From Bacteroidota bacterium (GTDB lineage: Bacteria; Bacteroidota; Bacteroidia; Palsa-965), in the NCBI GenBank assembly GCA_020402865.1, contig JADBYT010000010.1, positions 124,001 to 188,000 on the forward strand: 64,000 nt of DNA, read 5' to 3'. Positions 1 to 64,000 of the stretch are shown here, one piece after another. The notes under the pieces are model-generated. The model made no database searches and was not told the DNA's origin. It saw only the letters and a list, made by a program, of their open reading frames with translations. The translations under genes and the position numbers were made by a program. Each line of letters opens with the position of its first letter. The stretch's first letter is position 1.

Positions 1-192
1 AATACTGAAAAACATGGTGTGCGAGTGATCGCCCTTGTCTTCAAAACGGTCATCAGCTTCATCCCACGAAATAATTTCACCGGTGTATTCAATAATTTTT
101 TTGCCCTTTTTAATGTTTTTGGCAGCAAAAACACCACGTCCGTGCACTTTTGATTCCTTCACGTAGTATTTGGGCTTCTTGGCTTCTTTCAT
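1..192 (-). CDS. SET-domain protein, N-terminal part (cut by window edge)
   Basis: The minus strand from an ATG at 192 reads 64 codons to the window edge without a stop. After a lysine-rich start, the reading KVHGRGVFAAKNIKKG followed by EYTGEIISWDEADDR is the opening of a SET domain, the lysine methyltransferase fold. Small free-standing SET proteins occur in many bacteria and their substrates are mostly unknown. The SAM-binding and catalytic motifs (NHS and GEELxxDY type) would lie beyond the edge and cannot be checked. The gene is separated from the next minus-strand gene by palindromic repeats, so it is probably transcribed on its own. Confidence 0.75.
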   Translation of the reverse strand, partial: MKEAKKPKYYVKESKVHGRGVFAAKNIKKGKKIIEYTGEIISWDEADDRFEDKGDHSHTMFFSI

Positions 193-225
193 TGGTTTGA
201 ATTGAGGAGTTGCAAATTTAGCATA

Positions 226-261
226 ATCTGTCAAATCTCGGCTCCGCTCGATTTGACAGAT
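226..261. repeat. Perfect 12-bp inverted repeat, REP-like copy 1
   Basis: The arms ATCTGTCAAATC (226-237) and GATTTGACAGAT (250-261) are perfectly complementary, with a 12-nt loop containing CGGCTCCGC. A related palindrome in the opposite orientation lies at 397-430. It sits between the end of the FAD-protein gene and the start of the SET gene, so it may end transcription from gldD. There is no clear T-tract, and the resemblance of the two copies suggests a dispersed repeat. Confidence 0.6.
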
Positions 262-363
262 GGCTTACGTCGTTTTTATGAATTTAAATTGGCGCTGCGC
301 TTGATTGTGGGGACGCTTCGCCGGACTTAACGGATGATGAATGTTTTTTGTCTGAATGTATTG

Positions 364-384
364 CGCCATCAATAAATGATGGCG
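364..384. repeat. Short perfect hairpin in the same intergenic gap
   Basis: CGCCATCA (364-371) and TGATGGCG (377-384) pair perfectly around a 5-nt loop. It lies 42 nt beyond the stop of the FAD-protein gene on the minus strand. It is terminator-like in shape but lacks a run of T on that strand. Confidence 0.45.
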
Positions 385-396
385 TAAAGAAACAGC

Positions 397-430
397 CCTG
401 TCAAATCGGGCGGAGCCGAAATTCGTCAGG
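397..430. repeat. REP-like palindrome copy 2, inverted, overlapping a stop codon
   Basis: Read on the minus strand this stretch closely matches 226-261: both have a TGTCAAATC-type arm, a CGGCTCCGC loop and a GATTTGACA arm. The arms here are imperfect, 8 of 10 outer bases pairing. The TGA stop of the FAD-protein gene (426-428) lies inside the repeat, so the last codons of that protein are encoded next to repeat sequence. Confidence 0.55.
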
Positions 431-1790
431 TGCAAAGTGTTTCCGCCAATGCAGCTGCCTGCGCACGAATTTCAGGTACCGCCGTAATTTCCCAGAGCAC
501 ACCGCGAATCATGGGGCCGAGCGCGAAGAGGCCGGATTGTTCATTTCCGGCTGCATCAATAAGCTGTCCGGTTTCGGTGGCATGAAGGCCAAGCGCGGAG
601 CGGTCGTAGGCAAGCATTCCGGCTGCAGCCATTTGCTTCACCAGCGCATTGCCTTCGCTCAGCCATTTGGATGAAGGGCCGGTGCAGTTTATCACTTTAG
701 CGGCTTCAATTGTTTGCCGTGTGTCTTTACCGCGAGGTTTCCACTGCGCAGTAATTAAATCGCCTTTTGCCTCAAGTGACGTGATGCGGCCAGCTGCTAC
801 AGTAAGTTGCCCGCGCGCAATGCACTCGTACACCACAGCCGCCGTGGCAGGCGGCAAACGGTGACGGGCCACACCCCAGATGTGACGTACGTGTTGCATA
901 AAATCATTACGCCATGCATCGTTGCCTTGCAGCCAGAGTTTTTGCAGCCAGGGGCGCAGACTGTCGGTAACGGCTGTCCAGCCAATACCCCGCTTTTCGG
1001 CCTCGCGGAGCTGCCCGCGGAAGATGCGCAGTTGTGTGCCAAGATCAGCTGCGGCCAGCATTTGTTCGCCAAAAGGCAGCCAGGGCATTTGCGGCGGCTG
1101 ATGCTGTGCCGGTAAAAAACCATGCGGCGACACCGATAAAATTTTACCACGGTGCCCGCGGCTGTGAAGCTCGCACACAAGATCGGCCATGGTGAGGCCG
1201 GAGCCGATGAGCAGCACAGTGGCCGCTGCATCCAGCCCGTGAAATGTATCGTAGTGCCAGGGATTTTTTTCGTACGCCGCATGCGAAACTACTGTGGCAG
1301 CCGCAGCAGGCGGCGCAGGCAGCAAATTGCCGCAGGCCAGCACCAGATGCGTGCCATGTAATTCGCCGCCTGCAGATAGTGTGCAGCGTACACCGGAATC
1401 CGTGTACTGCGCGGCCGTAATTTCAGCGGTTAGCAGTTGCAGCCGCCCGTTGCTTTCGTGCACGGCCTGCTGCAAACGTTGCGCAAGGTACTCGCCGAAA
1501 TACACACGCGGCACAAAATCGTTGGCCGATACCGTGCGGCCGGTGGAAAGCAGATAATCGTGAAAATCGTTGGGTACATCGGCAAAGCACGAAAGCTGCT
1601 TTACACGCACATTGAGCAGATGATGCTGTTTGTTGTGCGCGCCGTAGGCAAGACCACCGCCAAACGAACCGCTGCGCTCGGCAAGGGTAATTTTAAATTT
1701 CTTCTGCACATCGCTTCGCAGGAGATGCAGCGCCAGCAATGTGCCTGAGGTACCGCCTCCGGCAATAATCAGGTGTGCAGTACCGCTCAT
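426..1790 (-). CDS. FAD/NAD(P)-binding protein (YdhS-like)
   Basis: This 454-residue protein opens with a dinucleotide-binding Rossmann motif, IIAGGGTSGTLLALHLL, followed by an acidic-ended second strand. A second Rossmann-like motif, VLLIGSGLTMADLVCEL, lies near residues 190-205, and a third conserved block, INCTGPSSKW, comes late. That layout fits the family of uncharacterised FAD-NAD(P)-binding proteins typified by E. coli YdhS, whose substrate is unknown. There is no signal peptide, so it is expected in the cytoplasm. Its ATG overlaps the gldD stop by 4 bases (ATGA arrangement), so the two are probably co-translated. A direct role in gliding is not implied by sequence. The fold is secure; the reaction is not. 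Confidence 0.8.
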   Translation of the reverse strand: MSGTAHLIIAGGGTSGTLLALHLLRSDVQKKFKITLAERSGSFGGGLAYGAHNKQHHLLNVRVKQLSCFADVPNDFHDYLLSTGRTVSANDFVPRVYFGEYLAQRLQQAVHESNGRLQLLTAEITAAQYTDSGVRCTLSAGGELHGTHLVLACGNLLPAPPAAAATVVSHAAYEKNPWHYDTFHGLDAAATVLLIGSGLTMADLVCELHSRGHRGKILSVSPHGFLPAQHQPPQMPWLPFGEQMLAAADLGTQLRIFRGQLREAEKRGIGWTAVTDSLRPWLQKLWLQGNDAWRNDFMQHVRHIWGVARHRLPPATAAVVYECIARGQLTVAAGRITSLEAKGDLITAQWKPRGKDTRQTIEAAKVINCTGPSSKWLSEGNALVKQMAAAGMLAYDRSALGLHATETGQLIDAAGNEQSGLFALGPMIRGVLWEITAVPEIRAQAAALAETLCT

Positions 1791-2458
1791 TTCCTTTTCC
1801 TCTCTGCTTCGGCCGCCGGCTGAGGCTTTGCAGGTATTTCACCGCCTTTGGGCAGCGATACATCTTTCCACTTCAGCGTTTGCGTAATATGCTCCACATC
1901 CTGGCGGATAAAATCAAGCACCGGCTTAAGCGAATCTTTATTGGGCACCGCCATAAAATAAAGCGAGCCGCGAATGAAATGTTTCGTGCTGTCGGTTAAA
2001 TAAAACTGAATGGCTGTGGCGGCACTCGCACCCACATCCACCAACGTACCATATACCTTATCCTCCGGACGGATCACTTCCATTTCCTTGCGGCCCTGTG
2101 CTTTGGAGCGATGCTTTTCGGTAAGCTGCCACGAGGTATTGATAAGCTCCTCAAGCATGGTATCGTTGGTAATTTCCTTGTAACTCAGGTAAACGGTGGC
2201 CCCGAAACGATCCATCTGCACATCGCGCCAGCAGGGCTCCGGAGTGTTCGACATGCTTCTTGTAACCCTTGCATAATCGGGCATTTCAAACGTGTACGGG
2301 CATTCGGCATCATAGCTTACCCATTTCTTTTCGGGAAGGGCAATACGGAAATAGCCGCGCGGACGGGGCGTTTGCACTTCATCATCGTCATCATCGCATC
2401 CGGCAAGGGAAAACGAGGCTGCGGCAAGCATTAAAATAAGCAGGCGAAACATACGCAT
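1787..2458 (-). CDS. gldD: Gliding motility lipoprotein GldD
   Basis: From the ATG at 2458 the protein has 223 residues. It starts with a lipoprotein signal ending in LAGC and then an acidic run DDDDDE. The PRGYFRIALPEKKW and CPYTFEMPDYA stretches are characteristic of GldD, an outer-membrane-associated lipoprotein needed for gliding and type IX secretion in Flavobacterium. An in-frame ATG 11 codons upstream (2491) would place charged residues before the signal, and the -7 box at 2464-2471 would then lie inside the gene, so the downstream start is preferred. The gene is divergent from the secreted-protein/pyrrole operon and overlaps the FAD-protein gene by 4 bases. Confidence 0.88.
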   Translation of the reverse strand: MRMFRLLILMLAAASFSLAGCDDDDDEVQTPRPRGYFRIALPEKKWVSYDAECPYTFEMPDYARVTRSMSNTPEPCWRDVQMDRFGATVYLSYKEITNDTMLEELINTSWQLTEKHRSKAQGRKEMEVIRPEDKVYGTLVDVGASAATAIQFYLTDSTKHFIRGSLYFMAVPNKDSLKPVLDFIRQDVEHITQTLKWKDVSLPKGGEIPAKPQPAAEAERKRK

Positions 2459-2463
2459 AGCAG

Positions 2464-2471
2464 CAAAGATA
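2464..2471 (-). promoter_or_regulatory. -7 box of the gldD promoter
   Basis: On the minus strand the bases read TATCTTTG, a perfect Bacteroidota TAnnTTTG box. It ends 6 bases before the gldD ATG at 2458, which would place the transcript start at or next to the start codon. No convincing -33 TTTG was found at the usual spacing. Confidence 0.5.
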
Positions 2472-2496
2472 ATTTTTGAGCGGCCTCGCACTCATT

Positions 2497-2523
2497 TTTG
2501 TGTCGATTTTCGGCATAGATTTG
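2497..2523 (+). promoter_or_regulatory. Promoter of the secreted-protein/pyrrole-module operon
   Basis: TTTG at 2497-2500 and TAGATTTG at 2516-2523 match the Bacteroidota -33/-7 consensus. Their 15-nt spacing is shorter than usual, so the -33 assignment is weaker than the -7 box. The ATG at 2548 follows 25 nt later. The next three genes have no gap for another promoter. Confidence 0.5.
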
Positions 2524-2547
2524 GAGAACAAATCCTAAAATCAACGT

Positions 2548-3015
2548 ATGCACCGCCTGCTTATTTTCTTTCTGTTCATTTCAACACCGGTTTTGGCAAA
2601 AAAAACCATCGCCGCCCAGCTGCTCAAACAATCGGGGCACGTGGTTCAGGTACGTGTATGTAATGCGCCGGGATTTCCCGCACAAAAAAATAATCCTACA
2701 CCCGATACCTACAGGCTGGTGGTGCAGGAAGTATATAAATCAGAAACGCTGAAAGCCGGCGATACCATTGCCGTAACTGCTGCACTTTTTTCGCTGGCGG
2801 TGGATACACTCGGCCAGCCCTATTTCAGCAACAATATCCAACCCGATAAAGTATTTATCCTCTTCCTCAACAAAGAAACGCCACGCAGCTATTCTTACAA
2901 CAAAAGGAATTATACCCTGCATTACCTTACCGATCCTGAACTGGGCATGCAGCCGTTTTCACTGCACCTGCACTACTGGCTCACCGAAACACAAAGCAAA
3001 AAGAAGAAAAAATAA
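2548..3015 (+). CDS. Small secreted protein of unknown function, first gene of the pyrrole-module operon
   Basis: The 155-residue product begins with a clear signal peptide (basic start, LLIFFLFIST core, cleavage near VLA-KK). A mixed alpha/beta body of roughly 130 residues follows, ending in five lysines. The middle reads YRLVVQEVYKSETLKAGDTI, an immunoglobulin- or NTR-like strand pattern, but I do not recognise the family. It has one cysteine in the mature part. Only 4 bases separate its stop from the carrier-protein ATG, so it is almost certainly on the same transcript as the adenylation module. Whether it takes part in that pathway, for example in export or at the cell surface, cannot be told from sequence. 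Confidence 0.7.
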   Translation: MHRLLIFFLFISTPVLAKKTIAAQLLKQSGHVVQVRVCNAPGFPAQKNNPTPDTYRLVVQEVYKSETLKAGDTIAVTAALFSLAVDTLGQPYFSNNIQPDKVFILFLNKETPRSYSYNKRNYTLHYLTDPELGMQPFSLHLHYWLTETQSKKKKK

Positions 3016-3019
3016 GTGT

Positions 3020-3283
3020 ATGCCGAACGTTAGTAACGATACCATTAAAGCCGAAGTACGCCGTTTTCTGGATGAAAATTTATTTGCCGGAAAACCGGAT
3101 ACTTCATTTACTGATGACACGCCGCTCATCAGCTCGCGCCTTATGGATTCCATTTTGGCGCTCAAATTAGTGAGCCATCTCGAAACCACGTTCAATATTG
3201 AATTTGAAGCGCACGAGGTGGATCAGGATAATTTGAATACAGTGAATGTGATTACTGAATTTGTGGCTAAGAAATGTCAGTAA
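3020..3283 (+). CDS. Free-standing acyl/peptidyl carrier protein
   Basis: This 87-residue protein is a carrier domain. The phosphopantetheine site is Ser44 in LMDSILALKLV, with Asp43 before it as in the DSL/DSI motif. The preceding TPLISSRLMD and the following HLETTFNIEF are the usual helix-II surroundings, and DNLNTVNVITEFV closes helix IV. Carrier proteins of this short type serve stand-alone adenylating enzymes such as those of pyoluteorin (PltL) and prodiginines (PigG, RedO). Its last 10 bases overlap the start of the ligase gene, implying translational coupling and a matched pair. It is unlikely to be the fatty-acid ACP, whose gene normally neighbours fabF. Confidence 0.88.
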   Translation: MPNVSNDTIKAEVRRFLDENLFAGKPDTSFTDDTPLISSRLMDSILALKLVSHLETTFNIEFEAHEVDQDNLNTVNVITEFVAKKCQ

Positions 3284-4755
3284 ATCCTGCATCGCTGTAT
3301 GAACTGTTTGAACGGACAGCAAAACAGTTTCCGGAAAAGGAAGCTATTTCTCACAGTGATGACCGATATGCCTTGTACGGTTGGCTTTCTGAAGGGGTAA
3401 ACCAAATTGCTGATTATCTTACACGTAACGGGCTTGTTCCTAAGCAACGGGTTTTGCTTATGGACGACAAATCGATAACTACAATATGCCATTTGCTTGC
3501 GGTATTGAAATGCGGATGTGCTGTAGTTCCTTTTGATCCAACAATTAGCTCCGAACGATTAGATTTTCTTGTTCAGGATCTGCAACCACAATTGATATTA
3601 TTCAGAGAAGATTGGCCTCACCTGCCTGTTGTGCCGCACAAGGGATATACTCAACTTTATGAATTTGATTACGGCTATTTAGGATATTTCCTCGCCCAAA
3701 CAGAAGCCCACAAGGATGATCTGGCTTACATCCTTTTTACATCTGGTTCAACTGGTAAACCGAAAGGTGTAACTCTTACACATGCCAATATTCTGGCATT
3801 CATCTACTGGGCACAAGACACGTTTAATTTCAGCAGCGATGAACTATTTGCAGGCATCGCTCCGCTCTATTTCGATCTTTCGCTTCTCGATTTGTTTGGT
3901 GCATTTGTGTGCGGCGGAAGTGTAGTGCTTTATGGGCAAAACGAAGTAAGTAATGCCCGATTTCTGGCGCAGCACATTGCACAACGAGGAATCACCAACC
4001 TCTACACCACACCCAGCACCTTGCGGTTGCTGCAGCAATTTGGCGGCGCGGCAAAGCAGCAATATCCACATATCAAACGTGTGCTCTTTGCCGGCGAAGT
4101 ATTCGAACCAAAAGCCTTGCACCAGTGGATGCAGCAACTTCCGCAGGCGCGTTTTTACAACCTCTACGGCCCAACCGAAAGCAATGTGTGCACCTGGTAC
4201 GAAATAGAAAGACCGGTTGACGACACGCGCACACAGCCCTACCCGATTGGCAAAGCCTGTACAGGTATGGAACTTCGTATTAACGAAAGCAACGGCGAAC
4301 TGCTCATTGCCGGGCCGCAGCTTTCGCCGGGATACTGGAACCGCGATGCACTGAACAGCGAAAAATTCAGCGAGGCCGATGGAAAAACCTGGTACCACAG
4401 CGGCGACCGTGTGCGGCTTGAAAACGGGAATTATGTGTATGAAGGCCGCACCGACCGCATGCTGAAAAAGCGCGGCTACCGCGTGGAACCGGAACAAATT
4501 GAACACGTGCTGCTGCAGTCGGAACATGTGCACGAAGCCGCCGTAATTGGCGGCACAGACACCGACGGCTATGCCTTTCTCGCCGCATTTATAGCGTTGA
4601 ATACACCGGCCGGCGAAATGCTGCTGACTCTGAAAAATCATTGTGCCGCACATTTGCCGCATTACATGATTCCCGAACGCATTATCTTCATGGCACAGCT
4701 TCCGAAAACCGGCAGCGGCAAAATCGACTATCAGGCACTGAAACAGCAGCTATGA
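3274..4755 (+). CDS. Stand-alone amino-acid adenylating enzyme, predicted L-prolyl-AMP ligase
   Basis: The 493-residue protein is a complete adenylation domain with A3 motif LFTSGSTGKPKG (about 164-175), A5 NLYGPTE (296-302), A8 near GRTDRMLKKRGYRVE and the A10 lysine in PKTGSGKID. Aligning by eye to GrsA-PheA, the specificity pocket residues are Asp201, Leu202, Leu205, Tyr244, Leu271, Ala273, Leu297, Val305 and Cys306. This gives DLLYLALVC, which as I recall is the code of the prolyl ligases PltF, RedM and PigI. It should activate L-proline and load the carrier encoded just upstream. There is no condensation or carrier domain fused to it. The reaction type is very secure; proline specificity is a strong inference. 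Confidence 0.88.
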   Translation: MSVNPASLYELFERTAKQFPEKEAISHSDDRYALYGWLSEGVNQIADYLTRNGLVPKQRVLLMDDKSITTICHLLAVLKCGCAVVPFDPTISSERLDFLVQDLQPQLILFREDWPHLPVVPHKGYTQLYEFDYGYLGYFLAQTEAHKDDLAYILFTSGSTGKPKGVTLTHANILAFIYWAQDTFNFSSDELFAGIAPLYFDLSLLDLFGAFVCGGSVVLYGQNEVSNARFLAQHIAQRGITNLYTTPSTLRLLQQFGGAAKQQYPHIKRVLFAGEVFEPKALHQWMQQLPQARFYNLYGPTESNVCTWYEIERPVDDTRTQPYPIGKACTGMELRINESNGELLIAGPQLSPGYWNRDALNSEKFSEADGKTWYHSGDRVRLENGNYVYEGRTDRMLKKRGYRVEPEQIEHVLLQSEHVHEAAVIGGTDTDGYAFLAAFIALNTPAGEMLLTLKNHCAAHLPHYMIPERIIFMAQLPKTGSGKIDYQALKQQL

Positions 4756-5864
4756 ACTTTGGCTACACCGCATCGCAGCTTGCCATACGCGCACAGGCGC
4801 TGGAACTCGGGCGCGCACTTCCGCAGCCCGAAGCCGGTGCACACTGCTTTGCGCCCGAAGCCTGGCAGCAGCTTGCCAACGCCGGCTACACCGGTTTGAT
4901 TTTACCCGAAGCCGTTGGCGGTGCCGCACTCAGCGCCACAGAAGCAGCCGTGGCGCTCGAAGCATTAGCCACCACCTGCAGCGATACCGGCCTGCTGTTT
5001 TCGCTGGGCGCACATCTTTGCGCGGGCGTAATACCCGTGTGGCTTCATGGCAATGCCGCGCAGCAGGAAGTTTTGCATGAAGTAAGCAACGGCCGCTGCA
5101 TCATTGCCAACGCCATTACCGAATCGCATTCGGGCAGTAATGCGTTTGCGCTGCACACCGGCGCGGTGAAAAATGCCGCGGGCTACACACTCAGCGGACA
5201 CAAGGTTTTTTGCACCAATGCCCCGCTGGCGCAGCTGTTTGTGGTGTATGCACTTACCGATGCGCAAAAGGGATTTTTCGGCGGTATCTCCGCCTTTCTG
5301 CTGCCGCGCGAAATTCTGCATGTGGGGCCGTCGCTGGCAAAAGAAGCCCTGCAAACTTCGCCCGCCGCCGAACTCATGCTTAACGATGTACACGCCGAAG
5401 AAACCGCTTTGCTGGGCAAACCCGGCGCCGGCGTAAGCATCTTCATGCAATCAATGAACTGGGAACGCACGCTGCTTTCGGCTTTGCATTGCGGCACCAT
5501 GCAGCTTTTGCTCAACCGCTGCACCGATTATGTAAAGCAACGTCAAACCGGCAACGGCACGCTTGCACAGCATCAGGCCGTACAGTTTAAACTGGCCGAA
5601 ATGGCGGTGGATATTGAAACCGCGCGCCTGCTGGTGTACAAAGCCGCCACACAACTTGATGCCGGTAAAAATGCAAACACCGCCGCCATCAAAGCCAAAA
5701 TACACGCCAGCGAAGCCTTTGTACGCGTGGCTTCAGCCGCCGTACAGTTGCATGGCGGCAACGGAATTACTTCTGCCTACGCGCTTACGCAGTTTCTTGC
5801 CGATGCGCAGGCCGCCTGTATTTATTCGGGACCGAATGAGGTGTTGCGGGGGATGCTGGGATAA
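4752..5864 (+). CDS. Acyl-CoA-dehydrogenase-like flavoprotein, predicted prolyl-carrier dehydrogenase
   Basis: The ATG at 4752 overlaps the ligase stop (ATGA), giving 370 residues; upstream in-frame codons read through the ligase gene and are not used. The fold is acyl-CoA dehydrogenase: FAD-binding ITESHSGSN near 122-130 and a C-terminal LHGGNGIT block. The usual catalytic Glu of IYEG is replaced (IYSGPNEV), but Glu238 in MNWERTLL matches the base position of isovaleryl-CoA dehydrogenase (LDLERLVL). As I recall, prolyl-carrier oxidases such as RedW also use that site. In context it should oxidise prolyl-S-carrier to the pyrrole-2-carboxyl thioester. A short-chain acyl-CoA substrate is the alternative, but the tight operon argues against it. 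Confidence 0.85.
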   Translation: MNFGYTASQLAIRAQALELGRALPQPEAGAHCFAPEAWQQLANAGYTGLILPEAVGGAALSATEAAVALEALATTCSDTGLLFSLGAHLCAGVIPVWLHGNAAQQEVLHEVSNGRCIIANAITESHSGSNAFALHTGAVKNAAGYTLSGHKVFCTNAPLAQLFVVYALTDAQKGFFGGISAFLLPREILHVGPSLAKEALQTSPAAELMLNDVHAEETALLGKPGAGVSIFMQSMNWERTLLSALHCGTMQLLLNRCTDYVKQRQTGNGTLAQHQAVQFKLAEMAVDIETARLLVYKAATQLDAGKNANTAAIKAKIHASEAFVRVASAAVQLHGGNGITSAYALTQFLADAQAACIYSGPNEVLRGMLG

Positions 5865-5880
5865 TTTAAAATATACAACA

Positions 5881-5955
5881 ATACGGTTTTCCAAAAATCA
5901 ATTCCTTTCATTAATTTATATCATCACATGTCTGACCTGCATCTCGTGCCATTAA
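5881..5955 (+). pseudogene. Apparent lipoprotein signal remnant cut off by a stop
   Basis: In the same frame as the next gene, codons from 5881 read a typical lipoprotein signal: basic RFSKNQ, a hydrophobic core FLSLIYIITCLTC and an ISC lipobox at 5941-5949. The first codon is ATA rather than ATG, and TAA at 5953-5955 ends the reading two codons after the lipobox Cys. The next 11 codons are open and run into the ORF starting at 5986/5989. This looks like a decayed N-terminus, or two sequence errors. Confidence 0.5.
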
Positions 5956-5988
5956 AAACCGGGAAACAGCTCTCCATCCAAAACTGTG

Positions 5989-6414
5989 ATGCCAGTACAA
6001 GAGCAAGTTACTACTGAAAAATTTCCGATTGAACCCAAACACCAAAGAATCAAAAAAATAATAGAAGAGATCAATAATCTTCCTAATTGTGATGAAATCA
6101 GACTACTAAAATTCAGTACGGAATCAATCTGTAAATCCCCCCGTGATAAAGACTTTATACTTTACAAATCTCAAATAGCAGCTCAGGTAGTTTCAAAGAA
6201 AAAACGTAACGACTCTACTCTTATTATCAGAACAGAAGCTGTTTATGATTTACAATCATTCAAAGGATTAGCAGTATGTTCTAACGATACAATCTATCTT
6301 ACAACTTATCGCGACACTACAGAACCCTCGGCCGCTGCTTATGTGAAATACTGTTTCGAATATACGATACGCATAAAAAAAGGTAAAAAATATAAGGTCG
6401 CAATCTACCGATGA
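5989..6414 (+). CDS. Hypothetical protein, probably a lipoprotein that has lost its signal
   Basis: From ATG 5989 (a GTG lies one codon earlier) the product has 141 residues. It is lysine-rich and AT-rich compared with its neighbours, with alternating strands in the second half (LIIRTEAVYDLQSF, DTIYLTTYRD) and a very basic end. No family is recognised. In-frame lipoprotein-signal-like codons lie just upstream, blocked by a TAA at 5953, so the protein may be a cytoplasmic remnant of a former lipoprotein. The lower GC and lack of relation to the module upstream suggest an insertion of accessory DNA. Confidence 0.5.
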   Translation: MPVQEQVTTEKFPIEPKHQRIKKIIEEINNLPNCDEIRLLKFSTESICKSPRDKDFILYKSQIAAQVVSKKKRNDSTLIIRTEAVYDLQSFKGLAVCSNDTIYLTTYRDTTEPSAAAYVKYCFEYTIRIKKGKKYKVAIYR

Positions 6415-6592
6415 CAATTGAGTTCATCCTGAGAGGCTGTTTATTAATTAAACACACTAACCTGTAAAGACAGGATTTTTATATATACATTTACAATAAT
6501 CAAGCTCCATAAAGTAAGGAATAACCCTCTCCCGTCTCCCTTGAGTTAATCCGGCTTACGTTTGATAAAAACACACGATTGATGGTGTTTTT

Positions 6593-7672
6593 ATGAATAG
6601 ATTAGTTGGTCTGGATATTATACGCGCAACAGCTATTCTGCTGGTTGTGCTCTCGCATGCATTCCGGTTTTCACCGTTGAGTGCGTGGTTTCAACTACAT
6701 ATATCCCCCGCACTGGGACAAATTGGGGTAGAGCTTTTCTTCGCATTGAGCGGATTCCTCATTGGACGCATTTTAATTCGTGAAACAGATTCATCCGTTT
6801 CTTCCCTCAATCCACTTCATTTTTGGGGGCGAAGATGGATGCGTACACTTCCCGCCTACTATTTTGCCTTACTCCTGTTTCCCCTCTTAAATCGGCTACT
6901 TCACAATCAACCCTTCCCTGAAATCTCATCCTACTTTGTATTCACACAAAACCTCTGCACGCCACATCCCGAATATTTCGGTATTGCATGGAGTCTTTCT
7001 GTGGAAGAATGGGCTTACCTGTTTACTCCGTTAGGCTTGATAATTATTGGGAAAACCTCGCGGCTATCAGGCCAAAACTCGTTATTACGTTATAGTTTGC
7101 TGCTTATTTCTGCAGGAACAATGATCCGGTTCTTTCACCCTGCACTTCATTCGGCAGAGGCCGGAAGTTGGGATGCATTGGTGCGTAAAATTGTACTGTA
7201 TCGCCTTGATGCAATCGGATATGGTTTGCTTGCCGCAGCTATTCCAATCAAAAATATCAGCACCAAACAACTTGCGGCCATCAGCTTCTCACTAATGAGC
7301 GGAGCCACATTGGTCTATTTACTCGGCGGCGGAACCAGCGATTCAATTAATTATTACACCTGCATCCTGCTTCTCCCGCTAACGGGCATGGGATTCGCAA
7401 GCTTTGTGCTTCTGGCTTCGCGCATGCAAACCACACGCAAATCAACGATCATATCGGTTGTCCGGTTTGTAAGTATTGTTTCCTACTCACTATACCTTGT
7501 GCATTCTCACTTGTGGGAATACACCCTTTCCGTATTCCCCGAAAATCCGCCTGCCGCAATTGCATGGTCGTATTTCGTCGGTTATTGCATTTGCTCAGTG
7601 TTGTTGGCTTATCTGCTGTACAGAGGCATAGAAAAACCCTTACTGATGCTGCGCGACAAATACCTGCCTTGA
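6593..7672 (+). CDS. Acyltransferase 3 family membrane protein (OafA/YrhL-like)
   Basis: The 359-residue protein begins RLVGLDIIRATAILLVVLSHAFRF, with the conserved arginine after the first helix start and the LSH histidine of acyltransferase-3 enzymes. About ten hydrophobic segments follow, with the conserved GVELFFALSGFLIGRI and an internal SLSVEEWAYLF block. Family members transfer acetyl or other short acyl groups to sugars, peptidoglycan or antibiotics at the membrane. There is no C-terminal SGNH domain. The gene stands alone, 178 bases after the previous gene. A role in acylating a product of the nearby pyrrole module is possible but unsupported. Confidence 0.85.
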   Translation: MNRLVGLDIIRATAILLVVLSHAFRFSPLSAWFQLHISPALGQIGVELFFALSGFLIGRILIRETDSSVSSLNPLHFWGRRWMRTLPAYYFALLLFPLLNRLLHNQPFPEISSYFVFTQNLCTPHPEYFGIAWSLSVEEWAYLFTPLGLIIIGKTSRLSGQNSLLRYSLLLISAGTMIRFFHPALHSAEAGSWDALVRKIVLYRLDAIGYGLLAAAIPIKNISTKQLAAISFSLMSGATLVYLLGGGTSDSINYYTCILLLPLTGMGFASFVLLASRMQTTRKSTIISVVRFVSIVSYSLYLVHSHLWEYTLSVFPENPPAAIAWSYFVGYCICSVLLAYLLYRGIEKPLLMLRDKYLP

Positions 7673-7687
7673 AACCGCGCAACTCAC

Positions 7688-7930
7688 TCACGAAATCGAG
7701 TTCCTGACCCGCGAAGTATATTCCCGCAACGCAGCCGGAAACGCAATTCCCCTCACTTCCATTTCTTCACGTATCCACAACACAGCCAGCACATGTGTAA
7801 GCTGTTCGCCTTCATCATCGCCGGGAACCGTAATGGCAGGCTGCTGTTCGTTGTAAAGTGCTTCTTCGGCCAGTTTCAGCTCTTCAATCGTAGCTGTTTC
7901 GGCCAGCAGTTTTATGGCGGGAATTTTCAT
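7688..7930 (-). CDS. Small conserved protein coupled to thioredoxin (DUF6952-like)
   Basis: This 80-residue acidic protein reads MKIPAIKLLAETATIEELK followed by an EEALYNEQQPAITVPGDDEGEQLTH-type centre. From memory it resembles DUF6952, a short family in Bacteroidota found beside a thioredoxin gene; the number should be confirmed. It has no membrane segment and no cysteines. It begins 4 bases after the thioredoxin stop on the same strand, so the pair form a two-gene operon. Function is unknown, perhaps a thioredoxin partner. Confidence 0.7.
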   Translation of the reverse strand: MKIPAIKLLAETATIEELKLAEEALYNEQQPAITVPGDDEGEQLTHVLAVLWIREEMEVRGIAFPAALREYTSRVRNSIS

Positions 7931-7934
7931 GTGC

Positions 7935-8261
7935 TTAGTTTTTGGCCATCAGCCGTTCAATCATGGCTTTTACGTTTTCTTCTTTCGAAGTAGCCGAACC
8001 TTCAAGTAATTCGCCCTTGTAAAACGTGGCAAAGAACGGCAGATTGTCCACTCCGGCCAGCTTGCGGGCCTGCTCGTTTTCTTCGGCATTCACATCAAGA
8101 AATGCCACAGCGGTATTAGCCTCATCGCCGGCAATACGTTTGTATTTGGGCGAAAACAGCTTGCACGAGCCACACCAGTCGGCATAATATTTTACCATTA
8201 CGCGCTCGTTGGAGGCAAGCAGTATTTGAAAATCAGTATCGGTTGAAAGTTGTACGGACAT
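7935..8261 (-). CDS. Thioredoxin family protein
   Basis: From the ATG at 8261 the product has 108 residues, the size of a classical cytoplasmic thioredoxin. The active site is WCGSC within VKYYADWCGSCKLFSP, with the cis-proline region reading VDNLPFFATF, where canonical thioredoxins have PT. An ATG 14 codons earlier would add a non-conserved tail. A TACTTTTG box on the minus strand (8282-8289) supports a start downstream of it. The CGSC dipeptide differs from CGPC and may shift the redox potential. It is co-transcribed with the small DUF6952-like gene. Confidence 0.85.
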   Translation of the reverse strand: MSVQLSTDTDFQILLASNERVMVKYYADWCGSCKLFSPKYKRIAGDEANTAVAFLDVNAEENEQARKLAGVDNLPFFATFYKGELLEGSATSKEENVKAMIERLMAKN

Positions 8262-8281
8262 AAATTTTTGAAATTGGCGTG

Positions 8282-8289
8282 CAAAAGTA
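8282..8289 (-). promoter_or_regulatory. -7 box of the thioredoxin operon
   Basis: The minus strand reads TACTTTTG, a perfect TAnnTTTG match, ending 20 nt before the ATG at 8261. A -33 TTTG at standard spacing is not evident. Confidence 0.45.
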
Positions 8290-8406
8290 ACAAAGCACTT
8301 CATTTCTTGCTGTGACTCCTGTCACTTTCTGTGCAATACATTTTTCACCAACAGCAGGTTGTACGATTGCCGCTGGCAGATTACCTTTAACCACCGTCGC
8401 TTCCCG

Positions 8407-11400
8407 ATGCTCCGCATTCTCGTTTGCTTTGCGTGTTTACTTTGTTTCCCGGCCACACCGCTGACCGGGCAGCAGTTCAATTTCCGCAACTGGTCGGTGG
8501 CCGAAGGGCTGGCACAGTCGCAGGTGTATGCACTGGCCGAAGACACGCGCGGCTACCTCTGGGCAGGCACGCGCGGCGGCGGTGTAAGCCGGTTCGACGG
8601 CATTGCGTTTACCACATTCTCCGAAGAAAACGGACTGCCCGGCAATTTTGTACGCTGCCTCACCGCCACGCCCGACGGAAAAGTATGGGCCGGCACCGAC
8701 GAAGGATTAGCCTTTTTCGACGGCACAAAATTCACACCGGTACCGCTTCCCGGTAATGCCGGATTGGTAAATGCAATTTTAGCCGACCGCACCGGACAAC
8801 TCTGGGTAGCTACCGAAGACACCGGCGTAATTGTGTTGCAGGGCAACGCCGTGATACAGCATTATCATTACAAAAAAGGATTGCCCACCGACCGCACCCA
8901 CGCGCTGTACGAAGACCCCAACGGCACCATGTGGATTGGCGCAGAAAACGCGCTCATCCGCATCAGCAACGGACAAATTTCCATTACCGATCCGCTCGAC
9001 GGGCTTCCCGAAAAAAGCATCCGCAGCATTACCGGCAACGCCAAAGGCGAAATATGGCTGGCCACCTACGGCGCGGGCATTGTACGCATTGATGCAAACA
9101 ACACGCTTACCCGATTCGATCAGCGCAGCGGACTGCCTAACAACACGGTGCACGAAATAAGCAGCGATGCCGCCGGCAACCTCTGGGCCGCCACAGCCAG
9201 CGGCGCGGCGCGCATTAGTCCAACCGACAGCGGCTACACCGCCACCACTTTCGGCGAACGCGAGGGACTTTGCAGCAATGTGGTGATGCGCATTCTTTGC
9301 GACAGCCGCGGCAATGCATGGTTTGGTACTTCGGGCGGCGGACTGTGCCGGCTCGACAGCGAACGCTTTTTGCATTTCAACGAAAAAAGCGGCGACATGG
9401 GCTCGTGGGTTTACGCCGTGCATGCCGACAGCAAAGGCAATATGTGGTTTGCAACGTCAAACGGCGGCGTAACCATGTACGACGGCACGTACTACGTAAA
9501 CTATTACCAGGGCGCAGGTTTTACCACTGCAAAAGTGCGCTGCATTTACGAAGACACTTCGGGCACCATGTGGTTTGGCACGGTGGGCGAAGGTGCGTAC
9601 TCATTCAGCAACGGCGCATTTACACACTACGACCGCAAAAGCGGACTGAGCGGAAGTTTTGTAACTGACATTCTCACCGACACCAGCGGCCACGTATGGT
9701 TCGCCACGGCGGGCGGCGGTTTGTGCCGGATGAATAAAACCACAAAGCAGTTCGAAAAAATTGACCGAAAACAAGGCGTTACAGCCGACAGGTTTCAGCA
9801 GCTTTGCCTCGATTCAAAAGGACAAATGTGGGCAGCAAGCCTTACTGAAGGCGTATATGTGTTTGCTTACGACAGCGAAAAAGTAGCCGTACAGCGGCGT
9901 ATTACCGATGCTTCGGGGCTGGCATCAAATGCGGTGCGCGCCGTGGTGCGCGATGCGCAGGGCAATATGTGGTTAGGCACAGCAGGCGGCGGAGTAAGCC
10001 GTGCAGGTAATAATGTAACCACGTTTACTAAAAAAGACGGACTTGCCTCAAACAATATTTATCTGCTTCAGCCCGACCGCAACGGCGACATCTGGGCCGG
10101 CAGCGAGCGCGGGCTGGATCGCATGCGGTTTGAGGCGGGCGGCAAACTTAAGCAGGTAAAGCACTACGGCCGCGGCGAAGGACTGGCGGGCATTGAAGTA
10201 AGTCTCAATGCATCGTGCACAGACAGCAAAGGGCAACTTTGGTTTGGCACGGTAAACGGCGCCACACGCTATAATCCCGATGCCGACAGCGACAACCGCA
10301 TTCCGCCCGCCGTGCATATTACCGGGCTGCGTTTGTTCTTCAACCCTATTCAGGAAACGCCTTACGGGCAGGGTGCAAAAAACTGGTTTGGTTTGCCCGA
10401 TTCGCTCGTGCTGCCTTACCACCAGAATGCCCTGCGTTTTGATTTCACAGCCATTGATCTGACCAATGCCGAGGGTGTGCGGTTTCGCTGGAAGCTGGAT
10501 GGTTTTGACAAGGGCTGGTCGCCCGAAAACGCCGAACGGCAGGCCACATATTCAAACCTTCCGCCGGGCGACTACGCATTTATCCTGCAGGCACGCAATG
10601 CCGACGGGTACATGAGCGGCGAACAGGTTTTCCGTTTCCGCATTACGCCGCCGTTCTGGGCCACATGGGCATTCCGCATTGCGGCTGCGGCTGCGTTGAT
10701 TTTATTAATCGTGCTTATTTTCCGCTGGCGCGTGGCCGGAATACGAAAGCGCAACGCAGCGCGCATTGAAAAGCTGAAACTCGAAAAGAGTTTGCTGGAA
10801 CTGGAGCAAAAGGCATTGCGCCTGCAAATGAATCCGCATTTTATTTTCAATGCGCTGCAATCCATCCAGGGCTTTATTGCCCGCAACGACAGTGCCGAGG
10901 CGCGGAAATACTTAGCCAAATTCGGCAAACTCATGCGCCTTACACTCGACAATTCGCGGCAGCAGTGGACGAGTGTGGAACAGGAAGCCGAACTTTTGCA
11001 GCATTACCTCACACTCGAAGCACTTTGCCTCGGCAATCGTTTTACGTTTGAGGTGGACACCGCAGGCGTGCAGCTGCCCGAAGCCACCTATTTGCCGGTC
11101 ATGCTCATACAGCCTTTTGCCGAAAATGCGGTGGTACACGGCATTCGTCATTTGCAAAGCGGCGGCAGAATTACCATTCGCTTTGTGCTCGATGAAAATC
11201 GCCTGCGGGTAAGCATTACCGATAATGGCGTGGGCCGCAAACGCGCGTCAGAACTCGAAAGCCACGAAACAAAGCAGCACGAATCGGCAGCCATGTCCAT
11301 TACCCGCGAACGGCTCAGACAACTCAACGAACCCGGCAAAGCCGAAAGCGGTTTTGAAATAAAGGATTTACCTCAGGGCACCGAAGTACTTGTAACCATT

Positions 11401-11427
11401 GGTGCAGTAAGCGTGGAAAATGAGTAA
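8407..11427 (+). CDS. Two-component regulator-propeller sensor histidine kinase (LytS-type)
   Basis: From ATG 8407 the protein has 1006 residues with a signal peptide ending near TG-QQF. Residues about 25-600 are a row of reg_prop repeats (LWAGT, MWIGA, IWLAT, MWFGT motifs), which fold as two periplasmic beta-propellers. A Y_Y_Y domain (FRWKLDGFDKGWS) follows, then one membrane helix (FRIAAAAALILLIVLIF) and a short coiled coil. The cytoplasmic His_kinase domain has the phospho-accepting His811 in MNPHFIFNALQSIQ and ends with an ATPase lid ITDNGVGRKRA. LytS-type kinases usually pair with LytTR regulators, but none is adjacent. The propeller suggests sensing of an extracellular polymer or surface signal. 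Confidence 0.9.
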   Translation: MLRILVCFACLLCFPATPLTGQQFNFRNWSVAEGLAQSQVYALAEDTRGYLWAGTRGGGVSRFDGIAFTTFSEENGLPGNFVRCLTATPDGKVWAGTDEGLAFFDGTKFTPVPLPGNAGLVNAILADRTGQLWVATEDTGVIVLQGNAVIQHYHYKKGLPTDRTHALYEDPNGTMWIGAENALIRISNGQISITDPLDGLPEKSIRSITGNAKGEIWLATYGAGIVRIDANNTLTRFDQRSGLPNNTVHEISSDAAGNLWAATASGAARISPTDSGYTATTFGEREGLCSNVVMRILCDSRGNAWFGTSGGGLCRLDSERFLHFNEKSGDMGSWVYAVHADSKGNMWFATSNGGVTMYDGTYYVNYYQGAGFTTAKVRCIYEDTSGTMWFGTVGEGAYSFSNGAFTHYDRKSGLSGSFVTDILTDTSGHVWFATAGGGLCRMNKTTKQFEKIDRKQGVTADRFQQLCLDSKGQMWAASLTEGVYVFAYDSEKVAVQRRITDASGLASNAVRAVVRDAQGNMWLGTAGGGVSRAGNNVTTFTKKDGLASNNIYLLQPDRNGDIWAGSERGLDRMRFEAGGKLKQVKHYGRGEGLAGIEVSLNASCTDSKGQLWFGTVNGATRYNPDADSDNRIPPAVHITGLRLFFNPIQETPYGQGAKNWFGLPDSLVLPYHQNALRFDFTAIDLTNAEGVRFRWKLDGFDKGWSPENAERQATYSNLPPGDYAFILQARNADGYMSGEQVFRFRITPPFWATWAFRIAAAAALILLIVLIFRWRVAGIRKRNAARIEKLKLEKSLLELEQKALRLQMNPHFIFNALQSIQGFIARNDSAEARKYLAKFGKLMRLTLDNSRQQWTSVEQEAELLQHYLTLEALCLGNRFTFEVDTAGVQLPEATYLPVMLIQPFAENAVVHGIRHLQSGGRITIRFVLDENRLRVSITDNGVGRKRASELESHETKQHESAAMSITRERLRQLNEPGKAESGFEIKDLPQGTEVLVTIGAVSVENE

Positions 11428-11504
11428 GCTGAAAAGGGAATTTCCTGAAAAATGAGGAGCGGAACTGCGGTGCAATAAAACAACACCTGCTCCGGTGCTT
11501 CTAA

Positions 11505-11550
11505 TATGCCGCCGGCATGCTTCAAAAAACACTTTTCCGCAGGCGGCATA
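11505..11550. repeat. Nine-base inverted repeat between convergent genes
   Basis: TATGCCGCC (11505-11513) and GGCGGCATA (11542-11550) are perfect inverted repeats with a 28-nt loop. It lies between the 3' ends of the sensor kinase and the YD-like gene and may end transcription from either side. There is no clear T-run. Confidence 0.4.
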
Positions 11551-11604
11551 AAACGTGCTCCCCGGGCTATACATTCAGCTCACCTGTGTTCCAAAAAACA
11601 AAAC

Positions 11605-12555
11605 TCAGTAATACTCAAGCTCCGAAAACTGAATGTAGGCGCCACCCGTAGCCGAGCGGTAAGAAAGTAATTCCACGTAATGCGCTGCATTGAACCGGCG
11701 GTTTACCTTGAGCAGGATTTTATCTTTCTGCCGGCGCTCTTCTTCCAGAATACGGTCGTATTCATCGCGCACGTAGTAAAACTCCATGTTCTCGGCCGCA
11801 TTAACCGACTCTACGCGTTCTTCAATTACCTGTCCTTCTTCGTTATAAACCGCGTAAATAATTTCAATAGTTTTCCCGGCGCGGTTGCTGGATACCTGTG
11901 CAATCTGATCCTCGCGTGAACGGGCATCGTAAAAATCTGTTTTACGCATCGTATCGTAAACCAGATCGCGGGCTGTAATTTGTTTCAGACGGGGTGTTAC
12001 TTTACCATCTTCCCCGGTAAACGCTTCATACACGCTTTCTTCTTCGTGCGCGGGTTTATTGTCTTCGTCGTACTTCACTAATTTCAGCACTTTATCCGGA
12101 AACTCGGTGCTGTATTCGTATGTTTCGCGTTCAGAAAGTTCGCCGTCGTCGTCTTCGGTAATAATTTCAACAAGCCGTTCCTTCTCATCATACACAAAGC
12201 GGCGAACAATCGGGAAGCCTTCTTCAAACATTTGCCGTTCTTCGGTTACCAGTCCTTTCTCGTTGTAAGCATAGGTAATGTTTTCGGCCTGAAAACCGTC
12301 AGAAAAAAGTTCGTGGTGAATGAGTTCACCTTTCTCGTTGTACTGATTGCGTATTTCCTGAATCACATTCCCGCTGTCGTCAAGTTCTTTTTCAGTCACA
12401 ACTTTCCCGTCGGGCGTGTAGGTGATTTCATTTACCAGATAAAATTCATCGCGGTTCAGGCTGTCCAGCTGAAGATCATCACTGTATTCCAGCTCATGAT
12501 TGCGGTAAATGCGATGAATTTTGGCGGGTTTTCTTTTGGGTGCTTCTTTTTCCAT
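11605..12555 (-). CDS. Hypothetical protein with YD/RHS-like repeat pattern
   Basis: This 316-residue, strongly acidic protein has no signal peptide or membrane segment. Much of it is built from repeated strands of the form YNEKG-x-hydrophobic-EE (QYNEKGELIHHE, AYNEKGLVTEER, VYDEKERLVEI, VYNEEGQVIEER). This resembles the YD repeats of RHS proteins and the MORN-like repeats of Bacteroidota. RHS proteins are usually far larger and secreted, so this looks like a small intracellular relative. The start lies 20 bases from the MITE-like element, which may influence its promoter. I cannot assign a function. Confidence 0.65.
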   Translation of the reverse strand: MEKEAPKRKPAKIHRIYRNHELEYSDDLQLDSLNRDEFYLVNEITYTPDGKVVTEKELDDSGNVIQEIRNQYNEKGELIHHELFSDGFQAENITYAYNEKGLVTEERQMFEEGFPIVRRFVYDEKERLVEIITEDDDGELSERETYEYSTEFPDKVLKLVKYDEDNKPAHEEESVYEAFTGEDGKVTPRLKQITARDLVYDTMRKTDFYDARSREDQIAQVSSNRAGKTIEIIYAVYNEEGQVIEERVESVNAAENMEFYYVRDEYDRILEEERRQKDKILLKVNRRFNAAHYVELLSYRSATGGAYIQFSELEYY

Positions 12556-12574
12556 ACGGGCAGAATCAGTAATA

Positions 12575-12736
12575 GAGGCTGTTCAAATTTTGTTTTTGAG
12601 ATTTGTTATGCGTGCAGTTTTTCTCAGACAAGGCGCTTTTGGCAGGCGATACTTAGAAAGTATCGACAAGAAATGCAACGCAGGATGGGGAAAAATTCAC
12701 CATAACAAAGCCGAAGGATGAAATTTGTACAACCTC
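12575..12736. mobile_element. 162-bp MITE-like palindromic element
   Basis: The ends GAGGCTGTTCAAATTT (12575-12590) and its near-complement at 12721-12736 match at 14 of 16 bases. Inside them TTTGTTATG (12602-12610) pairs with CATAACAAA (12701-12709), and a central hairpin CGATACTT-AGA-AAGTATCG (12647-12665) sits at the exact midpoint. The whole element is thus one long imperfect palindrome with no coding capacity. GAGGCTGT ends are common on insertion sequences of Bacteroidota, so it is probably a non-autonomous derivative. No clear target duplication was seen. Confidence 0.65.
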
Positions 12737-12850
12737 ATTTTGCCCAAAGATAATGAACCGTCCTTCCCGTTCCCCGTTCCGTTCGTCCCATTTTTTAATT
12801 CCCGGGCAATAATTTTGGCTTAATTTGGGCCGAATTAAAAACTCACCTTG

Positions 12851-14989
12851 ATGACCATACGTTTTGTTCTGCCTGCCAGTCTGCTTATTCTGGCAGCTTC
12901 CTGCGGCGATAAAAAGCCCGACACGTCCGAAAACAAGCCGGTAGCCCTCACCTACCCTAAAACGCGCAAAGTGGATACTGTGCATACTTACTTTGGCGTG
13001 AAGGTGAACGACCCGTACAACTGGCTCGAAAACGACACCAGTGCCGAAACCGGTGCCTGGGTTGACGAACAGAATAAACTCACATTCGATTATCTCTCGA
13101 AACTTCCCTCGCGCGAGAAAATAAAAAACCGCCTGCGCGAAATCTGGAATTTCGAGAAAATGAGTGCGCCCTACCGCAAAGGCAACCGCTACTTCTTCTC
13201 GCGCAACAACGGCATGCAGAATCAGTCGGTGCTGTTTATGAAAGATGGCCTCAACGCACCCGAAAAACAGATTATTGACCCGAATACACTTTCGAAAGAC
13301 GGAACCGTTTCGCTCACCGGCACCAGCGTATCGAAAGACGGGAAATATATGGCCTACAGCATAAGCCGGGGAGGTTCGGACTGGAATGAGTTTTATGTGC
13401 TTGACATTGCCACAGGCAAGCCACTGAGCGATGAAATAAAATGGTCGAAATTTTCCGGTGCTTCGTGGAAAGGCAATGGCTTTTTCTATGGCCGTTATGA
13501 TGCGCCCGGCGGCAGCGAACTTTCAGCCAGAAACGAAAAGCAGAAACTCTATTACCATACCGTGGGCGAACCGCAAAGCAAAGATGTGCTGGTGTATAAA
13601 GACGATGCGCATCCCAACCGCAGCTTTGGCGCACAGGTTTCTGACGATGAACGCTGGCTCATTGTTTACACCTATCAGTCAACAAGCGGAAACGGCCTGC
13701 TCATTAAAGATCTCACACAGCCCAATGCGCAGTTTAAATCCATTGTTGACATCAAAACCGACAAAGACCCCGACTACTCGGTGGTTGATGTGCGCGGCCG
13801 CAACCTCATTGTGCTTACCAACAACGGCGCACCGCGTTTCAAGCTGGTATCAATAAACATCGACAATCCGGCCCCTTCGGCCTGGACCACCATTATTCCG
13901 CAAAGCGATAACCTGCTTGAAAGCGTATCGCTTGCCGGCGATAAATACATTGCACAGCATCTGGTGGAAGTAAAATCGAAACTCACCATTTGCGACAGCA
14001 CCGGTAAAGCTGTGGGCGAAATGCCCATTCCCGAAATGTGCGATGTGGGCGAGATCAACGGCCACCGCAAAGACAGCCTGGTGTTTTTCACCGTATCACG
14101 CTTTACCGCGCCGCCAAGCATTTTCAAATACAACCTGCTTACCAATACCACCACGCTTTACAGCCAGCCCCAAATTAATTTCGACAGCGAGGCTTACGAA
14201 ACCAAGCAGGTGAAGTACAAGAGCAAAGACGGCACACTGGTGCCCATGTTCATTACACATAAAAAGGGCTTGAAACTCGACGGCAGCAATCCCTGCTTCA
14301 TGTTTGGCTACGGCGGCTTCTCGTCGCACTACGGCCCGGAGTTTCGTATTGACCGCGCCGTGTTTCTCGAAGCAGGCGGTGTGTATGCGGTGGCCGGCAT
14401 ACGCGGAGGCAATGAATACGGCGAAGAATGGCACGAAGCCGGCATCCTGTGCAAAAAGCAAAACGTATTTGACGATTTCATTGCCGGTGGCGAATACCTC
14501 ATTGCGCAGGGATACACCAGCAAGGAAAAATTAGCCGTGCAGGGACGCTCAAACGGCGGACTGCTTATTGGCGCGGTAATGACGCAACGCCCTGATTTGT
14601 TTAAAGTGTGTATCCCGATGGTGGGCGTGCTTGACATGCTTCGCTACCATCAGTTTACCATTGGCCGCTACTGGGCCAGCGATTACGGCCTGAGCGAGAA
14701 AGAAGAAGAATTCAAATGCCTTTACAAATACTCGCCGCTGCATAATGTAAAGCCGGCCAGCTATCCCGCCACACTCATCACCACCGGCGATCACGATGAC
14801 CGTGTGGTGCCCGCACACTCGTTTAAATTTGCCGCCACGCTGCAGGAAAACCAGCAAGGCACAAACCCGGTGCTCATCCGCATCGACAAAAATGCCGGAC
14901 ACGGTTCGGGCAAACCTACCGAAAAGCAGATTGAAGAAGCCGCTGATATCTGGGCCTTTGTGTTTGGCAATCTGGGAATGACGTACTAA
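12851..14989 (+). CDS. Prolyl oligopeptidase family lipoprotein (S9A)
   Basis: From ATG 12851 (a TTG lies one codon earlier) the product has 712 residues. The lipoprotein signal ends LAASC, so it is exported and lipid-anchored. The N-terminal YPKTRKVDTVHTYFGVKVNDPYNWLE stretch is split by positions typical of the S9A family, then a propeller domain runs to about residue 430. The hydrolase domain carries Ser567 in GRSNGG, Asp649 in GDHDDRVVP and His684 in AGHGSG, a complete triad. It should cut short peptides after proline in the periplasm. It stands alone and ends at a bidirectional terminator shared with the toxin-like gene. Confidence 0.92.
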   Translation: MTIRFVLPASLLILAASCGDKKPDTSENKPVALTYPKTRKVDTVHTYFGVKVNDPYNWLENDTSAETGAWVDEQNKLTFDYLSKLPSREKIKNRLREIWNFEKMSAPYRKGNRYFFSRNNGMQNQSVLFMKDGLNAPEKQIIDPNTLSKDGTVSLTGTSVSKDGKYMAYSISRGGSDWNEFYVLDIATGKPLSDEIKWSKFSGASWKGNGFFYGRYDAPGGSELSARNEKQKLYYHTVGEPQSKDVLVYKDDAHPNRSFGAQVSDDERWLIVYTYQSTSGNGLLIKDLTQPNAQFKSIVDIKTDKDPDYSVVDVRGRNLIVLTNNGAPRFKLVSINIDNPAPSAWTTIIPQSDNLLESVSLAGDKYIAQHLVEVKSKLTICDSTGKAVGEMPIPEMCDVGEINGHRKDSLVFFTVSRFTAPPSIFKYNLLTNTTTLYSQPQINFDSEAYETKQVKYKSKDGTLVPMFITHKKGLKLDGSNPCFMFGYGGFSSHYGPEFRIDRAVFLEAGGVYAVAGIRGGNEYGEEWHEAGILCKKQNVFDDFIAGGEYLIAQGYTSKEKLAVQGRSNGGLLIGAVMTQRPDLFKVCIPMVGVLDMLRYHQFTIGRYWASDYGLSEKEEEFKCLYKYSPLHNVKPASYPATLITTGDHDDRVVPAHSFKFAATLQENQQGTNPVLIRIDKNAGHGSGKPTEKQIEEAADIWAFVFGNLGMTY

Positions 14990-15010
14990 GATTGATTTTG
15001 GTTAAAACTG

Positions 15011-15042
15011 AAAACGCCGGAAATTTACATCCGGCGTTTTTT
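15011..15042. terminator. Bidirectional terminator between peptidase and toxin-like genes
   Basis: AAAACGCCGG (15011-15020) and CCGGCGTTTT (15031-15040) form a 10-bp stem with a 10-nt loop and a T-run on the plus strand. It lies between convergent genes and can serve both. Confidence 0.85.
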
Positions 15043-15811
15043 ATGTCAATTTCCTGACCACATAGTGCCAAAACCATTCAGGAAAGAAGTCTGATTTCAG
15101 TTCGAGAAACTGGTCTTCGCGCATTTCAGCAATCAGTTTCATGGAGCCTGAAACTTCTGAATTATCAAGCAGCCATGCTCGTGTTGAAACAGCCATTGCA
15201 TCAGACAAAAGTGCTAATGACCGATAATAGCGTGATTCAATTTTGTCTTCATCAACCGAATGTCCGTTTTGCAAAACACGTAAACGCACACGGTCTTTCT
15301 GAATTTTCACACTATCAGTAGTGACATAATAAAGATAAACTCTATAGCCCATTGTCTGCGCTTTTCTCATCCAGTCAATCTTTGACGGGTGAGACATTAC
15401 AGTTTCAAAGGCAATGGATTTATTTTGTTGCAAAAGCGATTCCCGAATAAATTCGGCAATCATTGAAGCGTGATATGCATCCGTTACTGCTCTATCAACT
15501 ACATAAAGTACGTTATCCTGTATTTGGAATCTGTTTATCTCAAATTTGCGGGAAAGTTGACTGACAAAACGGGTAAACATTTCCTGTAAAACCACAAGCT
15601 CATATTGTAAAAAACTGAGCTTAAACTCGTTGTTCAGTTCGCGCTGAATTTCATCAGCATTCACCCACACACCAATTTTACTGCCCAGATACAGCTTTAC
15701 CTCATGATACAGCGTAGATTTACCCGAACCATTTGGGTCAGCAAAAATGCGGAGTCTTTTTACAGCTGGCTTTTCGGTAAACAGTGCCTTTTTTTTGAGT
15801 TTGAACGTCAA
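15041..15811 (-). CDS. Zeta-toxin-like P-loop kinase
   Basis: The 256-residue protein has a P-loop near the N-terminus reading FADPNGSGKSTL. It has an invariant-type Asp in VNADEIQREL, a FETVMSHPSKIDWM block, and the RLRVLQNGHSVDEDKIESRYYRSL segment that matches zeta-like ABC-type ATPases (RV..GGH.V....I..RY). Zeta toxins phosphorylate UDP-N-acetylglucosamine and block wall synthesis. The canonical first Gly of AGPNGSGKS is Asp here, which may weaken nucleotide binding. The start appears to be TTG at 15811, one base after the upstream stop; no ATG exists before residue 71. Pairing with the small basic gene upstream suggests a toxin-antitoxin unit. Confidence 0.72.
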   Translation of the reverse strand: MTFKLKKKALFTEKPAVKRLRIFADPNGSGKSTLYHEVKLYLGSKIGVWVNADEIQRELNNEFKLSFLQYELVVLQEMFTRFVSQLSRKFEINRFQIQDNVLYVVDRAVTDAYHASMIAEFIRESLLQQNKSIAFETVMSHPSKIDWMRKAQTMGYRVYLYYVTTDSVKIQKDRVRLRVLQNGHSVDEDKIESRYYRSLALLSDAMAVSTRAWLLDNSEVSGSMKLIAEMREDQFLELKSDFFPEWFWHYVVRKLT

Positions 15812-15812
15812 C

Positions 15813-16067
15813 TTATTTCAACTTTAGTTTAAGCACATCGCCTTTTTTCAGTTTGATATGCTCTTCGGCCAACGACTCATTTTCTTCCAGCACTTCAAGA
15901 GAACCATCCGGATTACGTTTCATCAGTTTACCTTTTCTGATAAAGAGTACAGATTCACCTGACTCAAAAGCCTTCTGAACCGCTTTTCTGGATGCTTTTG
16001 AAGCCAGTCCTTCGAGCAGTTTTGTAGTAAGTTTACCGCCCACACCGCTACCTTTTTTCTTTTTCAT
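15813..16067 (-). CDS. Small basic protein, putative partner/antitoxin of the zeta-like kinase
   Basis: From ATG 16067 the product has 84 residues; a TTG six codons earlier is less likely. It is lysine-rich with a helical centre (LLEGLASKASRKAVQKAFESG) and a strand-rich end finishing in HIKLKKGDVLKLKLK. No named antitoxin family is recognised. The toxin-like gene starts one base after its TAA, the small-gene-first arrangement of many toxin-antitoxin pairs. The antitoxin call rests on this context only. Confidence 0.55.
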   Translation of the reverse strand: MKKKKGSGVGGKLTTKLLEGLASKASRKAVQKAFESGESVLFIRKGKLMKRNPDGSLEVLEENESLAEEHIKLKKGDVLKLKLK

Positions 16068-16085
16068 CACCCTAAATTTACTCAA

Positions 16086-17531
16086 TTACTCCAACAGTTG
16101 CACATTACTTCTCACCAATGCACCTTTCATGCCGGCCACATTCACTTCACGCAAAACTGTTCCGAACCTCATCCATTTTTCCGCATCGCCACCCAGCAGT
16201 AACAGTGTACCGTGGTGAGCGGCATTCACTCTGTCCCGGCGGCGTTCATATTCGGGGATGACGAAAAACGGCGGCCTTTTCATGCGTATTTCGGTGAAGT
16301 GAAAAAGCAGTTGCTGATCGCCCACCCACACCGGATAGCCGAGGCCGAGCACCTGATTTGCTTTTTCTTTCCGGATGAATTGAATGAGCTGATCAGACTG
16401 TTTTTGCAGTGTGTTAATATGTATAATACGCAGCGGCAACTCCGGCGATTGAGATTTTGCATCGGGAGCACCGATTGAAAAAAAAGCCGCAATTGTGCAT
16501 ACACTAAACACCGACAATGCCGCGCGCGGCGGCAGTTTTACGCGTTCGGCCAGCACACCGGCCAAGAGCGGCAATGCCAGCCACATGCGCGTAAAGGCAT
16601 AGTGCAGATGTTCGCGGCCGTCGTGCAGTTTATTGATGCCCAGCGAGCACACCAGCACCAGCACCACAGCCGCAAGTGCAAACAGCAAACTGCGCCGCTG
16701 CTGATATATGCACAGCCATGCCAGCAGTGCCGCCAAAGGCAGCAGCAGCCACAAAGCCGCATTGCCCGGCACAATCCAGCGCAGCCACTGGCTCACATGC
16801 TGCAGCCCTTCTGCAAAGTAGCCGGCCGTCCATTGCAGGCTCCAGTTCGGATGCAACAATCCGCCCGGCTGCTGCTGCGCCGCCTGCGTAATGAAATAAT
16901 GCACAGCAAAAACCGGCGCCGCAGCCGCCACATGCCAGAGGTAAAACGCCAATCGCCTGAAATGCGGCCAGCCTTCCACAATAAACACGGCCACTGCAAG
17001 CGGGAGCGTATTTGCATTTACACACAACCCCGCTGCCAGCAGCATGCCCGAAAGCAGCCAGCGCAACCATTCGCGCTTCAGTTGCTGCAACGGCGGCCAG
17101 AGTGCAAAAAGGAACAGTCCGTTTACAAAGCCGCGCGGCATGGCCGTAATAATATACCAGCCCGAAGGCAGCAGCAGCGGCACCAGCAGCCAGAGCAAAG
17201 CACCGCCATTGCGCCCTGCTTTACGCGCATACCACGCAAACGCCAGAAAAGGCAGCAGCGCCATAAAAGCAGTAACCACAGGCAGCACATACACCGGCGA
17301 AAGCCCTGCCTTTACCGGTAAAGCTGCCAGCCACGGCTCCACGAAATAATTGTAATCCTGCCCGTAAACAAATGCCGGAATACCTGTTCCCCGTGCAAGA
17401 TCGTGTGCTGCAAGCCAGTAAAGCGACTGATCGTTATCGGTAATATGCAGGTTATAGTGCCAAAGCTCCGCCCCGCTGCGCAGCAGCAGCAACACCAGTA
17501 ATGGCCAGAATAACCTGCGGTAATTCAGCAT
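16086..17531 (-). CDS. Polytopic membrane protein, GT-C glycosyltransferase-like
   Basis: The 481-residue protein has about ten hydrophobic segments in its first 350 residues and a soluble tail of some 130. An N-terminal loop between helices 1 and 2 holds DNDQSLYWLAAHDLARG and FVYGQDYNYFVEPWLAALP. This resembles the acidic loop of dolichyl/undecaprenyl-phosphate-sugar mannosyltransferases of the GT39/PMT type, which act on the periplasmic face. The family assignment is by pattern and not firm. It is leucine- and tryptophan-rich and GC-rich. Its stop lies 19 bases before the ATG of the small toxin-partner gene, so read-through into that pair is possible. Confidence 0.65.
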   Translation of the reverse strand: MLNYRRLFWPLLVLLLLRSGAELWHYNLHITDNDQSLYWLAAHDLARGTGIPAFVYGQDYNYFVEPWLAALPVKAGLSPVYVLPVVTAFMALLPFLAFAWYARKAGRNGGALLWLLVPLLLPSGWYIITAMPRGFVNGLFLFALWPPLQQLKREWLRWLLSGMLLAAGLCVNANTLPLAVAVFIVEGWPHFRRLAFYLWHVAAAAPVFAVHYFITQAAQQQPGGLLHPNWSLQWTAGYFAEGLQHVSQWLRWIVPGNAALWLLLPLAALLAWLCIYQQRRSLLFALAAVVLVLVCSLGINKLHDGREHLHYAFTRMWLALPLLAGVLAERVKLPPRAALSVFSVCTIAAFFSIGAPDAKSQSPELPLRIIHINTLQKQSDQLIQFIRKEKANQVLGLGYPVWVGDQQLLFHFTEIRMKRPPFFVIPEYERRRDRVNAAHHGTLLLLGGDAEKWMRFGTVLREVNVAGMKGALVRSNVQLLE

Positions 17532-17644
17532 CTTAGAGCCAATGAATGAAAAACAGGTAAAAATACGTATGTCGCCCGACCGGGAAAAAAGGATTTTTGC
17601 TTCAAGCTGAACTTTCCGGTGTAAAGCTTTTTAAACCCCGAACG

Positions 17645-17677
17645 AAAAAGGTGTCTGACCCCACAGACACCTTTTTT
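17645..17677 (-). terminator. Terminator after the NarL-type regulator
   Basis: AAAAAGGTGTCTG (17645-17657) and CAGACACCTTTTTT (17664-17677) pair over 13 bases with a 6-nt loop. Both strands have T-runs after the stem. It lies 22 bases beyond the response-regulator stop on the minus strand. Confidence 0.85.
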
Positions 17678-17698
17678 AATTTTCTACACCCGCAGCAA

Positions 17699-18379
17699 TT
17701 ACAATTCCGGCTCCACAATACGGTTACGCACGGCAAACATCACCAGTCCGGCGGCATTTTTCGATCCTGTTTTTTCGAGCAGGTTGTTTCTGTGTCCTTC
17801 TACGGTGCGCACACTGAGGAAGAGTTTTTCGGCAATTTCGGCGGCGGTAAATTCCTGGCAGATGAGCTGGAGGATTTCTATTTCGCGTGCGGTTAAGCCG
17901 GCCGGAGCTGCCAGTGTTTTTTCGCGCATGCGGGTTTTGCTTTGCGTACCTGTGCGCATAGCTTGCAGGGTAAGATCGTTAAAATAAAAATCGTGTTCAG
18001 TCACAAAGCGAATGGCCCGGCCGAGTTCATCGGGTTCCACCGTTTTAAGAAGATAACCGTTTACGCCCTGTTCTACAAAGTGAATAATAAAACGTTCTTC
18101 ATTATGCACGGTGAGCACGATAATTTTCATATCGGGTGCCATGTTGCGCAAGTGGCGTATGGCTTCGATGCCATTCATTACCGGCATGTTAAGATCGAGC
18201 AGCAGCACATCGGGCATGTGTTCCATATTACGGAGCTGCTCAAGCAATTCCTTCCCGTTGCTGGCTTCACTCACCACCTTCAGCCCGGGTTGTTCTTCGA
18301 TGAGTGAAATGAGACCGCGACGAAACAAAAGATGATCGTCGGCAATCATTACGCGGATGCTTTGGCTTGCTGTATTCAT
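17699..18379 (-). CDS. NarL/LuxR-family response regulator
   Basis: The 226-residue protein has a receiver domain with the acidic pair in MIADDH, phosphoacceptor Asp62 in LLLDLNMP and the conserved Lys in GYLLKT. A linker leads to a C-terminal LuxR helix-turn-helix (GLTAREIEILQLICQEFTAAEIAEKLFLSVRTVEGH). It should bind DNA as a dimer when phosphorylated. Its ATG overlaps the stop of the kinase gene upstream (TAATG), so the two are a cognate pair translated together. A strong terminator follows. Confidence 0.93.
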   Translation of the reverse strand: MNTASQSIRVMIADDHLLFRRGLISLIEEQPGLKVVSEASNGKELLEQLRNMEHMPDVLLLDLNMPVMNGIEAIRHLRNMAPDMKIIVLTVHNEERFIIHFVEQGVNGYLLKTVEPDELGRAIRFVTEHDFYFNDLTLQAMRTGTQSKTRMREKTLAAPAGLTAREIEILQLICQEFTAAEIAEKLFLSVRTVEGHRNNLLEKTGSKNAAGLVMFAVRNRIVEPEL

Positions 18380-19161
18380 TATTCTGGCAATTGAACGGTT
18401 ACCTGTGTTCCTTTACCGGGAGCAGTTACTACTTCCCATTTTCCGGCAAGCATCTGCACACGGCTTTCCATATTTTTTAGTCCGAGTCCGTGCTTAATCG
18501 CGTCAGGATTGAAGCCGGCGCCATTGTCGCGGTAATAGAGTTCCACACCTTGTTTCCCGGGCCCAAGCCGCACTTCAATTTCGCTTGCGCCGCTGTGTTT
18601 TACGGCATTGCCAAGCAGTTCCTGAAGAATGCGGTAAAGCATAAGTTCGTGTGTTTTATCGCTAAGTGTTAAATCAGTATCGCCGTTAAAAGTAATACTA
18701 ATCCGGGTTACTGATTCAGTACGCTTGCAAAGTTCACTTGCCGCATAGCCCAGTCCGAACACTTCAAGCCCTGGAGGCAACAGGTCGTAGGCAATACGCC
18801 GTACACTCTGCACAGCCGAGTCAACCACTTCTTTTCCTGTGCCGGCAATTTCCTGTAATTCAACCGCCTGCGGATTACCGCCAAGCCGGCTAAGCTGCAT
18901 ACGTAATGCAGAAAGCGCCCCTCCGATTTCGTCGTGAAGATCTTGCGCAAAGCGGCGGCGTTCATTCTCAACCGCCTGCAGCACACTTTCAAGTAAACGG
19001 CGCTGATGATCGGCTTCGAGTGCATACACTTCGGCCTGCCTGCGCAAATTACGCCGGTGATAAAACACAATGAACAGTATGAGCGTGCACGAAAGCACGA
19101 GCATAATCAATGTGCCCGCAAAGAGGGTGACGTAAATGGTGTCGGCTGCCGTGTTGGCCAT
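18379..19161 (-). CDS. Membrane-bound sensor histidine kinase (HisKA_3 / NarX-like)
   Basis: The 260-residue kinase has one membrane helix (about 9-34), a short coiled coil, and the HisKA_3 dimerisation domain with His76 in FAQDLHDEIGGALS. An HATPase_c domain follows with ELLGNAVKHSGA and DNGAGFNP, then the GLGLKNMESR G2 box. It has almost no extracytoplasmic part, so it must sense through the membrane or a partner. Its first 55 bases overlap the end of the upstream membrane-protein gene in another frame, which points to that protein as the sensory partner. It phosphorylates the regulator encoded next. Confidence 0.92.
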   Translation of the reverse strand: MANTAADTIYVTLFAGTLIMLVLSCTLILFIVFYHRRNLRRQAEVYALEADHQRRLLESVLQAVENERRRFAQDLHDEIGGALSALRMQLSRLGGNPQAVELQEIAGTGKEVVDSAVQSVRRIAYDLLPPGLEVFGLGYAASELCKRTESVTRISITFNGDTDLTLSDKTHELMLYRILQELLGNAVKHSGASEIEVRLGPGKQGVELYYRDNGAGFNPDAIKHGLGLKNMESRVQMLAGKWEVVTAPGKGTQVTVQLPE

Positions 19162-19808
19162 AGCGCAGCGGTTAAAAAAATGTAGTGAATAATCAGTATC
19201 AAATCATGAAATGCCCAACTTATGGTGAACACTTTCGAAGACATTATCAGTACGTCCCCACTCATCAGGAACACGAAAAAACAGGCTGAAAAATAAAACA
19301 TCAGTGCCGTGCTGATCCAAAACATCGGAATACTGTAAAGCGGTGTTTTTGCTTCTTCATTGAATAGCAGCCGGTAGAAATATCCAATTACAAACAGCAC
19401 AATAATGAGGCTTTCGGCAGCGCGGGCATAACCATTAAACATCCAGATAGACTGAATAAAAAGTGAGTTGATTATACTGCCACATAAAAAGAGCAGTGTA
19501 ACAGTAAGCCAGATCTGATGATGGATTTTTTTTCTGATAAACTGCCTGAACAGTAGGGCGATAAGTAAAAACTGCAGCAGCGTATAAATATGCAATATGG
19601 GAAGATTATTTTCGGGATTTATTTCGTGCATGATACCGGCAGCTATTTCGGTAAGTACAGCCAGGAAAATATAGGCTGCAATCATTTTCTGCTCAATACG
19701 CATATCACGTTTAACCCCCCAGACATAAATAGCCGTAACAAACGGCACAAGCACAAACCACGCGGCCAGCTCCATAATAAAGCGAACCAGTTCGTCAGGT
19801 ATGTACAT
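19107..19808 (-). CDS. Multi-pass membrane protein, likely sensory partner of the kinase
   Basis: The 233-residue product has about seven hydrophobic segments, for example FIMELAAWFVLVPFVTAIYVW, MIAAYIFLAVLTEIAAGI and a final ILIIHYIFLTAAL, with short loops. It resembles the membrane proteins that precede two-component genes in many Bacteroidota, but I know no named function. The C-terminal TRQPTPFTSPSLRAH tail is read from the 55-bp overlap with the kinase gene. The overlap makes coupled expression nearly certain. The small gene at 19840 lies 31 bases upstream in the same direction. Confidence 0.75.
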   Translation of the reverse strand: MYIPDELVRFIMELAAWFVLVPFVTAIYVWGVKRDMRIEQKMIAAYIFLAVLTEIAAGIMHEINPENNLPILHIYTLLQFLLIALLFRQFIRKKIHHQIWLTVTLLFLCGSIINSLFIQSIWMFNGYARAAESLIIVLFVIGYFYRLLFNEEAKTPLYSIPMFWISTALMFYFSACFFVFLMSGDVLIMSSKVFTISWAFHDLILIIHYIFLTAALWPTRQPTPFTSPSLRAH

Positions 19809-19839
19809 GTGCCGTTTGAATTAGGTAATTATTTGTGCC

Positions 19840-20226
19840 TTATTCAGGGCACGAAACTGCCGCCGGATTCAGCATGGGGCTGTTATTCTGGTCGCAAACC
19901 GTGGGACAGGGTTTTGCAAAATCCCAAATTCCGGAAGCTGTCGGATTTGTAGCATCCACAATATCATTTCCGTTTGAATCAACACCCACAATCATACCAT
20001 CAAATTGTGTGGAGCCATCGCTATTGGTACGGATGCCAAAATAAATCCGGAATGCTACAGCCTGATCACCGAGGTTTTGTACATCGGCCATATCAAAGCG
20101 CAGTGCACGTGTACCTTTTAATTCGGGATTGGCAGCAAGGAAATTAATCCATGCCTGAAGCATTGGTTTTGCTGCAGTTGCACTATCAGGGTTCTGACTT
20201 GGGGGGCAAAAAGGAATTTGACTCAT
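19840..20226 (-). CDS. Small conserved protein of the signalling cassette
   Basis: The ATG at 20226 gives 128 residues; an upstream ATG at 20319 would add 31 residues of hydrophobic sequence that looks like chance. The protein begins MSQIPFCPPSQNPDSA and has an IYFGIR strand, an acidic VGVDSNGNDIVD loop reminiscent of calcium-binding loops, and a Cys-rich end (KPCPTVCDQNNSP, VSCPE). I recall similar small proteins beside multi-pass membrane proteins in Bacteroidota but no assigned role. No signal peptide is present with this start. It is probably the first gene of the four-gene cassette. Confidence 0.65.
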   Translation of the reverse strand: MSQIPFCPPSQNPDSATAAKPMLQAWINFLAANPELKGTRALRFDMADVQNLGDQAVAFRIYFGIRTNSDGSTQFDGMIVGVDSNGNDIVDATNPTASGIWDFAKPCPTVCDQNNSPMLNPAAVSCPE

Positions 20227-20340
20227 TTTGGGTTCGTTTTTGTTTAGGTTAATGAGGGCAAGATACCAGACAGATGCGTAAAATAAAAGTGAAAACAATA
20301 AACAGGCAGAAATACCCAATAATCACCCCGCTTATCAACA

Positions 20341-20374
20341 AAAATCCCGTCTGATATACACCAGACGGGATTTT
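20341..20374 (-). terminator. Terminator of the transhydrogenase operon
   Basis: AAAATCCCGTCTG (20341-20353) and CAGACGGGATTTT (20362-20374) pair over 13 bases around an 8-nt loop. It begins 19 bases beyond the pntB stop on the minus strand. Confidence 0.85.
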
Positions 20375-20392
20375 GAAAAGGTTATGTAATGA

Positions 20393-21817
20393 TTAATCCA
20401 TTGTTTTGAGTTCGGCCACCAGTTCGGTGAGGGCTTTCTTGGCATCGCCGAAAAACATGGAACACTTCTGATCGTAGAAAAGCAGGTTGTCGATACCGGC
20501 ATAACCGGCACTCATTGAACGTTTGTTTACTACAATATGTTTGGCGCGATCCACTTCGAGAATGGGCATGCCGTAAATGGGCGATGCAGGATCAGTTTTG
20601 GCGGCTGGATTTACCACATCGTTTGCACCTACTACCAGCACTACGTCGGTTTGCTCAAACTCGGGGTTAATATCGTCCATTTCCACCAGCTTTTCGTAGG
20701 CCACATTCGACTCGGCCAGCAGTACGTTCATGTGTCCGGGCATACGGCCGGCTACGGGGTGAATAGCGTATTTCACTTCCACACCGCGCTCTTCGAGCAG
20801 CATTTCAAGTTCGTGAATAATATGCTGCGCCTGTGCTACAGCAAGACCGTAGCCGGGAACGATTACTACTTTTTTCGAGTAGTTCATCATCACGGCAAGG
20901 TCGGAAACGCCCACATCCTTGATGCTGCCCTTTACTTCCGAACCGCCGCCAGCAGTGGCACCGCCGCCACCGAACGCGCCGAAGATTACGTTGCTGAGCG
21001 GGCGGTTCATGGCTTTGCACATTTCGAGTGTGAGCAGCGTACCGGCCGAACCTACGAGGATACCGCCGGTGAGCATTACATAGTTATCGTAAAGGAAACC
21101 GCCAAAAGCCGCAGCCAGACCGGTAAACGAGTTGAGCAGCGAAATTACTACCGGCATATCGGCGCCGCCAATGGGCACTGTAAACAAAATACCATACACC
21201 AGTGCTACTGCAAAAAGTGCATACAGCATCATATGTCCGGCAGGCGAGGCATACACCATCCAGCCCGCAAACGCAACAACACCAACCATTACAATGGTGT
21301 TGATGATGTTGTATGCAGGCAGGCGTATAGGTTTGTTCATGGTACCATTGAGCTTGAGGTATGCAATAATGGAGCCCGAAAACGATACACTGCCAATGAC
21401 CATGCCGGCAATAATGGCAATAAGCGCACCGGTCTGATTCATGTTGTGTTCGTATTCCATCAGTCCGATGAGTGCCGCGCAGGCACCACCCATGCCGTTA
21501 AACATCGACACGAGTTCGGGCATTTTGGTCATCTGTACTTTCTTGGCCGTCATCCAGCCAATTACCGTACCCAGGCCAATAGCACCGAAAATTAAACCAT
21601 AAACAGTGGGCGAAACCGGCGTTGCGGTGGGCACACCGTCAATCACCTCCACTTTATTCTCGTGCAGGAAAATTGTGCCGAGAATAGCGATAATCATACC
21701 GGCGGCACCCACGAGGTTACCACGGCGGGCGGTTTTGGCGTTGCCCATCATTTTCATACCAATGATGAACGTTACCGAACCGATGAGATAACAAATCTCT
21801 AAAAGATGATGTTTCAT
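20393..21817 (-). CDS. pntB: NAD(P) transhydrogenase subunit beta
   Basis: The 474-residue protein has eight or nine membrane helices in its first 270 residues. The soluble NADP(H)-binding domain III follows, with VIVPGYGLAVAQAQH, YAIHPVAGRMPGHMNVLLAE, VVLVVGANDVVNPAA and a late KRSMSAGYAG. These are hallmark PntB motifs. With the alpha subunits it couples proton entry across the inner membrane to hydride transfer from NADH to NADP+, making NADPH. It is the last gene of a three-gene operon; 19 bases separate it from the small membrane subunit. The length fits the family. Confidence 0.95.
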   Translation of the reverse strand: MKHHLLEICYLIGSVTFIIGMKMMGNAKTARRGNLVGAAGMIIAILGTIFLHENKVEVIDGVPTATPVSPTVYGLIFGAIGLGTVIGWMTAKKVQMTKMPELVSMFNGMGGACAALIGLMEYEHNMNQTGALIAIIAGMVIGSVSFSGSIIAYLKLNGTMNKPIRLPAYNIINTIVMVGVVAFAGWMVYASPAGHMMLYALFAVALVYGILFTVPIGGADMPVVISLLNSFTGLAAAFGGFLYDNYVMLTGGILVGSAGTLLTLEMCKAMNRPLSNVIFGAFGGGGATAGGGSEVKGSIKDVGVSDLAVMMNYSKKVVIVPGYGLAVAQAQHIIHELEMLLEERGVEVKYAIHPVAGRMPGHMNVLLAESNVAYEKLVEMDDINPEFEQTDVVLVVGANDVVNPAAKTDPASPIYGMPILEVDRAKHIVVNKRSMSAGYAGIDNLLFYDQKCSMFFGDAKKALTELVAELKTMD

Positions 21818-21836
21818 ACTTGCTGGTGTGGGCAGA

Positions 21837-22145
21837 TTACTTTTTCTTTTTAAACATTTCGAGCATTCGGTCTGTCACCACAAATCCGCCCACAACGTTA
21901 AGTGTTCCCAGCAGTACGGCCAGCGTGCCGAGAATGAGTGCAAGAATATTATCGGGATTTACATTGAGCATTACATGAATGGCTCCTACGATAACCACGC
22001 CGTGAATTGCGTTGGCGCCCGACATGAGCGGTGTGTGCAGTACGGTGGGTACACCACCTATTACTTCCACACCCACGAAGATGGAAAGGACCACAAAATA
22101 GATCATTTCCTTGTACTCGTTGATGAAATTGAGAATTGTTTCCAT
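21837..22145 (-). CDS. NAD(P) transhydrogenase subunit alpha, membrane part (PntA2/PntAB)
   Basis: This 102-residue protein has three hydrophobic segments, including MIYFVVLSIFVGVEVIGGVP, and a charged KKKK end. It contains TVLHTPLMSGANAIHGVVIVGA, the signature of the small membrane part of a split alpha subunit. In organisms such as Rhodospirillum this piece is encoded separately from the NAD(H)-binding part, as here. It completes the proton channel with PntB. Confidence 0.93.
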   Translation of the reverse strand: METILNFINEYKEMIYFVVLSIFVGVEVIGGVPTVLHTPLMSGANAIHGVVIVGAIHVMLNVNPDNILALILGTLAVLLGTLNVVGGFVVTDRMLEMFKKKK

Positions 22146-22165
22146 ACTTATACGGTGTGTTGAGA

Positions 22166-23296
22166 TCAGGCGTTTACGGGTTTCTGTACCGAGGGATGAA
22201 CGGCCGCACCATTATGTACGATAAGCGAGCCTTTGGTAATTTCCTCGTCCATTTCCCACTTGAATGCATCTTTATCGGCCAGATGCAGCAGCAGTGTCTG
22301 TATGTTGCGGGCATAAAGATCGCTGGCGTTCATGGGCAGCAGCGACGGGATGTTGCTTTCTCCGATAATGGTAACGCCGTCTTTTACGATGGTTTTATTC
22401 ATTTCGCTGCCTACTACGTTACCGCCCTGCTCCACGGCCATGTCGAGAATAACAGAGCCGAAGCGCATGCTTTTTACCATTTCTTCGGTAACCAGCACGG
22501 GCGCTTTACGTCCGGGAATGAGTGCCGTGGTAATTACGATGTCGGCTTCCTTAACGTGTTTGGCCACGAGTTCCTGCTGCATTTTGAGGAATTCTTCGGA
22601 AACGCCTTTCACGTAGCCGCCTTCGATTTTGATGGAGGCATCGCCTTTTACTTCGATGAATTTACCGCCGAGCGATTCGACCTGTTCTTTGGTTTCGGGG
22701 CGGATGTCGGTTACTTCCACCACAGCGCCGAGGCGTTTTGCGGTGGCGATGGCCTGCAAACCTGCCACGCCGGCACCAAAAATTACCACTTTAGCCGGAC
22801 GAATGGTTCCGGCGGCGGTGGTCATCATGGGCAGAATTTTGCCAATAGTGTCGGCGCAAAGCAGCACGGCTTTGTATCCGGCAAGGTTGGCCTGAGAGCT
22901 GAGCGCATCCATTTTCTGCGCACGGGAAATACGCGGCACGGCATCCATGGAGAATGCCGAAATACCGGCTTTGGCACAGGCCTCAACAAGCTCAGGATTA
23001 GTGGCGGCCCACATGAATGAAATAAGAATGGCGCCGCGCTTCATTTGCGCAATTTCAGCCGGAGCGGGTGCATTTACGCTCAGCACCACATCAGCCTGCG
23101 GCAGCAGTTCGGTTTTGCTGTTTACAATGGCTGCACCGGCAGCGGTGTAGGCTGCATCGGCAAAAAACGAGGCCGTACCGGCACCCGTTTCTATGCTCAC
23201 TTCAAAGCCTCGTTTTACAAGGTCTTTCACCACATCGGGCGTAATCGCCACTCGGTTTTCCTTGAATTTGGTCTCTTTCGGAACTGCAAGTTTCAT
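22166..23296 (-). CDS. NAD(P) transhydrogenase subunit alpha, NAD-binding part (PntA1/PntAA)
   Basis: The 376-residue soluble subunit begins MKLAVPKETKFKENRVAITP, the alanine-dehydrogenase/PntA start. It has the RAQKMDALSSQANLAGYKAVL block, and the Rossmann motif VVIFGAGVAGLQAIATAKRLGA binds NAD(H). The length fits the split form, which lacks the membrane helices carried by the next gene. It is the first gene of the pnt operon, 20 bases ahead of the second. The upstream 213 bases contain no other gene. Confidence 0.94.
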   Translation of the reverse strand: MKLAVPKETKFKENRVAITPDVVKDLVKRGFEVSIETGAGTASFFADAAYTAAGAAIVNSKTELLPQADVVLSVNAPAPAEIAQMKRGAILISFMWAATNPELVEACAKAGISAFSMDAVPRISRAQKMDALSSQANLAGYKAVLLCADTIGKILPMMTTAAGTIRPAKVVIFGAGVAGLQAIATAKRLGAVVEVTDIRPETKEQVESLGGKFIEVKGDASIKIEGGYVKGVSEEFLKMQQELVAKHVKEADIVITTALIPGRKAPVLVTEEMVKSMRFGSVILDMAVEQGGNVVGSEMNKTIVKDGVTIIGESNIPSLLPMNASDLYARNIQTLLLHLADKDAFKWEMDEEITKGSLIVHNGAAVHPSVQKPVNA

Positions 23297-23509
23297 GTCT
23301 GAAATTTGGTTGGTCCTGTGGTTCGGGAACAGGACGGCCGAAAGTACGATTTTTTACGGGTTTGACAATGTAGCCACACGCATTACGATTGATTAGCCGG
23401 GAGTTTATAGTACTGAAAATCAAACCAATCGATAAAACAGGCGATGAATTAACAACGATCATCGTACTTTCACCTTACCGGAAAAATACTGCAATCTGAT
23501 TTTCAGGCC

Positions 23510-23776
23510 ATGAACTACAGCAAAGAAATTGCCAGCCATCTGCATCAGGTACACAACGGCGGTAACTGGACTTCATCAAACGTAAAAGACATCCTCAGTA
23601 CAATTACCTGGCAGCAGGCCGTTGCCCGTGCATGAAGCTGCAACAGTATTGCGGCGCTTGTGTTTCACATCAACTATTACATTGCTGAGGTAACAAAGGT
23701 ATTGCAGGGCCAGCCGCTTGTGGAGCATACACACTATCATCTGGGGCAGATTGCAATTTTGAAGAAGTTGGTGTGA
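23510..23776 (+). pseudogene. Decayed DinB-like (DUF1572-type) gene
   Basis: From ATG 23510 the reading MNYSKEIASHLHQVHNGGNW is followed by TSSNVKDILSTITWQQA, the opening of a DinB-like metal-binding protein common in Bacteroidota. A TGA at 23633-23635 interrupts it, then the same frame continues NSIAALVFHINYYIAEVTKVL. The text then jumps from QGQPL straight to VEHTHYHLGQIAILKKLV, the family's C-terminus. About 50-60 central residues are therefore missing as well. A nonsense change plus an in-frame deletion mark it as a pseudogene; a sequencing error would not explain the deletion. Confidence 0.75.
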
Positions 23777-23840
23777 GATGAAAAAATGCTTTTCGCAGTC
23801 AAAAGACAAACCGTTGGTGCATCACCGAGTTGTAAATAGA

Positions 23841-23873
23841 ATAAGGTTGCCCGAAAATTCCGGACAACCTTAT
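23841..23873 (-). terminator. Terminator of the XRE cassette
   Basis: ATAAGGTTGCCCG (23841-23853) pairs with CGGACAACCTTAT (23861-23873) with one mismatch and a 7-nt loop. It lies 36 bases beyond the stop of the 222-residue gene on the minus strand. The T-run is weak. Confidence 0.7.
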
Positions 23874-23908
23874 CAAAATTGCATACTTCAATACGATATC
23901 ATTACCCT

Positions 23909-24577
23909 TTACGCCATCGTACAGTAATAGTAAATAGCTGTTCCTGAAGCTGCTCCTGAAAGAATTCCGCCAGGTCCTACAAGCACTCCTCCAAGAAGCC
24001 CTCCTACACAATCTGCTAACACATGCTGCCATTTTATTTTTTTTGCAGCAACGTCGTCGGGGTTTAAATTTGTTTGCGCCCAGAAAAGACTGTATCTCGC
24101 TATTGCGGTAGTTGCCAGAACAATTTGATTATTCGTCGAAACTTCTTTAATAATATTCATCTCCAGACTATAGGCACGCGTGATTGCCTGAGACACCAAA
24201 TTTGCATCATCAAGTGCAATACCATCAGTCAGATTATCAAAAAATGCAATAAGTATTTGCTGATCCTGAGTTGAAATATTGATATTCTCAATTATCGGCT
24301 TATAGTTTTCAAAATCTGCATCAGAGTATAATCCGTTATACCCGTACACGGTGTCTAAAAAACCAAGCCCGTTTGAAAATCCCCAATAATACTGGGTGAG
24401 TTCATTCACTTTTTCCTTAATGAATTCCTGACGAGCGTGAAGATCTGAAATCGCGATAATCTCGGTCCCAAAATTATGAGACAGGCTGCTCATTATGAAA
24501 TTATGATTAATCCCGATATACTCATAAGGATTATTCAGGTTAGCTGGATTCGTAAGAATAGTTTTAAACTTTTGCAT
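23909..24577 (-). CDS. Unrecognised protein with glycine-rich membrane-active-like C-terminus
   Basis: The 222-residue product has no N-terminal signal peptide. Residues 1-185 are mainly helical and acidic. The last 40 residues change character: an ADCVGGLLGGVLVGPGG stretch with small residues every three to four positions, then YYYCTMA. This Gly-zipper end is like those of some bacteriocins and small pore-forming or lipoprotein tails. I know no family for the whole protein. It lies 26 bases after the 135-residue gene and in the same direction. AT content is higher than in neighbours, so this region may be horizontally acquired. Confidence 0.6.
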   Translation of the reverse strand: MQKFKTILTNPANLNNPYEYIGINHNFIMSSLSHNFGTEIIAISDLHARQEFIKEKVNELTQYYWGFSNGLGFLDTVYGYNGLYSDADFENYKPIIENINISTQDQQILIAFFDNLTDGIALDDANLVSQAITRAYSLEMNIIKEVSTNNQIVLATTAIARYSLFWAQTNLNPDDVAAKKIKWQHVLADCVGGLLGGVLVGPGGILSGAASGTAIYYYCTMA

Positions 24578-24603
24578 ATCATGGCTTTTTAGAAAATGAA
24601 TAA

Positions 24604-25011
24604 TTACTCAACTACTTTCACATCTACAATTACATAACCGTTGGAGAAACGGTTATCATACTGTACCGGATAGGAATTTGCTAAAACTGTTATGCCTGTG
24701 CATTGCAGCGGAAGAACATATTCCTGGCAAACTTCAGTATCACCCTCCTGTCCGTTCATAAAAACGTCATTCCCGGAAGGTAATTTATCATTGAACACAA
24801 TTGCCATTTGAATACCTGATGCTCCTTCATTGGTTTCACTGGGCTGGTAAAGCGTTATACTTATTTTATCTCCCAGCCAGGGCTGATCGGGCGGATAGGC
24901 AATTAAACAACCGCCTAGGCCTGGCTCACATCCACCGAACTGAATTTTGTGCCCGATAATACAATCGGGCTTTAATGAGGTTTGTCCTGAAAAAAGTCCT
25001 GATGCTAACAT
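24604..25011 (-). CDS. Unrecognised small protein of the XRE cassette
   Basis: The 135-residue protein begins MLASGLFSGQTSLKPDCIIG without a signal peptide. It is strand-rich with five cysteines (CIIG, GGCEPGLGGCL, VCQEY, LQCTG) and ends in VIVDVKVVE. The composition suggests a compact beta-sandwich. No family is recognised. It is followed after 26 bases by the glycine-rich-tail gene and preceded after 71 bases by the XRE regulator gene, all in one direction, suggesting one unit. Confidence 0.6.
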   Translation of the reverse strand: MLASGLFSGQTSLKPDCIIGHKIQFGGCEPGLGGCLIAYPPDQPWLGDKISITLYQPSETNEGASGIQMAIVFNDKLPSGNDVFMNGQEGDTEVCQEYVLPLQCTGITVLANSYPVQYDNRFSNGYVIVDVKVVE

Positions 25012-25082
25012 TTTTTTAAGTGCTTAGTTTATCTCAAAATAATTAATTTATTTTATAATTTAAAACAACCTAAAAGTTGTAT

Positions 25083-25328
25083 TTATTCAGTGTGATTATT
25101 ATTTTCTATGTCTATCAAAAAACGAAAAGAAACTCCGATTGCCGATGAAATTTTTTTCAGTGTTTTGATTGATGCATTCAGTGGGTTTCGTTCAATTTTC
25201 CCATAAGCAGAGGAGGATATACTAAGCTTGTCAGCAATATCTGCCTGAGTGTACCCATAACTTATCCTGATCAAGCGGATTCGGTTTGTCAGAATTATAT
25301 TTTCGTTTACGGCCATAGTATTAATCAT
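25083..25328 (-). CDS. XRE-family helix-turn-helix regulator
   Basis: The 81-residue protein is a single HTH_3 domain: RLIRISYGYTQADIADKLSISSSAYGKIERN is the five-helix start, with the second and third helices forming the DNA-reading turn. The tail SFRFLIDIENNNHTE is short, so no ligand domain is present. ATGs at 25328 and 25316 are both possible starts. It probably controls its own cassette through the AT-rich upstream gap. Confidence 0.85.
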   Translation of the reverse strand: MINTMAVNENIILTNRIRLIRISYGYTQADIADKLSISSSAYGKIERNPLNASIKTLKKISSAIGVSFRFLIDIENNNHTE

Positions 25329-25785
25329 TAAATTTATTTAATCGAACAAATGAAACTTTGGAAACTAAACAAATAATAAACATATGATATTACTCATTCA
25401 TAAAACATTAATCAATTAAAAACATATATAGTAATGTGGCTTATTAATTATTTTTTAATAATCTAAATAACCATATTAATAATTCAAGAATTGCAGGATT
25501 TTTTTTGAATGCTTTGATTTTGCCGGACTATTACTGATTAAATCTACTTTCAGGATCAGATAAAAGGGCAAGTAAAACCCACGTGACGGGTGAAAGTTAA
25601 AAGCTAAATATCATTAGAAATAAAACATCAAAAATTACCTCCGTAAAATATGCAGATAAAATTATAAAGCCCGGCCTGCCGGATAGCTGAGTCTGACTTC
25701 GACAGACTAAAGTGGTAAAAGTAATTTGAGTAACTGGTATCGGTATCTTATCAGGACATATTAAATGAACCTGTAACTATTACTT
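25329..25785. other. 457-bp AT-rich intergenic region
   Basis: No open reading frame of note is present. The first 250 bases are strongly AT-rich and hold the presumed promoter of the XRE gene. Near 25668-25715 there are small palindromes (CCGGCCTGCCGG, and AGTCTG paired with CAGACT around a 7-nt loop). No tRNA or known riboswitch was recognised. Confidence 0.5.
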
Positions 25786-26874
25786 TTACGTGCACAAACT
25801 GTTAAACGCCTTCACATACACATCGCGCTGCGCGAGCACCGAGTATTTCTCAACTACTGTTTTACGCGCAGCTTCTCCGATGCGCTGCCTCAATCCGGCC
25901 GACTCTACCAGCTGCGAGATGATTCCGACCCATTCATCCACACCTTCCGCCAGAAAACCGTTTTCGCCGTGCTGAATAATTTCGGTATTTACGCCCACGG
26001 GCGACATAATTGCCGGCAAACCGGCGGCCATGTATTGCAGGCCTTTCAAACCACATTTGCCTTTTGTCCATTCATCATCGGGCAGCGGCATAAGCCCGAT
26101 GTCCATGCTTTGCAGCAATTCGGATTCTTTGTCTGAGCGCCACGGCGTGCCTTCAATGCCAAGCTCGGCATTCCGGTAAGTGGGATCGCCAACCACTTTA
26201 AAGGCAATGCGGCTGCCAAAACGTTCGCGAAGAATGCGCAACGCGGGCAGGGCAAACTCAAAATGCTTAATGGTGGTGATGCTGCCCATCCAGCCAATTA
26301 CAACCGGGCTCCCATTGTTTGTATGCTGTTTGGGCAGACAGGCATCGGTATCAATTGTAGATGGAATTACGAGTACGTTGGAATTATACTGCTTTGCATA
26401 GGTGGCCAGATAATTGTTACCGGCAAAAACCAAATGGCTCAGTGCGATTAAATCGCTTGTTTTTTCGGGGCGTTTGAGCCAGCCGAAACTTTTATTGGCT
26501 TCCGAAATATCAAGGTGCCAGATTGCATCATCAAAATCATACACCACTTTGGCACCCGAACGGAAAAAACGTTTTTCAAACCAGGTAAAGCGCAGCATGA
26601 GTGCTTCACGGCATACAAAAATAAGATCAGCTTTTCGCGCACGGCGTAAATCGCCAATCCGCCTGAATATTGATTTGACCTGCACCGTCATTTTACGCCA
26701 CACATAACCCGGACGGTAAAAATAGGCATCGTCGCGTTCGCTTATGAACCACGAAAGCTCGCAATCAAACCCCTGTTCACGCAAATAATCAAAATACTGT
26801 TCAAACCTGAAACGCTGGTTAGGCGCACGGTCGGGGCGATGGCTGGCGATAAACAGTATTTTCTTTCGGCTCAT
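25786..26874 (-). CDS. Glycosyltransferase (GT-B, GT4-like)
   Basis: From ATG 26874 the protein has 362 residues; a longer reading from 26961 adds 29 residues unlike family starts. It begins MSRKKILFIASHRPDRAPNQRFRFEQYFDYL. A KVVYDFDDAIWH block follows, then VVIGWMGSITTIKHFE for the second Rossmann lobe and a glycosyl_transf_1 end: MPLPDDEWTKGKCGLKGLQYMAAGLPAI and VGVNTEIIQHGENGFLA. The sugar and acceptor cannot be inferred. It is a lone gene rather than part of a polysaccharide cluster. Confidence 0.85.
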   Translation of the reverse strand: MSRKKILFIASHRPDRAPNQRFRFEQYFDYLREQGFDCELSWFISERDDAYFYRPGYVWRKMTVQVKSIFRRIGDLRRARKADLIFVCREALMLRFTWFEKRFFRSGAKVVYDFDDAIWHLDISEANKSFGWLKRPEKTSDLIALSHLVFAGNNYLATYAKQYNSNVLVIPSTIDTDACLPKQHTNNGSPVVIGWMGSITTIKHFEFALPALRILRERFGSRIAFKVVGDPTYRNAELGIEGTPWRSDKESELLQSMDIGLMPLPDDEWTKGKCGLKGLQYMAAGLPAIMSPVGVNTEIIQHGENGFLAEGVDEWVGIISQLVESAGLRQRIGEAARKTVVEKYSVLAQRDVYVKAFNSLCT

Positions 26875-27108
26875 AAATCCCGGCCGGAATAACGGCCATC
26901 TATCCGGGCAATTGGCCCGAACGGAGGACATTAAAATAAGTGCTTTCCGGCTTCCGGGCAAAGATAACCAAGAGTTTGTTTACAGCTTACACAATAATCC
27001 CGCTCCTATATTCGACAAAACCAATGTGAATAAATGCAAAAAGATTATTTGCAAATTCTTATTCATTAATAATGAATTAAAAGCAAGTTCCTATCTTAGC
27101 AACCGGTT

Positions 27109-27444
27109 ATGTTTCAATCAATCACATCGCGCCTTCTGTTTGTACTTGCACTTTTCTTTTTCAGTGCGATACAAACCGGCCTTACCCGCTACGCGGCACA
27201 ATGGGCGGGCGTTGATGATGAACTGGTTTGTTTGATTTCGGAAAAGGCTGAAGAAAGTGAGAAAAATGAAGCCGGGAAAGACGGTAAGGAAACAAAAGAG
27301 GCTGTGGATGATATGCTTGTTTGCTTAGTGGCAGACCTTTCAGTTCCCTCGCTGCTTTCCAAAGATCACATTATTTCACTTGAAAATTCGCTGGCTGATT
27401 CCTATACCGGCCATCCCACCTCTCCTCCGCCGGAATGCGCATAG
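27109..27444 (+). CDS. Small secreted protein upstream of the SulP-CA gene
   Basis: The 111-residue protein has a hydrophobic N-terminal segment (LLFVLALFFFSAIQTG), either a signal peptide or a membrane anchor. It then has two similar acidic motifs, DDELVCLI and DDMLVCLV, separated by a linker of Glu and Lys (KAEESEKNEAGKDGKE). The two cysteines fall at matching places. The end is proline-rich. No family is recognised. It lies 65 bases before the transporter gene and is probably co-transcribed with it. Confidence 0.6.
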   Translation: MFQSITSRLLFVLALFFFSAIQTGLTRYAAQWAGVDDELVCLISEKAEESEKNEAGKDGKETKEAVDDMLVCLVADLSVPSLLSKDHIISLENSLADSYTGHPTSPPPECA

Positions 27445-27509
27445 CGCAGCGCCTCATCTGAAAAGTTGAGGATAATGATCTTTTCCCAACCCAACACGCT
27501 TACCATCAT

Positions 27510-29801
27510 ATGAAATCATCTGCATTGCCGCTCAGCGGCAGACTGCGTGCCGATATTCCGGCAGGCATAGTCGTATTTTTCGTGGCACTCCCTTTATGTC
27601 TGGGTGTGGCACTGGCTTCCGGAGCACCTCCTTTTGCCGGTATTATTACCGGTGTGGTGGGAGGTATAATTACCGGTATTTTCAGTGGCTCACAGCTTGG
27701 TGTGAGCGGGCCTGCGGCCGGATTAACCACCATTGTGGCGGCAGCTGTACTATCGGCCGGCAGCTGGGCGCAGTTTGTGCCTTCGGTTATTCTGGCCGGG
27801 CTTATCCAGCTTGTGTTCGGTTTTCTTCGAGCCGGAATCATCGCCTATTATTTCCCTTCGTCAGTGATAAAAGGTATGCTGGCGGCCATTGGTATTACCA
27901 TTATTCTCAAGCAGCTTCCGCATGCACTGGGGGTTGATAAAGACTGGGTGGGTGATATGGCGTTCTGGCAGGAAGACGGCAACAACACGTTCAGCGAAAT
28001 TGGTGAAGCCCTTTTGGCAGTGAATGACGGGGCGCTGGTTATCTGCGTAACCGGAATTCTGTTGATGCTTTTGTGGGAATCGAAATTTATCAAACGCATT
28101 AAAGTGCTTACCCTTATTCCCGGTGCCATGCTGGCCGTGCTGGCGGGGGTGTTTCTGGTAGGAATACTTCCCTCGCTGGGCAATCATTTTATGCTGATGA
28201 ATGATACGCAGCACAATGTAATTCACTTTGTAAACCTGCCTACGCCGCAAAGTTTCGACGAGTTTTCGGGATTGTTCAAACTACCTGATTTCAGTGCTTT
28301 CGGGCATGCAGGAGTATGGAAAACGGCTATGGTAATTGCTTTGGTAGCCAGCATAGAAACACTGCTCTGCCTGGAAGCAACCGACAAACTCGATCCTGAG
28401 AAACGCATATCGCCGGCCAACCGCGAGCTGAAGGCGCAGGGAATTGGCAATATGATTGCTGGTTTACTTGGCGGTTTGCCGCTTACACAGGTTATTGTAC
28501 GCAGTTCGGCCAACATTCAGGCCGGGGGCAAAACCAAACTGGCCACCATTACCCACGGTATTATTATGCTTGGCTGTGCGGTGCTAATTCCCGGATTGCT
28601 CAATAAAATACCCAATGCCGCACTGGCCGCAGTGCTTATTCTGGTGGGTTACAAACTGGCCAAGCCATCGCTTATGAAAGGTATGTTTAAAGCCGGTTGG
28701 GATCAGTTTATTCCGTTCATTGTAACTATTGTGGCTATTCTGCTTACCGATCTGCTTATCGGAATCGGAATCGGTCTGGTTACAGGAGCTTATTTCATTC
28801 TGCAAACAAACTTCAAAACACCATTCAAAAGCCATACACCGGAAAGCAGCACACAGGAAAACGAAATAAATATTGTGCTATCCGAAAATGTTTCTTTTCT
28901 CAATAAAGCAAGCATACAACGCTCGCTTGAACAAATACCAGACAATGCTAAACTAACAGTTGATGCAAGAAACAGTGCATACATTGACTATGATGTGAAG
29001 GAAATCATTTCCGAATTCGCCCAAAAGGCCGGAGAGCGAAATATTCACTTCACATTCCTTCCACCAACCAATCAACCTGAATTTGAACTACCTAATTCTT
29101 CCCAAATCAAAAATCTGATCGAAATGAGAACACATAGTAAAGAAGAGCTTGCCAACCTCACTCCTGCTCAGGCGCTTGATATTCTTAGAGATGGCAATAA
29201 ACGTTTTGTTAACAACCTTCGTTTCGACCATGACCATTTGCAAATGGTAAACGAAACGCGCGAAGGCCAATATCCGTTTGCAATTATACTGAGCTGCATT
29301 GACTCCCGCACTTCTGTTGAATTTATTTTCGACCAGGGATTGGGCGATGTATTCAGTGTGCGTATTGCAGGTAATGTGCTTAATGATGATATAATCGGCA
29401 GTATGGAGTTTGCCTGTGCAGTAATGAATTCAAAACTCATTGTTGTGCTTGGCCATACCGATTGCGGAGCCATAAAAGGCGCCTGCAACGAATATCAGCT
29501 CGGACACCTGAGCGGTTTGCTGGGCAAAGCACGCCGTGCGGTAAATCAAGCCAAACAATTAAAACTGGTAAACGAAGACGAGAAAGCCTTTACAGACCAC
29601 GTAGCCGAACTGAACGTGCGCAACGTAACTGATGAAATTCTGATGCGCAGTCCGATTCTGGAAAACCTTTTCAATGAGGGAAGAATTGGAATTGCCGGCG
29701 GCATGTATAACCTTGCCAGCGGCGCTGTAAATTTTGTGGATGTGCGTTTACCGCAAACCAACGTAGATTCAGAAAAAGCCAAAGACAAACTCTCGGCATA
29801 A
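27510..29801 (+). CDS. SulP-family permease fused to beta-carbonic anhydrase
   Basis: The 763-residue protein begins with a SulP permease (about 1-420, roughly 12 helices; GVSGPAAGLTTIVAAAV is the anion-binding-like stretch). A STAS-like segment follows at about 440-530. The last 220 residues are a beta-class carbonic anhydrase with zinc ligands Cys596, His649 and Cys652 (SCIDSR, GHTDC) and the Asp598-Arg600 dyad. The fusion implies bicarbonate uptake or export with hydration of CO2 at the inner membrane face; similar natural fusions are known in several bacteria. Sulfate transport is less likely given the fused enzyme. It ends at a strong bidirectional terminator. Confidence 0.93.
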   Translation: MKSSALPLSGRLRADIPAGIVVFFVALPLCLGVALASGAPPFAGIITGVVGGIITGIFSGSQLGVSGPAAGLTTIVAAAVLSAGSWAQFVPSVILAGLIQLVFGFLRAGIIAYYFPSSVIKGMLAAIGITIILKQLPHALGVDKDWVGDMAFWQEDGNNTFSEIGEALLAVNDGALVICVTGILLMLLWESKFIKRIKVLTLIPGAMLAVLAGVFLVGILPSLGNHFMLMNDTQHNVIHFVNLPTPQSFDEFSGLFKLPDFSAFGHAGVWKTAMVIALVASIETLLCLEATDKLDPEKRISPANRELKAQGIGNMIAGLLGGLPLTQVIVRSSANIQAGGKTKLATITHGIIMLGCAVLIPGLLNKIPNAALAAVLILVGYKLAKPSLMKGMFKAGWDQFIPFIVTIVAILLTDLLIGIGIGLVTGAYFILQTNFKTPFKSHTPESSTQENEINIVLSENVSFLNKASIQRSLEQIPDNAKLTVDARNSAYIDYDVKEIISEFAQKAGERNIHFTFLPPTNQPEFELPNSSQIKNLIEMRTHSKEELANLTPAQALDILRDGNKRFVNNLRFDHDHLQMVNETREGQYPFAIILSCIDSRTSVEFIFDQGLGDVFSVRIAGNVLNDDIIGSMEFACAVMNSKLIVVLGHTDCGAIKGACNEYQLGHLSGLLGKARRAVNQAKQLKLVNEDEKAFTDHVAELNVRNVTDEILMRSPILENLFNEGRIGIAGGMYNLASGAVNFVDVRLPQTNVDSEKAKDKLSA

Positions 29802-29821
29802 ATTTATTGCAACACATAATC

Positions 29822-29849
29822 AGGGCTGCTTCATCACTGAAGCAGCCCT
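29822..29849. terminator. Bidirectional terminator
   Basis: AGGGCTGCTTCA (29822-29833) and TGAAGCAGCCCT (29838-29849) pair perfectly over 12 bases with a 4-nt loop. It separates convergent genes; T-runs are short on both sides. Confidence 0.8.
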
Positions 29850-29851
29850 TG

Positions 29852-30343
29852 CTATTCGGCCTTGTCGTGAAATCTGAGCTTCGAGGCAAGTTTGTTTATG
29901 GCTTTAGCCATGCGGTCTATACGGGTTTCTTCACGCTTTGCATCCATGATCCAGTTTACATAAAACCTTTTTTCACTTTCTGATAGCGATTGGTAAAACC
30001 GGTTTGCATCCGGATCATCATTAAGACAAAGCTGAAAATCCTCCGGTGTTTGAAGCAGCGAATCATCTTCAAACAAAATCAGATTAACCCTATCCCCAGC
30101 CTGCTTGCTGATCTTTTTACGGATTTCGGCTTTTACCGAAAGAAACAAAAAACCATTTCCCATTGGCATAAGATGAAACTGCGAAATTGTGTAATCATCA
30201 ATCGTACCTTTAACACGCACCCAGCCAAACGGACTGCTGCTGTTTACCGTAAGCGGTAAACGCGCAAAAGTCCAGCCACCTTTACCATCAAATTTCTCCA
30301 GCAGAAACTCACCCTCCACAAGCGGTTTGATTTTTTTTGCCAT
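29852..30343 (-). CDS. DUF1905 / YdeI-type (OmdA-like) protein
   Basis: The 163-residue protein has an N-terminal DUF1905 half: GGWTFARLPLTVNS, WVRVKGTIDDY and FLSVKAEIRKKISKQAGDRV. The C-terminal half is a bacteriocin-protection YdeI/OmdA segment (LNDDPDANRFYQSLSESEKRFYVNWI followed by AKREETRIDRMAKAI). It is soluble. Its exact function is unknown; homologues are tied to stress or bacteriocin tolerance. It is a single gene between convergent and divergent neighbours. Confidence 0.85.
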   Translation of the reverse strand: MAKKIKPLVEGEFLLEKFDGKGGWTFARLPLTVNSSSPFGWVRVKGTIDDYTISQFHLMPMGNGFLFLSVKAEIRKKISKQAGDRVNLILFEDDSLLQTPEDFQLCLNDDPDANRFYQSLSESEKRFYVNWIMDAKREETRIDRMAKAINKLASKLRFHDKAE

Positions 30344-30565
30344 TTGCAGTCATCTGTATTTTACACGAATTACCTGCTTTTTGTCGCAACTACTACTTCG
30401 CGCAAAGCAAAATTGGTTTATTTTTACCACATGAAGCTCTGATCCATTTCCGGTATCGCATCTGCTATCCTTTTTTCTGATCCCTCCGCAGCGGATGCTA
30501 TTCATTTATTTCTTCACACCGTATTGTAGCTATGATGCTTCAATACATTTATTTCTTTTTCAATT

Positions 30566-31951
30566 ATGTCAAAAACGGGCATTAAAAAGTTTTTTGCGCT
30601 CATTCGTCAGTCAGTAAGTGGCGGTGAGCAGGATTTTACCCAAGGAAGCATTCGTTTAGCCGTATTTCTGCTTGCAGTACCAATGATTTTAGAGCTGGCC
30701 ATGGAGAGCATTTTCGCAGTGGTGGATATGTTTTTTGTGGGTAAGCTAGGCGAGAATGCAATAGCCACGGTAGGTCTTACAGAGGCAGTAGTTACATTGG
30801 TTTACTCACTGGCTATAGGATTGAGCACAGCAGCTACGGCTATTGTAGCGCGGCGGGTGGGCGAAAAAAATGAGAAAGATGCTGCACATGCAGGCATGCA
30901 GGCAATTATGCTTTCGTTATATGTATCGGTGGGAATTGCCATTGCAGGTTTCATTTTTGCCGAAGATATATTGCGGCTCATGGGCGCTTCGGAAGCAGTG
31001 ATTGCCGATGGAGTAATTTTCACGAAAATTATGATGGCGGGAAGTCCCACGGTAATTTTTCTGTTTCTGATAAACGGAATTTTCCGGGGTGCAGGTGATG
31101 CAGCCATGGCCATGAAAAGCCTGTGGCTGGGCAGTTTGATAAATATTATTCTTTGTCCGCTGTTTATTGAATGGATGGGGTTAAAAGGTGCTGCGGTGGC
31201 TACGGTTATTGGTCGCGGGTCGGGTGTGCTGTATCAACTTTATCAGCTGTTTAAAGGAAAAGGTATGCTGAAAATGCAGCGCAGCAGTTTTGGTTTTGAC
31301 CGTGATGTGGTTAAAAGCATTGTGAATATTGCCTGGCCGGCTACATTTCAGTTTATCATTGCCAGCGGAAGCTGGATTGTACTTGCCCGTCTGGTGGCCG
31401 AAACCGGCAGCACAACCGCATCAGCCGGTTATCAGATCGCTATTCGCAATGTGGTGTTTTTCATTCTTCCGGCCTGGGGGCTCAGCAATGCTGCTGCTAC
31501 ACTGGTAGGGCAAAATCTGGGAGCGGGACTTCCGGCACGTGCTGAGGAAAGCGTGTTTCTTACCGCAAAGTATAATGTCATTTTCATGGCATTTGTAACC
31601 TTACTTTTTGTGTGCTTTGCCGAACCCATCATTGGTATTTTTACACAAGATGCTGCCGTGGCTGCTTATGGCGCAGAAGCCTTGCGGATAATCGGAATGG
31701 GCTATGTATTTTATGGCATTGGCATGGTAATGACACAGGCACTAAACGGTGCAGGCGATACGCGCACACCTACGCTCATTAACTTTTTCTGCTTCTGGCT
31801 TTTCCAGATTCCGCTGGCGTATCTGCTCACTAAATTATTTCACACCGATGTAACCGGAATTTTTGCAGCCATCCCGATTGCCGAAACAGCTATTGCGCTG
31901 TGTGCGTGGTGGTGGTTCAGGAAAGGAAAATGGAAGACTGTGCAGGTATAA
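30566..31951 (+). CDS. MATE-family multidrug efflux transporter
   Basis: The 461-residue protein has twelve hydrophobic segments in two similar halves, as in MATE antiporters. It includes the typical MILELAMESIFAVVDMFFVGKLG first-helix block and GAGDTRTPTLINFFCFWLFQIPLAYLL in the second half. It should expel cationic drugs or metabolites using a sodium or proton gradient. No regulator gene is adjacent. It is a single gene, convergent with the SbtA-like gene 10 bases away. Confidence 0.9.
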   Translation: MSKTGIKKFFALIRQSVSGGEQDFTQGSIRLAVFLLAVPMILELAMESIFAVVDMFFVGKLGENAIATVGLTEAVVTLVYSLAIGLSTAATAIVARRVGEKNEKDAAHAGMQAIMLSLYVSVGIAIAGFIFAEDILRLMGASEAVIADGVIFTKIMMAGSPTVIFLFLINGIFRGAGDAAMAMKSLWLGSLINIILCPLFIEWMGLKGAAVATVIGRGSGVLYQLYQLFKGKGMLKMQRSSFGFDRDVVKSIVNIAWPATFQFIIASGSWIVLARLVAETGSTTASAGYQIAIRNVVFFILPAWGLSNAAATLVGQNLGAGLPARAEESVFLTAKYNVIFMAFVTLLFVCFAEPIIGIFTQDAAVAAYGAEALRIIGMGYVFYGIGMVMTQALNGAGDTRTPTLINFFCFWLFQIPLAYLLTKLFHTDVTGIFAAIPIAETAIALCAWWWFRKGKWKTVQV

Positions 31952-31961
31952 AAACAGGGAA

Positions 31962-32927
31962 TTAACTCACCAACCCATAAAACCATACAGCAATAGCATG
32001 GTAAATGCGAATACCGATAATTACGTTAAACGGAAACGTAATTCCCAGCGCGGAGGTAAGATACAACGTTGGACGTGCTCTGGGAATTGCAATTTTCATA
32101 GCCGCAGGCGCAGCTATATACGATGCGCTTGCGGCCATAGTGGCCAACACAATTGCACCACCCACTGAAAGGCCCGTAAGCCAGCCCATCACAATTCCCA
32201 GCATGGCCGAAATTATGGGCATACCTACTCCGAAACCAAGCAGAAACGGCCCTACCTTTTTTAGCAAACGCGTTTTCTCAGCGGCCACAATCCCCATTTC
32301 CAGCATGAAGATGGCGAGGAAACCTTTAAATAGGTCGAAGAAGAAAAAGTTGAGCGCCTTATTGTCGGTATAAGCAGTTACCCAACCAATAAACAAGCCT
32401 CCCAGCAGCAGTAAAATGGTTTTCCCGAAAAGTACTTCGTGCACCACTTTCCCTAGTTTGGCAGGCTCACTGCGGTTATTCATGCGCGCCATGGCTACAC
32501 CAGCCGCTATAGATGGAATTTCGAGCAGTACAAGCAGCACCGTACAAAACTCTTCGTAGCCGATTTTCTGTTCGTGCAGGTAATTGAGCACCACTGCAAA
32601 TGTAACCGCACTTACTGAACCATAATGTGTAGCAATGGCAATGGCATTGTTCTTATCAAACCGGCCGACACGATACAGAATGTAAAATGCAAGAAACGTA
32701 ATCAGTAAACCAAGAAAAATGGTGCCTAACGCAGGAAGAAGAAGATCGGAGGAGGCATTTTTGTAGAGTTCAATTCCTCCCTTTATCCCAATTGAAAGAA
32801 GAAGATAAATGCTGAGCGTATTGTGGAACGATTGCGGAATACGAAGGTCTGATTTAATGAGCCCGGCAAATACACCAAGCATAAAAAACAGTACAACAGG
32901 ATCCAATAATTGCAGCATTTCCGACAA
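31962..32927 (-). CDS. Sodium-dependent bicarbonate transporter (SbtA-like)
   Basis: The 321-residue protein has about ten helices arranged as two five-helix repeats. Signature stretches are DPVVLFFMLGVFAGLIKSDLRIP, HYGSVSAVTFAVVLNYL and TMAASASYIAAPAAMKIAIP, which match the SbtA/DUF897 family. Cyanobacterial SbtA imports bicarbonate with sodium; heterotroph members are little studied. No SbtB (PII-like) gene is next to it. It lies about 2 kb from the SulP-carbonic anhydrase gene, a second inorganic-carbon transporter. The substrate remains an inference. Confidence 0.85.
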   Translation of the reverse strand: MSEMLQLLDPVVLFFMLGVFAGLIKSDLRIPQSFHNTLSIYLLLSIGIKGGIELYKNASSDLLLPALGTIFLGLLITFLAFYILYRVGRFDKNNAIAIATHYGSVSAVTFAVVLNYLHEQKIGYEEFCTVLLVLLEIPSIAAGVAMARMNNRSEPAKLGKVVHEVLFGKTILLLLGGLFIGWVTAYTDNKALNFFFFDLFKGFLAIFMLEMGIVAAEKTRLLKKVGPFLLGFGVGMPIISAMLGIVMGWLTGLSVGGAIVLATMAASASYIAAPAAMKIAIPRARPTLYLTSALGITFPFNVIIGIRIYHAIAVWFYGLVS

Positions 32928-33332
32928 AATTTCGGCGAAGGTACACTTTGCACAGCTTGCTTTAATATCAGATTAAAAGGGATTAACCCCAATTTAACCC
33001 CGATATTAAAAACACACCTCCTTCTTGGCTTTGATCCCGAAATACAAGCCACATAAGCAGGGCAATATTTTTTCCTCGGTAATTCCCTCACTTCATACGA
33101 AGTCAATAACGTGTTCCTAATACTCCTGTAAATATGAGCATACCATCAGCCAGCTGCTGTTGCGCGTATTCAGCCAAACAACCACAGTTCAACCAGCGGA
33201 AAAGTACCTTTCGCCCATACGTAGAATTGCCCGTTTTGCTGTAATTGGATCAAATAATGGCTGTTTTGATTGTGTATGCCACAGAGATAATTGTTCTTTG
33301 GCATAAACCAACCTCAAAAAAAAACGCACACA
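32928..33332. other. 405-bp intergenic region with divergent promoters
   Basis: The gap between the divergent SbtA-like and propeller-lipoprotein genes has no supportable ORF and no RNA gene that I recognise. TTTTGATTG near 33260 and a TTCTTTG stretch near 33295 may be promoter parts for the lipoprotein, but neither fully matches the consensus. Confidence 0.4.
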
Positions 33333-34742
33333 ATGAAAAAATTCTTCCCTGCGATATTTGCCACAGCACTTTTTGTGCAAGGCTGTTCGGATAATCCCGG
33401 AAACAATACCCAAACAGGTGAGACCACACTCTCCTACACCATTTCTCAAATCGACACATTTCCCAACCTCCCGGCGCTGCAATCGTTTGTATTTGGGCAA
33501 ACCAACGATGCGTGGTTATTTATTGGCGGACGTACAAATGGATTTCATGGTTTTCCCAATGATGGAAATGATGCTTTCCCTCGCAAGAAAGCCAATAAAT
33601 GGATTTATGCCTACACATTATCCACGCATACGCTCGACAGTATGAGTGTGGATAGTTTGCCGGCCGCTTTGAAGGATCAGTTTTCGTTTACCAATATCCA
33701 GCACACACAAGACGGCGATTCGCTTTATCTCTGCGGTGGTTATGGAGCTACATACACTTCACCAAACGACAGTACATTTATCACCGACAGTACATTTTCG
33801 CGTGTAATGGTATCGCAAATGGTGGCGGCAGTAAAAAGTCACAGTGGCGCGCAGTTGCGCAGTTCAGTAGTGTATGCGGCGCAGGACAATTTTGTGTGTG
33901 CCACCGGTGGCGAACTGTTTAAAATTAACGGGCGTTTCTACCTCACAGTAGGCCACCGCTATCAGGGCGCGTACAATGCCAATACGCCGCCACCCGGTTT
34001 GCAGGAATATCTTGATGCCGTACATTCATTCACCATCACACAAACAACTACCAGCATAAGCCTCAACACCGCCAGCTACCAAACCATTACCGACGGCCTG
34101 CCCGATAGCACCACACAATTCCGCCGCCGTGATCTGGTAGTGGCTCCCGGAATGCAGACAAATGGCAACTTAGGCATTTCAATTTATGGCGGCGTATTTA
34201 CTTCGGGCAATGGCACACCGTTTAATCACCCCATTTATGTGAGTGTGAACGGACAAACCGCCACATATTCAGTGGATACTTCACACCAATACAGCAACAA
34301 CTACTCGGCTGCAAACCTTGCTTTGTACAGCAAAAGTTCAAACAAAATGTACACCACCATTTTTGGCGGTATTGTGGAAAATGCAGCGGATAGCAACAAT
34401 GCCAGCTTTACTAAAAAGGTGATTACGGTTTCACACAACCTTACACCCAACACTACTACATACACAACCGAATCGGCACTAATGACTGCCAGCGACAATA
34501 AATTTTACGGTGCCGAAAGTGTGTTTATCGAAGCTGCCAATGCACCGATGTACAACGCCACCTACGGCATTGTTGATTTTGATGCGCTGCCTGCCAACCA
34601 GCCAGTGGTAATTGGCTATGTGTTTGGCGGAATCATAGCCGGTGCTGCTAATAATAATGGACAGAGTAACTCATCGGCATCAAACAAACTATTTGCAGTT
34701 ACTGTAACACGAAATGTAGCAGGTACACCTCCTGCAAAATAG
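33333..34742 (+). CDS. Lipoprotein with beta-propeller-like body
   Basis: From ATG 33333 the product has 469 residues. The signal MKKFFPAIFATALFVQGC gives a lipid-modified Cys18. The body holds repeated strands of Kelch-like kind (WLFIGGRTNGFHGF, LYLCGGYGA, ISIYGGVFTSG, YTTIFGGIVENA, GYVFGGIIAG), each with a Gly-Gly pair after a hydrophobic strand, as in Kelch propellers. It has no T9SS sorting domain. It probably sits on the outer membrane; the ligand is unknown. It is a single gene in an accessory-looking stretch. Confidence 0.75.
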   Translation: MKKFFPAIFATALFVQGCSDNPGNNTQTGETTLSYTISQIDTFPNLPALQSFVFGQTNDAWLFIGGRTNGFHGFPNDGNDAFPRKKANKWIYAYTLSTHTLDSMSVDSLPAALKDQFSFTNIQHTQDGDSLYLCGGYGATYTSPNDSTFITDSTFSRVMVSQMVAAVKSHSGAQLRSSVVYAAQDNFVCATGGELFKINGRFYLTVGHRYQGAYNANTPPPGLQEYLDAVHSFTITQTTTSISLNTASYQTITDGLPDSTTQFRRRDLVVAPGMQTNGNLGISIYGGVFTSGNGTPFNHPIYVSVNGQTATYSVDTSHQYSNNYSAANLALYSKSSNKMYTTIFGGIVENAADSNNASFTKKVITVSHNLTPNTTTYTTESALMTASDNKFYGAESVFIEAANAPMYNATYGIVDFDALPANQPVVIGYVFGGIIAGAANNNGQSNSSASNKLFAVTVTRNVAGTPPAK

Positions 34743-34955
34743 TTTAAGAGCCCGTTAGCAAAAAGCAATCAGGAAGTTGATCATCTGAAATGAAAAACTT
34801 CTGCTCAACATGCAAACTGTCAGACAATCTTATTGGGCTATGATTTTGAAGAATTAGTCAGTCGAAAAAACTGAAAAACCAAAATCATTTGTAAGAAAAT
34901 CCTAACAGGCTCTGACAGTTCCAGACACATATTTTCATCTTCTTAAACATTAAAT

Positions 34956-36731
34956 ATGAGCATTCAACCAATTACAATCCAGGGAAAACAATTCATGTGC
35001 GGCACCTCACGGTTTATGGTAAGGGGTATTGCCTTATCGGCCAATGCAGTATTGAATACCAAACTGCAAAATATTGAAGATATTCTCTCTGACGAGCATG
35101 CGGAATTTATGGCCAATGATGTGATTCCAAAGCTGGTATCACTTAATGTAAATTGTGTACGTGTGTATCAGGTTGATCCCAACCGCAGCCACGGCAAAAC
35201 CATGAAGCTGCTCGAAAAGAATAATATTTATGTAATGGTGGGACTGGCAACTTCCTATAATTCGGTAAACCAGATGACCGGAGAATATACGCAGGCTACA
35301 TTTGTGCATGCGGCGAGGGTTGTTGACGAGTTTCAGAATTATAACAATACATTTTGCTTTTCAGTAGGAAACGAAGTAGAATTTCCCGGACAAATGGCGT
35401 CAAACATTAAGTCTGCTAACCCTGCTCTTTCAGACGCCGAAGTGGTAACCGCAACTGTTACGCTGCAATACACTGTAGCACAGTCAATGAAATCATTTGC
35501 ACGGGATATTAAGAATCACATAAAAGGGAATAACTACCGACAGATCCCCGTAGGTGTTGCCATGCAGGACGGGCCTGAATCTTCGTGGGGAACCGGCAAC
35601 CCGAATGCGTATCAGCAAGGAATAATTGGCACCGATATTATTGCTCAATTTTATACTTCGGGCAATGCAGACAAAATTATGGATTTCATCGGTATCAACA
35701 GCTACCGCTATGTATCGGGAAGCGGGCAGGCATCAGTGGCTTATTCTGGGCTTGCAAATAATGAGGCGCCGAAATATCCTGTCCCCGCATTTCTCACCGA
35801 ATCAGGAGGTCTTCCCCAACCCAATGCTGCACGCAGCTGGAATGACGTGCCCACATTGTATCCCGGCACCGAAACATACTACAAGCAACTCTCCGGACAA
35901 ATTGCGTTTCAGTTAATCGATGAAGGTGCAGGCTATGGAATTTACACTGTGAATAACGATAATAGCCTTAGCCCGCAATTTACTGACGGTGATACTAATC
36001 TTGCTACACAGTTTAGTAATGTATCTGCTATTTCTGTCCCTGATGCAGAAACGACTCCAATGGTTCCGGTCACTGCACCATCTTCAACAACGCCTCCCGG
36101 TATGAGCTCGATTTCACTCAGCTGGCCTGATCTGTTGCCTCTCAAAACCTATCTCGTACCCGACAGCACAGTAACTGTAAGCAACTATTCAAGTAATAGT
36201 GTACTGATCATTCAGCAGGGTGGTGTAATTGGCAAAGTAGGAGCCGCTTCCAGCCAGGGACCTCCCATAGTTCCCACAAGTGCGAATATTCATGTGGTTA
36301 GCGGTCATACAATTTCTGTTTTGGGAAACAGCGGAACAGAATCTTCGCCCACATGGATTGCACTTTGCGATGTACCTGCCGCTTCTGTAACCGATGGCAT
36401 GACGTTTACAACAGCAGTTGACTGGGGATCAGGTGTAGCCTGTCCCATATCAACCACAGTTGTTTCGGTGACCGTAGAAAACTATTCCACTTCAAGCAGC
36501 ATTGTAGTGGTACAGAATGGACATGTGATGGGTAGTGTAGCAGCTGCAACTTCAGATCAAACTCCAGCTTCAGCAACTGTTTCTGTTACGCCCGGTGTTG
36601 ATTTGCTGATTCAGGGCCCCGCACCCTCTTATAATATGTGCTGCAAGGTAAGTGCAGCCGATGTAACAGCAGGTATTACTATTTCAAACAATATTACCTG
36701 GGGTTCCGGCGCAGTATGTATGATCGGATAA
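34956..36731 (+). CDS. GH72-like beta-1,3-glucanosyltransferase homologue, no signal peptide
   Basis: The first 335 of 591 residues follow the fungal Gas1/Gel family closely by eye: ITIQGKQFM, FMVRGIALSANA, LNVNCVRVYQVD, FSVGNEVEF, NYRQIPVGVAMQ, DFIGINSYRYVSG and VPAFLTESGG. Glu140 and Glu282 occupy the positions of the acid/base and nucleophile. GH72 enzymes cut and rejoin beta-1,3-glucan chains. Unlike fungal forms, there is no signal peptide, GPI site or T9SS domain. The C-terminal 210 residues hold two copies of an approximately 100-residue strand-rich module (VSNYSSNSVLIIQQGGVIG, VENYSTSSSIVVVQNGHVMG), each ending WGSG-A-C. A strong terminator follows. Confidence 0.75.
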   Translation: MSIQPITIQGKQFMCGTSRFMVRGIALSANAVLNTKLQNIEDILSDEHAEFMANDVIPKLVSLNVNCVRVYQVDPNRSHGKTMKLLEKNNIYVMVGLATSYNSVNQMTGEYTQATFVHAARVVDEFQNYNNTFCFSVGNEVEFPGQMASNIKSANPALSDAEVVTATVTLQYTVAQSMKSFARDIKNHIKGNNYRQIPVGVAMQDGPESSWGTGNPNAYQQGIIGTDIIAQFYTSGNADKIMDFIGINSYRYVSGSGQASVAYSGLANNEAPKYPVPAFLTESGGLPQPNAARSWNDVPTLYPGTETYYKQLSGQIAFQLIDEGAGYGIYTVNNDNSLSPQFTDGDTNLATQFSNVSAISVPDAETTPMVPVTAPSSTTPPGMSSISLSWPDLLPLKTYLVPDSTVTVSNYSSNSVLIIQQGGVIGKVGAASSQGPPIVPTSANIHVVSGHTISVLGNSGTESSPTWIALCDVPAASVTDGMTFTTAVDWGSGVACPISTTVVSVTVENYSTSSSIVVVQNGHVMGSVAAATSDQTPASATVSVTPGVDLLIQGPAPSYNMCCKVSAADVTAGITISNNITWGSGAVCMIG

Positions 36732-36737
36732 AGTTGA

Positions 36738-36773
36738 ATCAGGAGCAGTAATTTAAGCATTACTGCTCCTGAT
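36738..36773 (+). terminator. Terminator after the GH72-like gene
   Basis: ATCAGGAGCAGTAAT (36738-36752) and ATTACTGCTCCTGAT (36759-36773) form a perfect 15-bp stem with a 6-nt loop, followed by a T6 run. Confidence 0.9.
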
Positions 36774-36818
36774 TTTTTATGATGAAACTAAGTGAATTGT
36801 TTTGTAGTTATGAAAAGG

Positions 36819-36849
36819 GAGGCTGTCTTAAAAGGATTGAGACAGCCTC
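36819..36849. terminator. Hairpin after the minus-strand 321-residue gene
   Basis: GAGGCTGTCT (36819-36828) and AGACAGCCTC (36840-36849) pair perfectly. It lies 37 bases beyond the stop at 36887. The GAGGCTGT start resembles the MITE ends at 12575, but here it is simply a hairpin stem. Confidence 0.65.
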
Positions 36850-36886
36850 TTTTCATATCCACCGGTCGTATCTGTAATTCCCCTGA

Positions 36887-37852
36887 TTATTTACCCTTAT
36901 TCCCCATTCCCGGCTCCACACAGCCACAGGGCGGACTCTTTCGTTTTTTACAATGCAGCGTAATGGTAATATCTTCATCTTTAAAATCTTTAAGATTAAT
37001 GCTGGTGGCGTATGTTTTTTTTCCGCTTTTAGCCTCAAGCACAAAAAAAACTTCGTTGTATAAAAGAATATCATTAAGAATTGTAACGCGGCAATCTAAA
37101 AATGTAGTGTCTGTTAAAGGCAGGGAATTACCGGCTGGCTGGCTAACGGTTGTGTAATAAGGCAAAAAAAGTCTTTCGGGTTTGCCCGAATTTGTATCCA
37201 ATGACCCAATACCGGAGGCGCCTTCAGCACCGGCAATCTTGTTTTTATCCAACCACGGAAAATCGGCACACGCTACCTTAAATGGCACAACATCTTGTCC
37301 GTTTTCTTTAAATGATTGATCAAAGCTGACATCAAAATATTTGATCTGAACTGGTTTCAAAATATTGTAATTAAGATAAACCAATTGAACAGGCTTTTTA
37401 CCCGCCAGCTCAAATTCGTCTGGAATAACCAGGCCGATATCATATAGTGTACCCGGATCATTTTCTTTTTTTACATCGAAAACCGGCGGGGAAGAAATGT
37501 AATACTTGGAAACGTAATACTTCGTTGGCTTTCCGTTTATCGTATCAGTCTGCCAGCCGTAAGGAATGCCCGACAACACCTGATTGGCGGTATTCCATAA
37601 ATAACCGTTGCCCGAAATAATAGTGTTACAGCCGTATAGCGTAACGGAATGGGGTGCTGTAGAAGACATGCTGTTACTTCCCAGGCTGAAATTAACAAAC
37701 GCCGTTTCCGATGGATTAGCCGGATTCTGAACATTAACATGAGAGGTAAATATGAATAACGCTATGACTGCAAGTACAGCAATTTTAGACTTGATGGAAA
37801 AGACAGGCGCCTGCAGAGAATACCTTTTTTTAAACGAAAAGAGTGTGTTCAT
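36887..37852 (-). CDS. Hypothetical membrane-anchored or secreted protein
   Basis: The 321-residue protein has a basic start and one hydrophobic segment at about 24-37 (IAVLAVIALFIFTS), an anchor or an unusually late signal. The remainder is strand-rich and polar, with APHSVTLYGCNTII, a run of strands around ILKPVQIKYFDVSFD and a Cys-Lys-Pro-rich end (HCKKRKSPPCGCVEPG). No family is recognised and there is no sorting domain. It is a single gene ending at a hairpin. Confidence 0.6.
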   Translation of the reverse strand: MNTLFSFKKRYSLQAPVFSIKSKIAVLAVIALFIFTSHVNVQNPANPSETAFVNFSLGSNSMSSTAPHSVTLYGCNTIISGNGYLWNTANQVLSGIPYGWQTDTINGKPTKYYVSKYYISSPPVFDVKKENDPGTLYDIGLVIPDEFELAGKKPVQLVYLNYNILKPVQIKYFDVSFDQSFKENGQDVVPFKVACADFPWLDKNKIAGAEGASGIGSLDTNSGKPERLFLPYYTTVSQPAGNSLPLTDTTFLDCRVTILNDILLYNEVFFVLEAKSGKKTYATSINLKDFKDEDITITLHCKKRKSPPCGCVEPGMGNKGK

Positions 37853-38172
37853 ATTTCAAATATATTGATACGGTATAACTGGCAATCAGCTTGTATTCAA
37901 AGATGCCAGCATATACATACATTCAACAATAATCACGTATTTATACGCGCATAATAAGCAATTGATCCTATACATTCGTAAAATTCAATTATCTGGCATC
38001 AGCTGTAAACAGACCCATTTGAAGACCCGGCCCGGATTAGCCTATTAAATCAGTATGACAAGATGCTATTCTGTAAAATTCCATCTGATTTAATTTGGAG
38101 GTATTGCATTGAACAAAAACCGGGTTGTTTTTAATAGTCTGACTATGTATTAACCCAAACAAACCAACACAA
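37853..38172. other. 320-bp intergenic region
   Basis: This AT-rich gap separates two divergent genes. No ORF, RNA gene or strong repeat was recognised, and no full TAnnTTTG box near either start. Confidence 0.4.
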
Positions 38173-38961
38173 ATGAACCCAACAAACATTCTTATCCGTC
38201 CGGCTGCAAGAGGTGGAAAATATCTGGGGCCGGATGCCGCCAACAGTAACAAGCACAGTGCAGCCATAGTTTTGTTTGATGCATCGCTTCAAACAATTGT
38301 TGCGGGAGGTTTAACCAACACTGCATCACCGGTTGAGGCTGGCCCAGCCACACTCATGAATCCGGTTGCCCGCTGCAATCCGTTTGCTACCGATCAGAAT
38401 ACGGTAGGCATTACACTTTCAGTAAATATTTCAGAACCTACACAATTCTGGCTGGTTGCAGCCGGGCCTTTATCATATCCCGATCAGGCGGCCTGCACCA
38501 TGACGTTGATAACGGTTTTGCCGGATACAGCTATTGGCACCCCGTTTTACCCCGAAGGCATTGTTGTTGAAATTCCCGGACTGTGTATTTCAAACGTTAA
38601 TGCTGTGCTTTCGGGCAGTACATTGAGTGCGGGTGCCACTGTAACTATGATGTGCGGCTGCAAAATAAATCCGGCACCGGAGTCGCCGTGGCCACCAACT
38701 GATTTTGTGGTTCAGTTAAATACAATTACAAAAAGTAATGCACACTATGTGTATCAGATTCCTTACAATGAGGCTGTTGTTTCAACCTTCTCGGGCAGCT
38801 GGCCAAATCAAGCCCCAAACGATCCGATAGCGCAGGCATGGATTAGTGCATTTGAACCTAAGCTGGGTAATGCAGGTCATTTCAGACTTACTGAAAGCAA
38901 CGAAATGCCACAAAATCTGATCATTAAAAAAATGTTTGATTACCTGCAGCTCGCCAAGTAA
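38173..38961 (+). CDS. Unrecognised protein next to the repeat array
   Basis: The 262-residue protein begins MNPTNILIRPAARGGKYLG, with no signal peptide. It is strand-rich, with repeated Ala-Gly-Pro stretches (GLTNTASPVEAGPATLM, FWLVAAGPLSYPDQAACTM), a Cys-rich MMCGCKINPAPE centre and a helical end. The composition suggests a structural or particle-like protein, but I know no family. Like the GH72 homologue it lacks export signals. Its stop lies 15 bases before a partial tRNA copy that starts the tandem array. Confidence 0.6.
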   Translation: MNPTNILIRPAARGGKYLGPDAANSNKHSAAIVLFDASLQTIVAGGLTNTASPVEAGPATLMNPVARCNPFATDQNTVGITLSVNISEPTQFWLVAAGPLSYPDQAACTMTLITVLPDTAIGTPFYPEGIVVEIPGLCISNVNAVLSGSTLSAGATVTMMCGCKINPAPESPWPPTDFVVQLNTITKSNAHYVYQIPYNEAVVSTFSGSWPNQAPNDPIAQAWISAFEPKLGNAGHFRLTESNEMPQNLIIKKMFDYLQLAK

Positions 38962-38976
38962 ACGTTCGAAAAAAAA

Positions 38977-39018
38977 AGGAATCGAACCTGTATTAAAAGT
39001 TTAGGAAACTAATATTCT
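38977..39018 (-). repeat. Partial copy of the tRNA-Arg gene
   Basis: These 42 bases match 39421-39462 inside the tRNA-Arg gene at 39 positions, in the same orientation. The copy covers the T-arm, variable region and anticodon arm but lacks both acceptor strands, so it cannot be a tRNA. With the intact gene it brackets the tandem array, like an att-type duplication. Confidence 0.75.
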
Positions 39019-39021
39019 GAA

Positions 39022-39378
39022 TAGAGAGCGGAGAAACGGAACGAGAGAGCGGAGAAACAGAACGAGAGCGTAGAGAAAAGGGACGAGAGAGCGGAGAAAC
39101 GGAACGAGAGCGGAGAGAAAAGGAACGAGAGAGCGGAGAAACAGAACGAGAGCGGAGAGACAAGGAACGAGAGAGCGGAGAAACAGAACTAGAGCGGAGA
39201 GAAAAGGAACGAGAGAGCGGAGAAACAGAACGAGAGCGGAGAGAAAAGGAACGAGAGAGCGGAGAAACAGAACGAGAGCGTAGAGAAACGGAACGAGAGA
39301 GCGGAGAAACAGAACGAGAGCGGAGAGACAAGGAACGAGAGAGCGGAGAAACAGAACGAGAGCGGAGAAAAATAATCC
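39022..39378. repeat. Purine-rich tandem array, 21-bp half-units in 42-bp period
   Basis: Two related 21-mers alternate, GAGAGAGCGGAGAAACAGAA(C) and GAGAGCGGAGAGAAAAGGAA(C). The first type recurs at 39043 and every 42 bases to 39337, eight times, plus a first partial copy. Variation is limited to single bases. There are no spacers, so it is not a CRISPR. A long minus-strand reading frame (SPLSRSF-type repeats) exists only because 21 is a multiple of three. Confidence 0.9.
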
Positions 39379-39404
39379 GCTCTCTGCTCTGTTTCTCCGC
39401 TCTG
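39339..39404. repeat. Large hairpin formed by the last array unit and its inverted copy
   Basis: The last unit (39339-39366) is followed after 9 nt by its near-perfect reverse complement (39376-39404), giving a stem of about 26 pairs. It ends 7 bases before the 3' end of the tRNA-Arg gene, where it could act as that gene's terminator. Confidence 0.8.
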
Positions 39405-39410
39405 ATTTTG

Positions 39411-39482
39411 TAGCCCCGACAGGAATCGAACCTGTATCAAAAGTTTAGGAAACTTCTATTCTATCCATTGAACTACGGGGCC
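39411..39482 (-). tRNA. tRNA-Arg (CCT)
   Basis: The minus strand folds as a full cloverleaf. The acceptor is GGCCCCG with CGGGGCT (first pair G-T), the anticodon arm is GAAGT-TTCCTAA-ACTTT with anticodon CCT, and the T-arm is ACAGG-TTCGATT-CCTGT. The discriminator is A and no CCA is encoded beyond a CA. CCT reads the AGG codon. It lies next to the tandem array on its 3' side. Confidence 0.92.
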
Positions 39483-39655
39483 AGAACAGAATGTAAATTT
39501 ACACACTCCTGTGCAATCCGTGGTGGTGAATGCAAAAAATGCAATAACACATCAGTCTTTTGGGGATAAATGCCAAAAACACCTGTCATACCGGAAGATT
39601 TCAATTTGTTATTTCGTGCCGGATTAAGGTCATTTGCAGCGTAATAATTCCTGTT

Positions 39656-40333
39656 ATGCGAAAAATTCTGTTTTGCTTTTTCTTTTTACAGTTTGCAAAC
39701 ACCGAAATCTACGCGCAGATTGACACCGTAAGCTGGCGAAAAGGGTTGACACTTTACGTCGATCCGCTTTACGCCATGCGATTTGGCAGTCCGTCGGGGC
39801 TGCGTGCCGGTTTTATTCAAACACTTGGTAATGACTGGATGGCCGGAGCACAGCTTACACTTTACGGTATTCCCAGCAAGCGAATGAAAAAGCCCAGAGG
39901 TGTAAGCACATTTATTGAAATAAAACGAGTGCTGCCCAAAACTATAACAGGTAATTCATACAGCTGGATGGGTTTACAAATTGGCGCAATGAATTATCGC
40001 TACAGTAATTTAACGTATGTAAAAGACGCTAATGATAGTTTATTGTATTCGTATAAAGGACGTTATCATCTGCATACAGAGCATTTCCGGATTGGTTACG
40101 GTTATCGTGAAGTGTTATTGCGCAATATTGATATTGAAGCGGGAATATGGCTGGGTGTAAGATACCGGGATCAGGATCTGTATGGGTTTTCTGAATCGCA
40201 AAACGATCAGATCATGCAGGATTTTGATGGTGTTGCATCGAGTATATTCAACAGAAAATATGATCTGAAAGAACGCTTTACACCTGATCTGGGAATCAAT
40301 ATTCGTGTATGTTACCTGATTCGGCCGAGATGA
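39656..40333 (+). CDS. Probable outer-membrane beta-barrel protein
   Basis: From ATG 39656 the product has 225 residues; the longer reading from 39560 precedes the signal peptide. It starts MRKILFCFFFLQFANTEIYA-Q, a signal peptide. Alternating strands then fit an eight- to ten-stranded barrel (GLTLYVDPLYAMRFG, WMAGAQLTLYGIP, WMGLQIGAMNYRYSN, FRIGYGYREVLLRNI, LGINIRVCYLIRPR). A C-terminal strand ending in R rather than F is slightly unusual. No named family is recognised. It is convergent with the deaminase gene 9 bases away. Confidence 0.7.
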   Translation: MRKILFCFFFLQFANTEIYAQIDTVSWRKGLTLYVDPLYAMRFGSPSGLRAGFIQTLGNDWMAGAQLTLYGIPSKRMKKPRGVSTFIEIKRVLPKTITGNSYSWMGLQIGAMNYRYSNLTYVKDANDSLLYSYKGRYHLHTEHFRIGYGYREVLLRNIDIEAGIWLGVRYRDQDLYGFSESQNDQIMQDFDGVASSIFNRKYDLKERFTPDLGINIRVCYLIRPR

Positions 40334-40342
40334 ATACATGTA

Positions 40343-41362
40343 TTAACTGCGATGCTTTTCATAGTAAGCTCTGGCGGCTGCACTATTCTTAGCTTTCTGT
40401 GCTTCGCTATCGAAACCGGCTTCGAACGAGTTGATAACAAGCTGCAGCACATCTTCTTTAGTAAGATTGAGTGCGCGGGCGGTTTCGAGGTAATTCTCGT
40501 TCATGTAACCGCCAAAGTAAGCCGGATCATCAGAATGAATGGTGGCGTGAAGGCCGAGTGCAAGCATGCGCTTTACAGGATGTTCTTCCATGCGCTGAAT
40601 AACGCGCAGGGCCACGTTTGAAAGCGGACAAAGTGTGAGCGGCATTTTCAGCTGCACCAGTCGCTGCACGAGCTGTTCATCGTCGAGGCAGCGGTTGCCG
40701 TGGTCGATGCGCGAAACGTGCAGCAGGTTTAATGCTTCGTGAATGTATTCGGCCGGGCCTTCCTCGCCGGCGTGTGCCACGGTAAGGAAACCAGCCTCGC
40801 GAGAAGCAGCAAAGACACGCTCGAATTTGGATGGCGGATTGCCTTTCTCCGAAGAATCAAGCCCCACGGCCACAATTTTGTCTTTGTGACGAATGCCGTG
40901 CTGCAAGGTTTCAAACGCCGATTCCTCGCTTAGATGCCGCAGGTACGACATAATAAGCAGTGAGGTAATGCCCCATTCTGCCTCGGCCTCGCGCAATGCA
41001 CGCCAGATGCCGTTTATCACCGTGTCGAATGCCACACCGCGATCGGTATGCGTTTGCGGATCGAAGAAAATTTCGGTGTGTACCACGTTCTGCTCTTTGC
41101 ACTTGAGCAGATAGGCGCGGGTGAGGTCGTAAAAGTCCTGCTCGTGCAACAACACGCCCGCACCGGCGTAGTAAATATCGAGGAAGTCCTGGAGGTTGCT
41201 GAATTTGTACGCTTCCTTCACTTCCTCGGCCGATTTGTATTTAAGCGAAATGCCGTTGCGTTGTGCAATGGCAAACATGAGTTCGGGTTCGAACGAGCCT
41301 TCGATGTGGAGGTGGAGTTCGGACTTGGGTATGCCGGTGATGAATTGTTCGAGTGATGTCAT
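40343..41362 (-). CDS. Adenine deaminase (adenosine/AMP deaminase superfamily)
   Basis: The 339-residue protein has the metal-binding SELHLHIEGSFEPEL start, the catalytic TVAHAGEEGP block with His and Glu, IDHGNRC, and a C-terminal HSDDPAYFGGY. The last motif, with AYFGGY after the Asp pair, is what I recall as marking adenine deaminases of this superfamily rather than true adenosine deaminases. It should convert adenine to hypoxanthine for purine salvage in the cytoplasm. The length is right for the family. Adenosine deaminase is the alternative. Confidence 0.88.
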   Translation of the reverse strand: MTSLEQFITGIPKSELHLHIEGSFEPELMFAIAQRNGISLKYKSAEEVKEAYKFSNLQDFLDIYYAGAGVLLHEQDFYDLTRAYLLKCKEQNVVHTEIFFDPQTHTDRGVAFDTVINGIWRALREAEAEWGITSLLIMSYLRHLSEESAFETLQHGIRHKDKIVAVGLDSSEKGNPPSKFERVFAASREAGFLTVAHAGEEGPAEYIHEALNLLHVSRIDHGNRCLDDEQLVQRLVQLKMPLTLCPLSNVALRVIQRMEEHPVKRMLALGLHATIHSDDPAYFGGYMNENYLETARALNLTKEDVLQLVINSFEAGFDSEAQKAKNSAAARAYYEKHRS

Positions 41363-41371
41363 TGGTACAAG

Positions 41372-41890
41372 TTACTTTTTCCCCAACAAACCTGAAACTA
41401 CATGGTATGCGGCCTGTTGAAGCCCACCTCTTTCTTCATTAGTTTTGTAATCAGCCCCATTAATACGAATTTGTTTTCTATCTGCTGTAACTCGAACTGC
41501 AAGCTCTGCATATCCAGCATTTGGATATGTAACTACAGCACCCAATCCCGAAGAAGCTGCATCTATCCATCTAACTGTACAGCACAACAACCACTCGGAT
41601 TCAGAAAGTGGCAACACATAGTATATTCTCAGATAAGGCTGTGTTGGAGGAGACGAAATTAATTTGGAAATATGCTCATGTATTTGATGAACACTTACAT
41701 GAGCAGGCAAACTGGCGTAGAAATAATTTTCGAGCCTGGAATCGAAAACCTGCCTCAGGTTCAGCATCCCATTTTGAAATTTCAGCACCCTTGACATCGC
41801 AAACTCAGGATGATGCTTATCGGCACCTTTTGCAGCTGTCGATTTGAAAATTCCCCTTATAAATAAAAACAGATTAACTAACCCAAACAT
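41372..41890 (-). CDS. Hypothetical protein between metG and adenine deaminase
   Basis: The 172-residue protein has a weakly hydrophobic start (MFGLVNLFLFIRGIF), perhaps a membrane anchor, and a mixed body with SEWLLCCTVRWIDAASS and VTYPNAGYAELAVRVTADRK. No family is recognised. It begins 5 bases after the metG stop and ends 9 bases before the deaminase ATG, so the three probably share a transcript. Base composition is lower in GC than both neighbours. Confidence 0.6.
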   Translation of the reverse strand: MFGLVNLFLFIRGIFKSTAAKGADKHHPEFAMSRVLKFQNGMLNLRQVFDSRLENYFYASLPAHVSVHQIHEHISKLISSPPTQPYLRIYYVLPLSESEWLLCCTVRWIDAASSGLGAVVTYPNAGYAELAVRVTADRKQIRINGADYKTNEERGGLQQAAYHVVSGLLGKK

Positions 41891-41895
41891 AGCAT

Positions 41896-44040
41896 TTACC
41901 TCACCGTACTACCATTATTCACTCCACCCGAACCCGGCACTACAAAACTCAATTCTCCGGCGCTATTCTCGGCCATGAGAATCATGCCTTGCGATTCTAC
42001 GCCCATCATTTTACGCGGAGCAAGGTTCACAAGAATGGTTACCTGCTGGCCGATGATATTTTCGGGCGCAAAGTATTTGGCGATGCCCGAAAGCACGGTG
42101 CGTGTATCGAGACCAGTGTCAACCGTGAGTTTGAGGAGTTTGTCGCTTTTGGGAACGCGCTCGGCAGCAGTGATGGTGCCGATGCGGATGTCCATTTGCG
42201 AAAACGCATCGAATGTGGTTTCGGCTTTGGCGGGTTCCATGGCTTTTGTGTCGGTAGCGGGTGTTGCGGCGTTGCCTTTTTCGCGGGCTTTCTGCGCAGC
42301 GTCATCGGCTTTGCGTTTTTCTTCCAGCTCTTTGCGGATTACATCGAGCTTGGCAAGCTGATTTTTGAGCAGCGCCGGATCAACTTTTGCAAAGAGCATT
42401 ACCGGCTCGTTGAGCTGATGCCCTTCGGCAAGCAGGTTTGTGCTTAACGCATTGTTCCAGTTCATGGCGCCGATGTTGAGCATGCGGCGCAGCTTCTCCG
42501 ACGTAAACGGCAGGAACGGCTGGCACACAATGCTCAGACACGCACATACCTGCAGCGATACGTTGAGAATGGTTTTTACGCGCTCCGGATCCGGATTCTT
42601 CCACGGCTCATTGTCTGACAAATACTTGTTGCCAAGCCTTGCCAGCCCCATTACTTCCTGCTGCGCTTCGCGGAAGCGGTAGTTCTCGATAGCAGCACCA
42701 ATGCGGGCCGGGAATTTGGCAATGTCTTCGAGCAGCAACAGATCTTCCCGCGTGTATCTTTCGGCCGACGGTACTTTGCCCGCGTAGTTCTTGTGCGTGA
42801 GCACCATAGTGCGGTGCACAAAATTGCTGAACACGGCCGTGAGCTCGTTGTTTACGCGCGCTTCGTAATCGGCCCAGGTGAAATCGCTGTCGCTGGTTTC
42901 GGGACTGGTGGCAGTGAGTACGTAGCGGAGTTCGTCCTGCTTGCCGGGCATTTCTTCGAGGTACTCGTGCAGCCAGATGGCCCAGTTGCGCGAAGTGGAA
43001 ATTTTGTCGCCTTCGAGATTCAGGAACTCGTTGGCAGGCACATTGTCGGGCAGCACATACCCTTCGTGTGCCATGAGCATGGCCGGGAAAATGAGGCAAT
43101 GAAAAACAATATTGTCTTTGCCGATGAAGTGCACGAGTTTGGTATCGGCGTTTTTCCAGTAAGGCTCCCACGAATTGCCCAGCGGCTTTCCGCCGTAGGT
43201 GAGTGTTTTGCGTGTGTCGGGCTGCTCAAACCATTCTTTTGATGCGGTGATGTAGCCAATGGGCGCATCAAACCACACATACATTACTTTGCCCTGGGCA
43301 TTGGGCAGCGGCACGGGTACGCCCCAGTTAAGATCGCGCGTCATGGCGCGGGGATGCAGCCCCTGTTTAAGCCAGCCACGACATTGGCCGGCTACGTTGG
43401 TTTTCCACTCGGTATGCTTGCCGATGTATTCTTCAAGCTGCTGCTGCATCTGATCGAGCGGCAGGAACCAGTTGGTGGTTTCTTTCTTTACCGGCGGTGT
43501 GCCTGATAGCGCCGAGTGTGGATTGATGAGTTCATCAGGGCTGAGGTCAGAGCCGCATTTTTCGCACTGATCGCCGTAGGCTTTCGGGTTGGCGCAATGC
43601 GGACAGGTGCCTACAATGAAACGATCTACGAGAAACATTTTTGCGGTTTCGTCGTAATTCTGCTCGGTAAGTTTTTCGGTGAAATAGCCCTTGTCGTATA
43701 GTGTGGTAAAGAACTCCGACGAAAACTGATGGTGTACCGGTTTGCTGGTGCGCGAATAAATATCGAATTCGATACCGAAATCTTTAAACGACTTATCAAT
43801 TACCTGATAGTACTGATCAACCACTTCCTGCGGCGATTTTTTTTCCATAAAACCGCGTATCATAATGGGCACGCCGTGTTCGTCGGTACCACTTACAAAA
43901 AGCACGTCTTCGCCCTTGAGGCGGAGGTAGCGCACATAAATATCGGAAGGAAGGTAACAGCCGGCCAGGTGCCCGATGTGAATGGGCCCGTTGGCATAAA
44001 TGAGTGCGGCGGTTACGGTATAGCGTTTGGGTTGAGACAT
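41896..44040 (-). CDS. metG: Methionyl-tRNA synthetase
   Basis: From ATG 44040 the protein has 714 residues; the 12 extra codons from 44076 precede the family start. The class I HIGH motif lies in GPIHIGHLAGCYLPSD. A zinc-binding insert CPHCANPKAYGDQCEKCG follows, and KISTSR stands for KMSKS. The anticodon-binding helices come next. A C-terminal Trbp111-type tRNA-binding domain (MDIRIGTITAAERVPKSDKLLKL) closes the protein, separated by a charged Ala-Lys linker. It charges initiator and elongator tRNA-Met in the cytoplasm. The promoter -7 box lies just upstream at 44074. Confidence 0.96.
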   Translation of the reverse strand: MSQPKRYTVTAALIYANGPIHIGHLAGCYLPSDIYVRYLRLKGEDVLFVSGTDEHGVPIMIRGFMEKKSPQEVVDQYYQVIDKSFKDFGIEFDIYSRTSKPVHHQFSSEFFTTLYDKGYFTEKLTEQNYDETAKMFLVDRFIVGTCPHCANPKAYGDQCEKCGSDLSPDELINPHSALSGTPPVKKETTNWFLPLDQMQQQLEEYIGKHTEWKTNVAGQCRGWLKQGLHPRAMTRDLNWGVPVPLPNAQGKVMYVWFDAPIGYITASKEWFEQPDTRKTLTYGGKPLGNSWEPYWKNADTKLVHFIGKDNIVFHCLIFPAMLMAHEGYVLPDNVPANEFLNLEGDKISTSRNWAIWLHEYLEEMPGKQDELRYVLTATSPETSDSDFTWADYEARVNNELTAVFSNFVHRTMVLTHKNYAGKVPSAERYTREDLLLLEDIAKFPARIGAAIENYRFREAQQEVMGLARLGNKYLSDNEPWKNPDPERVKTILNVSLQVCACLSIVCQPFLPFTSEKLRRMLNIGAMNWNNALSTNLLAEGHQLNEPVMLFAKVDPALLKNQLAKLDVIRKELEEKRKADDAAQKAREKGNAATPATDTKAMEPAKAETTFDAFSQMDIRIGTITAAERVPKSDKLLKLTVDTGLDTRTVLSGIAKYFAPENIIGQQVTILVNLAPRKMMGVESQGMILMAENSAGELSFVVPGSGGVNNGSTVR

Positions 44041-44073
44041 AAACTGCGGATAAATATCAGAGGATATAGCTGA

Positions 44074-44081
44074 CAAAGATA
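44074..44081 (-). promoter_or_regulatory. -7 box of metG
   Basis: The minus strand reads TATCTTTG, a perfect TAnnTTTG box, 33 nt before the metG ATG. A -33 element is not clear. Confidence 0.5.
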
Positions 44082-44138
44082 AGGAATTGCCGAAATGCCT
44101 GAATTAACAGGCAATACCGTAAAAAATAACAGTGCTGA

Positions 44139-44171
44139 TTTGGCGTTAATCATAAAATGCCTCTATATTTG
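44139..44171 (+). promoter_or_regulatory. Promoter of the phenylalanine hydroxylase attenuator
   Basis: TTTG (44139-44142) and TATATTTG (44164-44171) match both Bacteroidota promoter boxes at a 21-nt spacing, the best promoter in the window. The leader-peptide ATG at 44176 lies about where the transcript should begin. Confidence 0.75.
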
Positions 44172-44175
44172 CCGT

Positions 44176-44241
44176 ATGAAATTTATGCTCACTGCCGCTA
44201 ACTCATATTATTACTACCAGGTTCCCGAACCCGGTGTGTAA
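44176..44241 (+). CDS. Tyr-rich leader peptide of a transcription attenuator
   Basis: A 21-codon frame starts ATG AAA TTT and contains four consecutive Tyr codons (44206-44217) before ending QVPEPGV and TAA. Such a peptide has no expected function besides ribosome stalling when charged tRNA-Tyr is scarce. It is followed by a terminator hairpin and then the hydroxylase gene, whose product makes tyrosine. Its ATG is 5 bases after the -7 box, so its mRNA would be leaderless. It is too short for standard gene finders. Confidence 0.8.
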   Translation: MKFMLTAANSYYYYQVPEPGV

Positions 44242-44292
44242 TAGTTTATCTATATCAGTCACAACCCGGTTCGAAAGGCCGGGTTATTTTTT
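44226..44292 (+). promoter_or_regulatory. Attenuator: alternative antiterminator and terminator hairpins
   Basis: The terminator pairs AACCCGG (44263-44269) with CCGGGTT (44279-44285), extended by two T-G pairs, and is followed by ATTTTTTT. An alternative pairing joins 44226-44234 (CGAACC, bulged C, GG), within the last leader codons, to CCGGTTCG (44266-44273), which would break the terminator. A ribosome stalled on the Tyr codons leaves 44226-44234 free; one at the stop codon covers it. A small hairpin GGTT-CCCG-AACC (44220-44231) may pause polymerase. Confidence 0.75.
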
Positions 44293-44335
44293 TGCCTTTC
44301 TGCCGGGTGTTTCCAATCAATCATCAAACCAAAAA

Positions 44336-45151
44336 ATGAAACGTAAAATGATTCAGCACTGGAACCGCTACACCCGCGACGACCACGAAGTATGGGAAAT
44401 CCTGTTTACACGCCAGCTGGCTTCGCTACAGGATAAAGCCTGCCGCGAGTATCTTGAATGCATAAACCAATCGGCACTGAAAGCCGGCGAAGTGCCCGAT
44501 TTTTCGGTGCTTAGTCCGCACCTGAATGCGGCTACCGGCTGGGAGGTGGAAGTGGTAAAGGGTATAATACCTGTTACGGAATTTATGGAACTGCTTGCCC
44601 TCCGGCGGTTTTGTTCATCCACCTGGCTGCGGCAGCGGCATCAGCTCGATTACCTGGAAGAGCCCGATATGTTTCACGATATTTTCGGGCACATTCCGCT
44701 GTTCTACCACGGGGAGTATGCCGATTTTGCCTGCCGTTTCGGGCAGCTTGGGCTGCGGTGGAAGCATGATGCAACTGCATTGGCTTTGCTTGAGCGGCTT
44801 TACTGGTTTACGATTGAATTCGGGCTGATACGCGAAGCCGGCGAGGTAAGAATTTACGGAGCAGGATTACTTTCGTCGTTTGGCGAAACGAATTATGTGA
44901 TGCACGATGCGCAGGTGAAACGGCACGATTTTTCGGTGCAGGCTGTGCTGAGCATGCCTTTCCGCAACGATGCCATACAAACCGATTATTTTGTGCTGGA
45001 AAGCTGGGCGCAACTTTGGAATTGTTTGCCCGAAACGGAAGCTTTTTTGCGGGATGTGGCTGCGGGCAAAATTGCGAAGGAAAGCCTGCGGCTGCACGAA
45101 CAGAAAGGCAGTGCGGAAATGACGGCACCCGCGGTTGAAATTGCAGGTTGA
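44336..45151 (+). CDS. phhA: Phenylalanine 4-monooxygenase (aromatic amino acid hydroxylase)
   Basis: The ATG at 44336 gives 271 residues, the size of bacterial enzymes; an upstream ATG at 44234 falls inside the attenuator and is rejected. Iron ligands are His114 and His119 in MFHDIFGHIPLF and Glu161 in LYWFTIEFGL, with RIYGAGLLSSFGE following. The enzyme hydroxylates phenylalanine to tyrosine using tetrahydropterin and oxygen. The leader with four Tyr codons implies that expression rises when tyrosine is short, an anabolic role rather than Phe breakdown. No pterin carbinolamine dehydratase gene lies next to it. Confidence 0.93.
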   Translation: MKRKMIQHWNRYTRDDHEVWEILFTRQLASLQDKACREYLECINQSALKAGEVPDFSVLSPHLNAATGWEVEVVKGIIPVTEFMELLALRRFCSSTWLRQRHQLDYLEEPDMFHDIFGHIPLFYHGEYADFACRFGQLGLRWKHDATALALLERLYWFTIEFGLIREAGEVRIYGAGLLSSFGETNYVMHDAQVKRHDFSVQAVLSMPFRNDAIQTDYFVLESWAQLWNCLPETEAFLRDVAAGKIAKESLRLHEQKGSAEMTAPAVEIAG

Positions 45152-45196
45152 AGATTTGTGCCTACTTTTCGGATCAATCAGCTTTACGTAAAAAGT

Positions 45197-46120
45197 ATGG
45201 AGTTGAATCCGAAACGGACACCGCCTTTTCTGAAACCCGGCGATACCATTGCCATAGCTGCCCCGGCCCGCAAAATTGCCCGCGAGGAAGTGGAGCCTGC
45301 GGCCGGAATGCTGCGCGATTACGGCTTTCGCGTAGTTTACAACGAAGCCTTGTTTGGCGCCGAAAACCAGTTCTCGGGCAGCGATGCCGCGCGCACCGCC
45401 GATTTGCAGCACTGGATAAATGCGCCCGATGTGCACTGCATACTCAGCGCACGCGGCGGCTACGGCACGCTGCGTATTGTGGACCGTCTCAACTTTACTG
45501 CGCTTGAGCCACATCCGAAATGGATAGCCGGCTACAGCGATGTAACTGTGCTGCACAGCCACCTGCACACGCTGGACCATGCCACGCTGCATTGCACCAT
45601 GCCCATCAACTTTGGCAAAGATGCAGAGTCGGTGCGCACGCTGGTGGACGCGCTTTGCGGACGCACGCTGCACTACACCGCGGCAAACACCACCGCTGTG
45701 CCTAACCGCGCAGGCATTGCGGAAGGCGTACTTACGGGCGGCAACCTCTCGCTGCTGTATGCGCTCAACGGAAGTGCATCGGCCGTGAATACAAGGGGCA
45801 AAATACTTTTCATCGAGGATCTCGACGAGTACCTCTACCACATAGACCGCATGCTGCTGAGCCTGAAGCGTGCAGGGCACCTGAGCGGATTGGCCGGACT
45901 GCTTGTGGGCGGCATGAGCGATATGAAAGACAACACGGTGCCCTTTGGCAAAACAGCCGGGGAAATAATTCTTGACGCTGTGCGTGAGTATGATTATCCG
46001 GTGGCCTTTGGTTTTCCGGCCGGGCACGAAAGCCGCAATGTGGCGCTGCGGCTGGGTATGCCGGCGAGGCTTACGGCAGATTCTGGCGGGTGCACTTTGT
46101 GGCAGGATGCTTTAGTTTAG
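45197..46120 (+). CDS. ldcA: LD-carboxypeptidase (muramoyltetrapeptide carboxypeptidase, S66)
   Basis: The ATG at 45197 gives 307 residues; an earlier GTG at 45158 is less likely. The family motifs are KPGDTIAIAAPARKI at the start, the nucleophile Ser in SARGGYGTLRIVD with GYSDVT nearby, a Glu in ILFIEDLDEYLYHIDRML, and a late AFGFPAGHESRNVAL with the His. It removes the terminal D-Ala from the tetrapeptide of recycled murein in the cytoplasm. It follows the hydroxylase gene by 45 bases and may share its transcript, though the functions do not overlap. Confidence 0.9.
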   Translation: MELNPKRTPPFLKPGDTIAIAAPARKIAREEVEPAAGMLRDYGFRVVYNEALFGAENQFSGSDAARTADLQHWINAPDVHCILSARGGYGTLRIVDRLNFTALEPHPKWIAGYSDVTVLHSHLHTLDHATLHCTMPINFGKDAESVRTLVDALCGRTLHYTAANTTAVPNRAGIAEGVLTGGNLSLLYALNGSASAVNTRGKILFIEDLDEYLYHIDRMLLSLKRAGHLSGLAGLLVGGMSDMKDNTVPFGKTAGEIILDAVREYDYPVAFGFPAGHESRNVALRLGMPARLTADSGGCTLWQDALV

Positions 46121-46154
46121 TATAACACATGTAGTTTGAAACACAGGTGGTATT

Positions 46155-46310
46155 TATCCTAGCCCTGGCTGTAGCGGCACCCCGCAGCCCCCAAACTAAA
46201 AAACAGCGGTTGTTTAACTCTGCGAGAGTTTATAACTCTCGCAGAGTTAAGCGATTTTGATTTGTTTTTTAGTTTGGGGGCGAGGAGTATAGCGGAAGAC
46301 AGGAACTACC
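46155..46310. repeat. Nested palindromic structured element (dispersed Bacteroidota-type repeat)
   Basis: The outer flanks read TATCCTAGCCC...GTAGCGGCA on the left and TATAGCGGAAGACAGGA on the right, which I recall from dispersed structured repeats of Flavobacterium-like genomes (possibly related to the Flavo-1 RNA motif; uncertain). Inside, a perfect 17-bp pair CCCCCAAACTAAAAAAC (46188-46204) with 46264-46280 encloses a perfect 15-bp hairpin AACTCTGCGAGAGTT (46216-46230) with 46234-46248. No coding capacity is present. It lies between ldcA and porX. Confidence 0.7.
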
Positions 46311-46373
46311 GGTTATTTATTGCACTTATGATTCGCTCCTTCATACCGCCCCATTCATCTGCCAAACAATAAC

Positions 46374-46381
46374 TATCTTTG
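46374..46381 (+). promoter_or_regulatory. -7 box of the porX operon
   Basis: TATCTTTG is a perfect TAnnTTTG match 38 nt before the porX ATG. No exact -33 TTTG is seen at the usual distance. Confidence 0.45.
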
Positions 46382-46419
46382 AAAAGCGTTGCACTAATTC
46401 ACGCCACGCAAACTACTTT

Positions 46420-47973
46420 ATGGATCAGGCACAAATACTCTGGGCAGACGACGAAATTGATCTGCTGAAACCGCATCTGCTTTTTTTAAAAGAGAAAGGA
46501 TATAATGTAACCACCGCCAACAGCGGTACCGAAGCACTTGAGCTTATCGGCAAACAGGAATTTGATATTGTTTTTCTGGACGAAAATATGCCCGGCCTTT
46601 CGGGTCTTGAAACGCTTACCCGCCTGAAAGCCGTGCGCAACGATTTGCCGGTGGTGATGATTACCAAAAGCGAAGAAGAGAATCTGATGGAAGATGCCAT
46701 AGGTTCGAAAATTGCCGACTACCTGATTAAGCCGGTGAATCCGAACCAGATTCTGCTCTCGCTGAAAAAAATTCTCGACAACCGCCGTCTGATCAGCGAA
46801 AAAACAACCAGCGGCTACCAGCAGGAATTCCGCAGCATAGGCATGACCCTGAGCGACCGGCTTACGCACACCGAGTGGGGCGAAGTATATAAAAAGCTTG
46901 TGTTCTGGGAACTGGAACTGGACAAGTCTGACGACCAGAGCATGTATGAAGTGCTGACCATGCAGAAGCGTGAAGCCAATGTGGCGTTTGGAAAATTTAT
47001 TGAGCAGCACTACATAAACTGGCTGAACGGCAAAGACAAGGATGCGCCGGTACTTTCGCATACGCTGCTGAAAAACAAACTGGCTCCGCAACTGGAAAAA
47101 GACGGCACTACGTTTTTTGTGCTGATTGATAACCTCCGTTACGATCAGTGGAAAGTGCTGCAGCCGGTAATTTCGCAATACTTTAAGGTGGACAACGAGG
47201 AGTTGTTTTACAGCATTTTACCCACTGCCACACAGTATGCGCGCAATGCGCTGTTTGCCGGACTGATGCCGTCGGAAATTGAAAAACGTTTTCCGCAGTT
47301 GTGGAAGAATGATGATGATGAGGGCGGAAAAAATCTGCACGAAGAAGAATTCCTTGCCGCCAACCTGAAGCGCATAAGCGGCGATGTGAAGTTCTCGTAC
47401 CACAAGGTAACCAACTACGGCGCCGGCAAAAAGCTGGTGGAGAACATAAACAACCTGATGCAAAACAAGCTGAATGTGATTGTGTACAACTTTGTGGACA
47501 TGCTCTCGCACGCACGCACGGAGATGGAAGTAATACGCGAGCTTGCCGATGATGATGCGGCTTACCGTTCCATCACACAATCGTGGTTTGAGCATTCGCC
47601 GCTGCATGATATAATCCGTTTGGTGGCTGAGAAAAAATGCCGCCTTGTAATTACTACCGACCACGGCACGATAAAAGTGACCGAGCCGTCGAAAGTAGTT
47701 GGCGACCGCAACGTGAACACCAACCTGCGCTACAAACAGGGCAAAAGTCTGGACTATGTGAAGCGCGATGTGTTTGAAGTACGCAACCCGGCCGATGTGT
47801 TTTTGCCGAAGAACAATGTGAGCAGTGCCTACATTTTTGCGCGGCAGGATATGTTTTTTGCCTATCCGAACAACTACAACCACTACGTGAGCTACTACCG
47901 CAACACGTTTCAGCACGGCGGTATTTCGCTGGAGGAAATGATTATTCCGTACATCACGCTGAGTCCGCGATGA
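46420..47973 (+). CDS. porX: T9SS response regulator PorX (receiver plus PglZ phosphatase domain)
   Basis: The 517-residue protein has an N-terminal receiver domain (LWADDEID, phosphoacceptor Asp54 in FLDENMPG, Lys in DYLIKPV). A helical linker and a large PglZ/alkaline-phosphatase-like domain follow, with FVLIDNLRYDQWK, a STHAR-like segment FVDMLSHARTEMEV and ITTDHGTIKV. This arrangement is specific to PorX, the regulator that with the PorY kinase and SigP controls type IX secretion genes in Porphyromonas and gliding relatives. The PglZ part is reported as a zinc-dependent nucleotide phosphodiesterase in PorX. It overlaps tsaE by 4 bases. Confidence 0.95.
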   Translation: MDQAQILWADDEIDLLKPHLLFLKEKGYNVTTANSGTEALELIGKQEFDIVFLDENMPGLSGLETLTRLKAVRNDLPVVMITKSEEENLMEDAIGSKIADYLIKPVNPNQILLSLKKILDNRRLISEKTTSGYQQEFRSIGMTLSDRLTHTEWGEVYKKLVFWELELDKSDDQSMYEVLTMQKREANVAFGKFIEQHYINWLNGKDKDAPVLSHTLLKNKLAPQLEKDGTTFFVLIDNLRYDQWKVLQPVISQYFKVDNEELFYSILPTATQYARNALFAGLMPSEIEKRFPQLWKNDDDEGGKNLHEEEFLAANLKRISGDVKFSYHKVTNYGAGKKLVENINNLMQNKLNVIVYNFVDMLSHARTEMEVIRELADDDAAYRSITQSWFEHSPLHDIIRLVAEKKCRLVITTDHGTIKVTEPSKVVGDRNVNTNLRYKQGKSLDYVKRDVFEVRNPADVFLPKNNVSSAYIFARQDMFFAYPNNYNHYVSYYRNTFQHGGISLEEMIIPYITLSPR

Positions 47974-48386
47974 GTGGTTTTGAGCTTGGTCCGTTTGCCT
48001 TGTTGCAGCTGGATGAAATGGCAGCGGCTTTGCTTGCCGCTTTTCCAAATGCGCGTGTATTTGCTTTTCACGGGCAGCTGGGCGCTGGTAAAACCACGTT
48101 TATAAAAGCATTATGCGTTGCGCTGGGTGTGAAAGATCACACGAGCAGTCCGTCGTTTGCGCTGGTGAACACCTACGAAAGTGCGCACGGGCCGGTGCAT
48201 CATTTTGATTTGTACCGGCTGCGCAATGCGCAGGAAGCATTTGATGCAGGGCTTGAAGAAGCGGTGTGGAGCGGTGAGTTTTGTTTTATTGAATGGCCGG
48301 AGCGTGCGGAGGAATTGCTGCCGGATGATTGTGTGAATGTGTTTTTGGAGATTGCGGGGGAGTTGAGAGTGATGAGGGTTAAATAA
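47970..48386 (+). CDS. tsaE: tRNA threonylcarbamoyladenosine synthesis ATPase TsaE
   Basis: The 138-residue protein has the P-loop FHGQLGAGKTTFIKALC, a SPSFALVNTYES segment, HHFDLYRL and FIEWPERAEELLP. These are the TsaE hallmarks. It powers the TsaB-TsaD complex that adds t6A at position 37 of ANN-decoding tRNAs. Its ATG overlaps the porX stop. The length is slightly short but complete. Confidence 0.93.
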   Translation: MSGFELGPFALLQLDEMAAALLAAFPNARVFAFHGQLGAGKTTFIKALCVALGVKDHTSSPSFALVNTYESAHGPVHHFDLYRLRNAQEAFDAGLEEAVWSGEFCFIEWPERAEELLPDDCVNVFLEIAGELRVMRVK

Positions 48387-48484
48387 CCCGTTATTTTTTC
48401 TCGAAACTCCCTATTGATCTATAATTATTAAATTGACAATAAGTATGTCTATGTAAGAATATTTGAATACAGTATATTTGAATT

Positions 48485-48811
48485 ATGAGTAAATACCTCA
48501 TTACAAAACGATCAAATGGCGAATATCAGTTCAAACTAATAACTGATAACGACCACATTATTTTGCAAAGTGAGGGTTACAGCACCAAGCAGGCTTGTAG
48601 AAATGGTATTCAATCCATTGCGCTTAATGCAGTTAGTGAAACTGCATTTATTCGCAAAACTGCATCGAATGGTAAATTGTATTTCTTGGTGAAAGCATCG
48701 AATGGAGAAACTATTGGTAAAAGTTCTTACTACGCAAGTATCTCGGGAAGAGAAATGGGCATTCATCTTGTAATAAGATACCGTGAAGCACAAATTGAAG
48801 ACGCGGCTTAA
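48485..48811 (+). CDS. YegP/DUF1508 protein with two tandem repeats
   Basis: The 108-residue protein holds two copies of the DUF1508 fold: KYLITKRSNGEYQFKLITDNDHIILQSEGY, then a matching FIRKTASNGKLYFLVKASNGETIGKSSYYAS. Each is followed by a short helix. E. coli YegP is such a tandem protein of unknown function. Codon use is AT-richer than in the neighbours. It stands alone 98 bases after tsaE. Confidence 0.85.
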   Translation: MSKYLITKRSNGEYQFKLITDNDHIILQSEGYSTKQACRNGIQSIALNAVSETAFIRKTASNGKLYFLVKASNGETIGKSSYYASISGREMGIHLVIRYREAQIEDAA

Positions 48812-48889
48812 ATACACCGATGAGGTACAGAATTAGTTAACGATCACTTCTCTCTCCTGTAGTTTTTCTTCGTACCTTCAACCCTTGAG

Positions 48890-48907
48890 ACAGGCCTACC
48901 GGCCTGT
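48890..48907. promoter_or_regulatory. Inverted repeat in the leader of alanine dehydrogenase
   Basis: ACAGGCC (48890-48896) and GGCCTGT (48901-48907) pair around TACC, 29 bases before the ald ATG. It may be an operator or an mRNA hairpin; no regulator is identified. Confidence 0.4.
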
Positions 48908-48936
48908 AACACACACCTGCTGTTGAACACACCCGT

Positions 48937-50157
48937 ATGAAAACTTCGCGCGATGTGCTTTTGTCGCTCACCAAGGGCGCACTGATGCCTCAGGAAGAAA
49001 TGCTGGAAGTAGCCCGCAAGAAGGGCAGTTTGCGCATTGGCATTCCAAAAGAAATTACTTTTCAGGAAAACCGCGTTTCGCTGGTGCCCGATGATGCGGG
49101 ACTGCTGGTGAACCAGGGGCACGAAGTAATGGTGGAAACCGGTGCCGGCAAAAACGCCAACTTTCAGGATAACGATTACAGCGAACACGGTGCCCGCATT
49201 GCCTACACCACTGAAGAGCTGTACAAGAACTGCGAGATCATTCTCAAAGTAGCGCCGCCTTCGCTGGAAGAAATTGAGCTGATGCAGCCCAAGCAAATAC
49301 TTTTCTCTACCCTGCAGCTGCCCGCACAGCCTGAGAACTTTGTGCGCAAGCTGATGGACAAAAAAGTGACGGCCATTGCTTACGAGTGGATAAAAGACGA
49401 AGACGGTGTGTTTCCGGTAATCCGCTCAATGGGCGAAATTGCAGGCGGCACCTCCATACTTATTGCGGCCGAGCTGCTGAGCAACGTAAACAACGGCCAG
49501 GGCTCCATACTTGGCGGCATTGCCGGTGTGGCGCCTACCGAAGTAGTGATTCTGGGCGCAGGCACCGTAGGCGAATATGCCGCACGGGCCGCACTCGGAC
49601 TGGGCGCTACGGTAAAGGTATTCGACAGTTCGGTATATCGCCTGCGCCGTTTGCAGAATGTACTGGGCACACGCATTTTCACTTCAACCGTACAGCCCAA
49701 AGTACTGGCCAAGCATCTGAAAACTGCCGACGTAGCCATTGGTGCCATACGTGCATCGGGCGGGCGCACACCCTGTATTGTGACGGAAGAAATGGTGCAG
49801 GACATGAAAACCGGTTCGGTGATTGTGGATGTGAGCATAGACCAGGGCGGCTGTTTCGAAACATCGCGCGTAACAAATCATACCAGTCCGGTTTTCCGCA
49901 AGCATGGTGTGGTGCATTACTGCGTGCCCAACATTGCATCGCGCGTGGCGCGCACTGCATCCTACGCACTGAGCACAATCTTCACGCCTATTCTCCAGAA
50001 CATTGGCGACGAGGGCGGGCTGGGCAATATGCTGCGCCACAGTTCGGGTGTGCGCAACGGGGTGTATTTCTACAACGGCATTCTCACCAATAAATACCTC
50101 GGCGAATTGTTCAATCTCCCGTCGAAAGACATTGACCTGCTTGTAGCTGCCCTCTGA
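48937..50157 (+). CDS. ald: Alanine dehydrogenase
   Basis: The 406-residue protein has the family start RIGIPKEITFQENRVSLVP, the substrate-site KVAPPSLEEIELM, and the NAD-binding VVILGAGTVGEYAARAALGLGA. The catalytic-region VDVSIDQGGCFETSR and PNIASRVARTASYALS also fit. It interconverts alanine with pyruvate and ammonia using NAD in the cytoplasm. An extra 30 residues precede the usual start (MKTSRDVLLSLTKGALMPQEE), as in many Bacteroidota homologues. It overlaps the next gene by 1 base. PntA shares the fold but has a different end. Confidence 0.92.
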   Translation: MKTSRDVLLSLTKGALMPQEEMLEVARKKGSLRIGIPKEITFQENRVSLVPDDAGLLVNQGHEVMVETGAGKNANFQDNDYSEHGARIAYTTEELYKNCEIILKVAPPSLEEIELMQPKQILFSTLQLPAQPENFVRKLMDKKVTAIAYEWIKDEDGVFPVIRSMGEIAGGTSILIAAELLSNVNNGQGSILGGIAGVAPTEVVILGAGTVGEYAARAALGLGATVKVFDSSVYRLRRLQNVLGTRIFTSTVQPKVLAKHLKTADVAIGAIRASGGRTPCIVTEEMVQDMKTGSVIVDVSIDQGGCFETSRVTNHTSPVFRKHGVVHYCVPNIASRVARTASYALSTIFTPILQNIGDEGGLGNMLRHSSGVRNGVYFYNGILTNKYLGELFNLPSKDIDLLVAAL

Positions 50158-50561
50158 TGAACCGAATGACCTGGAAACGCCGCATTATGCTCTATGGCTT
50201 TGGCTTCGGGCTGGGCGTACTGATTTTATACGTTGCCTACGGCGATAAAATTCTCGACGGCTGGACACCGGCCAGCCGTGTACGCACACTGCTGGTAAAT
50301 GCAAAAACATTCAGCACCGACAGCACCGCACTCTGCAAATTAGGCTGCGAAGGTGTTACCCTTGATCAGCTCAAAGCAGCCATTCCACAAGCGGAGGTTG
50401 ATCTTTCACGCAGCAAACCACAGCAGGAACCTTGTCATGAATACCTGCTTACCTGTCCGGTAAACGGAAAATTTGTAGATGCCTATTTTTCCGCCTGCAT
50501 GAAAGACTCTACCGTGAAACTGCTGAAAGTGTTTCCAACCGGCGAGTGTAACTGCAACTGA
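50157..50561 (+). CDS. Small membrane-anchored protein coupled to ald
   Basis: The 134-residue protein has one N-terminal membrane helix (MLYGFGFGLGVLILYVAYG) and a soluble part with six cysteines (ALCKLGCEG, EPCHEYLLTCPVNG, SACMKDS, ECNCN). The LKAAIPQAEVDLSRS segment is helical. No family name is known to me, though a similar gene often follows ald in related genomes as I recall. The even cysteine number fits disulphides outside the cytoplasm. Its ATG overlaps the ald TGA. Confidence 0.65.
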   Translation: MNRMTWKRRIMLYGFGFGLGVLILYVAYGDKILDGWTPASRVRTLLVNAKTFSTDSTALCKLGCEGVTLDQLKAAIPQAEVDLSRSKPQQEPCHEYLLTCPVNGKFVDAYFSACMKDSTVKLLKVFPTGECNCN

Positions 50562-50751
50562 TCCTTCCCTTGGCATTTCGTATCATAGAAACTGATGAAT
50601 AAACCCGTTCATCAGTACGGTTATTATCTGCCGTAAACAAATTTACAGTTAACCCCACCGAATCTACATTACATCCCGGCGAATTTACATTTAGTACACA
50701 CACGCGGTTGTGCTGCACGTATTTTGGCGGCTCACCAACTCATTATTTTCC

Positions 50752-52896
50752 ATGAAAGCAACAAAAACGCTAAAATCGCTTTCGCTGCTGCTGGCCGGTT
50801 TGTTTACGGCCGGATATGCAGATGCGCAATGTACCACGTATGATTTCAGCAGTTCGGCAGGCTGGACGCAAGTAAATACGGGAGTAGCTATCAGTTCAAC
50901 ACAGGTTACATTTAGCGGAGCTGCATCAGGTTACTTGCCCCGTTTTGTGTACAACAATTCAATTCCGGTATTAAGTGACAACAGCTGGACATGTGAATTT
51001 GACTTCAGGATTGATGCGGGATCGGTTGGCCCTTGCGCCACACTGATTGGATTTACCGAAGCTGGATCGCCGATGATAAATATTGGCGGCCGAAGACTTA
51101 TTCCCAATGGAAATCCGCCCAATATTGAATTTGCCAACATTACTACAATTGCTGTTTATCTGACAAGATCACCCATCGCATCCACAAACAGTGCGGATTG
51201 GTATATTACTGCCGGGGGAAAATTAAGAACGGGAGCATACGGCTATTCCACCACAAGCAGCGTTACATCTACTGCATCAGGAAACATAAATCTTCCTGCA
51301 GGCGCGCAGGGAGTCACTTTTTATGCACGGCTGCAAAGGCTAAGCCCCACCCAAGGTAAGCTCAGTTTATTTTCTGATGCCGCACGTACTGTATCTATTG
51401 GCAGTTCCTGTTTTGCAATTAATGCCGCAATTACCGGGTTGTCTTCCATGCAAATCGGCAATCTCCCATTAAATGGCGTTACTACCAATCTTACCTATGG
51501 TAAAGTGGATAACATTTCTATCTGCAACCTTAATCCTACACTAACGGGGCCTCCTGTACTTTGCTACAACACATCGGGTATTTATAAACTTTCAAACGGA
51601 AACAGCACAGTAACATTAAACTGCGGTTTTACGGGTTCTACCGGATTCAGCTGGTCGGCGCCAGCGGGGTCTTTTTTGAGCAATGGTGTACCGGGAGCCT
51701 GTTTCACGTCGGCAACCGGCAACGGTTCGCAAAACGGAGTTTCGCCGGGCGGCAGTGGCGCCATCACTTGTAATGTAGATTATGGATGTGCTACTGTTAC
51801 TTACAGCCGAAATGTAACAGTAGAAGTTGCGCCCACCGCAGCATTTACCACCACCACCCCTTACTGCTCGAATGAGGCAATACTTGTTAACGGAAGTTCT
51901 GCAACCAACGAAACCAGTCACCAGTGGAGTCTTGCGCCTTGTACCTCGGCGGGTGTACTTACCGGTTCGTGGAATAGTTTGGGGAATACACCGGGAACGG
52001 CGGGCAATGCGAATCTCACCTCTTTGCTGCCAGCATTTTTCCCTTGCCCGGCCTATTATAAAATCCGACTTGTAGCGAACAACAATTGCGGATCGGCAAT
52101 CAGCGAACAGGTAATTATGGTGAGTTGCCTGCCAAACGTAATTGCCGGCACAAACACCTCGCTTTGTCCGGGCGGTTGTACGGGTCTGACTTCTTCGGGC
52201 GCTACTGCTTACAGCTGGTCGCCGGCAGCCGGATTAAGCAGCACAAGTGTTTCGAATCCCACTGCCTGTCCTGCTTCAACAACTGTATATACGGTGACTG
52301 GTTCTGCTCCGGGCTGCCCTTCTGATGCTGCAAGTGTTACGGTAACGGTGAGTACGCTGAGTGTAAATGCCGGAGCCGATCATGCAATGTGCTGCAACGG
52401 ACTTTACACAATGGCTCCCACAGTAAGCGGAGGCACTGCGCCTTACACCTACAACTGGTCACCGGCCACAGGACTTACCTGTTCGCATGGCGGCACACAT
52501 ACGGCCACCAGTTGCCCGGCACCCTGGGTACGTCATTGCACATCGGTAAACTATGTACTGACCGTTACGGATGCTGCGGGATGTTCAGTTACCGATCAGA
52601 TTACGGTAAGCACATTCCCCTGCCGCATGGAGGGAGAAGCCGAAGAAACCGCGCTTTCCGGCGAATCAATTTCAGTATATCCCAACCCGGCATCCGATGA
52701 AATTCAGGTAGCCGTTAGCAATCAGGTTGCAGAACTGATTGAAATAACTGATCTCACCGGGCGGGTGGTGTTGAAAACCAAACCCCAAAACAGCCTTACG
52801 CTGCTTAATATTGCCGAATTGCCGCAAGGGGCTTATCTGATAAAGATTTATACCCGCTCGCACACCGAAACGCGCGAAATCATTATACATCGTTAA
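50752..52896 (+). CDS. Secreted T9SS cargo protein with adhesin-like repeats
   Basis: From ATG 50752 the product has 714 residues. The signal peptide MKATKTLKSLSLLLAGLFTAGYADA is followed by a lectin-like N-terminal domain (about 30-260), then Ig/PKD-like and gliding-SprB-like repeats (SWSPAAGLSSTSVSNPTACP, TYNWSPATGLTCSHGG). The last 75 residues are a type A T9SS sorting domain: SISVYPNPASDEIQV, DLTGRVVL, and LPQGAYLIKIYTRSH. It should be exported by the type IX system and surface-attached. The ligand is unknown. A strong terminator follows. Confidence 0.88.
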   Translation: MKATKTLKSLSLLLAGLFTAGYADAQCTTYDFSSSAGWTQVNTGVAISSTQVTFSGAASGYLPRFVYNNSIPVLSDNSWTCEFDFRIDAGSVGPCATLIGFTEAGSPMINIGGRRLIPNGNPPNIEFANITTIAVYLTRSPIASTNSADWYITAGGKLRTGAYGYSTTSSVTSTASGNINLPAGAQGVTFYARLQRLSPTQGKLSLFSDAARTVSIGSSCFAINAAITGLSSMQIGNLPLNGVTTNLTYGKVDNISICNLNPTLTGPPVLCYNTSGIYKLSNGNSTVTLNCGFTGSTGFSWSAPAGSFLSNGVPGACFTSATGNGSQNGVSPGGSGAITCNVDYGCATVTYSRNVTVEVAPTAAFTTTTPYCSNEAILVNGSSATNETSHQWSLAPCTSAGVLTGSWNSLGNTPGTAGNANLTSLLPAFFPCPAYYKIRLVANNNCGSAISEQVIMVSCLPNVIAGTNTSLCPGGCTGLTSSGATAYSWSPAAGLSSTSVSNPTACPASTTVYTVTGSAPGCPSDAASVTVTVSTLSVNAGADHAMCCNGLYTMAPTVSGGTAPYTYNWSPATGLTCSHGGTHTATSCPAPWVRHCTSVNYVLTVTDAAGCSVTDQITVSTFPCRMEGEAEETALSGESISVYPNPASDEIQVAVSNQVAELIEITDLTGRVVLKTKPQNSLTLLNIAELPQGAYLIKIYTRSHTETREIIIHR

Positions 52897-52912
52897 CAAA
52901 ACCCAGTAATCC

Positions 52913-52943
52913 AGAGGCCGGCAAAATACCGGCCTCTTTTTTT
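52913..52943 (+). terminator. Terminator after the T9SS cargo gene
   Basis: AGAGGCCGG (52913-52921) and CCGGCCTCT (52929-52937) pair perfectly and are followed by a T-run to 52943. Confidence 0.9.
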
Positions 52944-53193
52944 CTGCATATGACATCTATTTCAGACAACGCAATTCACTGTAAATTGATAGTTATTTCA
53001 TAGATAAAGGAGCATGTTTCAGTCAAATCCTCCACAAAAACCAAAATCTCCGGTTATTCGTTCATCTTTATTGTGAGCTCAGGTCAAATACCATAAAAAC
53101 CTAGTAATTGCGTATGGAATTTGCGTGCTGTACTCCCTATATTAGTAACGCTTTAATTACCTGACCAACACACCAATACCACACCAGTCCACA

Positions 53194-56100
53194 ATGAAGA
53201 AATTTCGTTTACTAGGTACGTTGCTGTTTACAGCTTCGGCCGCGCTCAATGCGCAGTCACAACAGGAGTTTTCCGGTGCACAGGCTTCTAAAATCTGTCC
53301 GGGAAGTTCCTATGTGGTTATAAACCGCCAGTCGCAGGTGCCTTCTTTTGTTCGTTTTGCGGATGATGCAAAATATACCGGCACCGAGATTTTTACTGTT
53401 TTGAAGCCTGTGCTTCAGCTGCGCAGCGAAGACACCTGGCAACAGTACCGCACTGAGCGCGATGCCCTTGGTTTTACCCACACCCGTTATCAGCAGTACC
53501 TGAATGGCGTGAAGGTAAAAGGAGGTGAATATCTTGTACACGAACGCAACGGCCGTGTAGAATCAGTAAACGGCATGTTTTTCGATCACCTGAGTGTGTC
53601 AACCACGCCGGTTATTGATGCAGGACTTGCGCTGAGCCGTGCGCTTTCACACATTGGTGCACAACGCTACAAATGGGAAATGCCCGAAGAGGAAGCCCTG
53701 CTTAAGCAATTGAATAAAAATGCCAACGCCACCTATTATCCGATGGGTGAACTGATGGTGACTGCTGCTCGCGGTGATATTTACACACGCGATATGCGTT
53801 TAGTATGGGCATTTGACGTTTATGCCGATGCGCCGCTGAGCCGTCGCTACATATACGTGGATGCCACAAGCGGCGAAATTGTGCATGAAATTGACCGCAT
53901 TTGTCACGCCGATGTGAATGCTACGGCAAACACCCGTTACAGCGGCAATCAGCCGATTGTGTGCGATCAGGTTTCGGCCAGCTCTTACCGTTTGCGTGAA
54001 GCAGGCCGCGGCCAGGGTGTAATTACACTCGACATGAACAACGGCACCAACTACGGCAGCGCCACTGATTTTACAAGCACCACCACCACATGGACAAGCA
54101 CAGTTGACAATGTGGCTTATGATGCACACTGGGGTGCCGAAGAAACCTACGATTACTACACCTCGCAGCACAACCGTAATGGTATTGACAACAATGGCTT
54201 TGCCATGTACTCGTATGTGCATTACAGCACCAATTACAACAATGCGTTCTGGGACGGCCAGCGCATGACTTATGGCGACGGCAGTCAATCGCCGGGTGGT
54301 TTTAACCCGCTCACCAGCCTTGATGTATGCGGCCACGAGTTTACGCACGGCGTTACGGAGTACAGCGCAAACCTTGATTATTCCTACGAGTCAGGCGCAC
54401 TCAACGAATCATTCTCTGATATTTTTGGAACAGCCATTGAGTTTTACGCCAAGCCCGCTTCGGCCAACTTCCTCATGGGCGAAGAAATAAGCGTGCCTGC
54501 CGGCACACCGCTGCGCAGCATGAGCAACCCGAACCAGTATGGCGATCCCGACTGCTACAACGGCACGAACTACTACACCGGCAGCGCCGATAATGGAGGC
54601 GTACACACCAACAGCGGTGTACAAAACTACTGGTACTACCTGCTTTGTCAGGGAGGCAGCGGCACCAACGACCTGAACAATGCATTTAATGTAACCGGCC
54701 AGGGTATCACCAAAGCTTCGGCCATTGCATTCCGCAACCTTACGGTGTATCTCATCAACACTTCACAATATGCCGATGCCCGCACCTACGCGATACAGTC
54801 GGCTCAGGATCTTTACGGTGCATGCACCCCCGAAGTAACGGCTACTGCAAATGCCTGGTATGCCTGCGGCGTGGGTGGTCCGTATTCAGCCGTGGCTGCG
54901 GCTTCTTTCAGTGCTGATTTGACGGCTTCCTGTACTGTGCCTGCTGTGGTAAACTTTACCAACACCAGCACAAACATCAGCAATGCCGTATGGAACTTTG
55001 GCGATAACAACACCAGCACACAGTTCAGTCCTACACACACCTACACACAGCCCGGCACCTATACCGTACAGCTCATTGGCAGCGGCGCCTGTGGCACCGA
55101 TACGATTCTGCAAACAAATTACATCAGCATCAATCCGCCAGCGGCACCCGCAGCCACACCAGCCTCCCGCTGCGATCCGGGCACGGTTACACTTGGCGCC
55201 AGCGGCCCCGGCACATTGTATTGGTTTGCTCAGCCCACAGGCGGCACATCACTTGCACAGGGCAACACCTTTACCACACCGGTAATCAGCACCACCACCA
55301 ATTACTATGTGCAGGCACAAACGGCACAAGCTCCGGGCAATGCCGGCCCTGCCAACAACAATTTCGGCACCGGCGGCCAGCATAACAACACCTCTACACA
55401 GTACCTTGAATTTACCGTTTACCAGCCCTGTACACTTTCTACAGCCGTGGTAAATGCAGGGGCTGCGGGTAACCGCACATTCACGTTGTGGGACAATACC
55501 GGCAACCAGCTTCAGCAGGTTACAGTGGCCGTTCCGGCTTCAGGTGTACAAACCGTAAACGTGAACCTGCCCCTCACTCCCGGCAGCTACCGCATTGGCG
55601 GCACGCAAATGAATCTTTACCGAAACAATGCGGGAGCCAGCTATCCCTACACGCTGAATAATGTACTCAGCATCACAGGCTCATCAGCAGGTTCGGCATT
55701 TTATTATTACCTCTATAACTGGACACTCACCCTGCCCGATTGCATTGGCCCCCGCGTGCCGGTTACGGCCACCATTGGCAATCCCGCCGTGCAATACTCT
55801 GCCGCAGCGTATGACACAACCTGCCTCTCTCTCTCTGCTTTCGCGCTTAGCGGCGGCCAGCCCGCAGGCGGCACATACAGCGGCCCGGGTGTAACCAATA
55901 ATATGTTTGACCCGATGGCGGCAGGCATTGGCACACACACGCTCACATACACCTATATCGACCAGAGCAACTGTAGCACTTCAGTTACCAGCAATGTACT
56001 TGTGGAAGTATGTACAGGACTTGCTTCAACAGCAACCGGCGGACTTGTGGTGAATGTAATGCCCAACCCGTTCAGCAGCGATCCGATGCTGGAAATCAGC

Positions 56101-56295
56101 GGTACCGAAAGCGGTGAAGAAACTGTAATTACAATTACCGACGTAGCCGGACGCACCGTTTTTTCTCAGCGCATAGCTTCTGCTGAAGGACAACGCATAC
56201 AACTCCCGGCGGCAGCATGGTCGCAGGGCATCTATCTGATCCAGGTACAGAACGGCAGCCACAGGCACATTCAACGTATTATTAAGCAACACTAA
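53194..56295 (+). CDS. Secreted M4 (thermolysin-like) metallopeptidase with PKD and T9SS domains
   Basis: The 1033-residue protein has a signal peptide and an FTP/PepSY-type propeptide (about 60-230, DALGFTHTRYQQYLNGVKVKG). The M4 catalytic domain carries zinc ligands His381 and His385 with Glu382 in HEFTH, and Glu405 in NESFSD. A late His lies in NGGVHTNSGVQNYW. A PKD domain (ISNAVWNFGDNNTSTQFSP), Ig-like parts and a T9SS sorting domain (LVVNVMPNPFSSDPMLEIS, QGIYLIQVQNG) follow. It is a secreted protease. The gene is monocistronic with a strong terminator. Confidence 0.94.
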   Translation: MKKFRLLGTLLFTASAALNAQSQQEFSGAQASKICPGSSYVVINRQSQVPSFVRFADDAKYTGTEIFTVLKPVLQLRSEDTWQQYRTERDALGFTHTRYQQYLNGVKVKGGEYLVHERNGRVESVNGMFFDHLSVSTTPVIDAGLALSRALSHIGAQRYKWEMPEEEALLKQLNKNANATYYPMGELMVTAARGDIYTRDMRLVWAFDVYADAPLSRRYIYVDATSGEIVHEIDRICHADVNATANTRYSGNQPIVCDQVSASSYRLREAGRGQGVITLDMNNGTNYGSATDFTSTTTTWTSTVDNVAYDAHWGAEETYDYYTSQHNRNGIDNNGFAMYSYVHYSTNYNNAFWDGQRMTYGDGSQSPGGFNPLTSLDVCGHEFTHGVTEYSANLDYSYESGALNESFSDIFGTAIEFYAKPASANFLMGEEISVPAGTPLRSMSNPNQYGDPDCYNGTNYYTGSADNGGVHTNSGVQNYWYYLLCQGGSGTNDLNNAFNVTGQGITKASAIAFRNLTVYLINTSQYADARTYAIQSAQDLYGACTPEVTATANAWYACGVGGPYSAVAAASFSADLTASCTVPAVVNFTNTSTNISNAVWNFGDNNTSTQFSPTHTYTQPGTYTVQLIGSGACGTDTILQTNYISINPPAAPAATPASRCDPGTVTLGASGPGTLYWFAQPTGGTSLAQGNTFTTPVISTTTNYYVQAQTAQAPGNAGPANNNFGTGGQHNNTSTQYLEFTVYQPCTLSTAVVNAGAAGNRTFTLWDNTGNQLQQVTVAVPASGVQTVNVNLPLTPGSYRIGGTQMNLYRNNAGASYPYTLNNVLSITGSSAGSAFYYYLYNWTLTLPDCIGPRVPVTATIGNPAVQYSAAAYDTTCLSLSAFALSGGQPAGGTYSGPGVTNNMFDPMAAGIGTHTLTYTYIDQSNCSTSVTSNVLVEVCTGLASTATGGLVVNVMPNPFSSDPMLEISGTESGEETVITITDVAGRTVFSQRIASAEGQRIQLPAAAWSQGIYLIQVQNGSHRHIQRIIKQH

Positions 56296-56621
56296 GCTGC
56301 ATTACAAAAAACTCCGGCGCAATAAATTATTGCGCCGGAGTTTTTTTTGCGCTAAACGCTGAAATCATCTGCTGGCTTTGTAAACGGAAAACCAATGAAT
56401 GAAGCTGCTTTACAGGAGAAGAACAGAAGCAGGATAAAGACAAAAGGAACGGAAAAGGAGAATAAAATTCTGCCTGAGAAGATTGGCGGGGTGGCAGGCT
56501 GGCGCTCCCCAAAAAATAAAAATAGTGTGGTTTTGAATATTTTTCTACTTTTATTCGGCTAAACACACTCAACAACCAACAAACGGATGCCACAACCGTT
56601 GTTGACCTCAATAGTGGACAC
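56296..56621. other. 326-bp intergenic region
   Basis: After the terminator at 56311-56341 no ORF, RNA gene or clear repeat was seen. A purine-rich stretch (56415-56470) and an AT-rich stretch before 56560 precede the aminotransferase ATG; neither gives a full consensus promoter. Confidence 0.4.
56311..56348 (+). terminator. Terminator after the M4 peptidase gene
   Basis: ACTCCGGCGCAATAA (56311-56325) pairs with TTATTGCGCCGGAGT (56327-56341), so the loop opens to about five to seven bases, and a T-run follows. Confidence 0.9.
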
Positions 56622-58106
56622 ATGAATACTTCTTCCCATTTTCTGCCTTACAGGCAAAATATTATTGGTATAGACCAAACCTTCGTTTCTCCCTGTGGTA
56701 AGGTTTTACCGATTGTGTATGCCGACTGGATTGCCAGCGGCCGGATGTATGCACCTATTGAAAAACGAATGCGCGAAGAAATTTTGCCATTTGTAGCCAA
56801 TACGCATACTGAAGCCAATGCAACAGGCACGGCCATGACACATGCTTACCACAAAGCACGCGAAGTAATTCGTGCACATGTAAATGCCGCCGAAGAAGAT
56901 ATACTCATTATTGCCGGCAGCGGAATGACCGGTGCGGTGAATAAGCTGCAGCGTATTCTGGGCATGCGTGTGCATGAACAATATGCGCCGTTAATCAAAC
57001 TGAATGATGATGAGCGGCCGGTGGTATTTATTACACACATGGAGCATCATTCAAACCAGACAAGCTGGCTTGAGACGATTGCCGAAGTGGTTATCATTCC
57101 ACCCACAGACAACGGTCTTGTGAATCCCGATGCATTGGGTGAGCTATTGAAAAAATACGCATCACGCAAGCTGAAAATAGCAGCCATTACGGCCTGTTCC
57201 AATGTAACCGGAATTATTACGCCCTATCAGGAAATTGCCCGTCAGATACATGCCGCAGGTGGTTACTGCTTTGTAGATTTTGCCTGTTCGGCACCTTATG
57301 TAAATATAGATATGCACCCCGAAGAGGATGGTGCACATCTTGATGCGATTTATTTTTCGCCACATAAGTTTTTGGGTGGACCCGGCACCAGCGGTGTGCT
57401 TATCTTCAACAAAAAACTCTACAAAAACCACGTACCTGACCATCCCGGAGGCGGCACGGTTACATGGACCAACCCCTGGGGCACAAGGCTCTATCACGAT
57501 TCGATTGAAGAGCGTGAAGACGGTGGCACACCTGCTTTTCTGCAAACCATACGAACAGCACTCTGCATCAAGCTAAAGGAAGAAATGGGCACCGAAAACA
57601 TTCTTGCCCGCGAGCATGAGCTGGTTGATTTCTTCTGGAACAGGCTCGGCAGTATCCCTAATCTTCACTTCCTTGCTCCACAGCATGCCGACCGGCTTGG
57701 CGTACTTTCATTTTATATTGACGGGCTTAATTTCAACCACGGCGTAAAACTGCTGAATGATAAATTCGGCATACAGGTGCGTGGAGGCTGTGCCTGCGCT
57801 GCCACCTACGGGCACTTCCTGTTTGATGTAAACAAACAACAGTCAGACTCAATTATGAGCATGGTGACACACGGCGACTTTTCTCAGAAGCCGGGCTGGA
57901 TACGACTTTCCGTACACCCCACCATGACCAACGAAGAGGCGGAATATATTGCCTCAAGCATTTCACAACTGGCGCAAAACCATGCACAATGGCTGCTTGA
58001 ATACGAGATCGACCTTGCGCATCAGCGTATAGCGCCGAGACAACTTGCCAAAGGTGCAGACATGAAGGAGAAGATGGAAGAGTTGCTGAATATGCCTCTC
58101 GCGTAA
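56622..58106 (+). CDS. Class V aminotransferase / cysteine-desulfurase-like PLP enzyme
   Basis: The 494-residue protein has the fold-type-I PLP layout: THTEANATGTAM near 61-72, GSGMTGAVNKLQ, EHHSNQTSW (His ring-stacking region), DFACSAPYVNID with the Asp, and the Schiff-base Lys249 in SPHKFLGGPGT. A late RGGCACAATYGH segment carries the cysteines at the desulfurase active-loop position. It is about 90 residues longer than SufS or IscS, and no Fe-S assembly genes are near, so its substrate is unclear. Kynureninase-like or selenocysteine-lyase-like roles are alternatives. It is a single gene. Confidence 0.85.
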   Translation: MNTSSHFLPYRQNIIGIDQTFVSPCGKVLPIVYADWIASGRMYAPIEKRMREEILPFVANTHTEANATGTAMTHAYHKAREVIRAHVNAAEEDILIIAGSGMTGAVNKLQRILGMRVHEQYAPLIKLNDDERPVVFITHMEHHSNQTSWLETIAEVVIIPPTDNGLVNPDALGELLKKYASRKLKIAAITACSNVTGIITPYQEIARQIHAAGGYCFVDFACSAPYVNIDMHPEEDGAHLDAIYFSPHKFLGGPGTSGVLIFNKKLYKNHVPDHPGGGTVTWTNPWGTRLYHDSIEEREDGGTPAFLQTIRTALCIKLKEEMGTENILAREHELVDFFWNRLGSIPNLHFLAPQHADRLGVLSFYIDGLNFNHGVKLLNDKFGIQVRGGCACAATYGHFLFDVNKQQSDSIMSMVTHGDFSQKPGWIRLSVHPTMTNEEAEYIASSISQLAQNHAQWLLEYEIDLAHQRIAPRQLAKGADMKEKMEELLNMPLA

Positions 58107-58125
58107 ACAAAAGATGTACACATGT

Positions 58126-58161
58126 AAATAAGGGAATAACCTCACGGGTATTCCCTTATTT
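58126..58161. terminator. Bidirectional terminator overlapping the proline dehydrogenase stop
   Basis: AAATAAGGGAATA (58126-58138) and TATTCCCTTATTT (58149-58161) form a 13-bp stem with a 10-nt loop. The last codons of the minus-strand gene (ending at 58156) lie in its right arm. Confidence 0.8.
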
Positions 58162-59322
58162 GTTTTTGCGCCGTTCCTTTTCTTTGATAATCAGGCTGAG
58201 CTCGCGGCCGGTCTGGCCTTTTACGCTTGTATTTTCCTGAGCACGGCGGATGAGGTAGGGCAACACATCGCGCACAGGCCCGTAGGGAACATATTTTGCT
58301 ACATTGTATCCGGCATGCGAGAGGTTGAAACTGATGTGATCACTCATGCCAAGAAGCTGCGAAAAGAACACATGGCGATGATTGTGCGGAATATTCTTTC
58401 CGTGAAGCAAAGCAGCAAGCTGGCGCGAACTGTTTTCATTGTGTGTACCTGCGCAAAGCGCCACACGATCAATATGCTCAATACAGAAGCGCACGGCAAG
58501 GTCGTAGTCGCGGTCGCTGTTTTCTTTTGTATCCTGAATGGGAGAAGCATAGCCCATTTGCGAAGCCCGTGCACGTTCTTTCTCCATATAGGCTCCGCGC
58601 ACAAGTTTTGCGCCAATGAAATAGCCTTTTTCTGAGGCTTTCCGATGCGATGCTTTGAGAAAATCCAGACGATCTTTGCGGTAAAGCTGGAATGTATTGT
58701 AAACGATAGCTTCCTGCTTGTTGCAAAGCTCCATCATATCATCGGCCAGATCGTCAATGGCTTGTTGAATCCAGCTTTCCTCGGCATCAATAAAAATCGG
58801 TTTGTGCGCATCGCGGGCAGTGGTGCATATTTTTTCTACACGTTTATGTACCCGCTGCCATTCGGCGGCTTCATCTTCAGAGAGTGTTTGGCCGGCACTT
58901 ACTTTCTCAAGCAAGGCAAACCTGGCAAGGCCCGTTACTTTGAATACACAAAAAGGAATATTCGCATCGTTCCGGGCGCGGTTAACCGTGGCAATAATTT
59001 CTTCTGCACCATGATCAAAATCGGTTTCCGACTCTTTCCCTTCAACCGAATAATCGAGAATGGTGCCCACTTTGTACTTACCCAGTTCGGCAACAGTACG
59101 GCTGCATTCTTCAATGTTTTCACCACCTACAAACTGTTTGAAGATAGTGGCCTTGATAATTCCTTTAACCGGAAGCCGGAAATTGATTGCAAACGTAGCA
59201 AGGGCTTTGCCAATATTTACAAAAACAGGGCTGCCAATCATACGGAACAGCCAGTAAGAGCGACGCAGATCAGCATCCGATTTACCGGAAAATGCCACTG
59301 CTGTATTGTCGAATGAAATCAT
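58156..59322 (-). CDS. Proline dehydrogenase
   Basis: The ATG at 59322 gives 388 residues; the 8 upstream codons are not conserved-looking. Features of the FAD-binding barrel are FKVTGLARFALLEKVS, FIDAEESWIQQAIDDL, VYNTFQLYRKDRLDFL, FIGAKLVRGAYMEKERARA and a C-terminal YGPVRDVLPYLIRRAQEN with the paired arginines. It oxidises proline to pyrroline-5-carboxylate at the membrane, passing electrons to quinone. It is the stand-alone Bacteroidota form, not PutA. It has no tie to the prolyl-carrier module 50 kb away apart from a shared substrate. Confidence 0.92.
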   Translation of the reverse strand: MISFDNTAVAFSGKSDADLRRSYWLFRMIGSPVFVNIGKALATFAINFRLPVKGIIKATIFKQFVGGENIEECSRTVAELGKYKVGTILDYSVEGKESETDFDHGAEEIIATVNRARNDANIPFCVFKVTGLARFALLEKVSAGQTLSEDEAAEWQRVHKRVEKICTTARDAHKPIFIDAEESWIQQAIDDLADDMMELCNKQEAIVYNTFQLYRKDRLDFLKASHRKASEKGYFIGAKLVRGAYMEKERARASQMGYASPIQDTKENSDRDYDLAVRFCIEHIDRVALCAGTHNENSSRQLAALLHGKNIPHNHRHVFFSQLLGMSDHISFNLSHAGYNVAKYVPYGPVRDVLPYLIRRAQENTSVKGQTGRELSLIIKEKERRKNK

Positions 59323-59478
59323 GCAGCTTGTCTTGGAGCTGGGCAAAAATAACGGTTTTCACCGGGCCATAAACTTATCTTTCGTGCAGTTTTTACGATT
59401 TATGCCTCTTTGGCCGCAAAACTTCAACAGAACCTGATCATAGGCACAACCAAACAGCCCTGAAATGCATCTATTATG

Positions 59479-59486
59479 TAATTTTG
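59479..59486 (+). promoter_or_regulatory. -7 box of aroB
   Basis: TAATTTTG is a perfect TAnnTTTG match ending 4 bases before the GTG start at 59491, so the aroB transcript may be leaderless. No clear -33 TTTG was found. Confidence 0.45.
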
Positions 59487-59490
59487 CACC

Positions 59491-60567
59491 GTGAATCAAA
59501 TCAACAGCATCCCCCCTCCCGTAATCGGCTCAGAAACCGCATACGAATCGCTTGACGCTTTCCTTTCGGCAAATTCATTCTCCCGTATTTTTATTGTGGT
59601 GGATGAAAACACACTCAGCAATTGCCTGCCCCGGCTCATGCACGAAACAGCCAATCTGGAAGGTGCCGAAATTATTGAGCTTGAAAGCGGTGAAGCAAAC
59701 AAAGACATTGAAGTGTGCACGCAGGTGTGGCGCGTATTGGGCGAACTGGGTGCCGACCGGAAAAGCCTGATCGTGAATCTGGGCGGCGGTGTAATTACTG
59801 ATCTGGGCGGTTTTGTGGCCGCCACATATAAACGCGGCATTGCGTTTGTAAATGTTCCCACCACACTGCTGGCCATGATTGATGCGGCCTGTGGAGGAAA
59901 AACCGGAATTGATCTGGATGGTTTGAAAAACGAAGTGGGTGTGTTTGCGCATGCCCGGGGCGTATTTATTGATCCGCATTTTTTGCACACACTGCCCAAA
60001 CGCGAACTGCTATCGGGTTTTGCAGAGGCATTCAAGCATGCACTTATTGCCGATGCAGCATACTGGCAGCTGCTTTGCACTACTGATCCGGCCAATGCCG
60101 AACACTGGGAAGAAATTATTGCCCGTTCAGTTGCAATTAAACAGGCCGTAACTGACGCCGATCCGTTTGAGAAAGACCTGCGCCGTGTGCTGAATTTCGG
60201 CCATACCGTGGGGCATGCGCTCGAAACGTTTTTTCTTGAACAATCACAAAGTACATTGCTCCACGGCGAAGCCGTGGCAGCGGGCATGATTTGCGAAACA
60301 TTGCTTTCCGTGAAATACGCAGGTCTGGATGCGTTGCAGGCTGCCGAAATAACGGCACAAATTGCGCAACGCTTCCCGCATGTACATTTTGACGCCTCTG
60401 CTACCGACAGGCTGGTGGAACTTATGCGCCACGATAAAAAAAATGAAGACGGCAGCATCAGGCTTTCCCTACTCACTGCAATTGGAAAACCAGTTTGCGG
60501 CATCGAAGTAAACGCGGCTGATTTAATTGCCGCAATGAACCAATACCGCACAGATTTCGTAATATAG
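59491..60567 (+). CDS. aroB: 3-dehydroquinate synthase
   Basis: The 358-residue protein starts at GTG 59491, which keeps the family length. Motifs are IVNLGGGVITDLGGFVAATYKRGI, PTTLLAMIDAACGGKTGID, and the zinc ligands in FAEAFKHALI, FGHTVGHALE and LLHGEAVAAGM. It converts DAHP to 3-dehydroquinate using NAD and zinc, the second step of the shikimate pathway. The aroA gene follows after 23 bases, so both are one operon. The product feeds Phe, Tyr and Trp synthesis. Confidence 0.95.
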   Translation: MNQINSIPPPVIGSETAYESLDAFLSANSFSRIFIVVDENTLSNCLPRLMHETANLEGAEIIELESGEANKDIEVCTQVWRVLGELGADRKSLIVNLGGGVITDLGGFVAATYKRGIAFVNVPTTLLAMIDAACGGKTGIDLDGLKNEVGVFAHARGVFIDPHFLHTLPKRELLSGFAEAFKHALIADAAYWQLLCTTDPANAEHWEEIIARSVAIKQAVTDADPFEKDLRRVLNFGHTVGHALETFFLEQSQSTLLHGEAVAAGMICETLLSVKYAGLDALQAAEITAQIAQRFPHVHFDASATDRLVELMRHDKKNEDGSIRLSLLTAIGKPVCGIEVNAADLIAAMNQYRTDFVI

Positions 60568-60590
60568 CACAGCCGTTTTGCGGCATAATT

Positions 60591-61832
60591 ATGAAGTTCG
60601 TCACCCTGCGCCATCCTACAGGCATCCTTCAAGGTACAGTTGAGTTGCCGCTTTCAAAAAGCGAATGTAACCGCCTGCTCATTATCAGCGCGCTATTGGG
60701 CAACAACTGCGATACTTTGCCTGTGAGTGAGGCTGAAGATTCGCAAACCCTTCAACAACTCATACTTCAGTCGAAACAGGAAAACAGCAGTGATGTATAT
60801 GATGTAGGTGCAGCAGGAACGACCATGCGTTTTCTCACGGCCCTGTTTTCTATTACGCCCGGTGTGCGCATACTTACCGGCTCTGAGCGTATGAAGGAAA
60901 GGCCCATTGGCGAACTGGTAAATGCGCTGAGGCAACTGGGGGCTGAAATTGAATACATTGACCGGGAAGGCTATGCCCCGCTCAGGATTACCGGAAAAAA
61001 ACTCAGTGGCGGCGAAGTGATGATGAGCGGCAATGTAAGCAGTCAGTTTGTGACTGCACTCCTGCTTATCGCGCCAGTATTTCACAACGGGCTTGTGATC
61101 CGGTTCACCAGCGAGGTTGTTTCGGTGCCTTACATCAATATGACCATGCGTTTGATGGAACGGTATGGCGCAGCGGCACTCTGGCACGATGACGTGCTTT
61201 CAGTAAGTCCGCAGGCCTATTCGACCGAAGATACGCAGGTGGTTATTGAACGCGACTGGAGCGCAGCTGCGCCTTGGTTTGCAATGGCGGCGCTGGCCCG
61301 GGAGGCTGATCTGGTACTGGCTGGTTTACACGAAAACAGCCTGCAGGGCGATCGTGTGCTGGCGGATCTTGCACCTTTCTGGGGGCTCTCGGCCACTTTT
61401 GAAAACGGCGGCCTGCGCCTGCGTAAAGCTGGCAGTCACTGCCTGAATTTTGCATTTGATTTTGAAGACTGTCCCGACATTGCCCAGTCGGTTTCGGTAA
61501 TTGCTGCCGGACTTCGTATGCCCACGCTGCTCAACGGACTGCAAACACTTCGCATTAAGGAAACTGACCGCATTGCCGCACTCCAGACCGAACTCGGCAA
61601 ACTCAACATCCGCACCACCGCAAACAACATCAGCCTAGAAATTACAGAAACCTCGCCCCTGCCAGCTTCTGTAGCCATAGATACCTATAAGGATCATCGT
61701 ATGGCAATGTCGTTTGCACCGCTTGCCCTGCGGATGAACGGACTAAGGATAAACGATCCCGATGTGGTTCGAAAGTCGTATCCCGGTTTCTGGGAAGAGC
61801 TGAAAAAAACAGGCTTTGAAATTGGCACCTGA
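60591..61832 (+). CDS. aroA: 3-phosphoshikimate 1-carboxyvinyltransferase (EPSP synthase)
   Basis: The 413-residue protein shows ELPLSKSECNRLLIISALLG (shikimate-binding Lys-Ser), the GAAGTTMRFLTAL block and the NVSSQFVTALLLIAPV block. RIKETDRIAALQTEL and DTYKDHRMAMSFAPLAL follow later. It joins PEP to shikimate-3-phosphate. GAAGTTMRF has Ala-Ala where many enzymes have GNAGT (Gly-Asn-Ala-Gly), a pattern seen in Bacteroidota and near the glyphosate-contact site. It is transcribed with aroB and convergent with the regulator 2 bases away. Confidence 0.95.
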   Translation: MKFVTLRHPTGILQGTVELPLSKSECNRLLIISALLGNNCDTLPVSEAEDSQTLQQLILQSKQENSSDVYDVGAAGTTMRFLTALFSITPGVRILTGSERMKERPIGELVNALRQLGAEIEYIDREGYAPLRITGKKLSGGEVMMSGNVSSQFVTALLLIAPVFHNGLVIRFTSEVVSVPYINMTMRLMERYGAAALWHDDVLSVSPQAYSTEDTQVVIERDWSAAAPWFAMAALAREADLVLAGLHENSLQGDRVLADLAPFWGLSATFENGGLRLRKAGSHCLNFAFDFEDCPDIAQSVSVIAAGLRMPTLLNGLQTLRIKETDRIAALQTELGKLNIRTTANNISLEITETSPLPASVAIDTYKDHRMAMSFAPLALRMNGLRINDPDVVRKSYPGFWEELKKTGFEIGT

Positions 61833-61834
61833 AA

Positions 61835-62536
61835 TCAGGCCGCATCAAATGCGTAACCGATTCCCTTGATGGTTTTGATATACTGATCGCCCACTTTTTC
61901 GCGGAGTTTGCGGATGTGCACATCAATGGTGCGGTTTTTCTCGCCAAACTCACCACCCCATATTTCACGATAAATTTCCTGGCGGGTATAAACCTTGCGC
62001 GGTGTGGCAAGCAGCAAAGCAAGCAGCTCAAACTCCTTACGCGCCAGCATAATTTCCTGCTGATCGCGGAATACCAGATAACGTTCGCGGTCCAGCACTA
62101 ATGAGCCGCTTACAATTTTCCCCTGCCGTTCGGTGCCTCGGTGACGTTTCAGCAATGCACCAATACGTGCCAGGAGTACCGACGATTTTACCGGCTTGAG
62201 CAGATAATCATCAGCTCCGGCTTCGAATGCGGCAATCTGCGTATAATCTTCGTTACGTGAGGTATAAAAAGCAACAAGTACACGGTTAAGCCCCGGCTGT
62301 TGACGAAGTTCATGACACACTTCAATACCATCTGTGCCATTTAACGATACTTCCAGCAAAATCAAATGGGGCATAAACTTCGTAACCTGCTCAAGCACCT
62401 CCTGACCCGATGAAACCGTCTTCACTTCATAACCAGCCATTTCAGTAGCTGACTTCAACACCTGAAGCATATCCCGATCACTGTCGGCAATTAATAAACG
62501 AAAAAAATCACGACCTGCAGAAGGAGACAATTGCAT
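61835..62536 (-). CDS. OmpR/PhoB-family response regulator with Glu at the phosphoacceptor site
   Basis: The 233-residue protein has a receiver domain with an acidic cluster in LIADSDRDM, a conserved Thr/Ser in VAFYTSRNE and Lys in DYLLKPV. The winged-helix DNA-binding domain follows: RKEFELLALLLATPRKVYTRQEIYREIWG, then TIDVHIRKLREKVG. The position normally Asp (LLDV) is Glu62 (LILLEVSLNG). Glu cannot take the phosphate as Asp does and often mimics the active form. No kinase gene is adjacent. It is monocistronic and close to the aroA stop. Confidence 0.92.
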   Translation of the reverse strand: MQLSPSAGRDFFRLLIADSDRDMLQVLKSATEMAGYEVKTVSSGQEVLEQVTKFMPHLILLEVSLNGTDGIEVCHELRQQPGLNRVLVAFYTSRNEDYTQIAAFEAGADDYLLKPVKSSVLLARIGALLKRHRGTERQGKIVSGSLVLDRERYLVFRDQQEIMLARKEFELLALLLATPRKVYTRQEIYREIWGGEFGEKNRTIDVHIRKLREKVGDQYIKTIKGIGYAFDAA

Positions 62537-62832
62537 GCCGGCGAAATTAGATGTGCAGCCTGTGGTGATTGTTAATGGTGTATTAAGTTATTGTTTACAC
62601 CCGGCGGCATTATTATTACCTGTGTAAACTTTTCACCGGCCCAACAGCGCATGTTCATCTAACAGTCAGGATTTACCACTTATTAATCTGGCTTTAACTC
62701 AACTCAAAAATCACAATAAACTCATTTTCAGCACCTTAAAACTACTTTAATTTGCTTTAATAACCATTTAATCAATAATAGTAAAACTATTATACTTGTT
62801 GGTTGTTCTTTTGTAGTGAAATAATAATCAAG

Positions 62833-63594
62833 GTGGCAAAAAAACAAACATCAGTCGGGGTAAACCCTAATGGTAAAATGCACGACAACTTTTGTCCGCA
62901 ATTGCCCTTTGTGCGAATTGTGGTTGACAACAGGTTGTATTTACGTGATCCGCAGGAAACAGAACTGGGCCGCAGGCTGTTATCAGATGCGGTAGAAATG
63001 CTGAATGAACTGGGGCTGGAAGCGTTTACATTTTCAAAACTGGCCCGCACCAGCAATTCTACCGAAGCCTCGGTGTATCGTTATTTCCACAACAAGCACG
63101 AATTACTTGGTTATCTGGTAGCCTGGTACTGGGCGTGGCTCGACTATAAAGTGAGCTTTAAAACCAACAACATTACGCAAAGCACAAAGCAGCTTGAGCT
63201 GACCTTGCAGGTGCTGGCGGGCAGTACGGATACAGGGGCTATGACCCCCTGGATAAATGAAAAACTACTTCAGCGGCTTGTGGTGGAAGAATGGGGAAAA
63301 CTGCAACTTGCCGGCGAACATACATCGGCCCGTGCCTACGCGCATCAGGAAGTATTTACCAAACGCATTGCCGATTATATTCATGCTGTAAATCCATTGT
63401 ACCCCTACCCGCGTGCGCTGGCCGGTCTGCTCATACAGCAGGCTCATCAGCAACGGTGGTATGCCGAACATTTTCCGCAGTTTACAGAAGTGAGGCTGAA
63501 CGATTCTGAAAACAAATCATTAACCGGCCTGCTCGAACACATTCTTTATAGCTGTATCACACACAAAGCCTCTAAAGCACAACACGCAAAATGA
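62833..63594 (+). CDS. TetR-family regulator
   Basis: A GTG at 62833 gives 253 residues starting VAKKQTSVGVNPNGKM; an ATG at 62878 and a TTG at 62803 are alternatives. After a strand-like segment (FVRIVVDNRLYLRDPQ) comes the TetR helix-turn-helix: ELGLEAFTFSKLARTSNSTEASVYRYFHNKHELL. A long C-terminal ligand domain follows, with YLVAWYWAWLDYKV. Bacteroidota homologues have this N-terminal extension. Its stop overlaps the ATG of the next gene, so it probably controls that gene. Confidence 0.85.
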   Translation: MAKKQTSVGVNPNGKMHDNFCPQLPFVRIVVDNRLYLRDPQETELGRRLLSDAVEMLNELGLEAFTFSKLARTSNSTEASVYRYFHNKHELLGYLVAWYWAWLDYKVSFKTNNITQSTKQLELTLQVLAGSTDTGAMTPWINEKLLQRLVVEEWGKLQLAGEHTSARAYAHQEVFTKRIADYIHAVNPLYPYPRALAGLLIQQAHQQRWYAEHFPQFTEVRLNDSENKSLTGLLEHILYSCITHKASKAQHAK

Positions 63595-64000
63595 CCACAC
63601 CAGAACTAATCCGTTCAACCCTGTCTGTTATACTTCGTGCCTACGACCTTCAACCCGAAGATTATCTGCTGCGCGATACGGAGGTTGTGTTTACCGGCGA
63701 ACGGCTTTCGAAACCCGAATCATTTCTGGATGCTTTTGTACAGATAGCCAAAAGAAACGAACTTGTTATTCTGCGCGACGAAGTTGCTGAAGATGAATTT
63801 ATGACACAGTTCAACTCGGCATACTACCCTGCCCTGTTTATCTGCGAAGTAAATGAAGCCATTACACCTGTGGTAGTTGCCCACGACAAAAAGGGCAATC
63901 CGGTAATGCACATCGTTCACCAGGATACGGTTGAGCAGAAGCCTTTTCATTCATTTGCCGATTTCCCTGGAAAGCTGCATCGGGTTATGCGCGATGGCAG
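63591..64000 (+). CDS. Start of the gene downstream of tetR (cut by window edge)
   Basis: From ATG 63591, overlapping the tetR stop as ATGA, 136 codons run to the edge without a stop. The reading starts MTTPELIRSTLSVILRAYDL. It continues with mixed helices and strands, including YYPALFICEVNEAITPVVVA and NPVMHIVHQDTVEQK. This resembles the degenerate peptidase-like N-domain that precedes some ABC exporters, but that is a guess; the diagnostic region lies beyond the edge. Coupling to a TetR gene would fit an exporter. Confidence 0.6.
   Translation, partial: MTTPELIRSTLSVILRAYDLQPEDYLLRDTEVVFTGERLSKPESFLDAFVQIAKRNELVILRDEVAEDEFMTQFNSAYYPALFICEVNEAITPVVVAHDKKGNPVMHIVHQDTVEQKPFHSFADFPGKLHRVMRDG

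Follow-up and report, generated by a model that had tools for sequence, protein, structure and literature searches.

The stretch of DNA analyzed here (the window, 64 kb on contig C10 of the 4.9-Mb Bacteroidota genome G000) raises the question which role is played by a phenylalanine 4-monooxygenase (PAH), an enzyme that is usually regarded as catabolic in bacteria, when its gene is preceded by a short reading frame containing four tyrosine codons in a row. The first-pass annotation had described a promoter, a Tyr-rich leader, a terminator and the hydroxylase gene at this site, a layout that was borne out by direct reading of the sequence: on the forward strand, a Bacteroidota-type promoter is followed by the leader MKFMLTAANSYYYYQVPEPGV of 21 codons, a terminator with its run of T and the PAH gene. 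When a short ATG ORF with a run of three identical residues and then a good terminator were sought throughout the window, the arrangement was found in a single place among 974 short ATG ORFs, 109 of which contain such a run. The leader had no match to any Rfam cis-regulatory family at the gathering score, the weak matches lying far below.

The gene at 44336–45151 (+) encodes a single-domain PAH of the bacterial type with 271 aa. The protein matches PF00351 and the bacterial equivalog model NF008877 (263.1 bits, cut-off 247), stays below the cut-off of TIGR01267 (244.9 bits, cut-off 264.75) and has 4etl and 1ltu among its PDB relatives; its nearest named relatives stem almost throughout from Bacteroidota. 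Since it is flanked by a methionyl-tRNA-synthetase-like gene on the opposite strand and a downstream LD-carboxypeptidase-like gene, PAH is not part of any obvious aromatic-gene operon in the window. In other genomes, where neighboring clusters were named by sequence reading (HPPD and HGD were profile-checked for the window genome), PAH genes without a Tyr leader are often located behind trpB-trpA-DAHP synthase and ahead of his genes, or beside HPPD/HGD. These contexts exclude PAH genes with a Tyr leader, none of which resides in a trp-his operon or an HPPD/HGD cluster, while several adjoin a pterin dehydratase gene. In genomes of the Cytophagales type, a supra-operon with trp and DAHP synthase genes before PAH and his genes after it was seen at L030, L034, L053, L058, L060, L066 and L080. 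Other Bacteroidota feature a second aromatic amino acid hydroxylase family of about 590 aa (L119-L122 and many genomes of the phylum), and no Tyr leader precedes this hydroxylase in the two genomes in which the upstream DNA was read (L119-L122).

With regard to transcription initiation, the promoter read from the sequence (44139–44171, +) consists of a −33 box TTTG at 44139–44142 and a −7 box TATATTTG at 44164–44171. The boxes are spaced 21 nt apart, as is characteristic of the Bacteroidota sigma-A type, and scored 6/6 and 4/4 in the promoter box scan; a generic sigma-70 scan returned only 9/12, which is background level. Because the −7 box of Bacteroidota is set at −12 to −5 (PMC9723704), transcription is predicted to start at about 44176, on the A of the first leader ATG, and the leader mRNA would therefore be leaderless; were translation to begin at the second in-frame ATG, at 44185, the 5′ UTR would measure 9 nt. 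The predicted leaderless ORF MKFMLTAANSYYYYQVPEPGV extends from this ATG to the TAA ending at 44241 (44176–44241, +). Its clustered end-product codons, as expected of an attenuator leader, are the Tyr codons TAT TAT TAC TAC at 44206–44217 (+), the candidate sensor and at the same time strand 1 of a predicted protector hairpin. A YYY run is encoded by a short upstream ORF in 37 of 122 PAH loci, whereas runs of Leu, which rank second, number 17 and those of any other residue at most six each; Tyr is the only residue with outstanding runs before PAH.

Between leader and gene, an intrinsic terminator is present (44263–44293, +), the stem of which (AACCCGGTT/GGCCGGGTT, 44263–44285) is followed by an A and seven T (44287–44293) and was not equaled in any of 300 shuffles of the region. 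Two further pairings are predicted that exclude it or each other. In the MFE structure, the Tyr codons pair with a segment across the leader stop and form a 1:2 protector hairpin (44206–44245, +; −14.1 kcal/mol). In the 2:3 duplex (−16.9 kcal/mol), strand 2 (CGAACCCGGTGTGT, 44226–44239, +), which lies within the last leader codons and constitutes the 5′ strand of the antiterminator, pairs with 44260–44273, and this pairing between leader and terminator arm was equaled in one of 300 shuffles. The mutually exclusive 1:2, 2:3 and 3:4 pairings and the corresponding ribosome positions can all be accommodated in the window. As strand 2 ends at the leader stop, it would be hidden by a terminating ribosome and left accessible by one stalled at the Tyr codons. 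The overlapping antiterminator and terminator of classical attenuation, as first proposed, could be drawn in the window and recur as own-matched pairing in relatives; the segment originally proposed to be freed by stalling (44226–44234) is better drawn as about 44226–44239. At equilibrium, the 3:4 terminator (−13.2 kcal/mol) is stronger than the looped antiterminator (−9.5 kcal/mol), and the switch must therefore act during transcription. Such a kinetic decision is a property of classical attenuators.

Among the 122 PAH loci, which stem from public genomes, 44 (the window and 43 others) have the same architecture of Tyr leader and terminator upstream of the gene. This count requires a terminator, allows GTG starts and near-runs, takes in the GTG-start leaders L044 and L083 as well as two marginal leaders and contains a few loci that represent the same genome twice. 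Spacing between leader stop and terminator is regular (20–41 nt). None of 1560 dinucleotide shuffles equaled the terminators observed in 39 regions, and the nine predicted pairs of the terminator stem all exhibit pair-keeping changes on both sides when 34 leaders are aligned. For the antiterminator we resorted to cross-pairing, single-locus shuffle energy tests being noisy in GC-rich genomes. Strand 2 pairs better with its own terminator than with those of other loci (mean −12.1 vs. −9.4 kcal/mol, Wilcoxon p = 1.7e-6), and the window leader ranks first of 39 leaders for the window terminator; better own than cross pairing means that leader and terminator covary. The 1:2 hairpin, clear in the window, amounts to no more than a tendency in the relatives (mean z −1.5; p ≤ 0.05 in 18 of 39). 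Conserved Tyr runs with covarying hairpins before PAH, the lack of which the first-pass annotation had named as the main argument against its own proposal, were looked for and found, an outcome that speaks strongly for the proposal. A CCCGGTTC...GAACCGGG core recurs in the PAH terminators despite their wide divergence and is also seen in the window at 44263–44285; it may be caused by common descent or by a coding constraint on strand 2.

The element is highly likely to be a transcription attenuator of the ribosome-mediated kind, by which the level of charged tRNA-Tyr is sensed and PAH is regulated as an enzyme of tyrosine biosynthesis. From the leader with its Tyr run, the terminator, the own-matched antiterminator, their recurrence throughout the phylum and the lack of an alternative tyrosine-forming enzyme, we infer stalling, termination and induction as follows. 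RNA polymerase would start at or beside the leader ATG. With sufficient Tyr-tRNA, the ribosome would reach the stop codon at 44239–44241 and cover strand 2, the terminator at 44263–44285 would form and transcription would end before PAH. When Tyr-tRNA is short, the ribosome would stall on the four Tyr codons, and strand 2 would be free to pair with the 5′ arm of the terminator, such that the terminator is blocked and PAH is made. If translation is absent altogether, the Tyr codons would pair with the stop region and termination would be the default. Very probably, the switch turns PAH on only in tyrosine shortage.

Comparable leaders are not restricted to PAH. When 395 genomes were searched with a covariance model built from the PAH leaders, it also matched His-run leaders before hisG (L172-L174, L177, L179-L181, L189), Thr/Ile-run leaders before an aspartokinase-like amino-acid kinase gene (L171, L175, L187), mixed Phe/Tyr leaders before pheA and, in one relative (G139, L167), a Tyr-run leader, MNLSFSTYYYFYYPVITSRNCSSMF (STYYYFYYP), before tyrA, the gene for prephenate dehydrogenase, so that the enzyme that usually makes tyrosine bears the same sensor there. 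In the window genome, tandem Phe-codon leaders, MQKQLNNYFFFFNAMR and MKRQTSTVFFYFFFIQP, with one terminator each are located before pheA (L130, G000:C28:66000-73500, ~2875–3097), which places this gene under a putative double attenuator. Phe/Tyr-rich leaders occur before pheA in many relatives and are paired in at least six (L136, L139, L145, L146, L156, L159); among hand-picked pheA leaders, those from genomes lacking TyrA have a lower Tyr share (Mann-Whitney p = 0.016), which is no more than a hint. Because Phe-run leaders stand before pheA in the same genome and a Tyr leader before tyrA in one relative, sensing of the end product appears as the rule here, and, judged from these sequences, end-product leader attenuation is common in Bacteroidota and the PAH leader follows its logic. 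The same set of leaders speaks against the notion that the leader acts through poly-Tyr stalling that is intrinsic or caused by a drug, or senses the queuosine state of tRNA-Tyr reading TAY codons, and not tyrosine shortage. While an identical RNA switch would conceivably serve such stalling or modification-dependent decoding, similarly built leaders carry the respective end-product residue before hisG, the aspartokinase-like kinase gene, pheA and tyrA, and we regard this possibility as quite improbable. Still less credence can be given to a chance encounter of a Tyr-rich short ORF with an ordinary terminator: short ORFs and terminators are common and the generic promoter scan remained at background, but a fortuitous arrangement is refuted by its conservation at 44 of 122 PAH loci, by 0 of 1560 shuffles and by the own-pairing preference (p = 1.7e-6).

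Gene content bears on whether PAH is biosynthetic or catabolic. Prephenate/arogenate dehydrogenase (PF02153, a model that scores above cut-off in 165 of the 198 Bacteroidota genomes) is absent from the window genome (completeness 100). Because prephenate dehydratase is present and the dehydrogenase is absent, phenylalanine can be made and PAH is the only recognized route to tyrosine. Absence of the dehydrogenase was noted for 31 of 37 genomes with a Tyr leader vs. 6 of 28 with leader-free PAH (Fisher p = 6e-7), and for 25 of 29 vs. 5 of 20 when only ATG leaders were called; shared ancestry weakens this association, since the two traits show just 5 and 8 changes on the PAH tree, which do not amount to independent events and are too few for an independent-pairs test. 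Six Tyr-leader genomes do have prephenate dehydrogenase; several others also lack prephenate dehydratase, and in these PAH would convert imported phenylalanine. In Dyella and Echinicola, fitness data demonstrated that PAH contributes to the formation of tyrosine (PMC7311316). A role of PAH as a tyrosine-biosynthesis enzyme is strongly supported for the window genome, in line with the original proposal that it serves tyrosine synthesis, one part of which was nevertheless overstated, as HPPD and a diverged HGD are also encoded. The two genes lie in tandem (L161, 5272–7731, −), and the 385-aa HGD is missed by PF04209 and only weakly matched by TIGR01015 and PF20510. Because of these genes tyrosine could also be degraded, and degradation is probably within the capacity of the organism. 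As markers of degradation in Bacteroidota, absence of PF04209 was dropped as too insensitive, the model having missed the HGD beside HPPD, and HPPD was dropped since it was matched in 57 of 58 genomes tested (54 over cut-off) and does not discriminate. The adjoining HPPD and HGD genes, together with the clustering of some PAH genes of the phylum with HPPD/HGD, would fit a mainly catabolic enzyme (Phe to Tyr to homogentisate) whose attenuator only spares phenylalanine when tyrosine is plentiful. We consider this unlikely: the PAH genes clustered with HPPD/HGD lack the Tyr leader, induction by tyrosine shortage has the wrong sign for degradation and the window genome is devoid of prephenate dehydrogenase.

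Turning to the start of the leaders, for many of them the predicted start of transcription coincides with the first codon or lies close to it. A predicted 5′ UTR of less than 10 nt was found for 14 of 23 leaders with a perfect box vs. 5 of 33 other gene starts at the same loci (p = 6e-4), a comparison built on predicted start sites. In transcript maps, 3.7% of the 5′ UTRs in Bacteroides are shorter than 10 nt (PMC7366714), and 5.5% of the mRNAs in Flavobacterium are leaderless (PMC9723704). A precedent for a leaderless attenuator leader is trpL of Sinorhizobium meliloti, where transcription of the attenuator likewise starts with the leader-peptide AUG, albeit with Trp codons and in the Alphaproteobacteria (PMC7298713). 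We give about even chances to the reading that leader-peptide attenuators of the leaderless type are in use throughout the Bacteroidota; the tyrosine sensor would then be placed at the tyrosine-forming enzyme of the respective genome (tyrA, or PAH as its replacement), the transcript would begin with the start codon, and the ribosome would load without a Shine-Dalgarno site and be coupled to the polymerase from the first bases. Bacteroidota are reported to lack Shine-Dalgarno sequences, and the predicted leaderless leaders pose the direct question how coupling begins in such a phylum.

Leader-peptide attenuation is a classical mechanism, and the PAH leader resembles the pheA and trp attenuators of E. 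coli in its run of end-product codons, its 1:2, 2:3 and 3:4 pairings and the terminator before the structural gene. It differs from them in its putative sensing of tyrosine and control of PAH, in being predicted as leaderless and in its Bacteroidota promoter. The aroR leader (Phe-Tyr-Phe) before aroF in Corynebacterium glutamicum is also an aromatic attenuator with a Tyr codon but has been reported to respond to Phe, not Tyr, and its target is DAHP synthase and not PAH (PMC11802643). For amino-acid operons of Flavobacterium psychrophilum, the same mechanism has been inferred within the same phylum from transcript maps, with tyrosine and phenylalanine absent from the main text (PMC9723704). Known biosynthetic PAHs share enzyme and role with the protein studied here, and the accessible text on them does not describe cis-regulation. 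Neither a tyrosine-specific leader attenuator nor attenuation of PAH was found in the searchable literature; tyrosine specificity and the PAH target thus appear to be undescribed there, although an earlier mention is possible. Replacement of prephenate dehydrogenase by PAH makes tyrosine synthesis oxygen-dependent (PMC7311316). The Tyr-codon attenuator marks genomes with PAH in place of prephenate dehydrogenase, and, where conserved, it would provide a sequence test for biosynthetic PAH that is usable in uncultured lineages.
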